In this document: piece after piece, positions 1-64,000 of the stretch
How the letters are laid out: every line of letters starts with the position of its first letter
Numbering within the stretch: position 1 is the first letter of the stretch
DNA from: Plantactinospora endophytica
GTDB lineage: Bacteria; Actinomycetota; Actinomycetes; Mycobacteriales; Micromonosporaceae
Reading direction: 5' to 3'
DNA length: 64,000 nucleotides
Assembly: GCF_016862915.1 (NCBI RefSeq)
Contig: NZ_BONW01000039.1
Location: 62,001-126,000 of the forward strand
Made by a program: the position numbers and the translations under genes
The notes under the pieces: model-generated
Database searches by the model: none
Told to the model about the DNA's origin: nothing
What the model saw: only the letters and a program-made list of their open reading frames with translations

Positions 1-29
1 GGCCGGCGCCTGTTCGCGGTACTCGTCCG

Positions 30-305
30 TCAGCCGCCGGCCACCGAGGGGATGACCTGTACCTCCGCGTCGTCGCGTACCGCCGTGTCGAGGCCACCGG
101 TCTGTCGGCAGTCCTCGCCGTCGACGTAGACGTTGACGTACCGGCGCAACTCGCCCTGCTCGTCGCGGAGTCGACGGATCAGTCGGGGCCACCGCGCGGC
201 CACCTCGTCGAGCACGGCCCGCAGCGTCCCCGTCGCGGTCACGTCCAACCGGCCCACCCCGGCCGTCTCGCCGCGCAGCGCGGCGGGCACCAGAACGGTG
301 ACCAT
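30..305 (-). CDS. MoaD/ThiS-family small sulfur-carrier-like protein
   Basis: This 91-residue protein has a ubiquitin-like fold signature and ends in Gly-Gly, the C-terminus that is adenylated and thiocarboxylated in MoaD/ThiS sulfur carriers. The frame stays open further upstream, but ATG at 305 has GGAG 11 nt before it. A GTG at 314 overlaps the stop codon of the upstream gene (GTGA) and is a close alternative. It lies 5 bp behind the BNR-repeat gene and is almost certainly co-transcribed with it. No molybdopterin or thiamine gene is nearby, so the acceptor pathway is unknown; a protein-modifier role is possible. Confidence 0.8.
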   Translation of the reverse strand: MVTVLVPAALRGETAGVGRLDVTATGTLRAVLDEVAARWPRLIRRLRDEQGELRRYVNVYVDGEDCRQTGGLDTAVRDDAEVQVIPSVAGG

Positions 306-310
306 CGGCT

Positions 311-1396
311 TCACAGCTCCACGGCCCGGACGCAGAGCACGTCGGGCAGGTGGGCGGCGACCAGCGACCAGGAGTCGCCCTCGTCTCGACTGGCGTAGAC
401 CTCGCCGGACCTGGTGCCGAAATAGACCCCGGCCCGGTCGGCGTCGTCGACGCACAGCGCGTCCCGGAGCACGGCAGGGTAGTAGGGGCCGCTCGGCAGC
501 CCGTCGGTCAACGGCTGCCAGGTGTCACCGGCGTCGGTCGACCGGAAGACCCGGCAACGCCGGTCGACGGGGAAGCGTTCCCCGTCGGCGACCAGCGGAA
601 AGGTGAAGATCGTGCCGCCCCGGTGCGGATGGGCGACCATCGGGAAGCCGAAATCGCTCGGCAGCCCGTCGGCGATCGACTGCCAGCTCACCCCGCCGTC
701 GGTGGATCGGTAGACGCCGTGGTGGTTCTGCGCGTAGAGCCGCTCCGGGTCGGCCGCGTCCCGGGCGACCTTGTGCACGCACTGCCCGAACTCGGGCCAC
801 TCGTCGGGGAGGAAGTAGGCGCGGATGCCGGTGTTCTGCGGTCGCCAGCTCGCGCCCGCGTCGCCGGTGCGGTAGACGCCGCCGGTCGACATGGCGACCA
901 GGATCTGCGCCGGGTCGTCCGGGTGCGGCAGCACGGTGTGGATCGCCTGGCCGCCGAACCCGGCGTCCCACTGCTTGCGGTGCGGGTGGTCCCAGAGCGG
1001 ACGGATCAGCTCGTAGGTGATGCCGCCGTCGACCGACCGGAACAGCGCCGACGGCTGGGTGCCGGCGTAGACCACGTCGGGCTGGTCGACCGGACCGGGG
1101 GTGAGCTGCCAGACCCGCTCCAGGCTCGCCCCGGCGCCGGCCGGGAAGGCGACCGGTGGCTCCGCCGGCTCCTGCCAGGACGCGCCGAGGTCGTCACTGG
1201 TCGCCACACTCGGGCCGAAGTGCGAACTGGTCACCCCGGCGAGGAGTCGGGGCGTCGCCCGCCGTTTGTCGACGGCGACCGAGTAGACCCCGGTCATCGC
1301 GAAGTGTGGCCCGCTGACCTGCCAGGTCTTGCGGTCGTCGTCGCTGGTGGCCAGGAATAGGCCCTTGCCGGTGCCGATTGCCAACAAGGCTGTCAT
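311..1396 (-). CDS. BNR/Asp-box beta-propeller protein (exo-alpha-sialidase-like)
   Basis: The 361-residue protein is built of repeated Asp-box-like turns such as TSDDLGASW, SVDGGIT, TGDAGASW, STDGGVSW, STDAGDTW and SRDEGDSW, spaced about 50 residues apart. These are typical of sialidase/VPS10-type beta-propellers. No signal peptide is visible, so it is probably cytoplasmic. ATG 1396 is preferred over ATG 1402 because GGAGGG is 6 nt before the former and touches the latter. It is paired with the MoaD-like gene, an arrangement that points to a shared but unknown role. There is no FRIP motif, so sialidase activity is not supported. Confidence 0.8.
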   Translation of the reverse strand: MTALLAIGTGKGLFLATSDDDRKTWQVSGPHFAMTGVYSVAVDKRRATPRLLAGVTSSHFGPSVATSDDLGASWQEPAEPPVAFPAGAGASLERVWQLTPGPVDQPDVVYAGTQPSALFRSVDGGITYELIRPLWDHPHRKQWDAGFGGQAIHTVLPHPDDPAQILVAMSTGGVYRTGDAGASWRPQNTGIRAYFLPDEWPEFGQCVHKVARDAADPERLYAQNHHGVYRSTDGGVSWQSIADGLPSDFGFPMVAHPHRGGTIFTFPLVADGERFPVDRRCRVFRSTDAGDTWQPLTDGLPSGPYYPAVLRDALCVDDADRAGVYFGTRSGEVYASRDEGDSWSLVAAHLPDVLCVRAVEL

Positions 1397-1504
1397 GATC
1401 ATCCCTCCGATCGGACGTGCGCCGTCGATGTCCGTCGGCCAGTATGCCGACCGGCACCGACAAAAGCGCAGCCCGGAGCCGGTGGCGGGAGGATTTCCGA
1501 CCGG

Positions 1505-2335
1505 CTACGGCCAGAGTTCGTTCACCTGGGCGTAGCTGAGCACGTCCCCGCCGAAGCCGAAGGTGCCGGTCTCGTGGATCTCCCGCGCCGCGTCGACGAA
1601 GGCGCTCAACGCCACCCGGGCGAGCGTCGAGCCGACGCTGATCCGGCGTACGCCGCAGTCGGCGAGCATCGCGACGGTCACCCCGGGGGCGCCGCCGGCC
1701 AGCGCGTTGACCGGTTTGTCCACCGATGCGCAGACCGACCGTACGGCGTCCAGGTCCGGCAGCCCGGGCGCGTACAGGACGTCGGCACCGGCTGCGGAAT
1801 ACGCCCGGAGCCGGTGGACGGTGTCCGGCAGGTCCGCCCGCCCGTAGAGGAAGTTCTCCGCCCGGGCGGTCAGGGTGAACGGGAACGGCAGCGCCCGGGC
1901 CGCCGCCACGGCCGCCTCGACCCGGCGGACCGCCTCGGCCAGCGGGCGGATCGGGTCGGCGGGATCTCCGGTGGCGTCCTCGATCGAACCGCCGACCGCG
2001 CCCGCCTCGGCGGCGAGCCGGATCGTCTCGGCCACCTCGGCCGGACTCTCGCCGAACCCGCTCTCCAGGTCGGCCGTCACCGGCAGCGGACCCGCCTGGG
2101 CGATCACCCGGACGTTCTCCAGCGTCTCCGCCCGGCTGACCAGGTTGACGCCGTCCCGTCGACCGAGCGCGAAGGCGAGGCCGCCGCTGGTGGTGGCGAG
2201 CGCGGGGAAGCCGAGTCCGGCGAGCACCCGCGCACTGCCCGCGTCCCACGGGTTCGGGACCACGAAGGTCGGCCCCTCGTGCAGGTGGCGGAACGTGACC
2301 GCCCGGCGGTACTGGTCGGCGGCGTCCAGAATCAT
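1505..2335 (-). CDS. Isocitrate lyase/PEP mutase-family enzyme
   Basis: The 276-residue protein is a TIM-barrel C-C bond enzyme of the phosphonomutase/methylisocitrate-lyase superfamily. It carries the N-terminal NPWDAGSA segment, TSGG, a Mg-binding DLESGFG segment and GGSIEDATGD, followed by a C-terminal AGGAPG and GVRRISVGS. The usual lyase KKCGH motif is replaced, as in the ubiquitous uncharacterised PEP-mutase-like group, so substrate prediction is unsafe. AAGGA lies about 9 nt before ATG 2335. The gene looks monocistronic and sits between two genes with unrelated functions. Confidence 0.85.
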   Translation of the reverse strand: MILDAADQYRRAVTFRHLHEGPTFVVPNPWDAGSARVLAGLGFPALATTSGGLAFALGRRDGVNLVSRAETLENVRVIAQAGPLPVTADLESGFGESPAEVAETIRLAAEAGAVGGSIEDATGDPADPIRPLAEAVRRVEAAVAAARALPFPFTLTARAENFLYGRADLPDTVHRLRAYSAAGADVLYAPGLPDLDAVRSVCASVDKPVNALAGGAPGVTVAMLADCGVRRISVGSTLARVALSAFVDAAREIHETGTFGFGGDVLSYAQVNELWP

Positions 2336-2446
2336 CGGATCATCCTTCCTGGGAAGCCGCCGGCAGTCTACGAGTACGCCGCCGGCTGCGTACTCGTGCC
2401 CGGCCCGCCGCCTCGACCTCGGGGCAACCGGTCCGGGCCGGCCTCG

Positions 2447-3691
2447 TCACTCGGGGGTGCCGTTGAGCATCCAGGGCAGGTTGAACTTGCGGAACACGAT
2501 CGACCGACGCGAGGTGTCGCTGGCGGCGGTGTTCTCGTTCACCTCGACCAACGCGCCGACGAAGTAGTCGGCGGTCTTGGCCATGCTCGAGTAGCCGCCC
2601 TCGGCGACACTTCCGCTGCCGAGGCCCGGCCAGGACGGCAGCGGGGCGTCGCTCAACCGGCGGTAGACCGGCCAGGTCCGCGCCTCGTCGTAACTGATCC
2701 GCACGGTCATCCTGGTCCGGGTCTCGGTACTCGCCGAGTTGAGGAAGACGATCCGGGTCGGCGAGTCGAGGTTGTAGCGCAGTACGGAGCCCTGGGCGCG
2801 CGGATCCAGCAGCGTGTCGTCCGGCACGAAGGTGGCGAAGCCGCCCTCGATCGTCCCGCGCGTCACCCAGCGGCGCTTCGCGTCCTCCCAGACCGAACCG
2901 ACGGCCCGGTCGTTGCGCATCAGCCGGCCGTCGGTCAGTTCGAGTACCGTTCCCTCGCTGGTGCCCTCCTGGGCGACGCCGCCACTGGTGGTGATGCGCT
3001 GCACCTTCCAGGTCGCCCCATGGTCGTCGCTGTAGATGTTGCGGTGCAACGCCGGGATCACCAGCCGGCCGGTGGAGGTCTGCACGCCGACTCCCGGGCC
3101 CATCGCGTCCCAGGCCCAGGCCGCCCCGCTGGCGAACGTCCTCGGCTTGAGTGTGGCGGTCAGGTCCACCGGGTCGGTCCAGTTCCGGCCGTCGTCGGAG
3201 CTGCTGCTGACGTACACCTTGCGGTGCTCCCAGGCGGTGATCCGGGTGGTGCCGTCGTCGCCGTTCTGGCTGTAGCCCGCCGGGTTCCAGGACATGAAGA
3301 GCCAGATCCGGCCGTTGCTGGAGTCGACGACGGCGGTCGGGTTGCCCCAGGTGCCCTGCCCGGCCCCGACCACCTCGTCCAGCGCGGACCAGGTGGCGCC
3401 GTTGTCCTCGGACCGCTTGAAGACCAGGTTGATGTTGCCCCAGTCCCGGTTGTTTGACGCCCGGCCCTCGGCGAACGCGATCAGGGTGTTCGCCCTGGTA
3501 CGCACGAGCGACGGAATCCGGAACGAGTGGTACGTGATGCCGTTGAGCGACTCGCCGCCGCCGTCGAAGAGCAGCCGCTCGCTGTGTGCGGCCGGTGCCG
3601 CCACGGCGGGCCCACCCGCCGGTGCCACGGACAGGCCACCGAGCAGCACGCCGAGCGCTGCCAGAGCCGTCGTCGTCCTCCGCCGGAACAT
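2447..3691 (-). CDS. Secreted sialidase (GH33-like, BNR repeats)
   Basis: The 414-residue exported protein would cleave terminal sialic acids. A signal peptide (MFRRRTTTAL, then a hydrophobic stretch and an AxA region near residues 29-33) is followed by the sialidase FRIP motif at residues 57-60 and Asp boxes such as SEDNGATW, SSDDGRNW and SDDHGATW. The frame is open 50 codons further upstream, but ATG 3691 has GAGGAGG 5 nt before it and starts exactly at the signal peptide. There is no cell-wall anchor or extra carbohydrate-binding domain. It is divergent from the GT87 gene. Confidence 0.9.
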   Translation of the reverse strand: MFRRRTTTALAALGVLLGGLSVAPAGGPAVAAPAAHSERLLFDGGGESLNGITYHSFRIPSLVRTRANTLIAFAEGRASNNRDWGNINLVFKRSEDNGATWSALDEVVGAGQGTWGNPTAVVDSSNGRIWLFMSWNPAGYSQNGDDGTTRITAWEHRKVYVSSSSDDGRNWTDPVDLTATLKPRTFASGAAWAWDAMGPGVGVQTSTGRLVIPALHRNIYSDDHGATWKVQRITTSGGVAQEGTSEGTVLELTDGRLMRNDRAVGSVWEDAKRRWVTRGTIEGGFATFVPDDTLLDPRAQGSVLRYNLDSPTRIVFLNSASTETRTRMTVRISYDEARTWPVYRRLSDAPLPSWPGLGSGSVAEGGYSSMAKTADYFVGALVEVNENTAASDTSRRSIVFRKFNLPWMLNGTPE

Positions 3692-3888
3692 CGCCACCTC
3701 CTCGCCGCCGAGCAGCAACTGACCGGCGGCTCCTCGTAGTAGATGCTGGCTGACCGGTCGGGTGCGTCGCGAACCAGTCAAATAGCTACATGTGTCGCTT
3801 GAGTCGAGAAGGAAACTGCCACACCGTCCCGGGCGCCGCAAGGCGCCGTATGGCGGCGGTGTATCTCGTCCGGGTCGATGCGGCTATC

Positions 3889-3894
3889 TAGACT
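3889..3894 (+). promoter_or_regulatory. -10 element for a leaderless GT87 transcript
   Basis: TAGACT matches the TANNNT -10 consensus and ends 6 nt before ATG 3901, the spacing expected for a leaderless actinobacterial mRNA. No Shine-Dalgarno sequence precedes the ATG and no clear -35 box is visible. Confidence 0.45.
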
Positions 3895-3900
3895 CGCCGG

Positions 3901-5493
3901 ATGGGCAATCGCAGGGCGACGGCGGCACTCTGGGGAGTCTTCGGCGTCGTCGCGGTGGTCTCGTCGGTGCTCGTGCTGCGCCGGCCCGACTGGGAACGCC
4001 TCTCCGACCTGCACATCTACTACGGTGCCATCCGCCACCTGCACGACGGCCGGCCACTCTACGACTTCGTCGCCGAGAACGGCGGCCCGTTCACCTATCC
4101 ACCCTTCGCCGCCCTGGTCCTCTCGCCGATCGGCCTGCTGCCCGAGGGCGTCGTCCAACTGTCCTGGCTGGTGGCGACCTGCGCGGCGATCGCCGCCATC
4201 GCCGTCGCGGTCGGCGGCGCCGTCACCCCGGCACGGCACCGGCGACCGCTGGTGGTCGCGGCGATCGCCTGCGCGCTGATGCTCTCCGCGCCGGCCCAGA
4301 GCAACCTGCGGTTCGGCCAGGTCAGCGTCTTCATCGTGCTGCTCGCCCTGGTCGACGGGATGGGACTGACCCCGGCCCGCTACCGGGGCGTACTGGTCGG
4401 CATCGCCGCCGCCGTCAAGCTGACCCCGCTGCTGTTCGTGGTCTTCTTCCTGCTCGCCCGCCGTTGGCGGGACGCCGGCCGGGCGGTAGCCGCCTTCGTC
4501 GGCTGCGCCCTGGTCGGCGCGGTAGCGCTGCCGGCGGACAGTTGGACCTTCTGGACCGGAACCTTCCTGAACACCTCCCGGGTCGGCAACCTCGCCTCGC
4601 TCGGCAACCAGTCCCTGCACGGCATGCTGCTGCGGATCGGCGCGGACGGCGAGACGTTCCCGCTGCTCTGGGCCGCTCTGGTGCTGGTCGTCTGCGGTAC
4701 GGCACTGCTGCGGGCGCGGCAGCTCGAACACTCCGACCGGTCGGCGCACGCGGCCGTGCTGGTCGGCTGCGCCACGGTGGCGGCCTCGCCGGTCTCCTGG
4801 ACCCACCACCAGATCTGGCCGGTGCTGGCCGCGATGCTGCTGGTCGGGGCGTACGGGGTGGCCCGCCGGGTGGCCGGCGCGGCGTTGCTGGTCGTGATGG
4901 TGCTGTCGCTGGGTGCACTGCTCAGTCCGGTCTCGATGACTCCGGGACTCCAGTTCCTCTTCGAGAACTCCCGCTCGCTCGCCACGATCACACTGTGCCT
5001 GGCCGGATTCGGCGGCATCACGGTCGCGGCGGTCGCCGCCGGTCGGCGTACCTCCACGGCCCGGAGTTGGCTGCGGGTGGGTGTCGCCGCCGTGGCTGCG
5101 GTCGCGTTCTTCGCCGTACAGCCGCTGCCGGCGGGGGCGGATCCGACCTTCAAGGCGTACTCGATGGCCGACGTGCACAACCCCCGGTACTTCTTCGTCT
5201 GCCGGGGCGCCGCCGACTGTGCCGACTTCGGCGGTGGTGCGCCGATCACCTTCGGGGTCACCGCCGAGAAGACCAAGGTACGGGTGAACGGAGTGGTCGA
5301 CGCCAGGGTGGCCCGGCTGGAGTACCAGTCCGCGCCGGGCGGAGCCGCCCGGACGATTCCGCTGCTGGAGGTCTATCCGGGGCAGTGGCTGTTCTCGTTC
5401 CGCTCGGCGAACCTCTCGCACGGGCGGCTGACCGCCTTTTCCGCGGACGGCAGCCCGATCGCGGCGTACACCGAGGAACTTGCCGTCGGGTGA
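3901..5493 (+). CDS. DUF2029/GT87-family polyprenol-dependent mannosyltransferase-like membrane protein
   Basis: The 530-residue integral membrane protein has about ten hydrophobic segments between residues 8 and 415. Early acidic residues (SDLHIYYGA) followed by GGPFTYPPFAAL match the first extracytoplasmic loop of GT87 enzymes, which use polyprenyl-phosphate-mannose to build cell-envelope glycolipids. After the last membrane segment (about residue 410) there is a roughly 110-residue non-membrane tail with two close cysteines (CRGAADCADFGG) and a beta-rich look that I do not recognise. Translation is probably leaderless (see the -10 element). It is followed by another envelope gene but not tightly linked to it. 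Confidence 0.8.
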   Translation: MGNRRATAALWGVFGVVAVVSSVLVLRRPDWERLSDLHIYYGAIRHLHDGRPLYDFVAENGGPFTYPPFAALVLSPIGLLPEGVVQLSWLVATCAAIAAIAVAVGGAVTPARHRRPLVVAAIACALMLSAPAQSNLRFGQVSVFIVLLALVDGMGLTPARYRGVLVGIAAAVKLTPLLFVVFFLLARRWRDAGRAVAAFVGCALVGAVALPADSWTFWTGTFLNTSRVGNLASLGNQSLHGMLLRIGADGETFPLLWAALVLVVCGTALLRARQLEHSDRSAHAAVLVGCATVAASPVSWTHHQIWPVLAAMLLVGAYGVARRVAGAALLVVMVLSLGALLSPVSMTPGLQFLFENSRSLATITLCLAGFGGITVAAVAAGRRTSTARSWLRVGVAAVAAVAFFAVQPLPAGADPTFKAYSMADVHNPRYFFVCRGAADCADFGGGAPITFGVTAEKTKVRVNGVVDARVARLEYQSAPGGAARTIPLLEVYPGQWLFSFRSANLSHGRLTAFSADGSPIAAYTEELAVG

Positions 5494-5736
5494 CGACCCG
5501 ATCGCCGCGCGTGCAGGGCATCCGGAGCCCTCGACCGGCGGCCGGGGTCCGGTCAACTCGGGATGTTAACGTGGCGCCCGGATCACGACGGCGGCACGGA
5601 GACCAGGCCGGTCACCGCCCCGACCGTCGTCGGCCGGCCGGACAGCACCGGCACCGCCGACGTTGCGCGACGGTGCGGGTCGATCACTCCCAGTGGCGGG
5701 CGGGCGTCACCAGGCTTCGCAGGAAGGGCCTTTGGA

Positions 5737-7731
5737 TTGTCGGTTTTCACGCGCCGTCGTCGTAACCCGACCGATGGACCGCCGGGAACGGCGGACGCCC
5801 CGAGCACCGACGCCGACGCGCAGCGCCGACCGGACGACCAGGGTACCCACGACCCCGCCGGCCCGGCGAACACCGCCGCCGGTACGGCTGACAACGGCAC
5901 CCCGGACGCCACCGCGCCGACCCCTGCCACCACGGACCCGAACAGCGGCACCGACCCGGACGCCAGGACTGACCCGGACGGCAGAACTGTCCTGGGCAGC
6001 GGCACCGATCCGGACGGTGGCACCGACCCGGGCAGTAGGACTGACCCGGACGGTGGCGCCGGCCCCGACGGTGGCGCCGGTGCGAGCGACGGTGACCGTG
6101 AGGGCGACGGTGACGGTGGCGGGCGGAGGCGCGGCCGGATCCGGACCGTCGCGGGCTGGCTGACCAGCGTGCTGGCCCTGCTGCTGGTCGCCTTCGCCAT
6201 GTTGGCGCCGAACCAGCTCAGCCTCTTCACCCCCTGGGTGTTCCTGCGGCTGCCGGTGGAGGCGCTGCTGGTGGTCGCGCTGGTGCTGCTCCTGCCGACC
6301 TGGGGACGCCGGGCGGTGGCGGTGCCGGTCGGGCTGCTCCTCGGCCTGCTGGCCATCGTGAAGGTCGTCGACATGGGCTTCTTCGCGGTACTGGCCCGAC
6401 CGTTCAACCCGGTCTTCGACTGGATCTCCTTCGAGGCCGGCACCGACTTCGTCGAGCAGTCGTACGGCCGGACCGGCGCGATCGTCGCGGTGGTCGCCGC
6501 CGGGCTGCTGGCGGTCGGCCTGCTCGTCCTGATGACGTTCTCGGTGCTCCGGCTGACCCGCCTGGCGGTCCGGCACCGCCGGGCGACGACGCACATCGTG
6601 TCGGCCCTCGGCGCGACCTGTGTGGTCGGCGCGGTGCTCGGCGTGCAGATCGTCCCGGACGTGCCGGTCAGCACGCTCACCTACGACCGGGTACTCCAGG
6701 TCCAGGCGGCCCTGCGCGACCAGGAGGTCTTCGCCGCCGAGGCCCGGATCGACGCGTTCGCCAACGTACCCGGCGAGCAGTTGCTGACCGGGCTGCGCGG
6801 CAAGGACGTCGTACTCGCCTTCGTCGAGAGCTACGGCCGGACCGCGGTCGAGGATCCCTTCTTCGCCCGGGAGGTCGGTGCCACCCTCGACACCGGATAC
6901 ACCCGGCTGCGCACGGCCGGGTACGCGGCGCGCAGTGGCTGGCTCACCTCGCCGACCTTCGGCGGCGGAAGCTGGCTGGCCCACGCCACGCTGCTCTCCG
7001 GACTCTGGATCAACAACCAGCAGCGCTACACCCATCTCACCTCCAGCGACCGGATGACCCTCAACCGGGCCTTCCAGCGGGCCGACTGGCGCACCGTCGG
7101 AGTCATGCCGGGTGTCACCCAGACCTGGCCGGAGGGGACGTTCTTCGGCTACGACGAGGTGCACGCCTCGAAGGAACTCGGCTACCGTGGCCCACAGTTC
7201 AGTTGGGCCCAGATGCCGGACCAGTACACACTCTCCGTCTTCGAGCAGCGCGAGCACGCGAAGCCGGACCACCCGCCGGTGATGGCGACGATCCCGCTGG
7301 TGTCGAGCCACGCACCGTGGACGCCGATCCCGGAACTCATCGGCTGGGACCAGCTCGGTGACGGCTCGATCTTCGGGCCGATGGCCGAGACCGGCGAGTC
7401 GGCGGACGACCTGTGGCAGGACAGCGACAAGGTACGCACCCAGTACCGGCGCGCCGTCCAGTACTCACTCGACACGGTCGTCTCCTACCTCGAACGGTAC
7501 GGCGACGACGACATGGTCTTCGTCTTCCTCGGTGACCACCAGGCCAGCCCGATCGTCACCGGCGAGAACGCCAGTCGGGACGTACCGATCACCATCGTGG
7601 CCAAGGATCCGGCCGTGCTGGACCGGATCTCCGGGTGGAACTGGCAGGACGGCCTGAAGCCCGGCCCGGCGACCCCGGTCTGGCAGATGAGCGACTTCCG
7701 GGACAAGTTCCTCACCGCCTTCGGGTCGTAG
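5737..7731 (+). CDS. LTA-synthase-like/sulfatase-family membrane protein
   Basis: The protein has an N-terminal low-complexity segment rich in TDPDG- and GGAG-type repeats, about five membrane helices, and an extracytoplasmic alkaline-phosphatase-superfamily domain. VLAFVESYGRTA supplies the probable metal and nucleophile region, and FLGDHQASP the C-terminal metal site. Such enzymes transfer or hydrolyse phosphoglycerol-like groups in the envelope. The start is uncertain: TTG 5737 has AGGAAGGG 8 nt before it, while the frame is open back to ATG 5563, which would give 722 residues. The repeat segment looks expandable and is unlikely to be catalytic. Confidence 0.75.
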   Translation: MSVFTRRRRNPTDGPPGTADAPSTDADAQRRPDDQGTHDPAGPANTAAGTADNGTPDATAPTPATTDPNSGTDPDARTDPDGRTVLGSGTDPDGGTDPGSRTDPDGGAGPDGGAGASDGDREGDGDGGGRRRGRIRTVAGWLTSVLALLLVAFAMLAPNQLSLFTPWVFLRLPVEALLVVALVLLLPTWGRRAVAVPVGLLLGLLAIVKVVDMGFFAVLARPFNPVFDWISFEAGTDFVEQSYGRTGAIVAVVAAGLLAVGLLVLMTFSVLRLTRLAVRHRRATTHIVSALGATCVVGAVLGVQIVPDVPVSTLTYDRVLQVQAALRDQEVFAAEARIDAFANVPGEQLLTGLRGKDVVLAFVESYGRTAVEDPFFAREVGATLDTGYTRLRTAGYAARSGWLTSPTFGGGSWLAHATLLSGLWINNQQRYTHLTSSDRMTLNRAFQRADWRTVGVMPGVTQTWPEGTFFGYDEVHASKELGYRGPQFSWAQMPDQYTLSVFEQREHAKPDHPPVMATIPLVSSHAPWTPIPELIGWDQLGDGSIFGPMAETGESADDLWQDSDKVRTQYRRAVQYSLDTVVSYLERYGDDDMVFVFLGDHQASPIVTGENASRDVPITIVAKDPAVLDRISGWNWQDGLKPGPATPVWQMSDFRDKFLTAFGS

Positions 7732-8009
7732 TACCCGGCTTGCTGTCGCGCCGGGCCGACGAGATCGCCCCCCCGCGATCGTCTGGCCAGCCCGGTTCGG
7801 CTCGGTTCGGCCCGTCCGGTCACCGTGCCGGGTGTCCGGGTCATCCGGCGCGCGGCGGGTGTGCCAGGTGCGCGCCGGAAGTCCGGCGGGTGTCGGTGCC
7901 CGCCGCTACGATCGTCGGGCCCGCGCCAGCGTGCCGGCCGATGCCGGACCGATGAGGGTTCGCCACGTCTGGCGACAAGGCTCTGACCAGCATTCGGAGG
8001 TTTCCCACC

Positions 8010-8387
8010 ATGCTCGACGGCACCGCTCTGACGCTGACCACCGTCAACCTGAGCGCGCCGGACCCGAGGGCGCTGGCCCACTTCTACCGGCTCCTGCTCG
8101 GCTGGGAGATCACCGAGGAGGAGCCGGACTGGGTGCTGATGCGCAACCCGGCCGGGGGAGTGGGGCTGGCCTTCCAGACCGAGTCGCCGTACGCCCGGCC
8201 GAGCTGGCCGGCGGGTCCCGGTGACCAGCAGATGATGGCGCACCTGGAGATCCGGGTCGACGACCTGGAGCGTGCTGCGGCGCACGCCGTGGCCTGTGGT
8301 GCGACCCGAGCCGACCACCAGCCCCAGGGCGATGTCCTCGTACACCTCGACCCGGCCGGCCACCCGTTCTGCCTCTACCTGGGCTGA
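8010..8387 (+). CDS. VOC-superfamily (glyoxalase/bleomycin-resistance fold) protein
   Basis: The 125-residue protein consists of two beta-alpha-beta-beta-beta modules. ALTLTTVNLSAPDP opens the first, LEIRVDDLERAAAHA opens the second, and it ends with the typical DPAGHPFCLYLG. GGAGG precedes ATG 8010 by about 8 nt. Family members include metal-dependent lyases, dioxygenases and drug-binding proteins. Most metal-ligand positions cannot be assigned confidently here, so only the fold is called. It is convergent with the PPOX gene. Confidence 0.88.
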   Translation: MLDGTALTLTTVNLSAPDPRALAHFYRLLLGWEITEEEPDWVLMRNPAGGVGLAFQTESPYARPSWPAGPGDQQMMAHLEIRVDDLERAAAHAVACGATRADHQPQGDVLVHLDPAGHPFCLYLG

Positions 8388-8458
8388 CCGGGGCCGCCGG
8401 TCGCAGCAAGCCGGCGACGACAGGAGTCGGCCGGTCAGTCCGTCATTCGGCCAGGTGG

Positions 8459-8923
8459 TCAGTCGGCCAGGCGGGCTGGGAAGCCGCCCGTGGCGACCGG
8501 GCCCCAACTGTCGATGGTGACCCGGATCAGCGACTTGCCCTGTCGGCGCATGGCCTCGCGGTACTCGTCCCAGTCCGGGTGCTCGCCGGAGATGCACCGG
8601 AAATACTCGACCAGCGGCTCCAGCGCCTCCGGCAGGTCGAGTACCTCGGCGGTGCCGTCGACCTGCACCCAGGGCCCGTTCCAGTCGTCGGAGAGGACGC
8701 AGACCGAGACCCGGGGATCCCGGCGGGCGTTTGTCGCCTTCGCCCGCTCCGGGTACGTCGAGACGACGATCCGGCCGTCGGTGTCGACGCCGCAGGCTAC
8801 CGGCGAGGACTGTGGCCGGCCGTCCGGCCTGGTCGTTATCAGGATGGCGCGGTGCCGAGGGCGGAGGAAGTCGAGCAGTTCCGGCCGGTCGACTCGGGTG
8901 TTGGTGGCGATGCTGCGGGTCAT
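8459..8923 (-). CDS. PPOX-class F420-dependent oxidoreductase
   Basis: The 154-residue split-barrel flavoprotein resembles actinobacterial F420-dependent pyridoxamine-oxidase-like reductases. LLDFLRPRHRAILITTRPDGRPQ-type strands, YPERAKATNARRDPRVS and the C-terminal WDEYREAMRRQGKSLIRV are characteristic of the group. It is predicted to be cytosolic. Its natural substrate is unknown; relatives reduce quinones or unsaturated lactones. It is a single gene on the minus strand downstream of an unusual repeat region. Confidence 0.88.
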   Translation of the reverse strand: MTRSIATNTRVDRPELLDFLRPRHRAILITTRPDGRPQSSPVACGVDTDGRIVVSTYPERAKATNARRDPRVSVCVLSDDWNGPWVQVDGTAEVLDLPEALEPLVEYFRCISGEHPDWDEYREAMRRQGKSLIRVTIDSWGPVATGGFPARLAD

Positions 8924-8960
8924 TGATCGTTTCTACCAGCCGGGGTCGGGACGGCCGACC

Positions 8961-8986
8961 GGGAGGCGGGTCTGGGTCCGCCTCCC
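8961..8986 (-). terminator. Hairpin, probable terminator of the enolase operon
   Basis: GGGAGGCGG at 8961-8969 pairs perfectly with CCGCCTCCC at 8978-8986 around an 8-nt loop. It lies about 130 bp past the stop of the minus-strand enolase gene. There is no U tract, which is common in high-GC actinomycetes. Confidence 0.5.
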
Positions 8987-8992
8987 GACCGG

Positions 8993-9082
8993 CCGGGCAT
9001 CATGGGCCGCCGGCAGCCGGGCATCACGGGCCTCCCGCCGGCCTGGCATCACGGGCCGCTAACCGACCGGGCATCGCGGGCC
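8993..9082. repeat. Four copies of a 16-bp repeat at ~25-bp spacing
   Basis: CCGGGCATCACGGGCC and close variants start at 8993, 9017, 9042 and 9067. The 8-9 bp between copies differ. They lie in the 193-bp gap between two minus-strand genes, next to the hairpin. The gap holds no gene. The spacing is too short for CRISPR. Confidence 0.7.
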
Positions 9083-9116
9083 GTCGAGCGGCCGTCCGGT
9101 GACCGGGGGTCGGGCC

Positions 9117-10298
9117 TCACTCGAAGACGGCCGAGCCGGTCTGCCGGCTGCGGATCCAGTCCCAGTCCAGCGTCACGCCGAGGCCGGGACCCTCCGGTAC
9201 GGTCAGGCAGCCGTCGGAGTCGATCGAGTCGAGGTCGTCGGCGTAGCCGTCGGCGTACACCCGGTAGTGCCGGCTCTTCGGGTCGAGGCCGGGGGCGACC
9301 AGGGCCAGCTCGTAGTAGTTGGTGTTCCGGATCGCCGCCATGCAGTGCCGCTGGGCCGGCCCCGAGGCGTGGATCTCGCAGTCCAGCCCGAAACCCTCGG
9401 CGGCGTGCGCGATCTTCATGACCCCGGTGATGCCGCCGTCGTAGTCCGGGTCGGCCCGGACGAAGTCGGTGCCGTCCGCGACGATCTGGTCGACGTGCGC
9501 CTCCAGTCCTCGGACGTGCTCGCCGAGCAGCAGCGGGGTCCGGATCAGTTGTCGCAGTTTGCGGTGCGCGAACGCGGAGACGCCGCCGTCCCGGTACGGG
9601 TCCTCGTACCAGAGATAGTTCGCCTCGTCGCAGGCCCGCCCGACCTTGAGCGCCTCGGCGAAGGTCTGGTACTCGCAGGCCGGGTCCAACATCAGGTCCA
9701 TCGCCGGACCGACCGCCTCCCGGGTGGCGAGCACGGTGGCCACCTCCCGGGCGATGTTCCCGCCGCTCCAACCGTGGATCTTGAACGCCGGATAGCCCAT
9801 CTCCCGGCACCGCACCGCGAAGTCGGCGAACGCCTGCGGGCTGTCCAGCCCACCGTTGGAGTCACCGAAGTACGTCGAGGCGTACGCCGGCAGCTTCCGC
9901 CGGTACGTGCCGAGCAGCGCGTGGATCGGCGCACCGAGGCTCTTGCCGGCGATGTCCCACAGAGCGATGTCGATCGGACTGACCCCGAACCGGTCGTTCT
10001 TGCGCAGCGCCCGCTTGAGGTCGTTCCAGATCAGTTCCCGGTCCAGCGCGTTGCGGCCGATCAGGTAGCGGGCCACCATCGCCACCTGGGTACTGGACAC
10101 CCCCTTGCCCCCCTGCGACCAGGCGTACTCGCCGGTGATCCCGGCGTCGGTCTCGATGGTGATGACGTAGCCGGTGTTCCGCGCCTCGGCGCCCGGCTGG
10201 TAGACCGGGTTGAAGCCGGTCGCGTCCCGGCCCAGGTCGGGCATCGTCCATTGCAGTTCGTGCGTGACCACCCGGCGGATCCGCAGGTCGTCGCCCAT
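9117..10298 (-). CDS. Enolase-superfamily (mandelate racemase/muconate lactonizing) dehydratase, copy 1
   Basis: The 393-residue enzyme has an N-terminal capping domain and a C-terminal barrel. The visible catalytic set is K173-x-H175 (FKIHGW), metal ligands D205 (MLDPA), E232 (WYEDP) and E260 (LLGEH), D285 (DPDYDGG) and H310 (CEIHASG), the pattern of the MR subgroup that dehydrates sugar acids. ATG 10298 is chosen because GAGGA lies 5 nt upstream; the longer open frame upstream is the repeat region. It is probably the last gene of the unit that begins with the binding protein at 15569. The acid it acts on is not predictable. Confidence 0.88.
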   Translation of the reverse strand: MGDDLRIRRVVTHELQWTMPDLGRDATGFNPVYQPGAEARNTGYVITIETDAGITGEYAWSQGGKGVSSTQVAMVARYLIGRNALDRELIWNDLKRALRKNDRFGVSPIDIALWDIAGKSLGAPIHALLGTYRRKLPAYASTYFGDSNGGLDSPQAFADFAVRCREMGYPAFKIHGWSGGNIAREVATVLATREAVGPAMDLMLDPACEYQTFAEALKVGRACDEANYLWYEDPYRDGGVSAFAHRKLRQLIRTPLLLGEHVRGLEAHVDQIVADGTDFVRADPDYDGGITGVMKIAHAAEGFGLDCEIHASGPAQRHCMAAIRNTNYYELALVAPGLDPKSRHYRVYADGYADDLDSIDSDGCLTVPEGPGLGVTLDWDWIRSRQTGSAVFE

Positions 10299-10321
10299 CA
10301 CCGTTCCTCGCTTCCCGCCAC

Positions 10322-10443
10322 TCGCCAGTCCCACCAGTTCATTCGCCGACCACGTCAGACGCTCGCCGGTCCCGCCGGTTCGTTCCCCGGTCAATCCGCT
10401 CGCGCACCGGTCCCACCAGTTCGATCCCCGCCACCTCGGTCGC
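10322..10443. repeat. ~41-bp tandem repeat between aldehyde dehydrogenase and enolase
   Basis: Three copies of a unit containing GTCCCACCAGTT start at 10328, 10369 and 10410. Read on the coding strand, each copy resembles the last codons of the aldehyde dehydrogenase (AACTGGTGAGCG), so the array looks seeded from that gene's 3' end. It makes up most of the 145-bp gap. Confidence 0.65.
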
Positions 10444-11892
10444 TCACCAGTTGAGCGCCACGTACTTGGTCTCGGTGTATTCGAGCAGGCCGTCCCGGGC
10501 GCCCTCCCGACCCAGCCCACTCTGCTTGACCCCGCCGAACGGCGCGGCCGGATCGGAGACCAGACCCCGGTTGATCGCCACCATCCCGCTCTCCAGCCGG
10601 TCCGCGACCGCCAGGCCGCGCGCCAGGTCCCGGGTGTAGACGTACGCGGCGAGGCCGTGCTCGGTGTCGTTGGCGGCGGCCACCACCTCGTCCTCGGTGC
10701 GGAACGGGATCACCCCGGCGACCGGCCCGAAGACCTCCTCCCGGGCCAGGCTCGCCTCGGCGGCGACGCCGTCCAGCACCGTGGGCGGATAGAAGTAGCC
10801 GGGACCGGGCAGCGGCGTGCCGCCCAGCACGACCCGGGCACCTCCGGCGACCGCCTCGGTCACCAGCCGGTCCACCTTGGCCACGCTGCGCCGGTCGATC
10901 AGCGGGCCGCAGCCGGTCTCCGGGGCCGTACCCGGGCCGACGGTCAGCGCACCCATCCGGTCGGCGAGGCCGCCGACGAACCGCTCCCGTAGCGCCTCCT
11001 GGACGTAGATCCGGTTCGCTGCCGTACATGCCTGGCCGCCGTTGCGCATCTTGGCGATCATCACGCCGTCCAGCGCGTCGTCGAGGTCGGCGTCGTCGAA
11101 GACGATGAACGGCGCGTTGCCGCCCAGCTCCATCGAGCACTTCAGCACCTGGTCGGCCGCCTCCTTCAACAGCAGCCGGCCGACCTGCGTCGAGCCGGTG
11201 AAGGAGAGCGCCCGGACCCGGGGGTCGTGCAGCATCGCCGAGACCACCGGCCCGGGGTCGCTGGTGGTGACCACGTTGACCACCCCGGCCGGTACGCCGG
11301 CGCCGTGCAGGATCTCCGCGATCGCGTACGCGGTGAGCGGGGTCTCGGCGGCCGGCTTGAGTACCACCGCACAGCCGGCGGCCAGCGCGGGTGCGATCTT
11401 GCGGGTGGCCATTGCCGCCGGGAAGTTCCACGGCGTGACCAGCACCGCGACGCCGATCGGCTGGTGCTGCACCAGGATCCGGTTGGTGCCGCCGGGCGCG
11501 ACGCTGACGTCGCCGACGATCCGGACGGCCTCCTCGGCGTACCAGCGGAAGAACTCGGCGGCGTACCGCACCTCGCCGTGCGCGTCCGGCAGCGCCTTGC
11601 CGTTCTCCAGCGAGATCAGCGCCGCGAGTTCGTCCTCACGCTCGATCATCATCTGGTAGCAACGGCGCAGGATCTCGGCCCGCTCCCGGGGCGGCCGGGC
11701 GGACCAGCCCGGCCGGGCGGTCGCGGCGGCCTCGACGGCGAGCAGGGCGTCGGCCGGCTCCGCGTCCGCGACCGAGGTGATCGGCTGCTCGGTGGACGGG
11801 TCGACGACGTCCAGCCGCCGTCCGTTCCGGGCGGGCCGCCAGCCGCCGTCGACGAAGAGGTCGGTACAAAGTGCGGTCAGGTCGGTCGTCAT
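10444..11892 (-). CDS. NAD(P)-dependent aldehyde dehydrogenase (succinate-semialdehyde dehydrogenase-like)
   Basis: The 482-residue enzyme carries all ALDH hallmarks: VTPWNFP for cofactor binding, SFTGSTQVGR (Rossmann), the general base in MELGGNAPF, and the catalytic cysteine in NGGQACTAANR. EEVFGPVAGV and the C-terminal PFGGVKQSGLGREG also match. The NGGQAC form and overall sequence are closest to the succinate-semialdehyde/short-chain semialdehyde group. Its start overlaps the stop of the iron-dependent dehydrogenase by 4 bp, so an alcohol could pass from that enzyme to this one as an aldehyde. The true substrate is unknown. Confidence 0.9.
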   Translation of the reverse strand: MTTDLTALCTDLFVDGGWRPARNGRRLDVVDPSTEQPITSVADAEPADALLAVEAAATARPGWSARPPRERAEILRRCYQMMIEREDELAALISLENGKALPDAHGEVRYAAEFFRWYAEEAVRIVGDVSVAPGGTNRILVQHQPIGVAVLVTPWNFPAAMATRKIAPALAAGCAVVLKPAAETPLTAYAIAEILHGAGVPAGVVNVVTTSDPGPVVSAMLHDPRVRALSFTGSTQVGRLLLKEAADQVLKCSMELGGNAPFIVFDDADLDDALDGVMIAKMRNGGQACTAANRIYVQEALRERFVGGLADRMGALTVGPGTAPETGCGPLIDRRSVAKVDRLVTEAVAGGARVVLGGTPLPGPGYFYPPTVLDGVAAEASLAREEVFGPVAGVIPFRTEDEVVAAANDTEHGLAAYVYTRDLARGLAVADRLESGMVAINRGLVSDPAAPFGGVKQSGLGREGARDGLLEYTETKYVALNW

Positions 11893-13229
11893 CGGGCTTC
11901 CTCGCCTCCGCTGGTGGACGGGTTGGTGCCGGTGCCGGCCGGCTCGGGGAGCAGCGAGGCCAGGTCTCCGGCGTACGCGGCGCCGACGATCCGGCGCAGC
12001 TCGGTGGGATCGAGCGGGCGGGGGTTGTTCTGCACCAGCCGGGCGGCGGTCATGCCCTGCTCGGCCGCCCAGTCGAGCCGGTCGGCGGACAGTCCCAACT
12101 CCGCCAGGTCACGGGGGATGCCGACCGCGCCGAGCAGTTCCGCCACCCGGTGTACGGCGGCCCGCGCCCGCCCGGCGGGATCCGCGCCCGGCTCGTCCGG
12201 TACGCCGAGTGCCGTGGCGACCTCGGCGAACTCGGCCACCCGGGCGGGCAGGTTGTACGCCATCACGTACGGCAGCAGCGCACCCACTCCGGCGCCGTGC
12301 GGGGTGTGCGTCACCGCGCCGATCGGGTACTGGAGGGCGTGCGCGGCGGCGGTGCCGGCGGTGCCGAGCGCGAGCCCGCCGTAGATCGCGGCCAGGTGCA
12401 GCTCGTGCCGGGCGGTCCGGTCCGCGCCGTCGGCGTCGGCGGCGACCAGGCTCCGCCCGATCAGCTCCATCCCGGCCAGCGCGAAGCTGTCGGTCAGCAG
12501 CGACTTGCCGACGAAGACCCGCTCGGTGCCGAGCGTCGGGGTGGCCGCCCGGCGCACGGCGGTGAACGCCTCGACGCAGTGCGTCAGCGCGTCGGCGGCG
12601 GCGTGCGCGGTCAGCGGCCGGGGACAGGAGTAGGTCAGCTCCGGGTCCACCAGTGCGGTGTGCGGGATCAGGTGCGGGCTGGAGATCCCGACCTTCATCT
12701 CCCGGTCCGGGTCGGCCAGCACCGCCACCGGGGTCACCTCGGAGCCGGTGCCGGCGGTCGTCGGTACGGCGACCACCGGCAGCGCCGGGCCGGGCACCTT
12801 GAACTCGCCGTAGTAGTCCCGGGGCTGCCCGCCGTGCACCAGCAGCATCGAGACCACCTTGGCGTGGTCGACGCAGCTACCACCGCCGATCCCGACCACC
12901 ACGTCGACCGGGACACCGGCCAGTCCGGCGACGCAGTCGGCGATCGTCGGCGTGGGCAGTTCCGCCTCGACCCCGGCGAAGACCCGTACCGTCACGCCGC
13001 AGTCGCGCAGGTCGGCGACCATCTCCCGGAACTCCGGCTGTTCGGCCATCCGGCCGTCGGTGCAGACCAGCGCGTTGCCGCCGAGCGAGGCGACGATCCG
13101 GCCCAGGCCGTGCCGCTGCCCCGGGCCGAAGACGATCTGCCGGGGCCCGCGGATCAGCCCGTACGGGTCGCCGGGTCCATCCGGCCCGGGTCCGGCCGCC
13201 GGGCCGGCTGGGGTTTGCACAGTACTCAC
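11889..13229 (-). CDS. Iron-containing (group III) alcohol dehydrogenase
   Basis: The 446-residue protein belongs to the Fe-dependent ADH family. GGGSCVDHAK binds the cofactor, VPTTAGTGSEVTPVAV is the central family segment, and the metal ligands lie in DALTHCVEAF and GAVTHTPHGAGV. It overlaps both neighbours by 4 bp (ATGA junctions), which indicates translational coupling. Relatives oxidise small alcohols, glycerol-like compounds or hydroxyacids, or reduce maleylacetate. The strong GSEVTP core fits the alcohol/maleylacetate-reductase branch, but sequence alone does not decide between them. Confidence 0.9.
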   Translation of the reverse strand: MSTVQTPAGPAAGPGPDGPGDPYGLIRGPRQIVFGPGQRHGLGRIVASLGGNALVCTDGRMAEQPEFREMVADLRDCGVTVRVFAGVEAELPTPTIADCVAGLAGVPVDVVVGIGGGSCVDHAKVVSMLLVHGGQPRDYYGEFKVPGPALPVVAVPTTAGTGSEVTPVAVLADPDREMKVGISSPHLIPHTALVDPELTYSCPRPLTAHAAADALTHCVEAFTAVRRAATPTLGTERVFVGKSLLTDSFALAGMELIGRSLVAADADGADRTARHELHLAAIYGGLALGTAGTAAAHALQYPIGAVTHTPHGAGVGALLPYVMAYNLPARVAEFAEVATALGVPDEPGADPAGRARAAVHRVAELLGAVGIPRDLAELGLSADRLDWAAEQGMTAARLVQNNPRPLDPTELRRIVGAAYAGDLASLLPEPAGTGTNPSTSGGEEAR

Positions 13230-14398
13230 CGTTCGCTCTCCGCCTTCTCGGTCGTGCGGCCATACGTTGCGCCACCGTGCGCCGTGTCGTCATGCGCGGC
13301 GTCGTGATGCGCCGTGTCCTGGTGCGCGGCCTCGTCGTGCGCCGTGTCGTGGTGCGCGGCGTCGTGTGTCGCGCTGTCGTCGTCCGGATCGGGTGTCGCG
13401 TCCTGGTGCAGGGCCGACAGGTGCTGCCAGACCTCGTCGGCGACCTCGACGCCCTGTGTCAGGGTCAGCTCGTTGCGCCGCCGGGACCGGTCGCCCGGTA
13501 CCTGCACCGGAATCTCACCGCTCGGCTCGGTGTCCCGGACCGCCTGGAGGTACGCCCCGATCGAGTCGCGCACCGCCTCCGGCGGCCGGTCGAAGACGAT
13601 GAAGAGGTCGCCCTTGCTGCTCGGCTGGTCCGAGTCGAGGGTGCCGCGTACCGCCGTGCCGGTCTCCGAGGCGGTCAGGGTCGCGACCAGCACCTCCAGG
13701 GAGAGCGCCAGCGCATACCCCTTGGCGTCGCCGAACGGGGCGATGGAGCCGCCGGTCGCGGCCCGGGCGTCGGTGGTCGGCTCGCCGGCCGCGTCCAGCG
13801 CCCAGCCCGGGGGCAGCGGCAGGCCCCGGTTGGCGTAGTCGTGGATCTTGCCCATCGAGACCAGTCCGGTGGCCATGTCGAGGACCAGCGGCTCCGGCCG
13901 GGCGGGCACCCCGATCGCGATCGGGTTGGTACCGATCATCGCGTGCCGGCCGCCCCACGGATGCACCAGCGCCTCGCTCGTGCAGGTCGCGATCGCCACC
14001 TGCCCGGCCCGGGCGACCTGCTCGACGTACCAGCTCAGCATGCCGAGGTGGTTGTTGTGCCGGATCACCGCGGCGGCAACCCCGGTGGTCCGGGCCCGCT
14101 CCCGCACGGCGTCCAGGGCCGACATCGCCACCACCGGCCCGAGCCCCTGCTCGCCGTCCACCCGGAGCAGCGCGGTACCGGCCCAGTCGTGCCGGCCGGT
14201 GGCCCGGGGATCCGCGACCCCGCCCCGGATCCGCTCGACGATCCGGCGCAGCCGGAGTACGCCGTGCGACGGGTGCCCGCGCAGTTCGGCCGCGATCAGC
14301 AGGTCCGACTGCAACCGGGCGGCCGGCCCGGGTACGCCGTGCGCGTGCAGGATTTCGCGGACCATCCGGCGGAGCCGGGTGACCTCGACGAGAGCCAT
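13226..14398 (-). CDS. Malate/L-lactate (Ldh2/ureidoglycolate) dehydrogenase family protein
   Basis: The 390-residue NAD(P)-dependent 2-hydroxyacid dehydrogenase shows the Ldh2-family signatures: RGHPSHGVLRL near the N-terminus (catalytic His), RHNNHLGMLSWY and GTNPIAIGVPA. ATG 14398 with GGAG 8 nt upstream is preferred to the longer frame from 14446. The last ~60 residues are not part of the family fold: they are His/Asp/Ala-rich 5-residue repeats encoded by a 15-bp tandem array. Such a His-rich tail could bind metal, but it may be neutral slippage. It is the second gene of the binding-protein operon. Confidence 0.87.
   Translation of the reverse strand: MALVEVTRLRRMVREILHAHGVPGPAARLQSDLLIAAELRGHPSHGVLRLRRIVERIRGGVADPRATGRHDWAGTALLRVDGEQGLGPVVAMSALDAVRERARTTGVAAAVIRHNNHLGMLSWYVEQVARAGQVAIATCTSEALVHPWGGRHAMIGTNPIAIGVPARPEPLVLDMATGLVSMGKIHDYANRGLPLPPGWALDAAGEPTTDARAATGGSIAPFGDAKGYALALSLEVLVATLTASETGTAVRGTLDSDQPSSKGDLFIVFDRPPEAVRDSIGAYLQAVRDTEPSGEIPVQVPGDRSRRRNELTLTQGVEVADEVWQHLSALHQDATPDPDDDSATHDAAHHDTAHDEAAHQDTAHHDAAHDDTAHGGATYGRTTEKAESER
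13278..13382. repeat. 15-bp tandem array encoding a His/Asp/Ala-rich C-terminal tail
   Basis: Seven consecutive 15-bp units of the form TGCGCCGTGTCGTGG lie inside the 3' end of the Ldh2-family gene. They encode pentads such as AHHDT, AHDEA and AHQDT. The period keeps the reading frame. Confidence 0.85.
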
Positions 14399-14480
14399 GA
14401 ACGTTGCTCCGAATCGTCGTTGCGGTTCGTCGACCGTGTGCGGCACCGACGGGCGGCCGGCCCGTCGGCGCCCACGGCGG

Positions 14481-15569
14481 TCAGGAGGCTCCGGTGGGGG
14501 CGAACTCGTTGCTGAACCACGTAGCCGGGTCCTTGCCCGCCGCGATCAGGCCGGCCTTGACCAGTTCGTCGTACGTCCGCTGCCAGGCGGCGGGGTCGGT
14601 CTGCACCAGCTTGTCGGCACCGCCGGCCTGCCAGGAGTCGACGTAGACGTCCATCGCCTGCTGGGTCACCTTCTGGTCCTTCAGGCTGGGGATGTCGTAC
14701 TTGCCGGAGGTGATGCACTTCTTCGTCTCGGCGTACCCGTTGGCCTTGTCCGCGATGATCGCCTTCATCGCGGCGGCGACGCCGCGCAGGAACCGGCGGA
14801 TCTGGTCGGCCTTGGCCGCGTCCTTGACGTTGGCGGTGGAGGTGACGTAGTTGTTCGAGCCGGCCGAGGTGACCGTCGACGGGTCGAAGACCACCGCGTC
14901 CGGCTGCTGGCTCTGCAAGGTGAACGCGGTGTCCAGGGAGACCACGTAGCCGTCCAGCTTCTTCGTCTCGACCAGGTTGAAGACCGCCGGGGTCAGCCCG
15001 ACCACCTGCCGCTTGAGCGCCTCCGGCTTCAGCCCGGCGGAGGAGAGCACCAGGTCGAGGGTGACCTTGGTGGAGCCGCCGGTCGAGCCGACGCCCATGG
15101 TCTTGCCGTTCAGCGAGGCCGCCGAGTCCAGCGGACGGTCCTTGTGCGAGACGATCCGCAACGTCGAACCGCCCTTCTGCACCGCGCCGACGTTGACGAT
15201 CGGCGCCCCGGTCTCGATCGACTGCATCGTGTCGGTGTCGCCGGGCCGGACCAGCAGGCCGGTGCCGGCCAGGATGGCCTGCACCCCGGCCGGGGCGCCG
15301 TTGATGTACTGGAACTCGACGTCCAGGCCCTCCTTGGCGAAGTGCCCGCAGGTCTGCGCGACCAGTTCGGCGGCCCAGGTCAACCCGGCCGTCGGTACGT
15401 TGGTCAGGAAGGTGACCTTCTGTAGCCCCTCCTCGGTGGTGCCGCTCGCGTCGGAACCGCCGCAGGCGGTCAACGCCAGCACGGCGCTCAGGCCGACGGC
15501 GGTGCCGGCCCGGAACAGGTGGCCCCGCCGCCGGGCCGCCCGGGCGCCGAAGTGCTCCAGCACGGTCAT
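14481..15569 (-). CDS. ABC transporter solute-binding lipoprotein (NMT1/THI5/SsuA-like), copy 1
   Basis: This 362-residue lipoprotein has a twin-arginine-rich N-region, a hydrophobic stretch and a lipobox LTACG, so it should be anchored outside the membrane. The mature part is a type 2 periplasmic-binding fold of the NMT1/SsuA group, whose members bind sulfonates, pyrimidines, nitrate or aromatic acids. No ABC ATPase or permease belongs to its operon; the only ones are at 25-26.7 kb. GAGAGGAAG precedes the ATG. It shares long segments (EGLDVEFQYING, IVNVGAVQKGG) with the second copy at 18984. It is divergent from the IclR gene and probably controlled by it. Confidence 0.9.
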   Translation of the reverse strand: MTVLEHFGARAARRRGHLFRAGTAVGLSAVLALTACGGSDASGTTEEGLQKVTFLTNVPTAGLTWAAELVAQTCGHFAKEGLDVEFQYINGAPAGVQAILAGTGLLVRPGDTDTMQSIETGAPIVNVGAVQKGGSTLRIVSHKDRPLDSAASLNGKTMGVGSTGGSTKVTLDLVLSSAGLKPEALKRQVVGLTPAVFNLVETKKLDGYVVSLDTAFTLQSQQPDAVVFDPSTVTSAGSNNYVTSTANVKDAAKADQIRRFLRGVAAAMKAIIADKANGYAETKKCITSGKYDIPSLKDQKVTQQAMDVYVDSWQAGGADKLVQTDPAAWQRTYDELVKAGLIAAGKDPATWFSNEFAPTGAS

Positions 15570-15667
15570 TTTCGGTCTTCCTCTCAGCTAGCCGAGGCGG
15601 TTCGAGCCGGCCCGCGCCGGTACCCACGCTCCGGGTGGGTCCTCAGCCGCCTGTGCACCCTGAACCC

Positions 15668-15696
15668 TTGTCATCGGGGCGCCACAGCGCTAGCCT
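15668..15696 (+). promoter_or_regulatory. Sigma-70-type promoter of the IclR gene
   Basis: TTGTCA (15668-15673) and TAGCCT (15691-15696) are separated by exactly 17 bp. The predicted start point is about 4 nt before ATG 15707, so the mRNA would be leaderless or nearly so, which fits the lack of a ribosome-binding site. Confidence 0.65.
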
Positions 15697-15698
15697 CC

Positions 15699-15715
15699 GT
15701 TCCGACATGCGGAAC
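15699..15715. promoter_or_regulatory. Inverted repeat over the IclR start codon, candidate autoregulatory operator
   Basis: GTTCCG-ACATG-CGGAAC is a perfect 6-N5-6 inverted repeat that spans the likely transcription start and the ATG of the IclR gene. The core TTCCG-N5-CGGAA recurs at 41371-41385 before the Rieske gene. Size and symmetry match known IclR-type sites. Confidence 0.6.
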
Positions 15716-16444
15716 TCCAGCTCATCCCTGCTCCGGGCACTCTCCCTGCTCGACGCGTTCGACAAGGGTGACGGCGAACTCACCCTGACCGAACTCGCCG
15801 ACCGGGCCGGCCTGCCCAAGTCGACCGCGCACCGGCTGGTCGGCGACCTGGTCCGGTGGCGGGCGCTGGAGCGTACGCCGGACGGGCTGCGGCTCGGGAT
15901 GCGACTGTTCGAACTCGGTCACCTGGTGCCGTCGCCGCGCGAGCTGCGGGACATCGCGCTGCCGTACCTGGAGGATCTGCACACCACCACCCGCAAGACG
16001 GTGAACCTCGCGGTGCGGGACGGGATCGACATCGTCTACGTCGAGAAGCTGCTCGCGCCGAACGAGCCGGTGCCGCACTCCCGGGCCGGTGGCCGGCTGC
16101 CGATGCACTGCACGGCGCTGGGCAAGGCGATCCTGGCGTACTCGCCGCCGACCCTGCTGGACGAGGTGGTCGCCGCCGGGCTGCGCCGGATGACGCCGAA
16201 GACCATCCAGGACCCGCGTGCGCTCCGTACCGAGCTGGCCGCCGTACGGGAGCGGCGGATCGCGTACGACGTCGAGGAGTCCCGGATCGGGCTGCACTGC
16301 GTGGCGGCGCCGCTCTTCGACCGCCGGGGCGAGGTGGTGGCCGCCGTCTCGGTGACCGGGATGCAGAGCCGCTCCACCGCCCGGCACCTGGCCCCCGCCG
16401 TGCTGACCGCCTCGCTGTCGCTCTCCCGCCAACTCGGCGCCTGA
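15707..16444 (+). CDS. IclR-family transcriptional regulator 1
   Basis: The 245-residue protein has an N-terminal winged helix-turn-helix (ELTLTELADRAGLPKSTAHRLVGDL) in residues ~8-60 and a C-terminal effector-binding GAF-like domain with VEKLLAPN, MHCTALGKAILAY and SRIGLHCVAAPLFD, all typical of IclR. ATG 15707 is supported by the promoter 11-39 bp upstream. It is divergent from the binding-protein/dehydrogenase operon and is the likely local regulator of the 9-44 kb region; its operator candidate overlaps its own start. The effector should be an uptake substrate or intermediate of the cluster. Confidence 0.92.
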   Translation: MRNSSSSLLRALSLLDAFDKGDGELTLTELADRAGLPKSTAHRLVGDLVRWRALERTPDGLRLGMRLFELGHLVPSPRELRDIALPYLEDLHTTTRKTVNLAVRDGIDIVYVEKLLAPNEPVPHSRAGGRLPMHCTALGKAILAYSPPTLLDEVVAAGLRRMTPKTIQDPRALRTELAAVRERRIAYDVEESRIGLHCVAAPLFDRRGEVVAAVSVTGMQSRSTARHLAPAVLTASLSLSRQLGA

Positions 16445-16494
16445 CCGGCGGGCCACCGCAGCCGGCTGCGCGGTGCTGGTGTCGGTGGCGATGG

Positions 16495-17640
16495 TCAGCG
16501 GGTCCGGGGGAACGGCGAGCCGCGCTCGCCCGGATAGCGGCCGAGCGCCTCCTCGTCGACCAGCACGCCCAGCCCCGGCCGGGCCGGCAGGCTCGCCCGG
16601 CCGTCCGCCAGGACCGGGCCGCCGCGCAGCACGCCGTCCCGGAACGGGTTCTCGACCGTGCCGTCCGCCTCGAAGATGCCGGCGCCGCCAGCGGCGGAGA
16701 GCAGGTGCAGGGTGGCCGCGTGGTTGAGCGCGCTGTGCGAGATGTGCGGGGCGAACCGCAGGCCGGCGGCCCGGGCCAGCGCCGCGATCCGCAGCGCCTC
16801 GGTGATCCCGCCCACCCGGCTGACGTCCGGCTGCACCACGTCCAGGGCGCCCCGGTCGATCCAGTCCGCGAACTCGTGCGCGCCGCCGAGGTTCTCCCCG
16901 GCCGCGACCGGCACCAGGCCGCGGGCCCGCAGCGCCGCGAACCGGGCCGGGCTGCCCGGCGGGTACGGCTCCTCCAGCCACTCCACGCCCAGCTCGGCCA
17001 GGGCCGGCGCGACCCGGGCCACGTCGTACCGGTGGCCGAGGTTCGCATCGACCATTATGGACAGTTCGTCGCCGAAGACCTCCCGCACGTGCCGGACCCG
17101 GGCCAGGTCACGTTCCGGGGAGTCGCCGATCCGAAGCTTGACCGCCCGCCAGCCCAACCGCTCCCGCATCCGCCGGACCTCTCCGGCCAGCTCGTCCGGC
17201 GGCTGGAAGCCGAGCGTGAAACCGCCGCCGTACAGTGCGAAGTCGGTGACCGAGCCACCGAGCAGCCGGTACACCGGCTCGCCCCGCACCTTGCCCCAGG
17301 CGTCCCACATGGCGATGTCGATCCCGCTGAGCGCCAGCAGGAAGCCGCCGGACATCCCGGCGGAGAGGACGAACCGGTCGAACGTCTCCCGGTTGACGTC
17401 CACCGTCTCGTACGGCTCCCGACCGACCACCACCTCCCGCATCGTGCTGTTGACAATCTCGGCGACGGCGGTGCCGGCGTGCCCGTGGAAGGACTCGCCG
17501 TAGCCGACCGTCCCGTCCTCGCACACCACCCGGACCAGTACGACGTCGCGGCGCAGGGCGCTGCCGAGGCTGAGCGGACGGGGACGGTCGTCGAACCGGT
17601 AGCTCACAACGCGGGCGTCGAGTGCGGTGATACGGGGCAC
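16495..17640 (-). CDS. Enolase-superfamily dehydratase/racemase, copy 2
   Basis: The 381-residue MR/MLE-family enzyme shows K168-x-R170 (AVKLRIG), metal ligands D198 (MVDANLG), E224 (WLEEPY) and E249 (AGENL), D272 (VQPDVSRVGGITE) and H299 (APHISH). The K-x-R motif and the PDVSRVGG/PHISH pattern resemble acid-sugar dehydratases more than cycloisomerases. It is the last gene of the minus-strand unit that begins with the SDR at 23292 and follows the third enolase copy by 122 bp. The sequence differs clearly from copies 1 and 3, so it is not a recent duplicate. Confidence 0.87.
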   Translation of the reverse strand: MPRITALDARVVSYRFDDRPRPLSLGSALRRDVVLVRVVCEDGTVGYGESFHGHAGTAVAEIVNSTMREVVVGREPYETVDVNRETFDRFVLSAGMSGGFLLALSGIDIAMWDAWGKVRGEPVYRLLGGSVTDFALYGGGFTLGFQPPDELAGEVRRMRERLGWRAVKLRIGDSPERDLARVRHVREVFGDELSIMVDANLGHRYDVARVAPALAELGVEWLEEPYPPGSPARFAALRARGLVPVAAGENLGGAHEFADWIDRGALDVVQPDVSRVGGITEALRIAALARAAGLRFAPHISHSALNHAATLHLLSAAGGAGIFEADGTVENPFRDGVLRGGPVLADGRASLPARPGLGVLVDEEALGRYPGERGSPFPRTR

Positions 17641-17762
17641 GTGGACTCCTCGATGATCGGTGGCTTCTACCGACGGCAGCCAGCCGCCGGATCGTGCCGG
17701 TGGAGGTCAGCCGCCCGGGGCGTACCGGCGGTGGTCAGGCGCCCGGGCTGTGTCAGCGAGGT

Positions 17763-18938
17763 TCAGCCGCCGACCGGGTGGGCCCGGACGGCGTCCTCGT
17801 CGGGGGTGCAGCCCCAGCCGGGGCCGGTGGGCAGCAGCAGGTCGCCGTCGACGATCCGGGGTACCTCGGTGAAGACCTCGTCGCGCCACGGCACCCCGTC
17901 GACGTCGTACTCCAGCACGGCGAGGTTCGGCACCACCGCCGCGAGCTGGGCACTCATGCAGGTGAGCAGGTGACCGGCGTAGTTGTGCGGCGCGATGTTC
18001 AGGTCGTACGAGTCGGCCAGCTCGGCGATCCGGACGGCCTCCGGAAAGCCGTTCCAGGCCACGTCCACGATCGGCACGTCCATCGCGCCCGCGTCGAGGA
18101 ACGGCCGGTACGCCCGGGCGCCGTAGAGCGCCTCGCCGGAGGCGATCCGGACCGAGGTGTGCCGGCGGGCGTGCACCAGTGGCAGCGGTGCGAGGGTGTC
18201 CACCTCCAGCCAGGAGAGGTCGGCCGGTTCGAGTGCCCGGGCCAGCCGGCCGATCCCCTCGCCCTTGACGTTGAAGTTGACGTCGAGCAGTACCTCGACG
18301 TCCGGTCCGGCGCCCTCCCGGAAGGCCGCCACGACGTCGACCACGTTCCCGACGAACCCAGGTGTCAGCTCCAGCCCGGGAAAACCCTCGCCACCCCAGG
18401 CGGGCAGCCGGAGCACGATCTGGCTGCCGTCGTACGCCATCAGGTTGGTCTTGAGAGCGCGGAAGCCTCGGGACCGGACCTCCGCGCCCAGTTCCCGGAC
18501 GTCGTCGAGATCGCGCAGCGGGGGCGTGCCGAGCGCCTCGGACATCCGGATCCGGCCCAACCCGCAGTGCGACCAGTAGAGCGGGATCCGGTCCCGCACC
18601 GCACCGCCGAACAGCGCGTGCACCGGTACGTCCAGCGCCCGCGCCGTTACGTCCAGCGCGGCGTTGACGATCGCGCCCACGGCACGCTGGGCCAGCCCGC
18701 CGGCCACCTCCCGGACCGCCGACTGCAACGTCGCCTCCAACAGCCGGATCCGGCGGGGATCCGCGCCGACCACCCGGCGGCCCAGCCGGGCGACGACCTC
18801 GCCGAGCGCGACGCTGCCGAGCTGGTTGTCGGTGTACTCGGCCCAGCCGGTGACACCGGAGTCGGTGGACATCTTCAGGAACGACCAGACCCGTGTGCCG
18901 GCGGCACAGTGCAGGCTCTCCAGTGCGGTGATCCGCAC
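17763..18938 (-). CDS. Enolase-superfamily dehydratase/racemase, copy 3 (K-x-N type)
   Basis: The 391-residue protein has K163-x-N165 (ALKTNLM), metal ligands D219 (LLDVN), E245 (WLEVD) and E269 (ASGEAL), D292 (VDVAWNG) and H318 (APHNYAGH). The K-x-N start of the barrel is known from galactonate-dehydratase-like members. An insert of about 20 residues (around residues 170-192) separates the K motif from the first metal ligand and may shape the active site. It lies between binding protein 2 and enolase 2. A role in sugar-acid-like dehydration is plausible but unproven. Confidence 0.85.
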   Translation of the reverse strand: MRITALESLHCAAGTRVWSFLKMSTDSGVTGWAEYTDNQLGSVALGEVVARLGRRVVGADPRRIRLLEATLQSAVREVAGGLAQRAVGAIVNAALDVTARALDVPVHALFGGAVRDRIPLYWSHCGLGRIRMSEALGTPPLRDLDDVRELGAEVRSRGFRALKTNLMAYDGSQIVLRLPAWGGEGFPGLELTPGFVGNVVDVVAAFREGAGPDVEVLLDVNFNVKGEGIGRLARALEPADLSWLEVDTLAPLPLVHARRHTSVRIASGEALYGARAYRPFLDAGAMDVPIVDVAWNGFPEAVRIAELADSYDLNIAPHNYAGHLLTCMSAQLAAVVPNLAVLEYDVDGVPWRDEVFTEVPRIVDGDLLLPTGPGWGCTPDEDAVRAHPVGG

Positions 18939-18959
18939 GTCTGCGACTCCTCGTCTCGG

Positions 18960-18977
18960 CCCCGAACGGGTTCGGGG
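18960..18977 (-). terminator. Strong hairpin between binding protein 2 and enolase 3
   Basis: CCCCGAAC at 18960-18967 pairs with GTTCGGGG at 18970-18977. It follows the binding-protein stop by a few bases. No U tract is present. It could end part of the transcripts or protect the upstream mRNA, which would give more binding protein than enzyme. Confidence 0.45.
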
Positions 18978-18983
18978 GAGCGG

Positions 18984-20183
18984 TCAGGACCTCGGGGCGT
19001 TCCGGTCGTCGAGCCACCGGGTCGGGTCCGCCCCGCCGCCGAGCAGTCCGGCCGAGACCAGTTCCTGGTAGGTCGAGGTCCACCGCGACGAGTCGGTGGA
19101 GACCGCCGTCTCGATGCCGCCGGCGGTCCAGGTCGCGACGTACGCGTCCAGGGCCGCCCGGGCGACCTCCGGGTTGCCGAACGACGGCACCTTGTACTTC
19201 CCGCTGATCAGCTTGATGGTGTCGGCATAGCCGTCGGCCTTGTCCTCGGAGATGAACCGCACCGCCGACTTGATCGCCCGCAGGTACCGCTGGATCTCGT
19301 CCTGCCGGGCCGGGTCCTTCGCCTGCTCAGTCGAGGTGACGTACGCCTGCGTGCCGGCGGCGGTGTACTGCGACGGGTCGAGCAGCACCGCGTCGTCCGG
19401 ATGGTCGGCCTGCACCTGCAACGCGGTGTCCAGCGAGGTCATGTAGCCGTCGAGACGGCCGTTGAGCACCAGGTTGAAGGTACCGGCGCTGAGCGCGGCC
19501 ACCTGCTGCTTCACGTCGGTCAACTTCATCCCCTGCGAGGCCAGCACCAGCACCAGGATGCCCTCGGTGGTGCCGCCGAGCGCGGACTGGCCGATGGTCT
19601 TCCCGCGCAGGTCGGCGGCGTTGGTGATCGGGTTGCGCTTGCTGGAGATGATCCGGATCGTGGTGCCGCCCTTCTGCACCGCGCCGACGTTGACGATCTG
19701 GGCGTTCTTGTCGGAGATGCTGCGCATGATGTCGGTGTCGCCGGCCCGGGTGAGCAGCCCCTTGCCGGACATCACCGCCGCGACGGCCGGCGGGGTGCCG
19801 TTGATGTACTGGAACTTCACGTCGAGCCCCTCGGCCTTGAAGTAGCCGTTGGTGTCGGCGACGAGTTCCGGGGCGTAGGTCAGGCTCTCCAGCGGCAGCG
19901 TGTTCAGGTAGGTCACCTTCTTCAGCTCACCCGCCGACGATCCCGGCTCCGATCCGCCGCCGCAGGCCGGCAGGGCAAGGCTGGTGGCGAGCACCACGGC
20001 CAGGGCCGCCCGCCCGCCGTACCGGCGCCGCGATCCGGTGTGGCGGGTGGGGGACCCGGTGCTCCCGGAGGAGAATCCGATGTCCTCGGTGGGGGACCCG
20101 GAGTTCTCGGCGGGGGATCCGGTGTTTCCGGCGGGGGACGAGGAGGATCTGGTGTCGCCGGAGAAGATCGACTTCCTGAGCAT
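18984..20183 (-). CDS. ABC transporter solute-binding lipoprotein (NMT1/SsuA-like), copy 2, with long N-terminal extension
   Basis: The 399-residue binding protein is a close paralogue of the one at 14481 (shared EGLDVKFQYING, IVNVGAVQKGG and DGYMTSLDTAL). Its lipobox (LALPACG) lies unusually far in, near residue 75, because about 50 residues of TGSP/NSGSP-type repeats precede the charged and hydrophobic signal region. The start is nevertheless well supported: AGGAG is 6 nt before ATG 20183. Such a long n-region is atypical for export; an internal start cannot be excluded. No transporter gene is adjacent. Confidence 0.86.
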   Translation of the reverse strand: MLRKSIFSGDTRSSSSPAGNTGSPAENSGSPTEDIGFSSGSTGSPTRHTGSRRRYGGRAALAVVLATSLALPACGGGSEPGSSAGELKKVTYLNTLPLESLTYAPELVADTNGYFKAEGLDVKFQYINGTPPAVAAVMSGKGLLTRAGDTDIMRSISDKNAQIVNVGAVQKGGTTIRIISSKRNPITNAADLRGKTIGQSALGGTTEGILVLVLASQGMKLTDVKQQVAALSAGTFNLVLNGRLDGYMTSLDTALQVQADHPDDAVLLDPSQYTAAGTQAYVTSTEQAKDPARQDEIQRYLRAIKSAVRFISEDKADGYADTIKLISGKYKVPSFGNPEVARAALDAYVATWTAGGIETAVSTDSSRWTSTYQELVSAGLLGGGADPTRWLDDRNAPRS

Positions 20184-20627
20184 GGAATCTCCTAGACGGA
20201 TGTCCGGACGCCGGCTCCGCCTACGGCGGCGGTCCGCCGGAAACGCGGCTCCGCGTACGGCGGTGGTCCGCCGGGCGGGCGGTCAGCGGATGTCCGGTGG
20301 CTGAGGGTGGGGTTCGGCCCGAGTCCGATGGTGCTTGTCGAGCACGCTCGCAGTCGCTTCCGACCCCGACAAGGCGCGGTTCCGGTATGCGGCACGCGGT
20401 CGGTTCGCTCGGCAGGGGTCGGGGGTCAGGGTGCCGTCGATCGCGCGACCCGCGATCGGTCTCCGCGTGCCGCGCCGGGCTCGGCGCCAGCATCCGCCAG
20501 CATCCGCCAGCATCCGCCGGTGTTCCGGTGGCAGGGCGCGCTTGACCGTCACCAGGTCGGTTCCGGCGGAATGGTGGCTCGGTGGCCCGGTGTTTCCGTG
20601 TTTTCGGTGTTCCGGCCGCCGGGTGGC
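20184..20627. other. Noncoding gap with short repeats
   Basis: No convincing gene in 444 bp between binding protein 2 and the CoA-transferase. Near 20212-20275 two degenerate copies of a CGGCTCCGCxTACGGCGG unit form potential hairpins. At 20489-20520 the 10-mer GCATCCGCCA is repeated three times. Given the length, binding protein 2 may have its own promoter here, but I see no clear -35/-10 pair. Confidence 0.5.
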
Positions 20628-21410
20628 TCAGGCGCCGGCCACGGATCGGCTGCCGCCGGTGGCCGCCTTGAGCGCCCGCAGCACCGAAAGCTCCGACCCG
20701 GTCGGCGGTTCACCGGTACGCAGATCGTCGGCGACCCGGAGCGGCCAGCCCGTCGCCGCGCTGGCCTGCTCGACCGTGGCGCCCGGATGCAGTTCGGTCA
20801 GCACCAGCTCCTGGGTGGCCGGGTCGGGCCGGAGTACGCCGAGGTCGGTGATCACGACCTGTGGACCGGCTCCGCGCAGCCCGAGCCGCTCCCGGTCGCC
20901 GGAGCCGGTGCCGTACCCGAACGAGGTGACGAAGTCGACCCGCTCGACGAACGAACGCGGACTCTGCCGCATGATGACGATGACCTCGCGGCAGGAGGCG
21001 GCGATCTCGGGTGCCCCGCCGGCACCGGGCAGCCGGACCTTCGGATCGCCGTAGTCGCCGCCGATCGCAGTGGTGTTGATGTTGCCGTACCGGTCGAGTT
21101 GGGCGCCGCCGAGGAATCCGACGTCGATGTTGCCGGGCTGGAGCCAGTAGTTGAAGACCTCCGGCACGCTGACCACCGCGTCGGCGGTGTCGGCGAGGAT
21201 GCCGTCGCCGATCGAGAGGGGCAGCCGGTCCGGCTTGGCGCCGAGGCAACCGGACTCGTAGATGAGTACCAGCCGGGGGGCGTGGGTCGCCCGGGCGAGG
21301 TTCGCGGCCGTGCTCGGCAGGCCGATCCCGACGAAGCAGGCCGTGCCGTCCCGCAGTTGCCGGGCGGCGGCGACGGTCATCATCTCGTCGGCGCTCCACT
21401 CCGCGCTCAT
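20628..21410 (-). CDS. CoA-transferase subunit B (family I, beta)
   Basis: The 260-residue beta subunit of a two-component family I CoA-transferase would transfer CoA between an acyl-CoA and a carboxylic acid. YESGCLGAKP is at the position of the catalytic ExG segment (here YESG with the Glu), followed by VPEVFNYWLQPGNIDVGFLGGAQLD and GGAPEIAASC, characteristic of glutaconate/3-oxoadipate CoA-transferase relatives. AAGGGG precedes the ATG. It follows the alpha-subunit gene by 43 bp. It probably activates an acid product of the cluster for thiolytic breakdown. Confidence 0.88.
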   Translation of the reverse strand: MSAEWSADEMMTVAAARQLRDGTACFVGIGLPSTAANLARATHAPRLVLIYESGCLGAKPDRLPLSIGDGILADTADAVVSVPEVFNYWLQPGNIDVGFLGGAQLDRYGNINTTAIGGDYGDPKVRLPGAGGAPEIAASCREVIVIMRQSPRSFVERVDFVTSFGYGTGSGDRERLGLRGAGPQVVITDLGVLRPDPATQELVLTELHPGATVEQASAATGWPLRVADDLRTGEPPTGSELSVLRALKAATGGSRSVAGA

Positions 21411-21453
21411 CGCCGCCCCTTCCCGGGCCGATCGTTGCGTTCGCCGCGCTCGC

Positions 21454-22272
21454 TCATGCGTTCCTCCGGGCGTCGAGGACGTGCTTGTGCATCCAGGCGG
21501 TGAAGCTGTCCCGGTCGCGGCTGATCGCGTCCCATGCCTGGTAGAAATCGTTGTCGCGGACGGAGTAGCCCTGTGCGTAGGACGGGTGCGAGCCGCCGGG
21601 GGCGAGCGCGACGGCGCTGACGGCCCAGGTCGGCAGGACCACCTGGGTGGGCATCGGCTCCAGGGTGTCGACGATCTCCTCGACGGTGACCAGTGACCGC
21701 CTGGCGGCGAGCACCGCCTCCTTCTGCACGCCGGTGATGCCCCACATCTGCACGTTGCCGGCCCGGTCGGCGCGCTGGGCGTGCACGATCGCGACGTCCG
21801 GGTTCAGCGCCGGCACGGCGGTCAGTACCTCGCCGGTGAACGGGCAGGTGATCGGCTTGATGGTGTCGGTGTGCCGGGGCAGGTCGGTGCCGGTGTAGCC
21901 GCGCAAGACCGCGAACGGCAGCCCGGACGCCCCGGCCACGTACCGGTTCGCCATTCCGGCGTGGCTGTGTTCCTCGATCTCCAGCGGGGCGGGCCAGCCC
22001 CGCTCCACCGCGTCCCGGAACCGGTGCAGCGAACCGACGCCCGGGTTGCCGCCCCAGGAGAAGACCAGCCGGCGGGCGCAGCCCATCCCGATGAGCTGGT
22101 CGTAGATGACGTCAGGGGTCATCCGGACCAGTTCGAGGTCGCGCCGCCGCTGCCGGACGATCTCGTGGCCGGCGGCGAACGGAATCAGGTGGGTGAATCC
22201 CTCCAACGCCACGGTGTCCCCGTCGTTGACCAGTTCGGCCACACCCTCGGCCAACGAGACGATCTCAGCCAT
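21454..22272 (-). CDS. CoA-transferase subunit A (family I, alpha)
   Basis: The 272-residue alpha subunit shows the CoA-binding region VNDGDTVALEGFTHLIPFAAGHE, then SWGGNPGVGSL, and a central EEHSHAGMANRYVAGASGLPF. It pairs with the beta subunit immediately downstream. The frame is open to 22416, but ATG 22272 with a purine-rich stretch (GGAGACTGGGGA) fits the family N-terminus. A dense set of inverted repeats lies 65-100 bp upstream, so this gene may head its own regulated unit although the SDR gene is only 174 bp away. Confidence 0.88.
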   Translation of the reverse strand: MAEIVSLAEGVAELVNDGDTVALEGFTHLIPFAAGHEIVRQRRRDLELVRMTPDVIYDQLIGMGCARRLVFSWGGNPGVGSLHRFRDAVERGWPAPLEIEEHSHAGMANRYVAGASGLPFAVLRGYTGTDLPRHTDTIKPITCPFTGEVLTAVPALNPDVAIVHAQRADRAGNVQMWGITGVQKEAVLAARRSLVTVEEIVDTLEPMPTQVVLPTWAVSAVALAPGGSHPSYAQGYSVRDNDFYQAWDAISRDRDSFTAWMHKHVLDARRNA

Positions 22273-22336
22273 CCGTCCCCAGTCTCCTGATCGCGCGTCG
22301 TCGCCCTGCCGAGCGGTGACGGCCGACGGGCGCAGT

Positions 22337-22372
22337 CGTTCGTTTTGCGTACGCCTGTTCTTAGAACGAACG
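22337..22372. promoter_or_regulatory. Nested inverted repeats before the CoA-transferase, candidate operator
   Basis: CGTTCGT (22337-22343) and ACGAACG (22366-22372) form an inverted pair. Between them lie the 8-bp palindrome GCGTACGC (22347-22354) and GTTCT-T-AGAAC (22357-22367). The AT content is higher than in the surroundings, as in a regulated promoter. The regulator is unknown. Confidence 0.5.
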
Positions 22373-22446
22373 TAGCGTGACCCGTCCGGCCCCGTCAACG
22401 CCGCCGGCACGGCCACGGGATTTTCGCCGCCGCCGTGGCCGTGCCG

Positions 22447-23292
22447 TCAGATCGTGTGGGAGAGCGCGAGCGCGCCACCGTCGACCGGGAACACCGCGCC
22501 GGTCATGAAGCTCGACGCGGGCGAGGCCAGCAGCAGCGCAAGGCCCTTGATCTCCTCCGGATCCGCCATCCGGCCCAGCGGGATCGTCCGGGCCCAGGTC
22601 GCCTCCGCCTCGGCGGACCGGGGCCGCTTGCCGCCGATGTTGGTGCGGAACGGGCCGGGCGCGATGGCGTTCACCCGGATCTGGTCCGGGGCCAGGTCCA
22701 GCGCGGCCTGCCGAACCACGTTGACGATCGCGGCCTTGGAGGCGACGTACGGGTAGCCGACCATCGGGTCCGCGCGCAGCCCGGCGGTGGACGCCGTGAC
22801 GACGATGCGCCCGGAGCGCCGGGGGCGCATCACCGCGGCGGCGGCCCGCATCGTGTTCAACGCGCCGGTGAGGTTGACCCCGATCACCCGCTCCCAGTCG
22901 TCGAGCTGGACCCGTTCCAGTCGCCGGGACTCGTCGTCGGTACGCGGTGCCCCCGCGATGCCCGCGTTCACGAAGGCGACGTCGAGGCCGCCGAACCGGG
23001 CGGTCGCCGCCTCGACCGTCGCCCGCACCGCCGAGGCGTCCGCCACGTCGCAGAGCGCGTGCTCCACCGTGCCGCTCCGGCCGGCGAGCCGGTCGGCGAG
23101 TTCCCGTAGCGGGTCGGCATCCCGGTCGACCAGGGTGACCACCGCGCCCGCGTCGACCATCGCCTCGGCGATGGCCTGACCGAGCCCGCTGGCTGCCCCG
23201 GTGACCAGGACGTGTCGGTCCCGGATGTCGAAAACCCGCCCGAGGTACGCCTCCCGGCCGTTCGTCCCGGTCGCGTCGTCGTGTGCTGTCAC
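22447..23292 (-). CDS. SDR-family oxidoreductase 1
   Basis: The 281-residue short-chain dehydrogenase has the cofactor motif TGAASGLG, NAGIAG, the catalytic Ser in VVTASTAGL, YxxxK as YVASK, and the usual PGPFRTN and SSFMTGAVFPVDGG end. It starts at GTG 23292, which has GAGGAG 6 nt upstream; the longer open frame to 23616 is rejected. It is the first gene of the minus-strand unit leading to the CoA-transferase. The substrate is unknown; relatives oxidise secondary alcohols of sugars, steroids or hydroxyacids. Confidence 0.9.
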   Translation of the reverse strand: MTAHDDATGTNGREAYLGRVFDIRDRHVLVTGAASGLGQAIAEAMVDAGAVVTLVDRDADPLRELADRLAGRSGTVEHALCDVADASAVRATVEAATARFGGLDVAFVNAGIAGAPRTDDESRRLERVQLDDWERVIGVNLTGALNTMRAAAAVMRPRRSGRIVVTASTAGLRADPMVGYPYVASKAAIVNVVRQAALDLAPDQIRVNAIAPGPFRTNIGGKRPRSAEAEATWARTIPLGRMADPEEIKGLALLLASPASSFMTGAVFPVDGGALALSHTI

Positions 23293-23308
23293 GGCTGGCT
23301 CCTCACTC

Positions 23309-23325
23309 GATTTCCTGCTGAAATC
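23309..23325. promoter_or_regulatory. 6-N5-6 inverted repeat before SDR 1, candidate operator
   Basis: GATTTC-CTGCT-GAAATC is a perfect inverted repeat ending 17 bp upstream of the GTG start of the SDR gene, just outside its ribosome-binding site. It has the same arm and spacer lengths as the sites at 15699, 23776 and 41370, although the arm sequence differs. Confidence 0.5.
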
Positions 23326-23775
23326 CCGCTGTTCCGTCGGGTGGCTGACCGAACCCGTTCGACGACCGGGAAGCGCGCACGCCGGGGTGGACGTCGCGCC
23401 GGACGCGCTCGCGGCTGGCCTCGGTGTTCGGCCGATCCTGCGAACGCCTGTCCGGGGCGCCCCGGGCAGGCCGCGCGGTCGCCGGTACGTCGGTAGGCGA
23501 CGGCCGACCGGGGCGCGGGCGCACCGTACCTCCGCCGACCCGGATCCGAACAGGTCTGGCGCTCCGGACGAGTCGACCTTGGGTGTCGAGCCATCGACGG
23601 AGATGGTGTAGATCAACGCGGTGTGAGCGGAGCGTGACCGGTGCGTGGCCTACTCGGATGTTCGGTCAGCCCAGGGGATGGCCAGATGAACCGTTGACGG
23701 CATGTCGTGACGCGGATAACGTCCGTAACACGTCCGATACGAGCACAGTCGTTCGGATGCCGCACAAGTGGGTTT

Positions 23776-23792
23776 GGTGACGGTCGGTCACC
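23776..23792. promoter_or_regulatory. 6-N5-6 inverted repeat before binding protein 3, candidate operator
   Basis: GGTGAC-GGTCG-GTCACC is a perfect inverted repeat about 80 bp before the start of the plus-strand operon. It may bind one of the cluster's IclR regulators or another dimeric regulator. Confidence 0.5.
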
Positions 23793-23872
23793 TCGGGGCC
23801 GAGCGTACTCGTCCCGGCCGTAGTCGGCCGGAGCGCTTTGCGTGATATCAGGGCTACTCAATAGGAGACGGC

Positions 23873-24964
23873 ATGACCAGTTCGGTTGACGAGACCCGGG
23901 GGACCCCGTTCGGTCTCCGGACCCGACGCGGATTCCTCGGTGCGGTGGCCCTGGGCGTCGGGGCGACGGTGCTCTCCGCCTGCGGGGACGACTCTGCGGG
24001 TGCGGGCGGCGACGGCGACGGCGGTACGACCGACGTCACCTTCCTCAGCATCATCCCGGTGGCCAGCATTTCGATGTCGCCGGAACTGCTCGCGGACACC
24101 GGTGGGCACTTCAAGAAGCACGGCCTGAACGTCAAGCTCCAGGTGACGCAGGGCTCGCCGCCGGCGATCCAGACGGTGCTGGCCGGGTCCGCCCTGATCA
24201 CCAAGATCGGTGACATCGAGACGATCACCGCGATCTCGGACAAGAACGCGCCGTTGGTGAACCTGGGCGGGGTGGAGAAGCAGGGCCTGCTGCGCTTCAT
24301 GTCGAGCAAGCGGAAGCCGTTGGAGAAGCCGGAGGACTTCCGGGGCGTGACGATGGGTCTGCCGTCGACTGGTGGTACGAGCGAGAAGACCCTGGATCTG
24401 GTGCTGGCTTCGGCGGGTATTCCGAAGGATTCGGTGAAGCGGCAGGTGGTGGGGCTGGCGCCGGGCGTCTTCGAGTTGGTGAAGTCGGGGCGGATCGACG
24501 GGTACATCGTCTCGTTGGACACCTCGCTGTCGGTGCTCGCCCAGCAGCCCGACGCGGTGGCGTTCGCGCCAAGCTCGGTGGTCTCGGCGGGCGTGCAGCT
24601 CTACGCGACCTCGAAGCAGCAGAGCGAGGACCCCGGCAAGCAGGACCAGATCCGGCGATTCCTCCAGGCGATCGCCGACGCGATCAGGTTCATGGTCGAC
24701 GACGAGAAGAACGGCTTCAAGGAGACGATGCGGCTGATCGGGACGAAGTACGACGTCCCGTCGTTCAAGGACCAGGCGGTCGCGGTGGAGGCGCTGAAGC
24801 TCTTCGTGAAGTCGTGGACCGTGGACGGACCGGACAAGGTCGTCCAGACGAACGCCCAGAGTTGGCAGGCCACCTACGACCTGATGGTGAAGTCGCAGCT
24901 CGTGGCCGGCGGGAAGGACCCGTCGGCATGGATGACCGACAAGTTCGCTCCCACCGCGGCCTGA
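23873..24964 (+). CDS. ABC transporter solute-binding lipoprotein (NMT1/SsuA-like), copy 3, Tat-type signal
   Basis: The 363-residue protein begins with a twin-arginine signal (RTRRGFLGAV) and a lipobox LSACG, which predicts Tat export and lipidation. The mature part is again an NMT1/SsuA fold with the family core RIDGYIVSLDTSLSV. TAGGAG sits 5 nt before ATG 23873. It is the only one of the three binding proteins encoded beside an ABC ATPase and permease, so it is the cognate receptor of that importer. Shared sequence suggests that copies 1 and 2 deliver related ligands to the same membrane complex. Confidence 0.9.
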   Translation: MTSSVDETRGTPFGLRTRRGFLGAVALGVGATVLSACGDDSAGAGGDGDGGTTDVTFLSIIPVASISMSPELLADTGGHFKKHGLNVKLQVTQGSPPAIQTVLAGSALITKIGDIETITAISDKNAPLVNLGGVEKQGLLRFMSSKRKPLEKPEDFRGVTMGLPSTGGTSEKTLDLVLASAGIPKDSVKRQVVGLAPGVFELVKSGRIDGYIVSLDTSLSVLAQQPDAVAFAPSSVVSAGVQLYATSKQQSEDPGKQDQIRRFLQAIADAIRFMVDDEKNGFKETMRLIGTKYDVPSFKDQAVAVEALKLFVKSWTVDGPDKVVQTNAQSWQATYDLMVKSQLVAGGKDPSAWMTDKFAPTAA

Positions 24965-25052
24965 CGGCCCAGCGGACCGCCGCGCACGTCGGCAGGCGGT
25001 ACTCCGACCCATTCCGCCACCCATCGGTGGCCGGCGATACATCCAGGGATCG

Positions 25053-25913
25053 ATGAAGATGACACAGAAGGCAACGGTGCAGGACGGTACCGACGATACG
25101 GCGGTCGTGGATCCGTCGCGGTCGGGGCTGGGGCCGGTGGAGCTTGAGCTTGCCGGAGTGAACAAGGTTTATCAGGCGCGACGCGGTCGGGTCGAGGCGT
25201 TGTCTGATGTGAATCTGTCGATCCGGCGGGGTGAGTTCATTTCGTTGGTGGGTCGGTCGGGCTGTGGCAAGACGACGTTGTTGCGGATTCTGTCGGGGTT
25301 GTTGCCGCCGTCGTCGGGATCGGTGACGGCGAACGGGCAGTCGATCTGGCGGGGTTCGGCGCGAAACGACGAGGCGTTGCAGCAGGTCGGTCTGGTGTTC
25401 CAGGAGGCGAACCTCTTCCCGTGGTTCAACATCAGCGACAATATTTCGTTGCCGTTGAAGTTGCGGGGAGTGGACCGGAAGGCGCGGGCGGCGCGGGCCG
25501 AGGAGCTGTGTGAGCTGGTCGGGCTGCGGGGGTTCGAAGGGGCGTATCCGCGGGAGTTGTCCGGGGGTATGCGGCAGCGGGCGGCGATCGCGCGGGCGTT
25601 GAGTTCGCGGCCGTCGATCCTGTTGATGGACGAGCCGTTCGGTGCCCTGGACGCGTTGACGCGGGACAAGATGAACCTCGAGTTGCAGTCGATCCATGCG
25701 GCGACGGGGGCGACCGTCGTGTTCGTGACGCACTCGATTTCGGAGGCGGTGTTCCTGGCGGACCGGGTGGTGTTGTTGACGCCACGGCCGGGTCGGATCC
25801 GGTCGGTGACACCGGTGTCGTTGGCGCGACCGAGGTCGGCGGACACGGAGGCGTCGGTGGAGTTCCAGCAGATCGTGCGGGGGCTGCGGGTGGAACTGGA
25901 TGAGGAGTCCTGA
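25053..25913 (+). CDS. ABC transporter ATP-binding protein (SsuB/TauB-like)
   Basis: The 286-residue ATPase has Walker A GRSGCGKTT, a Q-loop VFQEANLFPW, signature LSGGMRQRAAIARAL, Walker B ILLMDEPFGALD and the switch His in VTHSISEAV. This pattern belongs to nitrate/sulfonate/taurine-type importers. ATG 25053 and ATG 25059 are both possible. Its stop overlaps the permease start (TGATG). Codon use is unlike the neighbours: many Leu codons are TTG and many Val codons GTG, whereas surrounding genes mostly use CTG/CTC and GTC. Confidence 0.93.
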   Translation: MKMTQKATVQDGTDDTAVVDPSRSGLGPVELELAGVNKVYQARRGRVEALSDVNLSIRRGEFISLVGRSGCGKTTLLRILSGLLPPSSGSVTANGQSIWRGSARNDEALQQVGLVFQEANLFPWFNISDNISLPLKLRGVDRKARAARAEELCELVGLRGFEGAYPRELSGGMRQRAAIARALSSRPSILLMDEPFGALDALTRDKMNLELQSIHAATGATVVFVTHSISEAVFLADRVVLLTPRPGRIRSVTPVSLARPRSADTEASVEFQQIVRGLRVELDEES

Positions 25914-26698
25914 TGGGTGAGCGTGAGGGTGTGGGTCGCTGGTTGCCGTGGATCAGTTCACCGATCCTGCTGGTGTTGTTCCTCGGGGTGTGGCAGTTCG
26001 CGGTGTCGGTGGTGGGGGTGTCGGAGTTCATCCTGCCGGCGCCGTTGAAGGTGGGTGAGTCGCTGGTCGGGATGTTGGACGAGCCGGCGACGTGGGCGCA
26101 CGTCCGGGTGACGTTGTTCGAGGTGTTGCTCGGGTTCGTGATCGCCCTGTTGGTGGGTACCGCGTTGGGTGCGGTGTTGGGTCGAATGGTGTGGTTGGAG
26201 CGGGCGGTCCAGCCGGCGATGGTGGCGTTCCAGGTGGTGCCGAAGGTGGCGTTGGTGCCGATCTTCGTGATCTGGTTCGGGTTCGGGATGACGTCGAAGA
26301 TCGTGATGGCGGTGATCCTGGCGTTCTTCCCGATCATGTTGAACGTCCTGCTCGGGGTCCGGTCGGTGGACCGGGGGCATCGGGACGTGATGCGGGGGTT
26401 GGGGGCGTCGCGGTGGGCGACGTTCCGGGACCTGGAACTCCCGTCGACGTTGCCGTACATCTTCGCGGGTGCCGAGGTCGGGATCGTGTTCGCGGTGATC
26501 GGCGCGATCGTGGGTGAGTTCCTCGGCGGCAGTGAGGGGCTCGGATATCTGGTGGTGTCGAGTCTGAACTCGCTGGACGCGCCGACCCTGTTCGCGGTGA
26601 TCGTGATCCTGGCGATCCTGGGCTCGCTGCTCTACCTCGCGGTCACCACCGCGAAACGGTTCATCATCCCCTGGCACGACTCCGTCGCCAAGCAGTAG
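25913..26698 (+). CDS. ABC transporter permease (SsuC/TauC-like)
   Basis: The 261-residue protein has six predicted membrane segments and the cytoplasmic EAA-type loop GLGASRWATFRDLELPSTLP that couples to the ATPase. The family is the sulfonate/nitrate/pyrimidine importer permease. It overlaps the ATPase gene by 1 bp. It shares that gene's G-rich, TTG-rich codon use. It is the only permease in the window, so it probably serves all three binding proteins. Confidence 0.92.
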   Translation: MGEREGVGRWLPWISSPILLVLFLGVWQFAVSVVGVSEFILPAPLKVGESLVGMLDEPATWAHVRVTLFEVLLGFVIALLVGTALGAVLGRMVWLERAVQPAMVAFQVVPKVALVPIFVIWFGFGMTSKIVMAVILAFFPIMLNVLLGVRSVDRGHRDVMRGLGASRWATFRDLELPSTLPYIFAGAEVGIVFAVIGAIVGEFLGGSEGLGYLVVSSLNSLDAPTLFAVIVILAILGSLLYLAVTTAKRFIIPWHDSVAKQ

Positions 26699-26755
26699 TT
26701 CCAGCAAGCGGACGATCGGATTCCACAACTGGTCGCACCCGCCCGGTCCGTGTGT

Positions 26756-26783
26756 CTTCCTGACTGATCAGTCAGTCAGGAAG
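26756..26783. promoter_or_regulatory. Perfect 12-bp inverted repeat, operator or terminator
   Basis: CTTCCTGACTGA (26756-26767) pairs perfectly with TCAGTCAGGAAG (26772-26783) around TCAG. A shifted register gives the perfect 14-bp palindrome TGACTGATCAGTCA (26761-26774), a shape common for TetR sites. It lies 57 bp after the permease and 76 bp before the aldehyde dehydrogenase. There is no U tract. It could separate transporter and enzyme transcription. Confidence 0.6.
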
Positions 26784-26859
26784 GCGACGGTCGGCCGGTT
26801 GCCGCAATGAGCCCGATGGGAAGGAGAGCGGTGGAAACTCCACTGCGAAGGTCGCGCCG

Positions 26860-28353
26860 ATGCTGACCAGGAGCACCGTCTTCCGGGCCGGCGGCTGGCA
26901 CCCGTCGGCGTCCGACCGCACCGTGACGCTGGTCGACCCGACCACGGAGGAGCCGCTGGGCTCGGCACCGTGGGGCGACGAGCAGGACGTCGACGCGGCG
27001 GTACGCGCCGCCAGGCAGGCGGTCGACACGGGGGAGTGGGGCCGGAGCACCGCCGCCGAACGGGCCGACGCGATGGACCGGTTCGGCACGGCGATCGAAG
27101 CCCGCGCCGACGAGCTGGCCCGACTGGTGAGCCGGGAGATCGGGCAGCCGATCGACGTCTCCCGGCGGTACAGCGTGCAGCGGCCCGTCGGCGTACTGCG
27201 CTACTACGCCGAACTGATCCGCCAACGGGCCATCGAGGAGGTACGCCCTGCGGTGATGCGCCCCGGCCACACCGTCGTACGCCACGAGCCGGTCGGCGTG
27301 GTCGGACTGATCGTGCCGTGGAACTATCCGCAGGCGCTCACCATGGCCAAACTCGCCCCGGCCCTGGCGGCGGGCTGCGCGGTGGTGCTCAAGCCGGCGG
27401 CCGAGACCTCGCTCGACGCGTACCTGCTGGCGGAGGCCGCCGAGGCGGCGGGGCTCCCGCCCGGGGTCGTCAACCTGGTGCCCGGCGGCCGGGACACCGG
27501 GGAGTTTCTGGTTCGGCACCCGGGCGTGGACAAGATCGCGTTCACCGGCTCGACGGCGGCGGGCCGCGCCATCGGGGCGATCTGCGGCGAACTGCTCCGG
27601 CCGGTCTCGCTGGAACTGGGCGGCAAGTCGGCGGCGATCGTGCTGCCGGACGCCGACCTCGACACCGTCGCCGGGCAACTGACCGTCGGCTCGTTCGGCA
27701 ACGCCGGGCAGACCTGCTTCCTGCTCTCCCGGGTGCTGGCACCCAGGTCCCGGTACGCCGAGGTGGTCGACGCGCTGCGCGAGGTCGCCGACCGGTTCGT
27801 CCTCGGCGACCCGCTGGACGAACGCACCACGATGGGTCCGCTGGTCAGCGCCCGCCAACGGGATCGGGTCGCCGGTTACGTGGCGAGCGGCGTCGAGGAC
27901 GGCGCCCGACTGGTCACCGGTGGGACCCGGCCGACCGGGCTCGACCGGGGCTTCTACTTCACCCCGACCGTCTTCGCCGACGTGGACAACCGGTCCCGGA
28001 TCGCCCAGGAGGAGATCTTCGGCCCGGTGGTCTGCGTACTGCCGTACGACGGCGAGGAGCAGGCCGTCGCGCTCGCCAACGACTCGGCGTACGGGTTGGG
28101 TGGCAGCGTCTTCACCGCCGACCCGGAACACGGCCTGGCCGTGGCCCGCCGGATCCGGACCGGCACGATCGGGATCAACGGCTACGCGCCCGACGTCAGC
28201 GCGCCGTTCGGTGGCTACAAGGCCAGTGGACTGGGCCGGGAGAACGGCCCCGAGGCGATCGCCTCCTACCAGAACGTCAAGTCGATGTACGTGACCGCCG
28301 GCGAGCCGGCTCAAGCAGTTCGCCGTGCGCGGACGACAGGGATGGGGCGATGA
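26860..28353 (+). CDS. Aldehyde dehydrogenase 2
   Basis: The 497-residue NAD(P)-dependent ALDH has VPWNYPQALT, AFTGSTAAGR, general-base Glu in SLELGGKSAA, and the nucleophile in NAGQTCFLLSR. The C-terminal PFGGYKASGLGRENG is canonical. It belongs to a different branch from the aldehyde dehydrogenase at 10444. Its stop overlaps the start of the transketolase subunit by 4 bp (ATGA), so both should be made together. It may oxidise an aldehyde released or consumed by the transketolase-like enzyme. Confidence 0.9.
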   Translation: MLTRSTVFRAGGWHPSASDRTVTLVDPTTEEPLGSAPWGDEQDVDAAVRAARQAVDTGEWGRSTAAERADAMDRFGTAIEARADELARLVSREIGQPIDVSRRYSVQRPVGVLRYYAELIRQRAIEEVRPAVMRPGHTVVRHEPVGVVGLIVPWNYPQALTMAKLAPALAAGCAVVLKPAAETSLDAYLLAEAAEAAGLPPGVVNLVPGGRDTGEFLVRHPGVDKIAFTGSTAAGRAIGAICGELLRPVSLELGGKSAAIVLPDADLDTVAGQLTVGSFGNAGQTCFLLSRVLAPRSRYAEVVDALREVADRFVLGDPLDERTTMGPLVSARQRDRVAGYVASGVEDGARLVTGGTRPTGLDRGFYFTPTVFADVDNRSRIAQEEIFGPVVCVLPYDGEEQAVALANDSAYGLGGSVFTADPEHGLAVARRIRTGTIGINGYAPDVSAPFGGYKASGLGRENGPEAIASYQNVKSMYVTAGEPAQAVRRARTTGMGR

Positions 28354-29240
28354 CAGCGACGGTGGAGAAACCCGACAGCGAGACGGTGGAACTCGAACGT
28401 GGCCGGCCGGTCGACCACGCCGAGCTGGCCCGGCGGGCGGACTGGATCCGGCTGCGCACGATAGACCTGATCGACCAGGCCGGCCTGGGCCACTACTCCA
28501 GCACCTTCTCCTGCGCGGAAATCTTCTCGGTGCTCTACTACCACAGCCTGCGGCTGCGCCCTGGCCAGCCGGACTGGGCGGACCGGGACCGGTTCCTGCT
28601 CGGCAAGGGCCACGTCGCCACCGGACTCTGGCCGGTCTACGCCGACCTCGGCTACTACCCGGCCGACTGGCTGGAGACCTTCGGGCAGATCGGCAGCCCG
28701 CTCAACGACCACCCGAACATGCGGCTCGCCCCGGGCGTCGACTTCAGCTCCGGGTCGCTCGGCCACAACCTCTCGGTCGGTCTCGGCATGAGCCTGGCCG
28801 GCCGGCTGACCGGGCGGGACTACCGCACCTTCGTACTCACCGGCGACGGCGAGATCCAGGAGGGACAGGTCTGGGAGGCGATCATGGCGGCCGGCCACTA
28901 CCGCCTCGGCGGTGGGCTGGTCGCGATCGTCGACGCGAACGGCTTCTCCGGGCACGGCCCGACCTCCGACGCCATCAACATCGAGTCGGTGGCCGACCGC
29001 TTCACCGCGTTCGGCTGGCAGGCGGTCGAGGTGGACGGGCACGACGTGGCGGCGCTCTGCGCGACCTTCGACGCGTTGCCCCCGGTGGGCGAGGGGCGGC
29101 CGGTCTGCGTGGTGGCCCGGACCCGCAAGGGCAAGGGGCTGGCGATGATGGAGGAGTCGCCGCAGTCCTGGCACCTCGGCCACCTGACCCCGGAACAGCG
29201 CGACCGGGCTCGCGCCGAGATCGAAGCGAGGATGCGATGA
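28350..29240 (+). CDS. Transketolase-like N-terminal subunit (TPP-binding)
   Basis: The 296-residue subunit binds thiamine diphosphate through GDGEIQEGQVWEAIMAAG...NG, with conserved LGKGHVATGLWP and GSLGHNLSVGLGMS segments. This is the N-terminal half of a transketolase split over two genes; the C-terminal half follows with an ATGA overlap. Split transketolases occur in catabolic clusters for unusual sugars (for example apulose phosphate) as well as in central metabolism. The tight coupling to aldehyde and alcohol dehydrogenases argues for a catabolic role here. Confidence 0.92.
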   Translation: MTATVEKPDSETVELERGRPVDHAELARRADWIRLRTIDLIDQAGLGHYSSTFSCAEIFSVLYYHSLRLRPGQPDWADRDRFLLGKGHVATGLWPVYADLGYYPADWLETFGQIGSPLNDHPNMRLAPGVDFSSGSLGHNLSVGLGMSLAGRLTGRDYRTFVLTGDGEIQEGQVWEAIMAAGHYRLGGGLVAIVDANGFSGHGPTSDAINIESVADRFTAFGWQAVEVDGHDVAALCATFDALPPVGEGRPVCVVARTRKGKGLAMMEESPQSWHLGHLTPEQRDRARAEIEARMR

Positions 29241-30325
29241 CCGACACCCAGGCGCCACCCGCGACCGGGCCGGACCCCGCCGCGCCGGACCCCGGTGCGC
29301 CGGAGTCGCAGGAGCAGATCGAGTCGCAGGAGCAGATCGAGGCGCGGCAGCAGCCGGAGTCGCGGGAGAAGATGGTCGACGTCTTCGCCGACGACAAGGG
29401 GCACACGCAGGCGAAGACCAACCCGGTCGGGGTGGAGATCGCCCGGCTCGCCGACGCCGACGACCGGGTGGTGGCACTCTCCGCCGACATGAGCGCGGTC
29501 CTGGCCGACCTGCGGGCGCGGCATCCGGAGCGGTACTTCGAGTTCGGCATCGCCGAGACCAACACCATCTCGGCGGCGGCCGGGATGGCTGCGGCCGGGC
29601 TGCGGCCGTACGTGCTGTCGATGGCGCCGTTCGGGGCGATCAAGTGTGCGGAGCAACTCCGTACCGACGTGGCGTACAACCACCTGCCGGTGCGGTTCGT
29701 GGCCCGGCTCTCCGGGCTGGCGATGGGGTTCTTCGGCACCAGTCACCACGCGGTCGAGGACGTCGCGATCGCGCGTACCCTGACCAACCTGACCGTGGTG
29801 GCCCCGGCGGACAGCAACGCCACCATCGGACTGCTGCGCTCCACTGTGGACCACGAGGGTCCGGTCTTCTACCGGATCAGCGAGGGCACCCTGCCGGTCT
29901 ACCCGGAGCCGCCGACCTTCGAATACGGCAAGTGGGTCCAGGTCCGCCCCGGCACCGATTTGACCATCATCGGGTACGGCATCGGCGTCGGCCTCGCGCT
30001 GTCCGCCGCCGAGACCCTGGCGGCGGAGGGGATCGAGGCGGAGGTGCTCGACGCGGTCTACCTGAAGCCGTTCGACCGGGAAGCCCTGCTGGCGGCGGCC
30101 GGGCGCACCGGCAAGCTGCTCACCGTCGAGGAGCACAACGAGATCGGCGGGCTCGGTTCGATCGTCGCCGAAGTGCTCGGCCGGCACCGGGTACCAGCGG
30201 ATCTCGACACCCTGGCGCTGCCCGACGTGGACCTGGAGGTCGGGGTGCCGGCCGCGCTGCACGCGCACTACGACCTCACCCCGGACGGCGTGGCCCGGCG
30301 GGCCCGGGCACTGGTCGGGGCCTGA
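29237..30325 (+). CDS. Transketolase-like C-terminal subunit
   Basis: The 362-residue partner carries the pyrimidine-binding domain with the catalytic Glu in EFGIAETNTISAAAGMAAAG, and the C-terminal transketolase domain with LDAVYLKPFD and TVEEHNEIGGLG. The first 45 residues are a Pro/Ala/Glu-rich extension containing a repeat (ESQEQIESQEQIE) that is not part of the fold. It overlaps the N-terminal subunit by 4 bp and is expected to form an alpha2-beta2 enzyme with it. Confidence 0.92.
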   Translation: MTDTQAPPATGPDPAAPDPGAPESQEQIESQEQIEARQQPESREKMVDVFADDKGHTQAKTNPVGVEIARLADADDRVVALSADMSAVLADLRARHPERYFEFGIAETNTISAAAGMAAAGLRPYVLSMAPFGAIKCAEQLRTDVAYNHLPVRFVARLSGLAMGFFGTSHHAVEDVAIARTLTNLTVVAPADSNATIGLLRSTVDHEGPVFYRISEGTLPVYPEPPTFEYGKWVQVRPGTDLTIIGYGIGVGLALSAAETLAAEGIEAEVLDAVYLKPFDREALLAAAGRTGKLLTVEEHNEIGGLGSIVAEVLGRHRVPADLDTLALPDVDLEVGVPAALHAHYDLTPDGVARRARALVGA

Positions 30326-30330
30326 GCCGG

Positions 30331-31332
30331 ATGCGCGCCGTCGTCTGTGTGCCGGGCGGCACCGAACTGGCCGAACTGCCGGATCCGGTGCCCGCCCCGG
30401 ACGGCGTGGTCGTCGCCGTCGACGCCTGCGGGCTGTGCGGCTCGGACGTGCACATGGTCGAGCACGGCCGGGCCGTACCCGGGCAGGTGCTCGGGCACGA
30501 GTTCGCCGGCCGGATCGTCGCGGTGGGCCGGGACGCCGGCCGGTGGCGGATCGGGCAGCCGGTCGCGGTGAACCCGCTCGGCGGCTGCGGAAGCTGCCAG
30601 CCCTGCCGGCGGCAGTTGCCGTTCCGCTGCCAGGCGCTGCCCAACCTCGGGCTGACCGCCCCGGGCGCGTACGCGGAGTACGTCGCCGTGCCGCAGGCGC
30701 AGCTCGTGGCGCTGCCGGCGGAGGTGGAGCCGGAAGTCGGGGCGCACGCCGAACCGCTGGCGGTGGCGCTCCGGGCGGTTCGGCTCGGCCGGCCGGTACC
30801 CGGCGAACCGGCCCTGGTCTACGGGGTCGGCAGCATCGGACTGAACGTGATCATGGCACTGCGGCTGGCCGGCGCCGGGACCATCGTCGCGGTCGGTCGC
30901 TCCGCCGGGCGTCGGGCCGCCGCCGAGGCGCTCGGCGCGGACGTCGTACTCGACAGCCGGGTCACCCCGCCCGCCGAGTACGCGGCCGAGCACGGGCTGG
31001 CGTTCGGCACGGCGTACGAGTGTTCGGCGGCGGTCGGCGCGCTGGCCGAGACGGTGGCCGTACTCGCACCGGGCGGGGTGGCCGTGCAGGTGGCGTTGAA
31101 CTCCGCGCCGGAGTCGCTGGACGCCCGGGGACTGGTCGGTCGAGGGCTGACCGTGGTCGGCAGTTGCGCCTTCGACGCCGACGACTACGCGCAGGCGGTC
31201 GGGCACCTGCTGGCCGGCCGGATCGACGGGGCGGCCCTGGTCAGCGAACGGGTGGCGCTGGCGGAGGTACCCGAGACACTGGTCCGGCTGCGCCGCCCCG
31301 GCGACCTGGTCCGGGTCCTGGTGCGACCGTGA
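30331..31332 (+). CDS. Zinc-dependent alcohol/polyol dehydrogenase (MDR family)
   Basis: The 333-residue medium-chain dehydrogenase has catalytic-zinc ligands in ACGLCGSDVH and LGHEFAG, the structural-zinc set CGSCQPCRRQLPFRC, and the NAD-binding GVGSIGLN. The group includes sorbitol, threonine and galactitol-type dehydrogenases, consistent with polyol or hydroxyacid chemistry. It starts 5 bp after the transketolase stop with no strong ribosome-binding site, so translation is probably coupled. Sequence from its last codons (GGTGCGACCGTGACC) is repeated twice in the following gap. Confidence 0.9.
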   Translation: MRAVVCVPGGTELAELPDPVPAPDGVVVAVDACGLCGSDVHMVEHGRAVPGQVLGHEFAGRIVAVGRDAGRWRIGQPVAVNPLGGCGSCQPCRRQLPFRCQALPNLGLTAPGAYAEYVAVPQAQLVALPAEVEPEVGAHAEPLAVALRAVRLGRPVPGEPALVYGVGSIGLNVIMALRLAGAGTIVAVGRSAGRRAAAEALGADVVLDSRVTPPAEYAAEHGLAFGTAYECSAAVGALAETVAVLAPGGVAVQVALNSAPESLDARGLVGRGLTVVGSCAFDADDYAQAVGHLLAGRIDGAALVSERVALAEVPETLVRLRRPGDLVRVLVRP

Positions 31333-31500
31333 CCCCGGCGCGACGGGCGGGCGGTGCGACCGTCGGTGGACCTCGACGGAGATCCGGTGCAGACCGTGCC
31401 GGCCGCTCCGGTCCGGGTGTTGGTGCGACCGTGACCGGCCGGCCGGCGGGCGGGCGGGTCCGGGCAGGGGAGAAGCGTGTCCGGGCAGCGGGGAAGCGTG
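31320..31500. repeat. Direct repeats seeded from the dehydrogenase 3' end
   Basis: GGTGCGACCGTGACC at 31320-31334, including the stop codon of the dehydrogenase, recurs exactly at 31422-31436 and partly at 31353. A second pair of 21-bp units beginning GTCCGGGCAG starts at 31458 and 31479. They fill most of the gap before the next SDR. Confidence 0.65.
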
Positions 31501-31514
31501 AGGGGAGCAGTCGG

Positions 31515-32462
31515 GTGAGGGAGTTTCGGGGCAGGGTCGCCGTCGTCACCGGCGCGGGCAGTGGGATGGGTCGGGCGTTCGCGCAGCGCTTCGCCGAGGA
31601 GGGGATGCGGGTCGTCGCGGCCGACGTCCAGGCCGACGCGCTGGACCGGGCGGTCGCCGAGCTGACCGCCGACGGCCACGAGGTGCTCGGGGTACGCACC
31701 GACGTCGCCGACCCGGCGGCCGTGCGCGACCTCGCCGCCCGAACGGTCGACGCGTTCGGCAAGGTGCACGTGATCTGCAACAACGCGGGTGTCGAGGGCT
31801 ATCTCGACGGGGCGATCTGGGAGGCGACCGACCGGGACTGGGCCTGGACCGTCGGAGTCAACTTCTGGAGCGTGGTGTACGGGGTACGCACCTTCCTGCC
31901 GCTGATCCTCTCGCACGGCGAGCCGGGGCACGTGGTGAACACCGCCTCGATGACCGCGGTGACCCGACCCGCCAACATGTACGGGATCACCAAGCACGCC
32001 GTACTGGCGCTGACCGAGACCCTCTACGCCGACCTGCGGGCCCGGGGTCTGCCGGTCGGGGCCACCGCGCTCTGCCCCGGGATCATCGCCACGAACCTCT
32101 TCCTGGGCAGCCGGAACCGTCCGTCCGAGCTGCGCAACGAGACCGAACTTCCGGGCGCGGTGGCCGGCCGGGAGAAGCGCGACCTGATGCACGCCCGGCT
32201 GGCCGAGGGGATGTCCCCGGCCGAGGTCGCCGACCAACTGGTCGCGGCGATCCGGGCCGACCGGTTGTACGCGCTGACCGACGCCGACTGGGACGACCGG
32301 ATCCGGCAGCGGGCCGGCGACATCCTCGACCGGGCCAACCCGCTGCTCGACGGCGTGCCGCCGGCCGCCCAGGTCGCCGAAGGCACTTCCCCGACCGGCG
32401 GTTCCCCGACGGATGGCCTGCCGACGGGAAACTCCCCGACAGGTAACGGAAAGGCGAGCTGA
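31515..32462 (+). CDS. SDR-family oxidoreductase 2
   Basis: The 315-residue protein has TGAGSGMG, NNAGVEG, the catalytic Ser in NTASMTAV, and YGITK as the YxxxK motif. GTG 31515 has GGGGAG about 9 nt upstream and begins exactly at the Rossmann fold; a GTG overlapping the previous stop at 31329 would add 62 low-complexity residues. The extended C-terminus ends in four Pro-Thr-Gly-rich 5-residue repeats. It lies 5 bp before SDR 3. It probably acts on a hydroxylated intermediate of the pathway. Confidence 0.88.
   Translation: MREFRGRVAVVTGAGSGMGRAFAQRFAEEGMRVVAADVQADALDRAVAELTADGHEVLGVRTDVADPAAVRDLAARTVDAFGKVHVICNNAGVEGYLDGAIWEATDRDWAWTVGVNFWSVVYGVRTFLPLILSHGEPGHVVNTASMTAVTRPANMYGITKHAVLALTETLYADLRARGLPVGATALCPGIIATNLFLGSRNRPSELRNETELPGAVAGREKRDLMHARLAEGMSPAEVADQLVAAIRADRLYALTDADWDDRIRQRAGDILDRANPLLDGVPPAAQVAEGTSPTGGSPTDGLPTGNSPTGNGKAS
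32387..32446. repeat. 15-bp tandem repeat at the end of SDR 2
   Basis: Four 15-bp units (TTCCCCGACCGGCGG and variants) encode SPTGG/SPTDG/LPTGN/SPTGN just before the stop. The array keeps frame and is another example of a gene-end duplication in this region. Confidence 0.8.
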
Positions 32463-32467
32463 GCGAG

Positions 32468-33241
32468 ATGACAGAGGGCAGATTCGAGGGCCGGGTCGCG
32501 GTCGTCACCGGCGGGGCGGCCGGCTTCGGCCGGGCGGTGGGGGAGCGGCTGTTGGCCGACGGCGCCCGGGTGGTGCTGGTGGACCGGGACGCCGAGGCGC
32601 TCACCGCCACCGCGGCCGAACTGGCCGAGCGTGGACCGGTCCGGGCGGTCCGGGCGGACGTGAGCCAGGAGGCCGAGGTCGCCGGATACGTCGCCGAGGC
32701 GGTGCGGGAGTTCGGCCGGATCGACGCGTTCTTCAACAACGCCGGTATCGAGGGCCGGATGGCGCCGATCACCGAGCTGAGCGTCGAGGACTTCGACCGA
32801 GTGATAGCGGTGAACCTGCGCGGCGGCTTCCTCGGGCTGCGCGAGGTGCTCCGGGTGATGAAGGAGCAGGGCGGCGGGTCGATCGTGAACACCGCCTCGA
32901 TGGCCGGAATCCGGGGCAGTGCGATCTTCAGCCCGTACGTGGCGTCGAAGCACGGTGTGATCGGGCTGACCCGGTGCGCCGCGCTGGAGGGCGCGCCGTA
33001 CGGGATCCGGGTCAACACCATCGCACCGGGGCACATCGACACCCGGATGGCCCGGGACCTCACCGTGCAGGTGGACCCGGACGACCCGCAGGGCGCGTAC
33101 GAGCGGGCGGTGGCCCGGATCCCGCTGGCCCGGTACGGCACCGCCGAGGAGGTGGCGAACCTGGCGACCTGGCTGCTCTCCGACGAGGCGAGCTACGTCT
33201 CCGGCGCCACCCACCTGATCGACGGCGCGCTGAACGCCTGA
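32468..33241 (+). CDS. SDR-family oxidoreductase 3
   Basis: The 257-residue classical SDR has TGGAAGFG, NNAGIEG, the catalytic Ser in NTASMAGI, YVASK, and the PGHIDT and YVSGATHLIDGALNA ends. It is closest in layout to 3-oxoacyl-ACP-reductase-like and sugar-alcohol dehydrogenases. It follows SDR 2 by 5 bp and precedes the IlvD/Edd dehydratase by 50 bp, so the oxidised product may feed the dehydratase. The two adjacent SDRs share only family motifs and are not a recent duplicate. Confidence 0.92.
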   Translation: MTEGRFEGRVAVVTGGAAGFGRAVGERLLADGARVVLVDRDAEALTATAAELAERGPVRAVRADVSQEAEVAGYVAEAVREFGRIDAFFNNAGIEGRMAPITELSVEDFDRVIAVNLRGGFLGLREVLRVMKEQGGGSIVNTASMAGIRGSAIFSPYVASKHGVIGLTRCAALEGAPYGIRVNTIAPGHIDTRMARDLTVQVDPDDPQGAYERAVARIPLARYGTAEEVANLATWLLSDEASYVSGATHLIDGALNA

Positions 33242-33291
33242 CCGGCCGGCGGACCGAACGCAGCCCTGACCATCCAGCCGAAAGAGAACCC

Positions 33292-35064
33292 GTGACCCTG
33301 CGCAGCAACCTCGCGGTCGGCAGTTCCCGCTGGGCCGTCCGGCGGGCCCAGTGGCGGGCCCTCGGCCTCTCCGACGAGGAGATGACGAGGCCGAAGATCG
33401 CCATCGTGAACTCCTCGTCGAACCTGGCGATCTGCTTCAGCCATCTGGACGACATCGTGCCGCCGCTGAAGGAGGCGATCCGGGCGGCCGGCGGAGTGCC
33501 GTTCGAGGTGCGTACCGCCGCGCCGAGCGACTTCATCACCAGCGCCGGGCGGGACGGCCGGTACATCCTGCCCAGCCGGGACCTGATCGTGAACGACATC
33601 GAGGTCGCGGTCGAGGGCGCCCTGCTGGACGGGATGGTCTGCCTCGCCTCCTGCGACAAGACCGCGCCCGGTCAGTTGATGGCGGCGGCCCGGCTGGACG
33701 TCCCGACCATCGTGGTCGGCTGCGGCTACCAGCCCAGCGGCCGGTTCCGGGGCGAGCACGTCGACATCGAGGAGGTCTTCCTGGCGGCCGGGCACGTGGC
33801 GGCCGGGCACCTCTCGCTGCCGGAGCTGACCGAGATGAGCGACAACGCGATCCGGGGCCCGGGGGTCTGCGCCGGGATGGGCACCGCGAACTCGATGCAC
33901 ATCGCCAGCGAGGCGCTCGGGATGACGCTGCCGGGCAGCACGCCGGTGCTGGCGAACAGCCCGCGGATGTGGGCGGACGTGCGGCGGGCCGGCGAGCGCA
34001 TCGTCGCGATGGTGGACGAGAGGCTGAAGCCGAGCGACATCCTCACCGTCGAGGCGTTCGAGAACGCGGTGACCGTGCTGCTCGCGGTGAGCGGCTCGGT
34101 GAACGCGATCAAACACCTCCAGGCGGTCGCGGTCGAGGCGCGCCGGGCCGTCGACATCCCGGCGCTGTTCGAGCGGTACGCCGACAGCGTGCCGCTGCTG
34201 GCCGCGATCCGGCCGAACGGACCGCACTTCATCGAGGAGTTCGAGGGGGCCGGTGGTGCCCTGGCGGTGTTGAAGCAGCTCGCCGGTCAACTGCACCTGT
34301 CGGCCCGTACGGTGACCGGGCAGACCCTGGGCGAGGTGCTGGCCGACGTCACGGTCGCCGACGAGGAGATCATCCGACCGGTCGACCGCCCGCTCGGCCG
34401 CCGCCCCGGCATCGTGGTGGTACGCGGTTCGCTCGCCCCGGACGGCGCGGCGGTGAAGCGGCCGGTCGACGACCGGGGACCGACCCGGTTCGAGGGCCGG
34501 GCGATCGTCTACCCGAGCCGGGACGCCGCGCTGGCCGGACTGGCCGCCGGGGAGATCCGTCCCGGTCACGTGGTGGTGGTGGCCGGACTCGGTCCGAAGG
34601 GTGGCCCGGGGATGGGGATGGCCTCGGCGGTGGTCTTCGCACTGGACGGCGCGGGTCTGGGCGACCAGGTGGCGGTGGTCACCGACGGCCAGATGTCCGG
34701 GCTGGTCAACACCGGGATCGTGGTCGCCGAGGTGTCCCCGGAGGCGGCCGTCGGCGGACCGCTGGGGCTGGTCGAGCCGGGCGACCCGATCGTGGTCGAC
34801 ATCGTCGCCCGGACGGTCGACCTGCTGGTCCCCGCCGACGTGCTCGCGGAGCGCCGGAAACGGTTCCGGGCCCGGCCGCACTCCGCCGAGCAGGGCTGGC
34901 TTTCCGTCTACGAACGACTGGTCACGCCGGTGGCCGAGGGCGCCGTGCTGACCGAGCGCAGCGTGTCGACCGAGGGCGCCGTGCTGACCGAGCGCAGCGT
35001 GTCGACCGAGGGCGCCGTACTGACCACGGCCGCCGTGGAGACGCAGGAGAGGAACGAGCGATGA
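33292..35064 (+). CDS. IlvD/Edd-family dehydratase (dihydroxyacid or sugar-acid dehydratase)
   Basis: The 590-residue enzyme has the three Fe-S cysteines of the family: C48 (LAICFSH), C121 (ASCDKTAPG) and one in GVCAGMGTANSM. GPKGGPGMGM and VTDGQMSG are signature segments. A lone catabolic copy beside dehydrogenases points to a sugar-acid or dihydroxyacid dehydratase rather than branched-chain amino-acid synthesis. It starts with GTG 33292 after AAAGAG. The last ~30 residues are a 12-residue repeat (EGAVLTERSVST) encoded by a 36-bp tandem array. It overlaps the FAD gene by 4 bp. Confidence 0.9.
   Translation: MTLRSNLAVGSSRWAVRRAQWRALGLSDEEMTRPKIAIVNSSSNLAICFSHLDDIVPPLKEAIRAAGGVPFEVRTAAPSDFITSAGRDGRYILPSRDLIVNDIEVAVEGALLDGMVCLASCDKTAPGQLMAAARLDVPTIVVGCGYQPSGRFRGEHVDIEEVFLAAGHVAAGHLSLPELTEMSDNAIRGPGVCAGMGTANSMHIASEALGMTLPGSTPVLANSPRMWADVRRAGERIVAMVDERLKPSDILTVEAFENAVTVLLAVSGSVNAIKHLQAVAVEARRAVDIPALFERYADSVPLLAAIRPNGPHFIEEFEGAGGALAVLKQLAGQLHLSARTVTGQTLGEVLADVTVADEEIIRPVDRPLGRRPGIVVVRGSLAPDGAAVKRPVDDRGPTRFEGRAIVYPSRDAALAGLAAGEIRPGHVVVVAGLGPKGGPGMGMASAVVFALDGAGLGDQVAVVTDGQMSGLVNTGIVVAEVSPEAAVGGPLGLVEPGDPIVVDIVARTVDLLVPADVLAERRKRFRARPHSAEQGWLSVYERLVTPVAEGAVLTERSVSTEGAVLTERSVSTEGAVLTTAAVETQERNER
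34936..35025. repeat. 36-bp tandem repeat at the 3' end of the IlvD/Edd gene
   Basis: Two identical 36-bp units (34936-34971 and 34972-35007) and half of a third (35008-35025, one base different). Each encodes EGAVLTERSVST. The near-identity indicates a very recent expansion. Confidence 0.92.
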
Positions 35065-36419
35065 CGTCCGGCAGCGGTGAACTGGTCGAGCCGGGGCGGC
35101 GTACCCCGGTGCTCGGCGAGTACGACGTGGTGGTGCTCGGCGGCGGGCCGGCCGGGGTGATGGCGGCGACCGCCGCCGCCCGGGCCGGCCGGTCCACGAT
35201 CCTGATCGAGCGGTACGGCTATCTCGGCGGGGCGGGCAGCGCCGGTGGGTTGAGTACCTTCTGCGGGCTGCACGCCAACGTGCACGGCGAGCACCGTCAG
35301 GTGATCCACGGGCTCGCCGACGACCTGCTGGACCGGATGGAGCGGCTGGACGGGCTGAACCCGGCACACCTCTCCTTCGAGAACCGGATCCTGGCCCAGG
35401 CGTACGACATCTCGGCGTACAAGATCGCCACCGACGACCTGGTGGTGGAGTCGGGCGCGAAGGTGCTCTTCCACGCCCTCGCCGTCGGGGTGGTGATGGG
35501 CGCCGACGACACCGTGCACGCCGTACTGGTCGAGTCGAAGTCGGGCCGGGGCGCGATCGTCGGGCGGTTCTTCGTCGACTGCTCCGGCGACGCCGACCTG
35601 GCCGCCTGGGCCGGCGCTCCGTACGAGAAGACGCCCGGCGACGCCGGGATGATGTACCCGTCGCTGATGTTCCGGATCAACGGGGTGGACGCCGAGACGG
35701 CGATCCGGGAGCGGGAGCGGCTGCCCGGCCTGATGGACGAGGCGGAACGGGCGGGCACCTTCCGGTTCGCCCGGAAGAAGCCGATCGTGCGTCCGCAACG
35801 CAACCCGCTGGAGTGGCGGGCCAACATGACCCAGCTCAGCAACCCGGACGGCAGCGCGATCGACGGTACCGACGTGCAGCAGCTCAGCCTCGGCGAGTTG
35901 CAGGGCCGGCGGCAGATCCGGGACCAGTTCCCGTTCTTCCGGGCGCACGTCCCCGGCTTCGCCGACTCGTACGTCGTGGACATCGCCCCGTCGATCGGCA
36001 TCCGGGAGACCCGGCGGATCGTCGGCCCGTACCAGCTCACCAGCGACGACATCCTGGACTGTGTCGACTTCCCGGACACGATCGGGGTGAACGGCTGGCC
36101 GGTGGAGGCGCATGTGGCCGGGGACGTGGTGATCCGCTGGCCGAACGGCGACAACCCGCGCGGCTTCAACCAGCTTCCGTTCCGGATGATCGTCCCGCAG
36201 CGGCTGGCCAACCTCTACGTCGCCGGCCGGTGCGCGTCGATGACCCACGACGGGCAGTCGTCGGCCCGGGTCACCGGCCCGTGTTTCGCGATGGGTCAGG
36301 CTGCGGGTACGGCGGCGGACCTCGCCCTCGGCGCCGGAGTGGCCGGCGGCGAGGTCGACGTGGCGCAGTTGCAGAAGCGGCTGACCGACGACGGGGCGTA
36401 CCTGGGGACGACGTGGTGA
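35061..36419 (+). CDS. FAD-dependent oxidoreductase (FAD_oxidored family)
   Basis: The 452-residue flavoprotein has VVVLGGGPAGVMAATAAARAG for FAD binding, followed by ERYGYLGGAGSAGGLSTFCG, a family signature, and VAGRCASMTHDGQSSARVTG near the C-terminus. These are typical of the PF12831-type dehydrogenases found in sugar-alcohol and thiolation pathways. It overlaps the IlvD/Edd gene by 4 bp and is followed after 34 bp by the aconitase X large subunit. It probably passes electrons to an unidentified acceptor. Confidence 0.88.
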   Translation: MTSGSGELVEPGRRTPVLGEYDVVVLGGGPAGVMAATAAARAGRSTILIERYGYLGGAGSAGGLSTFCGLHANVHGEHRQVIHGLADDLLDRMERLDGLNPAHLSFENRILAQAYDISAYKIATDDLVVESGAKVLFHALAVGVVMGADDTVHAVLVESKSGRGAIVGRFFVDCSGDADLAAWAGAPYEKTPGDAGMMYPSLMFRINGVDAETAIRERERLPGLMDEAERAGTFRFARKKPIVRPQRNPLEWRANMTQLSNPDGSAIDGTDVQQLSLGELQGRRQIRDQFPFFRAHVPGFADSYVVDIAPSIGIRETRRIVGPYQLTSDDILDCVDFPDTIGVNGWPVEAHVAGDVVIRWPNGDNPRGFNQLPFRMIVPQRLANLYVAGRCASMTHDGQSSARVTGPCFAMGQAAGTAADLALGAGVAGGEVDVAQLQKRLTDDGAYLGTTW

Positions 36420-36453
36420 GCGCCCGAGCGGTTTCTGGTGGAGGAGGCGACGG

Positions 36454-37731
36454 ATGCGGTTGACCGACGACGAGCGGCGGATGCGCGACGGCGAGCAGGG
36501 CGAGGCCGTCGCGGCCGCGATGGACCTGCTGATCCGGTACGGCGAGGTGCTCGGCGCCGAGCGTCTGGTGGACACCGACAACGTCTGTGGGGCGAACATC
36601 TTCGGTCCCCGGCAGATGCAGCTCTGCGGGCACGCCGGCCCGGACGCGGTCTTCTCGGAGTTCAGCCTGGACAGCCCGGAGCCGGTGGAGATTCCTCCGA
36701 TGCGGGCGCAGAGCTACCAGCTCATTGGGCCGATGGACACCCAACACTGGCAGGTGCAGGGCCTCAGCCAGGAGGCGCACGACGCGATCGAGGAGTCCGA
36801 GTCGTACAGCGCCCGGCACGGCATCCACCTGATGAACACCTGCACGCCGTACCAGGTCGGGAACGTGCCGGTGAAGGGGGAGCACTGCGCCTGGATGGAG
36901 TCCTCGGCGGTGGTCTACGTCAACTCGGTGCTGGGCGCCCGGACCAATGTGGAGGGTCGGGAGAGCGCGGCGGCGGCGATGTTGACCGGCAAGATCCCGT
37001 ACTGGGGCTACCACCTGGCCGAGAACCGGTTCGGCAGCCACCTGGTCGAGGTGGCCGAGCCGGTACGGGACAGCCTGGACTGGGGCCTGCTCGGCTACTA
37101 CGTGGGTGAGCAGGTCCAGGAGGGCGTACCGGTGCTGGACGGCATCGCCGAGGTGCCGAACCTGGTCAAGCTCAAGCACTTCGGTGCCGCCGCCGCCTCG
37201 TCCGGCGGGGTGGAGATGTACCACATTCCCGGCACGACGGTGGAGGCCAGGAGCGTCGAGGAGGCGTTCGGCCCGCGCCGGCCGCTGCAGACCCTCCGGT
37301 ACGGCGAGCGGGAGCGACGGCTGACGTACGAGCAGTTGAACTCGACGGCGCAGGACACCGACGTCGACCTGGTGATGATCGGCTGCCCGCACGCGACGCT
37401 GAGCCAGATCCGGGACGTCTGCCGGCTGGTCGAGGGCCGGAAGGTGCATCCGGACAGCGCGCTCTGGGTCTTCACCCCGCGAGCCATCCGACAGGTCGCC
37501 GAGCAGAACGGCTACGCCCGGATCCTCCGGGACGCCGGTGCGCTGCTGATGAGCGACACCTGCCCGGCGATCGGGCAGTTCCTGCCGAAGGGGACCCGGG
37601 TGATCGCCACCGACTCGGCGAAGCAGGTGCACTACCTGCCGGCGATCATGAAGGTGCAGGGCTGGTTCGGCAGCACCGAGGAGTGCGTGCAGTCGGCCCT
37701 GACCGGCCGCTGGCAGGGGGAACTGCGATGA
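36454..37731 (+). CDS. Aconitase X catalytic (large) subunit
   Basis: The 425-residue protein is the AcnX large domain (formerly DUF521). The three conserved cysteines expected to hold the Fe-S cluster are C130 (NTCTPYQ), C311 (GCPHATLSQI) and C370 (DTCPAIGQF). Characterised members dehydrate cis-3-hydroxy-L-proline in bacteria or mevalonate 5-phosphate in archaea. The small swivel subunit is a separate gene just downstream, so the enzyme is heterodimeric. The present context does not contain proline-racemase-like genes, so hydroxyproline is not a firm substrate call. Confidence 0.93.
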   Translation: MRLTDDERRMRDGEQGEAVAAAMDLLIRYGEVLGAERLVDTDNVCGANIFGPRQMQLCGHAGPDAVFSEFSLDSPEPVEIPPMRAQSYQLIGPMDTQHWQVQGLSQEAHDAIEESESYSARHGIHLMNTCTPYQVGNVPVKGEHCAWMESSAVVYVNSVLGARTNVEGRESAAAAMLTGKIPYWGYHLAENRFGSHLVEVAEPVRDSLDWGLLGYYVGEQVQEGVPVLDGIAEVPNLVKLKHFGAAAASSGGVEMYHIPGTTVEARSVEEAFGPRRPLQTLRYGERERRLTYEQLNSTAQDTDVDLVMIGCPHATLSQIRDVCRLVEGRKVHPDSALWVFTPRAIRQVAEQNGYARILRDAGALLMSDTCPAIGQFLPKGTRVIATDSAKQVHYLPAIMKVQGWFGSTEECVQSALTGRWQGELR

Positions 37732-37781
37732 CGGAGCAGGGGGAGCTGCGATGAGGGAGCAGGAGGAGCTGCGATGACGGC
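37713..37781 (+). repeat. Triplicated 23-bp SD/stop-start junction with two 8-codon mini-ORFs
   Basis: Three 23-bp units (GCAGGGGGAGCTGCGATGAGG and variants) start at 37713, 37736 and 37759. Each has a purine-rich ribosome-binding sequence and ATGA. The AcnX stop overlaps the ATG of a mini-ORF (37728-37754, MTEQGELR), whose stop overlaps a second (37751-37777, MREQEELR), whose stop overlaps the swivel-subunit ATG at 37774. Confidence 0.88.
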
Positions 37782-38232
37782 GGCCGGCACCACCATCACG
37801 CTGCGCGGGCGGGGCCTGGTCGGCGGGGTGACCGAGGGCGAGGCGCTGGTGACCCGGGACAGCATCTCCGGCTGGGGCGGCATCGAGCCGACCGGTGGCC
37901 GGATCATCGAGTCCCGGCACGAGTTGGCCGGCCAGTCGTTCCGGGACCGCGTCCTGGTCTTCCCGGCTGCGAAGGGCTCCTCCGGCTGGTCCGGCATGTT
38001 CCACATGTCCCGGCTGGCCGGTTCGGCACCGAAGGCGATGATCTTCAACTACATGAACACGAAGATCGCGCTAGGCGTGGTGGTGACCCGGGTACCGGCA
38101 GTCACCGACCTGGACCAGGACCCGCTCGACGTGATCGAGACCGGCGACTGGGTACGCGTCGACGCCGACAACGGCCTCGTCGTGGTGACCAGGGGAGGAG
38201 CCGTGGTGACCAGGACAGGAGGGCAGTCATGA
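37774..38232 (+). CDS. Aconitase X swivel (small) subunit
   Basis: The 152-residue protein is the swivelling domain of AcnX (formerly DUF126), with RGLVGGVTEGEALV, GGIEPTGGRI and the GSSGWSGMFH loop (normally KGSxxS) that closes the active site. GGAGGAG lies 7 nt before ATG 37774. It works with the large subunit. Its C-terminus contains a 21-bp duplication (VVTRGGAVVTR). It overlaps the selenoprotein start by 4 bp (ATGA), so the UGSC protein is translated directly after it. Confidence 0.92.
   Translation: MTAAGTTITLRGRGLVGGVTEGEALVTRDSISGWGGIEPTGGRIIESRHELAGQSFRDRVLVFPAAKGSSGWSGMFHMSRLAGSAPKAMIFNYMNTKIALGVVVTRVPAVTDLDQDPLDVIETGDWVRVDADNGLVVVTRGGAVVTRTGGQS
38181..38214. repeat. 21-bp direct duplication at the AcnX swivel 3' end
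   Basis: CGTGGTGACCAGG occurs at 38181-38193 and 38202-38214, encoding two VVTR segments. Each copy is followed by a GGAGGA- or AGGAGG-type sequence, so the ribosome-binding site of the next gene was duplicated as well. Confidence 0.8.
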
Positions 38233-38771
38233 CCGACTGGGCGGGGGTGATCCTCGACCCGACCGGCGACGCCGAGAAGGGCGCGGACACCACCCTGGCG
38301 CCCCGGCTGGGCAGCCTGCGGGGCGCGAAACTGGGCCTGCTGGACAACGGCAAGCCGAACGGGTCGGTGCTGCTCGCCGAGATCGGCGACCACCTGCGCG
38401 AGCGGTACGGCGTGCGCGAGGTGGTGATGTACACCAAGTCGTACTTCGGCACGCCGGTGGACCAGACGCTGACCGAGCGGATCGTGCAGGAGTGCGACTT
38501 CGCCGTCGCGGCCATCGGCGATTGAGGCTCGTGCAGCGCGGCCAGTTTGGCCGACGGGATTCTGCTGGAACGTAACGGCATTCCAGCGGTCTCAATCTGC
38601 ACCGAGCCGTTCCGGATTCCGGCCGATGCCATGGCGAAGGCCTACGGCTTCCCCGGTTTCCAGTACCTGCTGACTCCGCACCCGGTCGCCAGCCTGACCC
38701 TGGCGGAGGTCCGGCAGCGGGTGGTCGAGATGACGCCGCGCATCCTGGCGATCCTGGGGGTGGAGGAGTGA
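38229..38771 (+). CDS. UGSC-family selenoprotein, in-frame TGA read as selenocysteine
   Basis: The frame from ATG 38229 runs to TGA 38523 and continues in the same frame to a stop at 38769-38771, giving 180 residues with selenocysteine at position 99. Around the TGA the sequence reads VAAIGD-U-GSCSAASLADG, which matches the UGSC/CGSC motif of the thiol-redox-like UGSC family known in Sec and Cys forms. The part after the TGA (ILLERNGIPAVSICTEPF, then a TPHP segment) is the conserved C-terminal half, so a true stop would remove half the protein. A hairpin 19 nt after the TGA fits a bacterial SECIS. The start overlaps AcnX (ATGA) and AGGAGG lies upstream. The reaction is unknown. A frameshift is excluded because no frame change is needed. 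Confidence 0.9.
38526..38565 (+). promoter_or_regulatory. Candidate bacterial SECIS element
   Basis: After the TGA at 38523-38525, CGGCCA (38539-38544) pairs with TGGCCG (38548-38553) around the loop GTT. The loop starts 19 nt after the UGA, within the 16-37 nt allowed for bacterial SECIS, and has G in its first position and GU as in the E. coli fdhF loop. GCAG (38533-38536) can add a lower stem with CTGC (38562-38565). Confidence 0.8.
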
Positions 38772-39910
38772 CGGGTGGAGGAGTGACGACGACCGGTGTG
38801 CCGGTCGGGTCCGACGGCGGCCGGGTGCCGGACCCCGCCGCCGTGCAGGACGCGATCGAGTACTGCTACGAACGCGGCTGGACGGACGGGCTGCCCGTGG
38901 TCCCGTGCGACCAGGCGCTGCTCGACCGGTTCCTGGCCCAGACCGATCGTGGTCCGGACGACGTCGTCTTCGCGATGCCGCACCTCAACCGGCACTGCAC
39001 CGTACGGCTCGCCGCGCTGAACGCGGCGATGGCCGGCTGCCGCCCGGAGTACTTCCCGGTGGTGCTGGCGGCCTGGGACTCGCTGGCCGCCGAGGGCTAC
39101 CTGGCGAAGGGGATCTGGCAGAGCACCACGGGTACCGCGCCGATGCTGGTGGTGAACGGGCCGGTCCGGGAGCGGATCGGGCTGAACGGCCGGGGGAACG
39201 TCTTCGGGCCGGGCTTCCGGGCGAACGCGACGATCGGCCGGGCGCTCCGGCTCACCGCGCTGAACGCGTTCGGCCTGCGGCCCCGGGAACTCGACCAGGC
39301 AACCCAGGGCACCCCGGCGAAGTACACCCTCTGCATCGCGGAGAACGAGGAGGAGAGTCCCTGGGCGCCGCTGCCCGCCGAGTACGGCTTCGCGGCCGGG
39401 GAGAGCACGGTGACCGCGATGACGATCCGTTCGGTGGTGCACGTCGAGGCTCGGCACACCGGCGTACCGGAACAGTTGCTCCGGGACTTCGCCGACACGG
39501 TGGCCCGGACCGGCGCGTTGCTGCACGAGACGATCAGTGCCTGCCTGGTACTCGGTCCGGAGCACGCCCGGCTGCTCGCCGGGGCCGGCTGGGACAAGCC
39601 CCGGATCCGCGAGTTCGTGTACGCCGAGGCGGTGCGCAGCCGGGCCGACCTGGACCGGGTGGGCAAGGGGAGCGTGTCCCGGAAGTCCCGCTGGCGGGTA
39701 CCGGTCGACCATCCGGACGCGGTCCCGGACCGCGAGGCGGAGTCCGATCCCGACTCGACGGTCGGTGCCGGCCGGGCGCACGTGCTGCGCTCACCGGAGA
39801 CGGTGCTGGTGGTGGTCGCCGGTGCGTCGAACTCGGGAGTCTCCGCCGTGGTGGAGACCTTCGGTCCCCGGGGCGACCGGCCCTGCGTCGTACCCGTCGA
39901 ACACCGCTGA
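38768..39910 (+). CDS. Uncharacterised UGSC-partner protein
   Basis: The 380-residue protein has no domain I can name. It has an N-terminal YCYERGWTDGLPVVP segment, then LNAAMAGCRPEYFPVVLAA and a FGPGFRANATIGRALRLT stretch, all of which look strongly conserved and are known to me only from uncharacterised proteins. The cysteine in AGCRPEYFP is a candidate partner for the selenoprotein. GTG 38768 overlaps the selenoprotein stop (GTGA); a duplicated 15-bp ribosome-site/GTGA unit offers a second in-frame GTG at 38783. Tight coupling suggests that the two proteins work together. No signal peptide is visible. Confidence 0.8.
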   Translation: MTGGGVTTTGVPVGSDGGRVPDPAAVQDAIEYCYERGWTDGLPVVPCDQALLDRFLAQTDRGPDDVVFAMPHLNRHCTVRLAALNAAMAGCRPEYFPVVLAAWDSLAAEGYLAKGIWQSTTGTAPMLVVNGPVRERIGLNGRGNVFGPGFRANATIGRALRLTALNAFGLRPRELDQATQGTPAKYTLCIAENEEESPWAPLPAEYGFAAGESTVTAMTIRSVVHVEARHTGVPEQLLRDFADTVARTGALLHETISACLVLGPEHARLLAGAGWDKPRIREFVYAEAVRSRADLDRVGKGSVSRKSRWRVPVDHPDAVPDREAESDPDSTVGAGRAHVLRSPETVLVVVAGASNSGVSAVVETFGPRGDRPCVVPVEHR

Positions 39911-40007
39911 CGGTGGCCCGGGGCGGCCGGTGACGGCTGTCCCGGGAACGGGTCCGGCCCGCCGGACGTGGTGCTGTCGTACCCGCGACGGGCAGTTGCG
40001 ATCTTCG

Positions 40008-40038
40008 TTGTCCGGGGCGTACCGTCGAGACGTAATTC
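40008..40038 (+). promoter_or_regulatory. Promoter of the FAD monooxygenase gene
   Basis: TTGTCC (40008-40013) and TAATTC (40033-40038) are 19 bp apart. The predicted start point lies close to ATG 40047, so the mRNA would be almost leaderless; no ribosome-binding site is visible. The -10 box overlaps the palindromic operator candidate. Confidence 0.45.
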
Positions 40039-40052
40039 ATCGAGCGATGAAT
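40035..40052. promoter_or_regulatory. 18-bp perfect inverted repeat over the start codon, candidate operator
   Basis: ATTCATCG-AG-CGATGAAT covers the end of the -10 box, the transcription start and ATG 40047. A bound repressor would block initiation completely. The IclR gene at 43987 and the TetR gene at 44901 are the nearest candidate regulators. Confidence 0.6.
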
Positions 40053-41315
40053 AAGGTGATCGCGGTGGGCGAGCGTACGAGTTGCGTCGTAATCGGCGGC
40101 GGACCGGCCGGAATGGTGCTGGGACTGCTGCTGGCCCGAGCCGGCGTCGACGTGACGGTGCTGGAGAAACACGGCGACTTCCTCCGCGACTTCCGGGGCG
40201 ACACCGTGCACCCGTCGACCCTGCGACTCCTCGACGAACTCGGCCTCGGCGAGCGGTTCGCCCGGCTGCCGCAGAGCCGGGTGGACGAGATCGCCTTCCC
40301 GACCTCCGACGGCCGGCAGATCGTCATCGCCGACTTCCGCCGGTTGAGGACCCCGCATCCGTACATCGCGATGGTGCCGCAGTGGGACCTGCTCAACCTG
40401 CTCGCCGAGGCGGGTGCCGCCGAGCCGACCTTCACGCTGCGGATGCGCGCCGAGGTGACCGAGCTGCTCCGGGAGGACGGCCGGGTCCGGGGCGTGCGCT
40501 ACCGGGGACCGGACGGCGAGACCGCCGAGCTGCGCGCCGAACTGGTGGTGGCCTGCGACGGCCGCTGGTCGATCGCCCGGGCACAGGCCGACCTGCCGGT
40601 CCGGGAGTTCCCGGTACCGATCGACGCCTGGTGGTTCCGGCTGCCCCGCGACCCGCAGGACGACCCGGCCGGGCTCACACCCCGGGTCGGGCAGAACCGG
40701 TTCGCGGTGGTGATCCCCCGGGAGGGCTACCTCCAGATCGCCTACATCGCCCGCAAGGGCAGCGACGCCGAACTACGGGCCCGGGGCATCGAACACTTCC
40801 GCCGAGACGTCGCGGACCTCGCACCCGGCTTCGCCGACCGGGTCGACACGATCGCCTCGATGGACGACGTCAAGCACCTCGACGTACGCCTGAACCGGCT
40901 GGACCGCTGGCACGTGCCCGGCCTGCTCTGCCTGGGCGACGCGGCGCACGCGATGTCCCCGATCGGCGGGGTCGGGATCAACCTCGCCGTGCAGGACGCC
41001 GTCGCCGCCGCGACCCTGCTCGCCGAGCCGCTGCGGCGCGGCACGGTGACCGAGGCCGAGTTGGCCGCCGTCCGGTCCCGGCGACTGCTGCCGACCATCC
41101 TGGTGCAGCGGTTGCAGCAGTTCCTGCACCAGAACTTGGTCGTGCCGATCCTGGCCGGGCGGCGGGCCGGCCCGCCCCGGCCGGTGCTGGCCCTGCTGCG
41201 GCGCGTCCCGGTCGTCTCCCACGGCCCGGCCTACCTGATCGGCGTCGGCTTCCGCCCCGAGCACGCGCCGCCGTTCGCCCGCCAGCCAGCGGCACCGGTC
41301 AACTCGGACGGGTAG
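40047..41315 (+). CDS. FAD-dependent aromatic-type monooxygenase (PHBH fold)
   Basis: The 422-residue flavoprotein monooxygenase shows the FAD fingerprint VVIGGGPAGMVLGLLLARAG, the DG motif in VACDGRWS and the GD motif in LCLGDAAHAMSPIGGVGINLAVQDA. Relatives hydroxylate or demethylate phenolic and polyketide substrates with NAD(P)H and oxygen. ATG 40047 is chosen because the fold begins 8 residues later and a promoter/operator overlaps it. It is separated from the UGSC pair by 136 bp and probably starts a new unit with the Rieske system. Confidence 0.9.
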   Translation: MNKVIAVGERTSCVVIGGGPAGMVLGLLLARAGVDVTVLEKHGDFLRDFRGDTVHPSTLRLLDELGLGERFARLPQSRVDEIAFPTSDGRQIVIADFRRLRTPHPYIAMVPQWDLLNLLAEAGAAEPTFTLRMRAEVTELLREDGRVRGVRYRGPDGETAELRAELVVACDGRWSIARAQADLPVREFPVPIDAWWFRLPRDPQDDPAGLTPRVGQNRFAVVIPREGYLQIAYIARKGSDAELRARGIEHFRRDVADLAPGFADRVDTIASMDDVKHLDVRLNRLDRWHVPGLLCLGDAAHAMSPIGGVGINLAVQDAVAAATLLAEPLRRGTVTEAELAAVRSRRLLPTILVQRLQQFLHQNLVVPILAGRRAGPPRPVLALLRRVPVVSHGPAYLIGVGFRPEHAPPFARQPAAPVNSDG

Positions 41316-41368
41316 CCCGCCCGGCGCCGGACGCGACAGTGCGACGCCGAGCGGCCCGGCGCAGTCGC

Positions 41369-41387
41369 CCTTCCGCTATCCGGAAGG
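41369..41387. promoter_or_regulatory. Inverted repeat before the Rieske gene, candidate IclR-type operator
   Basis: CCTTCCG-CTATC-CGGAAGG is a perfect 7-N5-7 inverted repeat 72 bp before ATG 41459. Its core TTCCG-N5-CGGAA equals that at the IclR start (15700-15714). A separate 12-bp palindrome CCGGTCGACCGG follows at 41396-41407. Confidence 0.55.
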
Positions 41388-41458
41388 TCTACTTCCCGGT
41401 CGACCGGCCGCTCGACATGCTCCGAGGAGAAGATCAGCCGCTTCTCCAAGGAGTCGCC

Positions 41459-42511
41459 ATGACGGCTTTCGTACGCGACCAGTGGTATGTCGCCGCATAC
41501 AGCAGGGAGGTCGGGCGGGAACTGCTCGGCCGGACGATCCTCGGCGAGCCGATCGTCTTCTACCGCACCGGGGACGGCGAGGCGGTCGGGCTGGCCGACC
41601 GGTGCGTGCACCGTCGCTTCCCGCTCTCGGAGAGCCGGCTCGACGGCGACACGATCGTCTGCGGCTACCACGGCTTCACCTACGACAGCGGCGGCTCCTG
41701 TGTCTTCGTCCCCGGCCAGCAGCGGATCCCGCGTACGGCGCGGGTCGCGGCGTACCCGGTGGTCGAGCAGGACTCGTTCGTCTGGGTGTGGATCGGCGAC
41801 CGGGCCAAGGCGGATCCGGCGCTGATTCCCCGGGCGCCCTGGCTGGCCGACCCGAACTACACCACGGTTTCCGGTATGGAGCCGTTGAACGCCCGCTACA
41901 TGCTGCTGGTCGACAACCTGATGGACCTCTCCCACGAGACCTACCTGCACGGCGGTTACATCGGCACCCCGGAGGTGGCCGAGACGCCGATCCAGACCGA
42001 GGTCGACGAGGACTCCGGGATCGTCTACGTCAGCCGGCACATGGACGACGCCGCCTGCCCGCCGTTCTACGCCAAGTCGACCGGGATCGAGGGCCGGATC
42101 ACCCGCTGGCAGGACATCGAGTACCACCCGCCGTGCCTCTACCTGCTGCACAGCCGGATCGCGCCGCAGGGCGTCTACCCGCCGGCCGAGGGCCCGGACG
42201 ACCAGGCGTTCCACGTCGAGGTGGTGTACGCGATCACCCCGTCCACCGAGAACACCACGTACGACTTCTGGGCCGTGGCACGGGACTTCGCGCTCGACGA
42301 CGAGGAGGTCAGCCGGTTCCTGCACAGCAACAACCACACGGTGGTGATGCAGGACGTGACCGCGCTCAACCTGCTCGAACAGGTACTCGTCAAGGAGGCC
42401 GACGGCTACCAGGAGCTGAGCATCAACATCGACACCGGTGGCCTGGCGGCCCGTCGCATCCTCAAGCGGATGGCCGAGCGGAGTCGGCCGGAGGGCGCGG
42501 TGACGTCGTGA
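41459..42511 (+). CDS. Rieske-type aromatic oxygenase alpha subunit (VanA-like O-demethylase)
   Basis: The 350-residue protein binds a Rieske [2Fe-2S] cluster through C49-x-H51 and C68-x2-H71 (CVHRRF and CGYHG). Mononuclear iron is held by the H159/H164 region (DNLMDLSHETYLH), with D156 as the bridging acid. Size and motifs match single-component vanillate O-demethylase-type and related oxygenases. Electrons should come from the PDR/VanB-type reductase at 42889. GGAG precedes the ATG. Its C-terminal end overlaps a small gene by 4 bp. Confidence 0.92.
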   Translation: MTAFVRDQWYVAAYSREVGRELLGRTILGEPIVFYRTGDGEAVGLADRCVHRRFPLSESRLDGDTIVCGYHGFTYDSGGSCVFVPGQQRIPRTARVAAYPVVEQDSFVWVWIGDRAKADPALIPRAPWLADPNYTTVSGMEPLNARYMLLVDNLMDLSHETYLHGGYIGTPEVAETPIQTEVDEDSGIVYVSRHMDDAACPPFYAKSTGIEGRITRWQDIEYHPPCLYLLHSRIAPQGVYPPAEGPDDQAFHVEVVYAITPSTENTTYDFWAVARDFALDDEEVSRFLHSNNHTVVMQDVTALNLLEQVLVKEADGYQELSINIDTGGLAARRILKRMAERSRPEGAVTS

Positions 42512-42771
42512 CCGGGCGGAGCGGTCCGCCGGAGCCGCCCGGCCGGATGCTGACCGGTCCCCGGGTCTACCGGGTCGACTGGGTACTCGGCACCGACCGG
42601 CTGCGCGGCTTCTGCTTCTGCGGTACGTCGTACGACGCCGAGGACCCGATCGAGCTGTGGGCCTGGCTGCTGGCGCACCCGGACAGCCACGGCGGGACCG
42701 GCCCGACGGAGCCCGAGCCGGCCGACCCACCGTCCGGGACCGTCCGGGACCGCCAACCCGTTCCCGCCTGA
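42508..42771 (+). CDS. Small CxC protein of the Rieske operon
   Basis: An 87-residue protein with no family I recognise. The core RVYRVDWVLGTDRLRGFCFCGTSYDAEDP contains a C-x-C pair and looks folded; the N- and C-termini are Pro/Gly-rich, and the end contains a repeated 10-mer (CGTCCGGGAC). GTG 42508 overlaps the Rieske stop (GTGA), which supports translation. It could be an accessory or metal-binding factor for the oxygenase. Evidence is positional. Confidence 0.65.
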   Translation: MTGRSGPPEPPGRMLTGPRVYRVDWVLGTDRLRGFCFCGTSYDAEDPIELWAWLLAHPDSHGGTGPTEPEPADPPSGTVRDRQPVPA

Positions 42772-42775
42772 GGTC

Positions 42776-42883
42776 TTCCCCGGAAACACCCCGCGCCCCC
42801 GCCCGAGATCCTTCCTCGGAAACGCCCCACGTCTCCGCCCGAGGCCCTCACCCGGAAACGCCCCACCCCCGAACCGAATGGCC
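42776..42883. repeat. 36-bp tandem repeat between the small CxC gene and the reductase
   Basis: Three diverged 36-bp units, each containing GGAAACGCCCCAC (GGAAAC at 42782, 42818 and 42854), fill the 117-bp gap. The period is the same as that in the IlvD/Edd gene but the sequence is different. Copies are contiguous, so this is not CRISPR. Confidence 0.75.
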
Positions 42884-42888
42884 GAACG

Positions 42889-43902
42889 ATGTCCAGCAAC
42901 CCCGATGACGAGTACCGGACCAGATCCTCCGGCGGTGCGAGCGCGCCGGCCGGCGGCGAGGGCGAACAGGACCTGCTGCTGACCGCGAAGACCGTGGCGG
43001 CGGACGGCGTCGTCGTACTCACCCTGCGGCATCCGGCCGGAGCGGCGCTGCCGTCCTGGGAACCCGGCGCCCACGTCGACCTGCTGCTCCGACCCGACCT
43101 CGTCCGGCAGTACTCGCTCTGCGGCGACCCGGCGGACCGCACCGAGCTGCGGGTCGCGGTGCTGCGCGAAACCGCCGGTCGGGGTGGCTCGGCGTACGTG
43201 CACGACGAGTTGCCGGTCGGTGCGACGGTACGCGTCCGGGGTCCCCGCAACTCCTTCGCGTTGCTGCCCGCGAAGCGGTACCTCTTCATCGCCGGCGGCA
43301 TCGGGATCACCCCGATCGTGCCGATGCTGGCGGCGGCGGAGGCGGCCGGTGCCGACTGGCGGCTCGTCTACGGCGGCCGGTCCCGGGCCTCGATGGCGTT
43401 CCGCACCGAACTGCGGCAGCGGTACGGCGACCGGGTCTCGATCCAGCCGCAGGACGAGACCGGGCTGCTCGACCTGCCGACCCTGCTCGCCGACCCCGAC
43501 CCGGACCGACTCGTCTACTGCTGCGGCCCGGAACCGCTGCTCGGCGCGGTACAGGACAACTGCCGGCAGTGGCCCGCCGGCACGCTCCGGGTCGAGCGGT
43601 TCGCGCCGAAGACCTTCGACGAACCGGTCCGCCGGGAGTCGTTCGAGGTGGAACTCGCCCGGTCCGGCCGGACCCTGACGGTGCCACCGGACCGGTCCAT
43701 CCTCCAGGTCGTGGAGGAGGCCGGGATCCCGGTGCTCTCCTCGTGCCAGGAGGGGACCTGCGGCACCTGCGAGACCGCCGTACTCGGCGGCACCCCGGAG
43801 CACCGCGACTCGCTGCTGACCGACGAGGAGCAGGCGGCCAACGACACGATGATGATCTGCGTCTCCCGGTCCCGTACCCCGAAACTGCTGCTCGACCTCT
43901 GA
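42889..43902 (+). CDS. PDR/VanB-family oxidoreductase (Rieske reductase)
   Basis: The 337-residue electron-transfer protein has an FMN/FAD-binding RQYSLCG, an NAD-binding domain with FIAGGIGITPIVPM and YCCGPEPLL, and a C-terminal plant-type [2Fe-2S] ferredoxin domain (CQEGTCGTC plus a distal Cys in MICVSRS). This order of flavin, NAD and ferredoxin domains is that of phthalate dioxygenase reductase/VanB. It is the obvious electron donor of the Rieske oxygenase two genes upstream. The N-terminal ~25 residues are low-complexity. Confidence 0.92.
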   Translation: MSSNPDDEYRTRSSGGASAPAGGEGEQDLLLTAKTVAADGVVVLTLRHPAGAALPSWEPGAHVDLLLRPDLVRQYSLCGDPADRTELRVAVLRETAGRGGSAYVHDELPVGATVRVRGPRNSFALLPAKRYLFIAGGIGITPIVPMLAAAEAAGADWRLVYGGRSRASMAFRTELRQRYGDRVSIQPQDETGLLDLPTLLADPDPDRLVYCCGPEPLLGAVQDNCRQWPAGTLRVERFAPKTFDEPVRRESFEVELARSGRTLTVPPDRSILQVVEEAGIPVLSSCQEGTCGTCETAVLGGTPEHRDSLLTDEEQAANDTMMICVSRSRTPKLLLDL

Positions 43903-43986
43903 CGGTGAAGAAGTAGGAGCGGGTCACCCGGCCGCCCCCTCGTCGCGCGACCGGGCGCGGCGTTCCGGCCGGTCCGGCCGGCAAAT

Positions 43987-44829
43987 ATGCTGGTGGTGGC
44001 GGGGCTGAGCGGGCTGGGGGTGGCGGTGCCGGACGGGACGCCGTCGGGGACGGGATCGGTGACGGTACGCGCCCTGCGTCTGCTGGAGGCGTTCACCCCG
44101 GACCGCCGCGAGCTGACCCTGACCGAGCTGGCCGCCCGGGCCGGGCTGCCGCTCACCACCACCCATCGACTGGTCAACGACCTCGCCGGCTGGGGCGCGG
44201 TGGAGCGGGACGCGGACGGGCGCTACCACATCGGGCTGCGGCTGTGGGAGATCGCCTCGCTCGCACCGCGCGGGCTCGGGCTCCGCGAGGCGGCGCTGCC
44301 GTTCCTGGAGGACCTGTTCCAGGTGACGCAGGAGAACGTCCAACTCGCCGTCCGGGAGGGCTTCGAGGTGGTGTACGTCGAGCGGATCGCCGGGCACAGC
44401 GCGGTGCCGGTGCTGACCCGGGTCGGCGGACGGTTCGCGATGCCGCCGACCGGTGTCGGGCTGGTGCTGCTGGCGCACGCCCCGACCGACGTACAGGAAG
44501 CCGTGCTCGACGCGCCGTTGCAACGGTTCACCGAACGGACCATCACGTCCGCCCGTGAACTGCGCCGGGTGCTCGCCGAGGTGCGGCGTACCGGGATCGC
44601 GATCAGCGACCGGCAGGTGACCATGGACGCGCTGTCGATCGGTGCCCCGGTGTACGGCCCGACCGGCGACGTGGTGGCCGCCGTGTCGATCGTCGTCCGG
44701 GCACCCCGTCCGCAGCGCGCCGGACTGATCCCGGTGGTCCGGGCCGCCGCCCGGGGCATCTCCCGGGCACTGCGTGCTCCCGCGCTCCCGGCCGCCCGGC
44801 CGCCCCGCCGGGACCCCGGCCCGGAGTAA
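43987..44829 (+). CDS. IclR-family transcriptional regulator 2
   Basis: This IclR protein has the N-terminal winged helix (ELTLTELAARAGLPLTTTHRLVNDL) and the effector domain with VYVERIAG, MPPTGVGLVLLAH and SIGAPVYGPTGD. The start is uncertain: ATG 43987 lacks a ribosome site and overlaps a TATGCT -10-like box (43986-43991), so GTG 44020 or GTG 44026 may be the true start, about 30-40 nt downstream. It follows the Rieske reductase by 84 bp and is the likely regulator of the oxygenase genes, with the palindromes at 40035 and 41369 as candidate sites. Confidence 0.88.
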   Translation: MLVVAGLSGLGVAVPDGTPSGTGSVTVRALRLLEAFTPDRRELTLTELAARAGLPLTTTHRLVNDLAGWGAVERDADGRYHIGLRLWEIASLAPRGLGLREAALPFLEDLFQVTQENVQLAVREGFEVVYVERIAGHSAVPVLTRVGGRFAMPPTGVGLVLLAHAPTDVQEAVLDAPLQRFTERTITSARELRRVLAEVRRTGIAISDRQVTMDALSIGAPVYGPTGDVVAAVSIVVRAPRPQRAGLIPVVRAAARGISRALRAPALPAARPPRRDPGPE

Positions 44830-44900
44830 CCACCACCGACCCGGTACCCCGGCCAGGCATCCGGTCTCAGGCTCTGCGGCGCCCGGGCCAGGTGTGTCGG

Positions 44901-45560
44901 TCAGCGGCGGTCGGGTGGGGCCGGGGCGGCGTAGGCGGCGAGCCCGGTGGCGAGTTGCCGAAACGCCTGGTCGGCGGCGGCCACGGCCTCCGGGTGCAGT
45001 TGGTCGGCGGTTCGTCCCTGGCGCAGCCGGTGCCAGTTCTCCCGGGCGAGCACCCGTTGGACCGCCACGATCTGACTCGCGGCGAGCCGGGCGCCGAGCC
45101 TGTCGGTCGGCGGGGACGCCTCGGTGAGCGCCTCGGCCAGGGCCTCCTCGTCGTCCGCCGCGTACCGGGCTACCCGGGCCGACAGGCTGGGCGTGTCGAA
45201 GACCATCCCGTGGTACGCGAGAACCTCCGGATGGTCGTTGAGCCCGGTCACCGGGTCCCGCCGGTCCAGCCCGGCCCGGAAGTGCCGGTGCAGCGCGCCG
45301 AGCGGAGCCTCGTCCGGGTCCCGCTGCCGGACCACCCGGGCCGCCTCGGCGCGGTGGTCGGCGATCCGGTGCAGGACCAGGTCCTCCTTGCTCGGAAAGT
45401 ACTTGAACAGGGTGGGCTTGGAGACCTCGGCGGCGGCGGCCACGTCGGCCACCGACACCCGGTCGTAGCCGTGCCGGAGGAAGAGCGAGATCGCCGCCGC
45501 CGACAGCGCGTCGTGAGTGCGCTGTCGCTTCCGTTCCCGTAGGCCCTGCCGCTCCGCCAT
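44901..45560 (-). CDS. TetR-family transcriptional regulator
   Basis: The 219-residue protein has the TetR DNA-binding domain: RTHDALSAAAISLFLRHGYDRVSVADVAAAAEVSKPTLFKYFPSKEDL at residues ~14-62. The C-terminal helical domain is ligand-specific and not classifiable. It is transcribed divergently from the HelR gene over a 98-bp AT-richer gap, which suggests control of its own gene, HelR or both. Confidence 0.92.
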   Translation of the reverse strand: MAERQGLRERKRQRTHDALSAAAISLFLRHGYDRVSVADVAAAAEVSKPTLFKYFPSKEDLVLHRIADHRAEAARVVRQRDPDEAPLGALHRHFRAGLDRRDPVTGLNDHPEVLAYHGMVFDTPSLSARVARYAADDEEALAEALTEASPPTDRLGARLAASQIVAVQRVLARENWHRLRQGRTADQLHPEAVAAADQAFRQLATGLAAYAAPAPPDRR

Positions 45561-45567
45561 GTTGATC

Positions 45568-45573
45568 AGCCTA
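45568..45573 (-). promoter_or_regulatory. -10 element for a leaderless TetR transcript
   Basis: On the minus strand TAGGCT ends 7 nt before ATG 45560, with no ribosome-binding site between them, a leaderless arrangement. Further upstream, TTAACT (45591-45596) and AGTTAA (45623-45628) form a wide inverted pair that may belong to the TetR site. Confidence 0.45.
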
Positions 45574-45658
45574 ACACTTCCGGGACCGGGTTAACTTGTT
45601 GACTTGGTTGTACTCTTTACCGAGTTAAGAATTCGCTCAGCGACGTGGAGAGCCGATC

Positions 45659-48016
45659 ATGGTCCTGCCGACTCCAGCCCGCCCCGCCGAATCCGGCCGC
45701 TCGACCCGGCCGGAGGTCTCGGACCGGCCCGACTCCTCGGCCGGGCAGCGGGCCGGGACCGGTGGCCGACCGGCGGCCACCCTCGCCGAAGAGCAGGCCC
45801 GGCTGGCCGCCGTACGGGCGGAACTGGCCCGGATGCTGGCCACCGCCCGGGTACGGGTGGCCACCGGCGAGACCGTCGCCGGAGACCGGTACACCGCCGA
45901 GACGCTCGGCCGGATGCTCAAGAGCCATGCCAAGGAACTGGCCGAGGAGCCGGACGGACCGGTCTACTTCGGTCGGTTGTGGTTCGACGACGCCCCGGCG
46001 GCCGGCGAGCACCGGGGCGAGTGCTACTACCTCGGCCGGCGGCACGTCCCCGACGGGTCCGGCCAGCCGTTGGTGATCGACTGGCGGGCACCGATCTCCC
46101 GCGTCTTCTACCGGGCCAGCGCCCGCGACCCGCTCGGACTCCGGGAACGCCGCCGGTACGGCTGGACCGGCCGGCATCCCGCCGAACTCACCGGCTTCGA
46201 GGACGAACGACTCGGCGGCGCCGGCCCGGCCGATCAACTCGGCGGTGTTGGCGGGACGGATCGGCTCGGCGGTGCTGGCTCGGTCGAGTCGCTCGGCGGT
46301 GTTGGCGCGTTGGATCGGCTCGGCGGCACCAGCGCGACCGATCGGCTCGGCGGTGCTGGCTCGGTCGAGTCGCCGGGCGGTGGGGCGGAGCGTGCGGACG
46401 ACATCGCGGTGACGGCGGCGAGCCGGCTCGTCGCCGCCGAGATCGAGCGTCCCCGGGTGGGACCGATGCGGGACATCGTCGCCACCATCCAGCCCGAGCA
46501 GGACGACCTGGTACGGGCCGACCTCGACCGGTCCGTCTGCGTGCAGGGTGGGCCGGGCACCGGCAAGACCGCCGTCGGGCTGCACCGGGCGGCGTACCTG
46601 CTCTACACGCACCGGCAACGGCTGCGCCGGGGCGGCGTACTCGTCGTCGGGCCGAACGCTGCGTTCCTGCGCTACATCTCCGCCGTACTGCCCGCGCTCG
46701 GCGAGGTCGACGTCGCCCAGCACACCCTCGCCGAACTGCTGCCGGAGCACCCGGTCAGCGCCGAGGACGACACCGACACGGCGACCGTCAAGCACGACCC
46801 GCGGATGGCCACGGTGCTGCGTCGGGCGCTCCACGAACAGATCAGCCGGCCGACCGAACCGCTGGTGGTGCCGGACGGCTCGTACCGGTGGCGACTGCCG
46901 GTGGAGTGGCTCCGTCGCGCCGTCACCGAGGTACGCGCCGAGGAGCCGCCGTACGCGATCGGTCGGGAACGGCTCCGCGCCCGCATCGTCGGCCTGCTGC
47001 AACGTCGGGCCGAGAGCCGGACGGAGACGCCCGCCGGAGCCTGGCTGCGCAGGATGGCCCGGTGCCGTCCGGTGACCGCCTTCCTCGACGAGGTCTGGCC
47101 GGCGACCCGGCCGGCGGAACTGCTGGCCCGGCTGCTCGGTGACCCGGCCGTGCTGGCCCGGGCGGCGGCCGGACTGCTCGGTCCCGCCGAGCAGTCCGCG
47201 CTGGCCTGGCCCCGGCCGCCCCGGTCGGTCAGGACCGCCAGGTGGTCCCCCGCCGACCTGGTACTCCTCGACGAGCTGGCCGGGCTGCTGGACCATCCGG
47301 CCGGCTACCGGCACGTCGTGGTGGACGAGGCGCAGGACCTGTCGCCGATGGAGTGCCGGGTGATCGCCCGGCGTAGCCGGCACGGTTCGCTGACCGTGCT
47401 CGGTGACCTCGCCCAGGGCACCACCCCGTGGGCGGCGTCGGACTGGCGGGACCAGTTGTCGCACCTCGGCCGCCCCGACGCCGCGATCGTGCCGCTGACC
47501 GCCGGGTTCCGGGTACCGGCCGGCGTGCTCAAGCTGGCCAACCGGCTGCTGCCCGGGTTGCGGGTCGCGGTTCCGGAGACCCGCTCGGTGCGTACCGACG
47601 GAACGGTGCGGATCCGCGCGGCGGCCGACCTGCCGGCCGCGACCAGCGCGGCAGTGCGGTCCGCGCTGTCCCAGCCCGGATCCGTCGCGGTGGTGGCCGC
47701 CGACGCCGCGCTGCCCCGGCTGGCCGGCGCGCTGCGGTCCGCCGGCATCCCCGCCGCGCGGGCGGACGCGGCCGACCTGGACGTCCGGGTCATCCTGCTG
47801 CCGGCGACCCTGGCCAAGGGGCTCGAGTACGACCACGTCATCGTCGTCGAGCCCGCCGAGATCGTCGAGGCGGAGCCGCGCGGCCGGCACCGCCTCTACG
47901 TGGTGCTCACCCGGGCGGTGTCCCGACTGGACGTGCTGCACCACCGGGCCCTGCCGGCCGAACTACGCGATGCGGCCGAGCTGCGCGACCCGGCGGAACT
48001 GCGCGATCCCGGCTGA
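45659..48016 (+). CDS. helR: HelD/HelR-like RNA-polymerase-recycling helicase with repeat insertion
   Basis: The 785-residue UvrD-like ATPase matches actinobacterial HelR: EEQARLAAVRAELARM coiled-coil start, DWRAPISRVFYRAS, RPRVGPMRDIVATIQPEQD, Walker A GGPGTGKTAVGLHRAAYLLY and helicase motif II region VVDEAQDLSPMECRVIARR. HelR frees stalled or rifamycin-bound RNA polymerase and gives rifamycin tolerance in Streptomyces. Between the N-terminal domain and Walker A lies a 63-residue insert of seven 9-residue Leu-Gly-Gly repeats not usual for the family. The C-terminus is a 6-residue ELRDPA repeat. GGAGAG precedes ATG 45659. I see no RAE-like palindrome in front. Confidence 0.85.
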   Translation: MVLPTPARPAESGRSTRPEVSDRPDSSAGQRAGTGGRPAATLAEEQARLAAVRAELARMLATARVRVATGETVAGDRYTAETLGRMLKSHAKELAEEPDGPVYFGRLWFDDAPAAGEHRGECYYLGRRHVPDGSGQPLVIDWRAPISRVFYRASARDPLGLRERRRYGWTGRHPAELTGFEDERLGGAGPADQLGGVGGTDRLGGAGSVESLGGVGALDRLGGTSATDRLGGAGSVESPGGGAERADDIAVTAASRLVAAEIERPRVGPMRDIVATIQPEQDDLVRADLDRSVCVQGGPGTGKTAVGLHRAAYLLYTHRQRLRRGGVLVVGPNAAFLRYISAVLPALGEVDVAQHTLAELLPEHPVSAEDDTDTATVKHDPRMATVLRRALHEQISRPTEPLVVPDGSYRWRLPVEWLRRAVTEVRAEEPPYAIGRERLRARIVGLLQRRAESRTETPAGAWLRRMARCRPVTAFLDEVWPATRPAELLARLLGDPAVLARAAAGLLGPAEQSALAWPRPPRSVRTARWSPADLVLLDELAGLLDHPAGYRHVVVDEAQDLSPMECRVIARRSRHGSLTVLGDLAQGTTPWAASDWRDQLSHLGRPDAAIVPLTAGFRVPAGVLKLANRLLPGLRVAVPETRSVRTDGTVRIRAAADLPAATSAAVRSALSQPGSVAVVAADAALPRLAGALRSAGIPAARADAADLDVRVILLPATLAKGLEYDHVIVVEPAEIVEAEPRGRHRLYVVLTRAVSRLDVLHHRALPAELRDAAELRDPAELRDPG
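46208..46396. repeat. 27-bp tandem array inside helR
   Basis: Seven consecutive 27-bp units encode 9-residue repeats (RLGGAGPAD, QLGGVGGTD, RLGGAGSVE, SLGGVGALD and so on). Units 3 and 6 are nearly identical. The array keeps frame and forms a flexible insert before the ATPase core. Confidence 0.85.
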
Positions 48017-48028
48017 GCTGTGCGGCCC
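47957..48028. repeat. 18-bp tandem array across the helR stop codon
   Basis: Four 18-bp units related to GCCGAGCTGCGCGACCCG begin at 47957, 47975, 47993 and 48011. Three encode AELRDP/AELRDA; the fourth contains the stop TGA and continues into the noncoding gap. Confidence 0.75.
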
Positions 48029-48123
48029 GGCCGAGACGCGTGATCCGGTGGAGGGTCGGTCGCAGGTCGGGCGGCTGTGCGCCGAGAACCGGTCGGACGC
48101 ACAGCCGCGCGGGGCTGCCAAAG

Positions 48124-48360
48124 CTACCCGCCGACCAGACTGACCCGTCGCTGGACGGGGTCGATCGCGTCGAGGCGCGCCTCGACCCGGGCGCCGACGT
48201 CCACCGGGCCGGCCTTCCAGAGCAGGCCGGGAATACCCTCGACGGTCTCGACCAGGGCACCGAACGGCAGCGTCCGGGTGACGGTCACCGCGACGGCGTC
48301 GCCGACGGTGTGCCGTAACAGGAAGTCGTCCCAGTCGGCAGGGGTGTTCGTCCGAGTCAT
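48124..48360 (-). CDS. Small S1-domain RNA-binding protein
   Basis: A 78-residue protein that is nearly all one S1/OB-fold domain: VGDAVAVTVTRTLPFGALVETVEGIPGLL, then a variable loop, then GARVEARLDAIDPVQRRVSL. Such small S1 proteins bind RNA or the ribosome. ATG 48360 is fixed by an exceptionally long Shine-Dalgarno match; the longer frame to 48441 is rejected. It is convergent with HelR. High translation efficiency is expected. Confidence 0.85.
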   Translation of the reverse strand: MTRTNTPADWDDFLLRHTVGDAVAVTVTRTLPFGALVETVEGIPGLLWKAGPVDVGARVEARLDAIDPVQRRVSLVGG

Positions 48361-48362
48361 GT

Positions 48363-48373
48363 GATCACCTCCT
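48363..48373 (-). promoter_or_regulatory. 11-nt extended Shine-Dalgarno sequence
   Basis: AGGAGGTGATC on the minus strand is complementary to 11 consecutive bases of the usual 16S rRNA 3' end, far more than the 4-6 elsewhere in the window. GGAGG is 7-8 nt before ATG 48360. Confidence 0.75.
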
Positions 48374-48548
48374 CTCCTCACCCGGATCCGACAGAGATCT
48401 GGGGGAGAGGGCGGCGGGCTGCGCGCCCGCGGTCGGATCACGGAATCATCGGGTAACCCGTCCGCTGATGGCGCCGTGGCGCCGACCCGACCGTCACGGG
48501 ACGGATCCTACGGCATCCGGACGCTCGCCCGGGGACGTCGTTGCGGCC

Positions 48549-48616
48549 GGAGAAACCGACCGGGCTAGGCAGGAGAACCGACCGGGCTGGGCCGGAGAAT
48601 CGACCGGGGCTAGGGT
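48549..48616 (+). repeat. Three ~22-bp repeats ending in a -10 element
   Basis: Units beginning GGAGAA(A)CCGACCGGGCTAGG start at 48549, 48572 and 48594. The third ends with TAGGGT (48611-48616), a TANNNT box 6 nt before GTG 48623, consistent with leaderless translation of the methyltransferase. The first two copies carry TAGGCA and TGGGCC at the same place. Confidence 0.7.
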
Positions 48617-48622
48617 TGGCCG

Positions 48623-49492
48623 GTGCCGGACCGGGCCGCCTTCGGATGGGACGAGACGCTGTACGCCGGCAGCGCCGCCTACTACGCCGTCGGCCGGATG
48701 TCGTACCCGCCGACCGTCGCCGACGTCCTGCGGACGGAACTCGGGCTGGACGGCAACGGCCGGCTGCTCGACGTCGGCTGCGGACCCGGCTCGCTGACCC
48801 TGCTGCTGGCACCCCTTTTCTCGACCGTCGTCGGGATCGACGCCGACCGGGACATGCTGCGCCAGGCGGACCGGGCGGCCCGGCAGGCCGGGATCGGCAA
48901 CGTGCACTGGCAGCGGTCACGTGCCGAGGAACTGCCCGCCGGACTCGGCACCTTCGACGTCGTCACGTTCGCGCAGTCGTTCCACTGGTTCGACCGTCCC
49001 CGGGTGGCCCGCGCCGTACGCCCGATGCTCGGCGCTGACGGGGTCTGGGTGCACGTGAGCGCCACCACGCACCGTGGCGTGGAGGGTGCCGATCCGCTGC
49101 CGTACCCCCGTCCGCCGCACGACGGGATCGACGCGCTGGTGGCCCGCTATCTCGGGCCGGTGCGTCGGGCCGGCCGGGGCGTACTGCCGGGCGGCACGCC
49201 GGGCGGGGAGGAGGAGGTGATGCGCGCCGCCGGGTACCACGGTCCGCGCCGGCTGGAGGTCGGTGGCGGTGCCGTGCGGGAGCGTACCGAGGACGAGGTG
49301 GTGGCCTCGGTCTTCTCACTGTCGTACGCCGCGCCGCACCTCTTCGCCGACCGACGCCCGGAGTTCGAGCGGGACCTGCGGCTGCTGCTGCGTACCGCCT
49401 CACCCGGCGGGCGCTTCGCCGAACGGACCCGGGAGGTCGGTCTGGTGCTGTGGCGACCCTGGCCGTTGGCGGAGTCGGCAACAGGCGCCTGA
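48623..49492 (+). CDS. Class I SAM-dependent methyltransferase
   Basis: The 289-residue protein has the SAM-binding motif I LLDVGCGPGSLTLLLAP, the acidic residue at the end of strand 2 (VVGIDADRDML), motif II-like FDVVTFAQSFHWFDRP, and a C-terminal cap. The FHWFD sequence is common in actinobacterial UbiE-type small-molecule methyltransferases. GTG 48623 is supported by the -10 box 6 nt upstream. No neighbour suggests the acceptor. Confidence 0.88.
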   Translation: MPDRAAFGWDETLYAGSAAYYAVGRMSYPPTVADVLRTELGLDGNGRLLDVGCGPGSLTLLLAPLFSTVVGIDADRDMLRQADRAARQAGIGNVHWQRSRAEELPAGLGTFDVVTFAQSFHWFDRPRVARAVRPMLGADGVWVHVSATTHRGVEGADPLPYPRPPHDGIDALVARYLGPVRRAGRGVLPGGTPGGEEEVMRAAGYHGPRRLEVGGGAVRERTEDEVVASVFSLSYAAPHLFADRRPEFERDLRLLLRTASPGGRFAERTREVGLVLWRPWPLAESATGA

Positions 49493-49524
49493 CGTGTGGA
49501 CGTGTCCCGCTCTCCGGTGTGGAT

Positions 49525-49553
49525 TTGGCGACATGAAGGGATAGGACTACGGT
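49525..49553 (+). promoter_or_regulatory. Promoter before the lipoprotein gene
   Basis: TTGGCG (49525-49530) and TACGGT (49548-49553) are 17 bp apart, with ATG 49566 12 nt after the -10 box. A short or absent leader is implied. Confidence 0.45.
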
Positions 49554-49565
49554 CAAGGCCGGCTG

Positions 49566-50249
49566 ATGCCGCGAAATGGGGCTAACACGACCGACGGGAT
49601 CATGGTGACTGTCCTCAACTTTCGGCGTACCCGATCACACCTCGTGCTCGCCGTGGCGTGCGCGACGGCCCTGCCGCTGCTGGCCTGCGCGGGCGGCGGC
49701 GGTGGCGAAGGTCCACGATGGGCCGATGGGGTGCCGACCACCGACTCCTCCTCGGTCGCGCCCACCCCGACCGAGGTCGGCCCGACGCCGACCCTGACCC
49801 CCACGGCCCGGCCCACGGCGGCCCGGACCACCCGACCGGCGGCCACCACCCCGGCGACCCGCCGGGCCCGCACCATGGCGGAGCAGACCACGGTGACGGT
49901 CCGGGTGACCGGCGGGTTCGGCCAGTCGCAGAACTTCACCGGACTGCACCAGGAGGGCTGCGGCAATCCCAGTTTCGGCCTGGTGCAGGTCCGGGTGGGC
50001 GCGGCTGCGAACGTCTCCTCGGTGTCGTTCCGCTACCAGGTGAACACGCCGGTGCCGTTCAGCGGCAGCGGGTCCGGGCGGACCATCGGCAACGACCGGT
50101 CGACCTGGCTGGCCAGCCTGGGGCCGTTCCGGGCCGAGTCGCGCAACGCGGCGGGCGGCACGATCGCGGTCACCGCGACGGCGAAGTTCAAGGACGGCTC
50201 CAACCGTTCGGGCCGGGTCAACACCGCGTTGAAGCCCTGCCAGCGCTGA
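49566..50249 (+). CDS. Secreted lipoprotein with Thr/Pro-rich linker, function unknown
   Basis: A 227-residue predicted lipoprotein: the hydrophobic signal ends in LPLLACAGG (lipobox LLAC), followed by a Thr/Pro/Ala-rich linker (residues ~58-105) and a folded C-terminal domain with two cysteines (EGCGN and ALKPCQR) that may form a disulphide. The C-terminal beta-rich domain (residues ~108-227) is not one I can name. Start ATG 49566 fits the promoter; ATG 49602 would also leave a complete signal. Confidence 0.72.
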   Translation: MPRNGANTTDGIMVTVLNFRRTRSHLVLAVACATALPLLACAGGGGGEGPRWADGVPTTDSSSVAPTPTEVGPTPTLTPTARPTAARTTRPAATTPATRRARTMAEQTTVTVRVTGGFGQSQNFTGLHQEGCGNPSFGLVQVRVGAAANVSSVSFRYQVNTPVPFSGSGSGRTIGNDRSTWLASLGPFRAESRNAAGGTIAVTATAKFKDGSNRSGRVNTALKPCQR

Positions 50250-50394
50250 AGCCCTACGGGCGCCGAAACTTCACGAGTGCTGACGTCCTACGAGTCGCCG
50301 AAGCTCCTGCCAGCGCTGACGGGCGATTCGCCGTTGTGACCTGGGACTTTCGCGGGTTGACTTCAAGCGAGGTTCAACTTGCAACCTGGTGAGC

Positions 50395-51471
<1,077 letters not shown>

Positions 51472-51544
51472 TCGGCGCCCGGTCCCGACCGTCGTCGGCA
51501 ACCGGGTGGTGGCCCGGTGTCAGGCTGGGGCATGATCGGCGGTG

Positions 51545-52501
51545 ATGTCCTTCGTCCTGCACGAGCCCGCCCGGCTCGACCTCTGCCACGACAGCCTGCA
51601 CGGCCTCTCCGTCGGTGACGCGCTCGGTGCCCAGTTCTTCATGGTCGGCCGGTCGCTGACCGAGTTGGCGGCGGGTCGACCGCCGGCCGGCCCGTGGGAG
51701 TGGACCGACGACACCCACATGGCCTGCTCGGTCGCCGCCGAACTCGGCGGGTACGGCGACATCGGGCAGGACCGGCTCGCCGTCGCGTTCGCCGAGCGCT
51801 GCGACCCGTACCGGGGTTACGGGGCGGGTGCGGTGGTGATCCTGCACCGGATCCGGGACGGTGTGCCGTGGCGGGACGCGGCCCGCGAGGCGTTCGGCGG
51901 CGAGGGTTCCTGTGGCAACGGCGCGGCGATGCGGGTGGCACCGGTCGGTGCGTACCACGCCGACCGGCCCCGGCACGCCGCCGAGCAGGCGATCCGGTCC
52001 GCCGAGGTGACACACGCACATCCGGAGGGGATCGCCGGGGCGATCCTGGTCGCGGTCGCCGCCGCGTACGCCGGGCAGGCCCGGCTCACCGGGGTACGCC
52101 CGCCCGCCTCCGCGTTCCTCGACCGGCTGGAGCCGTACCTGGTGGACGGTCAGGTGCGCCGGGGTGTCGAGCGGGCCCGTCGGCTGCTCGCCGGGCGGGC
52201 GGTCACCGTCGAGGAGGCGGCGTACGAGCTGGGCAACGGCTCGCGGGTGACCGCACAGGACACCGTCCCCTTCGCGCTCTGGGTCGCCGCCACCCACCTC
52301 GACGACTATCCGAAGGCCATCACGGCCTGCGTGGCCGCCGGTGGCGACGTCGACACCACCGGCGCGATCGTCGGTGGCGTGGTGGCGACGTACACCGGGC
52401 TCGGTGACCGTCCCGACGTGACCGGCGTGCCGGCCGCGTGGCTGGCCGCCCGCGAGCCGCTGCCGAGCTGGGCCGGCCGGGCGGCGGATCGCAACGGTTG
52501 A
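51545..52501 (+). CDS. ADP-ribosylglycohydrolase-family protein
   Basis: The 318-residue all-helical enzyme carries both dimetal-binding signatures of ADP-ribosylglycohydrolases: WTDDTHMACSVA near residue 52 and GGDVDTTGAIVGG near residue 275, plus CGNGAAMRVAPVG. Members remove ADP-ribose from arginine, nucleotides or other acceptors. GTG 51542 directly precedes ATG 51545 and could be the start. The gene is isolated, with no DraG/DraT or toxin partner next to it. Confidence 0.92.
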   Translation: MSFVLHEPARLDLCHDSLHGLSVGDALGAQFFMVGRSLTELAAGRPPAGPWEWTDDTHMACSVAAELGGYGDIGQDRLAVAFAERCDPYRGYGAGAVVILHRIRDGVPWRDAAREAFGGEGSCGNGAAMRVAPVGAYHADRPRHAAEQAIRSAEVTHAHPEGIAGAILVAVAAAYAGQARLTGVRPPASAFLDRLEPYLVDGQVRRGVERARRLLAGRAVTVEEAAYELGNGSRVTAQDTVPFALWVAATHLDDYPKAITACVAAGGDVDTTGAIVGGVVATYTGLGDRPDVTGVPAAWLAAREPLPSWAGRAADRNG

Positions 52502-52610
52502 CCGGGCGGCGCGCCGGCCGACCGGGGCGCGGTCACGGTTGCGGCGCCGACCACCATCGACCGCAGCGGGCGGGCGGTCCGGGCCGGGGAATGCGGGTAC
52601 CCGCTCCCCG

Positions 52611-53528
52611 CTAGCCGGACCTGCCGCTCCTGTCGGGCGTGCCGTTCTCGGCTGCCCTGTCGGTCTCCGCCGCGTGCTCGGCCTCGGCCGCGTTCTTCTC
52701 CTCGGCCGCCTTCTCGGGCTCGTCGGGCTTCCGGGACTTGTTGGAGTGGTTCGGCTTGTCGATGGCCAGCAGTAGTCGGCAGTAGCGTTCGATCTCGCTC
52801 CGGCTGCCCGCCGCCTCCAGCAGCACCTTCGACGGTGACCGGTTCGCCCGGGCGTCGCTGTCGGCGCCGCCCCTGGCCAGGTAGGCCCGGCACTGCCCGT
52901 AGACCGAGGGATGCGGGGTGGCCTGCCGGGAGCGCGGCGAATGGTTCGGGGGCGGTGCCGCCGTGGGCCCGCCGGTCGGCGCCGTCGTACCGGTCGGTGG
53001 TGTCGTGATCGTGGGTGCTGTCGCGGTGGTCGGCGGGACCGGCGTGCGGCTGCCGCTGTCCGGTGCGCCGCGGCGCGGATCCGCCGGGTCCAGGGCGGGG
53101 ATGTCGGTCGCCAGTGCCGCCCCGGCGGTCAGCGTGGCGAGGACGACCGCGATCCAGCCACCGGCGCCGACCGTCAGCCGGCGCCGACCGCCACGGGACC
53201 GTCCCGTCACCGCGTCGGGCGTCGTCGGGGAGGCCGCTCCGCCGGCCTTCGCCCGTGCCTCGCGCACCATTTCCGGGTACGTCCCGCCGGCCGCGAGCCG
53301 CGCCGCCCGCGCGGTACGGAACGCCTGAAGCGCCGCCTCCTCACCGGCGAGTTCCGCCGCGCGGGCCGGTGCCGAGGCGGCGGTGAGCAGTTCGGCGACC
53401 GGGTCGCTCGGGTCACGGTGCGGCTGCCCGGTGCCGGTGTCCCGCCCGGCGGCGGCGTCGAGCAGCCGCTCGGCCGCGTCCGGATCGAGTCCGCCCCTTC
53501 GGTGGGATGCCATCCACATGCTGTTCAA
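52611..53528 (-). CDS. Single-pass membrane protein, probable anti-sigma partner
   Basis: The 305-residue protein has a cytoplasmic N-terminal part (residues 1-115) with helical acidic/Ala-rich segments, one membrane helix (GGWIAVVLATLTAGAALA), a Thr/Pro-rich stalk and a C-terminal domain ending in an Ala/Glu/Lys-rich tail. It overlaps the ECF sigma gene by 4 bp (ATGA), the usual arrangement for sigma/anti-sigma pairs. No zinc-binding HxxxCxxC motif is present, so a ZAS anti-sigma is not indicated; the assignment is by context. Confidence 0.65.
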   Translation of the reverse strand: MNSMWMASHRRGGLDPDAAERLLDAAAGRDTGTGQPHRDPSDPVAELLTAASAPARAAELAGEEAALQAFRTARAARLAAGGTYPEMVREARAKAGGAASPTTPDAVTGRSRGGRRRLTVGAGGWIAVVLATLTAGAALATDIPALDPADPRRGAPDSGSRTPVPPTTATAPTITTPPTGTTAPTGGPTAAPPPNHSPRSRQATPHPSVYGQCRAYLARGGADSDARANRSPSKVLLEAAGSRSEIERYCRLLLAIDKPNHSNKSRKPDEPEKAAEEKNAAEAEHAAETDRAAENGTPDRSGRSG

Positions 53529-54160
53529 CGCCGTCCCCGTCCCGCCTCGACGTCCCCGCCGGACCGTACGCCGGCCAGCGGGCCGATCGTCGGTGCCTCC
53601 CCGTTCCGCGCCGGGTCGCCCCGCTCGTCCTGCGCCAGGATCCGGGCCAGCCGGCGAAGTCCACGATGCGCGGCGGTGCGTACCGCGCCGGGGCGTTTGC
53701 CCAGTACCCGGGCGGTGCTCTCGGCGTCCAGCCCGATCACGGTACGCAGCAGCACCGCCTCCGCCTCGGTACGCGGCAACGTGGCGATCAGCGCGACCGC
53801 GGTGTCGGTGCCCAGTCCCTCGCTGGCGCTCTCGGCGGTGTCCTCGGTCGCCGGCAGTTCCGACAGCGCCTCGACCGGCACCGGTACGGTCGGGCGGCGG
53901 CGCTGGTGCCGCAGGTGGTCCAGCGCCCGGTTACGGGCGACCCGGGTGGCCCAGGCCCGGAAGCCGGGCCCGCCGGCGAAGTTGTTCAGGTCGCGGGCGA
54001 TCTGGAGCCAGGCTTCCGACGCGACGTCCTCGGCATCCGCCCCGACCAGCACGGTCAGGTAGCGCAGCAGCCCGGGTTGCAGCTCCCGGAAGAGCAGGCG
54101 GAACGCCTCCTCGTCCCCGTCCTGTGCGGACCGGACCAGATCGGTCAACTCGTTCAGCAC
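53525..54160 (-). CDS. ECF-family RNA polymerase sigma factor
   Basis: The 211-residue sigma factor has region 2 (DEEAFRLLFRELQPGLLRYLTVLVGADAEDVASEAWLQIARDL and AWATRVARNRALDHLRHQRRR) and region 4 (LPRTEAEAVLLRTVIGLDAESTARVLGKRPGAVRTAAHRGLRRLA). The C-terminal ~30 residues are an unstructured extension. It is coupled to the membrane protein downstream, which probably controls it. The promoter it recognises cannot be deduced here. Confidence 0.93.
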   Translation of the reverse strand: MLNELTDLVRSAQDGDEEAFRLLFRELQPGLLRYLTVLVGADAEDVASEAWLQIARDLNNFAGGPGFRAWATRVARNRALDHLRHQRRRPTVPVPVEALSELPATEDTAESASEGLGTDTAVALIATLPRTEAEAVLLRTVIGLDAESTARVLGKRPGAVRTAAHRGLRRLARILAQDERGDPARNGEAPTIGPLAGVRSGGDVEAGRGRR

Positions 54161-54336
54161 GGTCCGGCTCCGCTACGGGCCGCTCCGGCCCCGTCTGTCC
54201 GGGGTGCCGTCCGGACGTGCCGACGGGGAGCCGGAGCCCATCCCGCAGCGCCGGACCGTACCGTGCGTTGTCGTCGAATCCCGATCCGCACCGGTCCGTC
54301 CCCCGTCCACGTGATCGCCGCCCTACGCTAGGTGCG

Positions 54337-54560
54337 GTGGAGCCGGCGGGCAAGTCGTGGATCGATCAGAGCGAGTGAGATATCTCCGCCCACCGGCACG
54401 GCGAGTTGGGGTAACACGATTCCACTGTCCGGCGCTGTCCCGGTAGTGCCGTGGCGGAGACCAGCCGACGCACCGGCCGAACGCTCGGTGGTGCCGGGCT
54501 TCGGCGTCGTCGGGCAACCCCTGTGGCCTGCTGGTCAGGCGGCCCGGTAACCTCTGCGCT
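54337..54560 (+). pseudogene. Possible decayed DUF1992-like remnant with leaderless start
   Basis: TACGCT (54324-54329) lies 7 nt before GTG 54337. The frame reads VEPAGKSWIDQSE and stops; beyond the stop the same frame gives DISAHRHGEL and a +1 frame gives LSGAVPVVPW. This faintly follows the DUF1992 pattern SWVDxQIREAxxRGEFDxLPG. With two stops and a frame change it would be a pseudogene. The similarity is short, so this is tentative. The rest of the 443-bp gap holds no gene. Confidence 0.3.
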
Positions 54561-54603
54561 TCGACGGCGGGGACGCGTCGACAACGGGGGAGGGGAGACG
54601 GTG

Positions 54604-55602
54604 ATGTGGCCGTTCCGGAAGAAGCAGGCAGCGGGGCCCGTGCCCACGGCCGGCACCGCACCGCAGATCGACAAGGCCAAGGGTGACCCGGGCGCGGCCC
54701 GGTTGCGCGCCGCGCTCGAACAGCGGAACTGGGGCGCCGCCCGGGACTTCCTGAACTCCGTCGAGCACCCCGACGACCGGGCGTTCTACCTGGGTGTCTG
54801 CGCGGACGTCGACGGGGTGCAGGACTGGATCGAGGAGTGGATCGCCGCCGAGCCGCAGTCCACCCTGCCGACGCTGGTACGCGGCTGCCACGCCGTCTAC
54901 TGGGCGTGGGAGGCGCGCGGTGGCGCCCGGGCCTCCCAGACCAGCCGGAGCCAGTTCCAGGGCTTCTTCGACCGACTGCGGATGGCCGAGAACTGCCTCG
55001 ACGAGGTGACCGAACGCGACCCCGACGACACGACCGCGTGGTCCTTCCTGGTGACCGCGGCGCGGGGCCGGCAGGTCGGCCGGGAGGAGGCCATGCACCG
55101 CTTCGCCCAGGTGGTACGCCGGCATCCGACGCACCTCGTCGCACACCAGCAGATGCTCCAGTTCCTCTGCAACAAGTGGTTCGGCAGCACGGAGGAGATG
55201 TTCGACTTCGCGCGTACCGCCGCCGCGAAGGCGCCGGCCGGCAGCCTGCTGCACGAGTTGGTCGTGGTGGCACACATCGAGCACTGGCTCGACCTGCCGA
55301 GCGAGGAGAAGGACCCGTACATCATGAGTCCGCAGGTACGCGCCGAACTGCGGGCCGCAGCCGAGCAGTCGATCTGGCACCCGGAGCACCGGCGCCGGCC
55401 GGGGTGGCCCAGCTCGTACAACTCGTTCGCGCTCGCCTTCTCGTTCGCCGAGGACTATCCGGCGGCGGCTGCCGTCTTCGACGCGATCGGCGACAACGTC
55501 ACCGAGTGGCCGTGGTACTACTCCAGCGGCAGTGATCCGGCGGGGCGGTTCGTCACGTGGCGGGACATCGCGTTCGCCCGACGGCACGAGCAGCCGCAGT
55601 AA
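54604..55602 (+). CDS. Uncharacterised helical-repeat (TPR-like) protein
   Basis: The 332-residue protein begins MWPFRKKQAAG and then consists of helical pairs that look like degenerate tetratricopeptide-type repeats (residues ~35-310), with conserved-looking WIEEWIAAEP, HAVYWAWEARGG and CNKWFGSTEEMFDFAR segments. It resembles uncharacterised actinobacterial proteins of similar length, but I cannot name a family. ATG 54604 has GGGGAG upstream; an upstream in-frame extension to 54451 is rejected. No signal peptide or membrane helix. Confidence 0.7.
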   Translation: MWPFRKKQAAGPVPTAGTAPQIDKAKGDPGAARLRAALEQRNWGAARDFLNSVEHPDDRAFYLGVCADVDGVQDWIEEWIAAEPQSTLPTLVRGCHAVYWAWEARGGARASQTSRSQFQGFFDRLRMAENCLDEVTERDPDDTTAWSFLVTAARGRQVGREEAMHRFAQVVRRHPTHLVAHQQMLQFLCNKWFGSTEEMFDFARTAAAKAPAGSLLHELVVVAHIEHWLDLPSEEKDPYIMSPQVRAELRAAAEQSIWHPEHRRRPGWPSSYNSFALAFSFAEDYPAAAAVFDAIGDNVTEWPWYYSSGSDPAGRFVTWRDIAFARRHEQPQ

Positions 55603-56579
55603 CGGTCGCCGCGCCGGTTGGTCGGCGGAGCGATCCGACGGCGCGCATTCCACCGGGTTCGGTGACAGAAACGCGGTCGAAACATTGCCGACCTTCTTCC
55701 CCGGGACCGCCTCGGGCGATTATCGGACCTTGTCGAGATCGTCGTTTCTGTTACTCCGGCTGATCGTGAGAATTAATGTTCCAGCTCGGACGGGGTCCGG
55801 CAATAGCGTCGTCCGCTGCCCGGTCGAACAGCAGGGTGCCTGCCACCGTCCCACCCGGCGTCGATCACTGTCGTCTCAGGCACCCGTGAAACTCCGAGGA
55901 CGAGCCCCGGGTGGCGGCGCCATCGTGAGTTCGAGGCACAGTGGACGGTCCACAGTGGCCCACGGTACGGCGAGCGTGCCGTCGGATGATGGCGGCCCGG
56001 CTTGCCGGCTGAACCCGCGCCCCGGCTCGGACGGCGCCCGGGCCGAGGGCCTGGTGGGTCGAGTGTGCCCGCCGGGCTGGCCGACGTTCCGGGCGGACTG
56101 TGCGTTGACCTGGGTGGGCAACGGCTGAGAGGCCGGGCAGGAATCGCTTCGCGCCGACCCGCGCGAGGGCGTGTAGTCGCGCCCGGAGCCGTCCGGCGAT
56201 ATCGCTGGCGACGGCGGGTCTCAGCCCGACCTTCCGGTGTCGACCCTTCCACCCCGACACGGTCGGAGCGTGGCGTAAGCGCGCCGGGCGGCGGTCGACC
56301 GCCGCCTCCGAGCGGACCGAGCGCGGAACTGCTGACCTGTCTGGCCTGGTCGTTCGCCGATAGATCGACGTGATGCCCGGCGTGGACAAAGCGGAACACG
56401 GCGCCGGTATATGAGATCGCTTCGGGGATCGCCTGGACCTGTGGCGCGTCGCGCCCTAAGCTCCATGCGCACAGGGGCATGCCTGCGCGCACTCGAACGG
56501 TCAATTGCCCTCGGCTCTTGGGGCGGTGCATCATGGGCTAACCGGTCCCGGCCGTATCAGCAGGTGATGGGGGAAGAGC
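55603..56579. other. 977-bp region without a recognisable gene
   Basis: Open frames exist on both strands but none has a family signature, a good start or codon bias like its neighbours. The part near 55660-55790 is lower in GC than the rest and may hold the promoter of a transcript not seen here. It may be a gene-decay scar in front of the NB-ARC module. A ribosome-site-like GGGGGAAGAG at its end serves the next gene. Confidence 0.4.
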
Positions 56580-59500
56580 GTGGCGCAGGGCTCGATCAAG
56601 AAAGATCCCGCCGCCGAGCTGCGGGACGCCCTAATCTCCGCGCTGATCGAAGTGCAATTCATGAATGCACTTCCGGATCGGCGCCTGCTCATAAATCTTG
56701 TCCGGCGAGACGTCATCAACTTCCCGGACGTGCAGGAGCGCCCGGAGGCCCGGCTCCATGTCGTGGAGATCGTGCTGGCGTGCCTGGGCAACCCGGGCGG
56801 CCTCCGCGCGCTGGTGGCCGCACTGTCGACGATGGCGCCGGACGCACCGGGCACGAAACGCGCCACCCAACTGATCGAGTCGGCGGCACTGCTCAACCTG
56901 CTTCCGGACAGCGAGGTCAAACGGATACACGAGCTGCTCCGCAGAGCCGAGGACGGGCGACCGGATCCGGGCTGGTGGCGGCCGACGGTGAGCACCTCGG
57001 CGCCACGGCTGCCGGGTACGGTCAGGAATCTGACAGCGGCATTCGACCACCTCGCCACCCAGCCGATCGGCCAGCATCGCGTGCCGGCGGCCCTGGCCCT
57101 GGTCAGCGATGTCGCGGCGCAGCTCGACGGTCCGATCGCCGTGGAGTTGTCGCACTGGGCGGAGGGGCATGCCGAGCGCCTCGAGTTGCTGGAGGAGTTC
57201 CGGGCCCTCCGCCGACAGCCCGATGATTCCGCCGAGGAGGCAGCAGTGGTGGCGGCGTCGGCCGGGCCGGCGGACGGTCCGGCGATCCCGCATCAGTCGG
57301 AGGCCCCGCCCGAGGAGGCTGACGACAGCGTCGGCGAGGATCCACAGGGGACCGGACAAATTGATACTATCTCCGCGAGCAGTCCGGCCGGCTCGGATCG
57401 GCTTGTGGAGATTGGACCGACCGACGTCGCCGACCTGCCCGTGCAATCCGAAAGCGACGCGGGCCTATTGCGAGGAGATCCGATGCCTCCCGTCGCTCCA
57501 ACCCAGCGGTCCACCGCCAAACTGCCGCAGGTCTGGGGCGACGTCCCGCAGCGGAATCCGAACTTCACGGGTCGCAAGGAGTTGCTCGAACACCTGCACA
57601 ACGAGCTCCAGACCTCCCGGGAGACCGCAGTTCTGCCACAGGCACTGCACGGCATGGGTGGCGTCGGCAAGTCGCAGGTCGCCATCGAATACGTGCATCA
57701 GCACAGTGGTGACTACGACCTGGTCTGGTGGGTGCCGTCGGAGCAGGACGGCCAGATCCTGGCATCTCTCACCAAGCTCGCCCAGCGACTGGATCTCGAG
57801 GTCAGCCCCGAGGCGAACAGCGCCGTTCCCGCCGTTCGGGAGGCGTTGAGCACGGGCCAGGTGCCCTATGACAGTTGGCTGCTCGTGTTCGACAACGCCG
57901 AGACGCCGGACGAGGTGCAGAAATACTTCCCCACCGGAGGAGCGGGCAAGATCCTGGTCACCTCCCGGGACCTGGACTGGGCGCGGGTCAGCCAGGCGAT
58001 CGAGGTCGACGTCTTCACCCGTGAGGAGAGCCGGACGTTCCTGCGGAAGCGCAACCCCGAGTTGTCGGACGCGGACACCGACCGGCTCGCCGAGGCACTG
58101 GGCGATCTGCCACTCGCCATCGAGCAGGCTGCGGCGTGGCGGGCGGCCACGGGGATGCCGGTGGACGAGTATCTCGCGTTGCTTGAGGACAAGCGGATCG
58201 AGTTGCTCGACGCATCCCCTTCCCCCGACTACAAGCGGTCGGTGGCGGCGGCCTGGAAGCTCTCGTTGGAACGGTTGAAGGAAGTCAACGAATCGGCGTT
58301 CCAACTGTTGCAGATCTGTTCGTTCTTCGCTCCGGAGCCGATCTCGCGGGATCTGTTCGCCGGCTCGCCCACCGCGCCCATCACCCCTGCGCTCGACACG
58401 ACCCTGAGCGACAAGTTCCGGCTCAGTCGCGCGATCCGTGACATCCAGCGGTACGCGCTCGCGCGGATCGACCACCGCCGGAACACGCTGCAGATACACC
58501 GGCTCATTCAGGCCGTGCTGGTGGGCGAGATGGGCGACGACGAGCGGGAGCTGATGCGTCGGGGCGCACACACCCTGTTGGCGAACGGCAATCCCAACAA
58601 TCCGAGTCGGCGCGAACGTTGGGAGAACTACCTGGCGCTGCGGCCACACGTCGCGGTCTCCCGGGCCGTGGAATCCACGGATCCGAGGGTCCAGGATCTC
58701 GTCTTCGGAATCGTGCAGTTTCTCTACCACTGGGGTGACCACACCGGCAGCGAGGAGTTGGCCGAGGAGGCTTACGGCCTGTGGGTGCGGCACCGGGGAG
58801 AGACGGCCCCGCAGACGCTCCGGCTGGCCAAGTGGCTCGGCTGGACGCGGTGGATCAACGGGAAGTACCGCGAGGCCCGGGAGCTGAACCAGCACACCCT
58901 CGAGCTTTACCGGCAGACGCTGGGCGAGGAGGACGAGGGCACCATCGACGCGATGTACATGGTGTCGATCGACCTGCGTACCAGCGGAGACTTCACCGCC
59001 GCCCGCGAACTCGACGAGCAGGCGCTCGCGATCGCCCGCCGGGAGTTCGGCGACGACGACTTCGCGACGTTGGTCTGTGCCAGCAGCCTCGGGGTGAGTC
59101 TGCGACTCAACGGCGAGTTCGCCCGGGCCGCCAAGCTGGACCGGGACACCGCGGACCGCCGGGCGACTCTGCTGGGCTCCGACGACGAGGCCACGCTGAA
59201 CACGCTCAACGGACTCTGTATCGACATGAGGGAATCGGGCAGTTATCTGGAGGCCCGCCGGCAACAGGAGGAACTCTACGCCCGGCATCTGACGGCGTTC
59301 GGTCCGGACGCTCCGGCGACGTTACGCGCCGCTCGTACGCTCGCGGTCGCCCGACGGAAGGCCGGGGACCACTCCGGGGCGCTTTCGCTCGCCGAGACCA
59401 CTCTGGAGAAATATCGGCGCCGTTACGACGACGACTATCCCGACACGATCGCGACGGCGGTCAACTTCGCGATCGACCTGCGACATACGGGCGATCTGGC

Positions 59501-60008
59501 GGGTGCTCTCGAGTTGGGTGAGGCGACACTCGAACGCTACGGCCGGATGTTCGGGCCGCACCATTCGTACACGCTCTCCGCCCGGACCAATCTCGCGATC
59601 GTGTTGCGGCTGCAAGGCGATGTGGAGGCGGCGTACCGGCACAACAAGGAAGCGTTGGAACTTCTGCACTCCACGCTCGGCGACGACCATCCGGTCACGT
59701 TGATCTGCGCCACGAACCTGGCGAGTGACCTCTATGCGCTCGGCAAGGTCCAGGAGGCGTACGAGCAGGACACCGACACGTTGGCCCGCTCGGAACGGAC
59801 GCTCGGGGTCGAGCACCCGTCGACTCTCGCCTGCAGCGTCAACCTGGCACTGGACCTGCGGGCACTGGGCCGGGTCAACGAGGCGGACAAGATCCTCGCC
59901 GACACGATGGCCAGACTCCGGCGGGTACTGGGCGACCGGCATCCGGCCACGCTGAACGCGATCCAGAACGTCCGGGCAGACTGCGACGTGGATCCGATGC
60001 CGCTGTGA
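56580..60008 (+). CDS. EAD2-NB-ARC-TPR signalling ATPase (FxsT-like)
   Basis: The 1142-residue STAND protein has three parts. Residues ~10-110 form a small helical domain (IEVQFMN, RLHVVEIV, RALVAAL) of the effector-associated domain 2 type. After a disordered acidic linker comes an NB-ARC ATPase with P-loop GMGGVGKSQVA (~residues 357-367), Walker B WLLVFDNAE and GLPL-type DLPLAIEQAAAW. From residue ~715 on there are about ten tandem tetratricopeptide repeats of ~42 residues ending in LxxxHPxT. The NB-ARC/TPR order matches the FxsT proteins of FxSxx-COOH clusters. It probably senses a ligand through the TPRs and recruits the phosphorylase effector downstream. GTG start with GGGGGAAGAG upstream. 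Confidence 0.9.
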   Translation: MAQGSIKKDPAAELRDALISALIEVQFMNALPDRRLLINLVRRDVINFPDVQERPEARLHVVEIVLACLGNPGGLRALVAALSTMAPDAPGTKRATQLIESAALLNLLPDSEVKRIHELLRRAEDGRPDPGWWRPTVSTSAPRLPGTVRNLTAAFDHLATQPIGQHRVPAALALVSDVAAQLDGPIAVELSHWAEGHAERLELLEEFRALRRQPDDSAEEAAVVAASAGPADGPAIPHQSEAPPEEADDSVGEDPQGTGQIDTISASSPAGSDRLVEIGPTDVADLPVQSESDAGLLRGDPMPPVAPTQRSTAKLPQVWGDVPQRNPNFTGRKELLEHLHNELQTSRETAVLPQALHGMGGVGKSQVAIEYVHQHSGDYDLVWWVPSEQDGQILASLTKLAQRLDLEVSPEANSAVPAVREALSTGQVPYDSWLLVFDNAETPDEVQKYFPTGGAGKILVTSRDLDWARVSQAIEVDVFTREESRTFLRKRNPELSDADTDRLAEALGDLPLAIEQAAAWRAATGMPVDEYLALLEDKRIELLDASPSPDYKRSVAAAWKLSLERLKEVNESAFQLLQICSFFAPEPISRDLFAGSPTAPITPALDTTLSDKFRLSRAIRDIQRYALARIDHRRNTLQIHRLIQAVLVGEMGDDERELMRRGAHTLLANGNPNNPSRRERWENYLALRPHVAVSRAVESTDPRVQDLVFGIVQFLYHWGDHTGSEELAEEAYGLWVRHRGETAPQTLRLAKWLGWTRWINGKYREARELNQHTLELYRQTLGEEDEGTIDAMYMVSIDLRTSGDFTAARELDEQALAIARREFGDDDFATLVCASSLGVSLRLNGEFARAAKLDRDTADRRATLLGSDDEATLNTLNGLCIDMRESGSYLEARRQQEELYARHLTAFGPDAPATLRAARTLAVARRKAGDHSGALSLAETTLEKYRRRYDDDYPDTIATAVNFAIDLRHTGDLAGALELGEATLERYGRMFGPHHSYTLSARTNLAIVLRLQGDVEAAYRHNKEALELLHSTLGDDHPVTLICATNLASDLYALGKVQEAYEQDTDTLARSERTLGVEHPSTLACSVNLALDLRALGRVNEADKILADTMARLRRVLGDRHPATLNAIQNVRADCDVDPMPL

Positions 60009-60087
60009 CGACCGATTCCGTCGGCCGGAATGGCTCCGGGGCGGCGGAACCGGTCGTGTCGTCCGCGCAGCCCAGGGACCGGAGCGG

Positions 60088-60270
60088 TCAATCCACCCGT
60101 CCCGGCGGTCCGCTGCCGCCGATGTTGCTGCGCGGGCGCTCGACCTGGTAGAGCACCTGTTGCAGCGGCCGGGCCAGCAGTTCCCGGTCACGGCCTGCCA
60201 GGGTGGCGAGTGAGTCCGCGCTGAGGTCGACCAGTTCCGTCTCGACGTCACGGGAGAGGGAGAGTTCCAC
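60088..60270 (-). CDS. 60-residue FxSxx-COOH-like peptide lacking the F-x-S-x-x end
   Basis: GTG 60270 has AAGGAA 7 nt upstream, and the 60-residue product starts VELSLSRDVETELVDLSADSLATLAG. The ELVDLSxxSLxxLxxxDxxLLARPLxxVL core follows the leader pattern of FxSxx-COOH precursor peptides. However, it ends NIGGSGPPGRVD without the Phe-x-Ser-x-x terminus. It lies between the NB-ARC gene and the phosphorylase, on the opposite strand, 1.4 kb from an HExxH peptide hydroxylase gene. It may be a variant RiPP precursor or a decayed one. Confidence 0.6.
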   Translation of the reverse strand: MELSLSRDVETELVDLSADSLATLAGRDRELLARPLQQVLYQVERPRSNIGGSGPPGRVD

Positions 60271-60472
60271 TCGCCGGTTCCTTCCTCTTGACGGACGCCG
60301 TCCCATCACCCGCCGAGCGTGTGCTGGCGTGGCCGACATCGGTGGCGGGTGGACCGGGCCGTTGGCCCTGCGGTTTCACCAGTTTCCCACATGGCTCGGG
60401 CAAGTCGGTCGCGATTCCTCCTCTGTTTTTTCTACTCAGCGGGTGGGATGCTGAATCCTTTGGAGGCGTCCA

Positions 60473-61783
60473 ATGTCGAGATCGTTCGGCGCATCCCTCG
60501 ACGCCAAAGTCGGCATCGTCACCGCATTGCCCGTCGAATGTGTGGCGATGCGGTTGATGGTCGAGGAGCTGGAAGACCTCCGAGTGCACGGCGACCCCAA
60601 TCACTACCGCGCCGGCAGGCTGCCGAGCCGGGATCCGCGGCACCCGCACCGGGTCGTGGTCGCCGTGCAGACCGAGGACGGTACCCGTAACGCGGCCGCG
60701 ATCTGTGCGGACATGGCACGCAGCTTCGCCGGGCTGCGCACGTTCGTGATGTGTGGGATTGCCGGCGGTGTGCCCGTGCCGGACGAGCCGGGCCAGGTGC
60801 GGCTCGGCGACATCGTGGTGGCGACGAAGGGTGTGGTGGACTACGACCACGTCTGGACGGTCGACGGCGACGACACGCTCCGCCGGCCGGTGCAGCAGCC
60901 GTCGAAGGCGTTGCTTCGGGCGGACCGGGAACTGGAGATGAAGGAGCTGACCGGCGAGCAGCCCTGGGGCGCGCTGCTCGGCGAGGCGCAGACCAGGGCG
61001 GCGTTGTTCCGCCGGCCGGACGACGAGACTGATCCGCTCCGTCCGGGTGAGCAGCCCGACAGCCGTCGGGACTCGGCGCCCGGATGGCCGGTGGGGACGC
61101 CCCGGGTGCACCGTGGCGTGGTGGGCAGCGCCGACCGGCTGCTCCGCGACGCGGCCCGGCGGGACGCGTTGGCGGTCCGGCACCGGATCCGAGCCGTGGA
61201 GATGGAGGGCTCCGGGGTGGCGGTCGCCGCCGACCTCCACGAGCGGCAGTGGTTCATGGTCCGGGGCGTCGCCGACTACTGCGACAACCGGACGAAGAAC
61301 GACGTCTGGCATCCGTACGCGGCGCTGGCCGCAGCGGCGTACGTCCGCGCGCTGCTGGCCGAGGCGGTCCCGTTCGCCGAGGACGGGCGAGACGGGCGAC
61401 ACGACTGGAACGAGCGAGACGGCTGGAACGAACGAGACGGCCGGAACGAACGAGACGGTCGGGATGGTCGGGACGGGCGGCGGCCGACCAGATCGCCGAC
61501 GGACGGGCTCCAGACGATCGTCGACGCCCTGTTGAGCGTTCCGGCCATGCGTGACGACTACCAGCGGCGGGCGGTCATCGCGATGTTGCCCGAGCACATC
61601 CGTACGGCGGTTCCGGACAGCGTGGTCGGCCGGCTGCACGTCGTCGGGCTGGTGGGAACCTGTGAGCACTATCCGGACGGGCGGGACGCCCTGCTCGACG
61701 CCCTCCAACTCACGCTCGGCCCGGACGATCCGGAGTACCGGCGGATCAGCGAGGTCGTCCGGCGTCACTGGCCAGCGGGTTGA
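60473..61783 (+). CDS. Nucleoside-phosphorylase-fold effector with C-terminal EAD2
   Basis: The 436-residue protein has an N-terminal purine-nucleoside-phosphorylase/MTA-nucleosidase fold (residues ~10-300): VGIVTALPVECVAM, CGIAGGVPVPDE, GDIVVATKGVVDYD, the catalytic EMEGSGVAVAADL and VRGVADYCD with its Asp. A charged DGRDGR/NERDG repeat linker leads to a C-terminal helical domain (residues ~343-430) closely similar to the N-terminus of the NB-ARC protein. Such effectors are thought to hydrolyse nucleosides or nucleotides in bacterial immunity. GGAGG lies 7 nt before ATG 60473. Its 3' end overlaps the convergent HExxH gene by 38 bp. Confidence 0.88.
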   Translation: MSRSFGASLDAKVGIVTALPVECVAMRLMVEELEDLRVHGDPNHYRAGRLPSRDPRHPHRVVVAVQTEDGTRNAAAICADMARSFAGLRTFVMCGIAGGVPVPDEPGQVRLGDIVVATKGVVDYDHVWTVDGDDTLRRPVQQPSKALLRADRELEMKELTGEQPWGALLGEAQTRAALFRRPDDETDPLRPGEQPDSRRDSAPGWPVGTPRVHRGVVGSADRLLRDAARRDALAVRHRIRAVEMEGSGVAVAADLHERQWFMVRGVADYCDNRTKNDVWHPYAALAAAAYVRALLAEAVPFAEDGRDGRHDWNERDGWNERDGRNERDGRDGRDGRRPTRSPTDGLQTIVDALLSVPAMRDDYQRRAVIAMLPEHIRTAVPDSVVGRLHVVGLVGTCEHYPDGRDALLDALQLTLGPDDPEYRRISEVVRRHWPAG

Positions 61784-63614
61784 CGCCGGCCGTCAGCTCG
61801 TCCAGCCAGGCGGTGAGCCGGAGCGCATCGGGCCGATATCCCCGCTCGGCGGCGCGGGCGTACACGGCACGTACGAGTTCCGGCCGGTGCAGCAGTACGG
61901 AGTCCCGGTGCGGCAGTGCGGAGTCGGAGGTGGGGCCGAGCGTGGTGAGGCCCAGCCCGACCCAGGCGTTCAGGTCGTCGGCGTCCGCCGCGAGACGTGC
62001 GAGGTAGCCGGCCCGGGCAGCGTCGGCGTCACCCCGGACGAGCGCGATGTCGGCCTCGGAGACGTCGAGTGCGCGTAACCGGGGGCCGAGCTGGAGCGGA
62101 TATCCGGCGACGTACCGGCGGACGAGCAGCAGCAGCCCCTGCGACCAGCGCTGCTGCGGATGCGCGACGACGGCCGGCCGGTACGGGTCGACCTGCACGC
62201 CCCGCCCGCCGACCCAGGCCAGGGTCAGCCGACGGACGTCCTCGGCCGGCGGACGCAGGTGCCGGATCCGCCAGCCCGACCGGTGGCCGAGGGCGATCAG
62301 CTCGGCGGCCCGGGTCGACTCGACGGGCAGCGGTTCGGCCAACCACGGCTCGACCCGCTCGGCGAGCCGTCCGAGCAGCCGTTCACCCCAGTCGGTCAGC
62401 CCGGCCGGTCGCCGCAGCCCCCGAAGTGCCTCCCTGACCTGCGCCCGGGCGTACGCGTACTCCAGGTCCGCGTCGCGCCGCTGCGCTCCGGTGCAGGTGA
62501 GCCGGTAGTCGCGGAGGAACGCCGCGATGCCGACGAAGGCGTAGATCCCCTGTAGCAGGCCGCCCAGCGGGCGTGGGTCGTCGCGCCAGGGTGCGTACCT
62601 CGTCTGCTCGTCGCGGCCGGTGGTGAGCGGTACCAGGTGCATGAGTCCGCCGAGTTTGATGTGCTGGAACTCGTGCACCAGCGACACCGCCAGGGTCGCC
62701 TCGTCCGGCGGCGTCGAGACCATGACGCTGCCGAACGCCTCGCCGGTCGAGGCACTGCGGGTCTCCAGGTCGTCGCTGGTGGGTAGCGGCACCAGGGACA
62801 CCACGCCGGCCGCGATCGACTCGGCGGTGTCGGGCTGCTGCTCGTGGAGCAGCCGCCAGGCACCGGCGAGGAGTTCCGACCACCGGGCGACGGCGGCGTC
62901 GTCGAGCCGGTCCGGTTCGACCGGGTCGGCGAGTTCGCGGTACGGGTCGACGTCGTCGAGCAGGACGCGCAGTCCGGGACCGGTACCGGCCGACAGCCGC
63001 CGTAGGCCCCACCAGCCCGGTACGTCGTCCTCGGTCGAGTCGAGCCGGACGGTCACGCCCTGATCGGGGTCGCCGATCCGGACCCGGCCGTCCGCGCACT
63101 CCGCCTCGACCGCGCACCACCGTCCCGGTGCGGGCAGCACCGCCATGCCGAGCGAGGGCAGCATGACCCGGCCGGAGCGTGCGGGTAGCCGGGTACGCCA
63201 GCGCAGCCCGGCCCGGGCGGCGGCCACCAGTGCCACCGCGTGCAGGGCGCCGAAGTCGGCCCAGATCGGTGCCTGCGCGTCCGCCCCGCCCCGGTGGCGT
63301 CGGAGGGTGTACGCGGCCCAGTTGCCGATCTGCGGATGCAGCAGCAGGTCGGTGAACTCCGCCGGTGCCGACTCCTCCGCGCGGACCAGCACGTCCCGGG
63401 CGGTGTCGGCCGGCGGAAGCGGGCCGAGCAGCCGCGCGTCGGCGCTCGCGGCCTCGATCACCGCGTGCAGCAGCAGGAGTCGCCGGCTGCGCTGGGTGTG
63501 CCAGAGTTGTCGGACCAGGTCGGGTCCGCCCCCGCCGGTGCAGAGTGCGTCGAGGTGCCGCTCGGACAGGCGGTGGCGGGGGAGGTCCGGCTGTGGCTCG
63601 ACGTGGTCCACCAC
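61746..63614 (-). CDS. HExxH-motif peptide beta-hydroxylase-like enzyme (aKG-HExxH type)
   Basis: The ~622-residue protein carries H-E-F-Q-H (in VSLVHEFQHIKLGG, about residues 314-318) and the helical C-terminal part of the HExxH-motif putative peptide-modification family found beside FxsB and FxSxx-COOH precursors. Recent work on the family describes iron/2-oxoglutarate-type beta-hydroxylation of peptides. GTG 63614 has GAGGAG 7 nt upstream; GTG 63620 has almost no spacing. No radical-SAM FxsB gene is present in the window, so the substrate is either the small peptide at 60088 or one beyond the window. Confidence 0.85.
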   Translation of the reverse strand: MVDHVEPQPDLPRHRLSERHLDALCTGGGGPDLVRQLWHTQRSRRLLLLHAVIEAASADARLLGPLPPADTARDVLVRAEESAPAEFTDLLLHPQIGNWAAYTLRRHRGGADAQAPIWADFGALHAVALVAAARAGLRWRTRLPARSGRVMLPSLGMAVLPAPGRWCAVEAECADGRVRIGDPDQGVTVRLDSTEDDVPGWWGLRRLSAGTGPGLRVLLDDVDPYRELADPVEPDRLDDAAVARWSELLAGAWRLLHEQQPDTAESIAAGVVSLVPLPTSDDLETRSASTGEAFGSVMVSTPPDEATLAVSLVHEFQHIKLGGLMHLVPLTTGRDEQTRYAPWRDDPRPLGGLLQGIYAFVGIAAFLRDYRLTCTGAQRRDADLEYAYARAQVREALRGLRRPAGLTDWGERLLGRLAERVEPWLAEPLPVESTRAAELIALGHRSGWRIRHLRPPAEDVRRLTLAWVGGRGVQVDPYRPAVVAHPQQRWSQGLLLLVRRYVAGYPLQLGPRLRALDVSEADIALVRGDADAARAGYLARLAADADDLNAWVGLGLTTLGPTSDSALPHRDSVLLHRPELVRAVYARAAERGYRPDALRLTAWLDELTAGVNPLASDAGRPR

Positions 63615-63769
63615 TGACACACTCCTCGCTCCGTCTTACGTAGACAGCGCTGTCCCGTCCGTGGCCAGTGCCGGAAACTCTACCGTCGCCGCCTCTCGCG
63701 GCAACCTATCGACGGATGGCGATCAGATGTGCCGTTCCGGCGCGGGTGGAGGATTGCCGGAACGCCGTA

Positions 63770-63809
63770 CGGGGTGGCACCGGAAACGTCGGCTTCCGGT
63801 GCCACCCCG
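63770..63809 (-). terminator. 16-bp perfect hairpin terminator
   Basis: CGGGGTGGCACCGGAA (63770-63785) pairs perfectly with TTCCGGTGCCACCCCG (63794-63809) around an 8-nt loop. It begins 12 nt after the stop of the truncated gene to its right, the normal place for an intrinsic terminator, although no U tract follows. Confidence 0.8.
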
Positions 63810-63821
63810 CGGTAGCGCGTA

Positions 63822-64000
63822 CTACGGGTTGACGGTGATGGTGAAGGTGGACGTGGTGTTGCGGATGTTCTGGTAGTTGTTGCTCAGCCGGAGGTTGTTG
63901 AAGACCGCCGAGCCGCGCGCCGGACCCTGCCCGGCCTCCGGCATCTCGTTCGCCCAGATCCCGAACCCGGACTTCGCGTCGTACGCGTCACCGCTGCGTT
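63822..64000 (-). CDS. C-terminal end of a secreted (probably carbohydrate-active) protein, truncated by the window
   Basis: The last 58 codons read in from the window edge and end at a TAG at 63822-63824. The segment contains SGDAYDAKSGFGIWANEMP, NNLRLSNNYQNIRN and a final TFTITVNP. The Asn-rich, beta-strand-like ladder resembles the end of a parallel beta-helix or a sugar-binding module of exported glycosidases or lyases. The start and catalytic part lie beyond the window. Family assignment is a guess. Confidence 0.6.
   Translation of the reverse strand, partial: RSGDAYDAKSGFGIWANEMPEAGQGPARGSAVFNNLRLSNNYQNIRNTTSTFTITVNP

Follow-up and report, generated by a model that had tools for sequence, protein, structure and literature searches.

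In the accessible text of a survey of ocean metagenomes, UGSC figures among the major selenoprotein families, with 255 genes of the selenocysteine (Sec) form and 21 cysteine (Cys) homologues, and a fusion of UGSC with a protein termed Unknown_1 is also described there (PMC2398784). According to the available part of another article, UGSC selenoproteins of Geodermatophilaceae that use UAG as their Sec codon have already been reported (PMC5330540). The portions of the UGSC selenoprotein literature that we sampled, in which subscription papers are mostly not represented, state no function for UGSC and draw no tie to GrdB or PrdB. The original report of the UAG-coded proteins is said to be that of Mukai et al. 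in 2016.

Here we analyze a UGSC gene of Plantactinospora endophytica that lies within a stretch of 64,000 nucleotides, referred to as the window; the positions of its features count from the first letter of this stretch. The predicted product contains the U-G-S-C motif with Sec at its first position, has this Sec at the place where the family (NF041046 / PF24696) carries either Sec or Cys, and passes the cut-offs of both family models. We found no difference that would exclude it from the family, although its Sec clade is placed among Cys forms by branches that are partly weak. With the Geodermatophilaceae proteins it shares both the family and the alignment column of the Sec residue, but these combine UAG with a tRNA-Sec(CUA), whereas the window gene combines UGA with a tRNA-Sec(UCA). 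Like the ocean UGSC/Unknown_1 fusion, as far as it is described in the accessible survey text, the window ties UGSC to a second conserved protein, in this case encoded by a separate gene.

A UGSC-family gene with an in-frame TGA

The reading frame starts with an ATG at 38229, runs through 98 codons to the TGA at 38523-38525, continues with the residues GSCS and 81 codons in all, and ends with a TGA at 38769-38771 (Table 1). The frame overlaps both neighbors, its start sharing bases with the stop of the swivel gene (38232) and its stop with the GTG start of the partner gene (38768). A preliminary description of this DNA had claimed an open frame of 98 codons before and 81 codons after the TGA, with GSCS directly behind it and GIPAVSICTEPF and TPHP segments further downstream; all of these are present as it had stated. 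Since the DNA of the window is GC-rich, open flanks of this kind are common in it (at least 81 open codons follow 300 of its 1046 TGA codons, and flanks as open as those in UGSC lie on both sides of 95 out of 1043 TGAs); openness by itself is therefore weak evidence, and homology decides.

Scored alone, the 98-residue half of the product reached 87.9 bits with PF24696 and 48.1 bits with NF041046, and the 81-residue half 98.4 and 84.8 bits, respectively. The joined product scored 207.3 bits against PF24696 (cut-off 25) and 154.1 bits against NF041046 (curated cut-off 125). In an alignment of 21 UGSC relatives, TGA, TAG and Cys codons occupy a single column, and Cys102 is presumed to be the redox partner of the Sec. 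The preliminary description had considered that homologues might end at this position, an outcome excluded by relatives that continue past it with Cys, TGA or TAG; the sequencing error it had likewise considered is countered by two genomes of the same genus, each with two copies that retain the TGA.

We also compared dN/dS after and before the TGA. The values were 0.13 and 0.12, and 0.30 and 0.17, in comparisons with the two closest copies (L169, L170), and 0.28 and 0.32, and 0.32 and 0.26, with L156 and L157; the comparison with the distant L168 gave a weak signal (0.65 and 0.82). These ratios indicate that protein-level selection persists downstream of the TGA. The in-frame TGA is confirmed as real and, judged from its sequence, the gene is an intact new member of the known UGSC selenoprotein family. 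That this TGA is decoded as Sec, taken alone, we regard as very nearly certain.

Table 1. Features of the UGSC locus in the window
Feature	Position	Strand	Basis or remark
Short-chain dehydrogenase (SDR)	32468..33241	+	By eye and likeness to SDRs of other loci
IlvD-like dehydratase	33283..35064	+	Under curated cut-offs; uncertain start
FAD-dependent oxidoreductase	35061..36419	+	Homologue at locus L055 matches PF12831; candidate start
Aconitase X catalytic subunit	36454..37731	+	PF04412, 390 bits
Aconitase X swivel subunit	37774..38232	+	PF01989
UGSC-family selenoprotein gene	38229..38771	+	180 residues, Sec99; 180-codon frame, profile matches and alignment
TGA read as selenocysteine (product residue 99)	38523..38525	+	Alignment, same-genus TGA copies, tRNA-Sec match
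Cys102 codon (C of UGSC)	38532..38534	+	No variation across 21 aligned sequences
SECIS-like hairpin, 12 pairs, GUN loop	38533..38565	+	Possible in each of the six TGA family copies
Partner gene, 380 aa	38768..39910	+	No match in Pfam or NCBIfam; next to UGSC in 103 of 110 loci
FAD monooxygenase	39930..41315	+	PF01494
Rieske oxygenase, vanillate demethylase-like	41417..42511	+	PF00355, PF19112
Ferredoxin reductase-like electron carrier	42889..43902	+	PF00111, PF00175
IclR regulator	43987..44829	+	

Selenocysteine decoding machinery and its match to the codon

The genome assembly to which the window belongs (G000; 9.68 Mb, 90 contigs, 99.6% complete) encodes SelB, SelA and SelD next to each other on contig C12 and a tRNA-Sec with the anticodon UCA on contig C5, and hence holds all of the sel genes to which the preliminary description had pointed. 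A second selenoprotein gene of this genome codes for a formate dehydrogenase with one in-frame TGA in the stretch ARIUHSA (L208, G000:C12:196001-202000) and lies about 8 kb from selD.

UGSC is present in 45 of the 298 genomes of the order. As counted from the table of its 65 matches, 16 contain one TGA, 31 one TAG, 18 no stop codon and none a TAA. All 31 matches of the TAG type fall into family f16, which would be the Geodermatophilaceae, just as the window's family f1 would be the Micromonosporaceae, to judge from adjoining named rows of the tree. For the tRNA-Sec search we chose 31 genomes: 10 with a TGA gene, seven with a TAG gene, 10 with only Cys-form UGSC, and four of the window's genus without UGSC. 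The TGA and TAG genomes represent seven of 12 and seven of 22, respectively, from the order search, together with three TGA genomes from the family search. A tRNA-Sec gene was found in eight of the 10 genomes with a TGA gene (the two misses being 80% and 57% complete) and in all seven with a TAG gene. It was likewise found in the four same-genus genomes without UGSC; because seven of the 10 tested Cys-only genomes have one as well, its presence alone is not specific. The anticodon agrees with the stop codon: it is UCA in each of the eight TGA genomes with a tRNA-Sec and CUA in each of the seven TAG genomes.

Some individual tRNA genes deserve mention. ARAGORN names the CUA tRNA-Sec of the seven f16 genomes (L192-L198) tRNA-Pyl. 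Both anticodons, UCA and CUA, occur in G085, which has a tRNA-Sec gene for each (L175, L198). In G031, 155 bp separate the tRNA-Sec gene from a UGSC selenoprotein gene of the same orientation (G031:C9:37688-38437).

While the main claim of the preliminary description, a UGSC-family selenoprotein made by UGA read-through, is supported by the profile scores, the Sec machinery and the alignment, its view of Sec decoding as uncommon in this actinomycete group is not supported: all seven genomes of the genus that are shown here have a tRNA-Sec, and only three of them have UGSC.

Hairpin and codon usage downstream of the TGA

Four genomes supply the family's six TGA copies: the window's own with one, G816 and G817 with two each, and G666 with one. 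From the TGA onward, 45 of 57 bases are invariant among these copies. The folding energy of the putative hairpin is not better than that of shuffled sequences (z -0.19), and no covariation was seen in it, with only one of the twelve pairs varying, which is too few to judge.

At positions where the Sec copies have the same residue, codon identity is 0.91 from +6 to +10 compared to 0.59-0.77 in other stretches; over +1 to +14 it amounts to 0.79 in the Sec copies versus 0.64 in ten Cys orthologues. An AGT found in the six Sec copies corresponds to a Thr codon in these ten Cys orthologues. Codons ending in A or T account for one of 97 before codon 98 of the window gene, for 12 of 51 among codons 98-149 (TGA excluded), and for none of the 31 thereafter. 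This run of A/T-ending codons (38520-38675) begins at the TGA and, at about 50 codons, exceeds the length of a SECIS. Across genes, mean GC3 in the 15 codons past the site falls from 0.88 to 0.80 in TGA genes (n = 7) and from 0.96 to 0.89 in TAG genes (n = 13), whereas Cys genes show no fall (0.913 to 0.920; n = 90).

Sec and Cys forms in the UGSC tree

The tree comprises 127 sequences, 13 with TAG, 12 with TGA and 102 with Cys. The scan for Cys forms relied on a pattern requiring Cys codons, and 80 of 219 relatives were kept; the share of Cys forms in the tree is inflated because this pattern could find no other form. The six TGA copies make up one clade (99/91) within an otherwise Cys-form group, apart from the clade that holds the TGA and TAG forms of other families. 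The fork that places the window's clade among the Cys forms has a support of 88/94, below the 95 mark. With uneven sampling and weak forks, one reading of this topology is that Cys changed to Sec separately in the window's lineage.

Partner gene and operon

In 103 of 110 UGSC loci, the partner gene lies within 400 bp of UGSC on the same strand; it follows UGSC in 76 and precedes it in 27. In three of the remaining seven loci it is found farther off, and four have none, two of these having short flanks; the Microbacterium UGSC genes L072 and L073 show no partner match despite 9-kb flanks. The 110 loci, many of them closely related, combine 30 from the order search with 80 from the Cys-only scan and leave out the decayed copy L024. 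The structure model of the partner (pLDDT 86.6) has no close match; the best hit is a class I fumarate hydratase (E 1.1e-3, TM 0.27), followed by cyclic amide hydrolases of the Toblerone fold. A GrdB-like nature of the partner was rejected (hhalign 0.4%).

The operon from the SDR gene to the IclR gene is conserved in G816 and G817 with protein identities of 84-98%, and G817 contains a second set of UGSC, partner, FAD and IlvD genes (L209). The window's genome holds a decayed second UGSC copy on contig C8 (L024; L201:11432-13605), with an internal stop and a CGA at the Sec position; it is followed by what by eye appears to be the tail of a partner gene and then by an FAD oxidoreductase gene split across two frames. 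The decayed UGSC and the frame-broken FAD gene look like the remnant of a second set of the G817 type.

We rejected a cis-3-hydroxy-L-proline dehydratase identity for the aconitase X catalytic subunit, which scored 235 bits where the cut-off is 700. Genes for Zn-ADH, SDR, ABC transport, aldehyde dehydrogenase, amidohydrolase, acyl-CoA ligase and IclR proteins recur near UGSC in a survey whose gene picking was crude, as UGSC itself was recovered from 42 of the 81 stretches, and which scanned one representative for 17 of the 45 clusters listed. No single pathway fits these recurrent neighbors.

Predicted fold and likeness to GrdB and PrdB

The AlphaFold2 model of UGSC, made with 21 sequences (pLDDT 89.7), consists of five strand-helix units, and residue 99 immediately precedes the helix 100-115. 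Foldseek returned only distant PDB matches, flavodoxins and GTPases included, with a best TM of 0.49 among the matches listed. Sequence comparison with solved structures gave nothing convincing for UGSC, its partner or the Sec domain of GrdB/PrdB.

A search of the phylum with PF07355 gave matches in 52 of 246 genomes. We fetched 20 loci and read 17 of them past the match, 11 being GrdB-like and six shorter and PrdB-like by our own naming; a TGA stands at the corresponding place in all 17 genes. In each of the 11 GrdB-like genes (L134-L144), this Pfam GRDB model stops right before the Sec codon, and it looks as if it had been built from UGA-cut products.

Profile comparison by hhalign gave a probability of 93.3% (E 2.6e-7) for UGSC against the joint GrdB/PrdB set, 74.7% against the PrdB-like set alone and 63.8% against the GrdB-like set alone. 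With 111 UGSC rows, into which the window protein entered twice (P0001, L023), the corresponding values were 91.5, 83.9 and 47.3%. The real score of 47.4 compares with a maximum of 22.8 in 200 column shuffles; when the four motif columns were masked, it was 42.1 (84.7%) or 41.3 (83.5%) versus a maximum of 21.3 in 100 shuffles. Six unrelated profiles reached at most 1.9%, and those of nucleotide-binding folds (SDR and FAD) at most 1.6%. The likeness spans 60-95 columns and is confined to the Sec half. Both GrdB/PrdB and UGSC place Sec after a strand, followed by a helix ending in E-x-x-GIPT and then by a P-H/Y/F-P loop. On these sequence comparisons, the Sec half of UGSC is likely homologous to that of GrdB/PrdB.

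PrdB works paired with a second subunit, PrdA, much as UGSC would with its partner. UGSC differs from GrdB and PrdB in that it is devoid of the N-terminal GrdB domain and of a PF07355 match (none in 21 UGSC members), in that its partner does not resemble GrdB, and in its setting, a catabolic operon that includes a Rieske oxygenase.

Discussion

For UGSC we have computed the gene, its family, the decoding machinery, the match of codon and anticodon, the gene pairing and the predicted fold; we infer the complex, the chemistry and the substrate class of an enzyme formed with the partner. Our proposal, decoding and chemistry taken jointly, is a tentative one with rather less than an even chance of being right: a Sec99 enzyme related to GrdB/PrdB that consists of two subunits, UGSC and its partner, and catalyzes a catabolic step. 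SelB and the tRNA-Sec(UCA) would decode the UGA as Sec, probably with the hairpin as a guide. The product would be an alpha/beta (Rossmann-like) domain of five strands in which Sec99 sits between strand 3 and the helix that follows, a domain that is probably related to the Sec half of the glycine reductase GrdB and the D-proline reductase PrdB. UGSC could then serve as the selenol subunit and the adjoining 380-residue protein as the other subunit of the enzyme. On a small organic-acid substrate, the selenolate might attack beside a carbonyl, or a covalent adduct might form; Sec would then join Cys102 as a selenenylsulfide, which cellular thiols would reduce. The operon content, with two dehydratases, FAD enzymes, a Rieske oxygenase and an IclR regulator, suggests that this would be one step of a catabolic pathway.

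The chances come close to even that UGSC has a chemistry of its own, for example electron transfer to the adjoining FAD and Rieske enzymes, and that its likeness to GrdB/PrdB reflects convergence at the Sec loop of a Rossmann-like fold. The restriction of the likeness to the Sec half, the many redox enzymes of the operon and a weak match of one member to the Rossmann-type PF02882 (E 1.7e-4) are in keeping with convergence, but the likeness persists with the motif masked and is not shared by the SDR and FAD profiles. It is improbable that UGSC, while a selenoprotein of the kind described, is a thioredoxin-like thiol-disulfide oxidoreductase, as suggested in the accessible text of the 2008 ocean survey. 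Its UxxC motif does resemble that of thioredoxin, and one of 21 members matched PF13192 (E 0.19), but we rejected a thioredoxin fold in view of the predicted topology of five strand-helix units, the best 50 of 1679 Foldseek matches, among which no thioredoxin is named, and an hhalign value of 0.5% against 25 thioredoxins. That the TGA is a genuine stop, left by a recent nonsense mutation or a sequencing error in a Cys-type gene that is now a pseudogene, is most improbable: most near homologues found have Cys (in a scan that could find Cys forms only) and one decayed UGSC copy does exist in the genome, but the TGA is kept in six family copies, one of them in a genome that is a single contig, selection appears to persist behind it, the Sec machinery is complete, and other families pair TAG with a CUA tRNA.

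Returning to the two-subunit enzyme related to GrdB/PrdB, a still wider claim is doubtful: UGSC and its partner might constitute a new, two-subunit class of Sec/Cys reductases that branched off from the GrdB/PrdB family and serves actinobacterial catabolism rather than amino-acid fermentation, with Sec replacing Cys independently and a new SECIS arising in the window's lineage. The GrdB/PrdB likeness, as a likely kinship, and the near-constant partner gene are useful additions to the UGSC literature as represented by the portions sampled. A standard gene call on the window gene would lose the half of the enzyme that contains its active site. Together, the tie to the GrdB/PrdB Sec domain and the near-constant partner provide a concrete biochemical hypothesis and single out the two proteins that it concerns.
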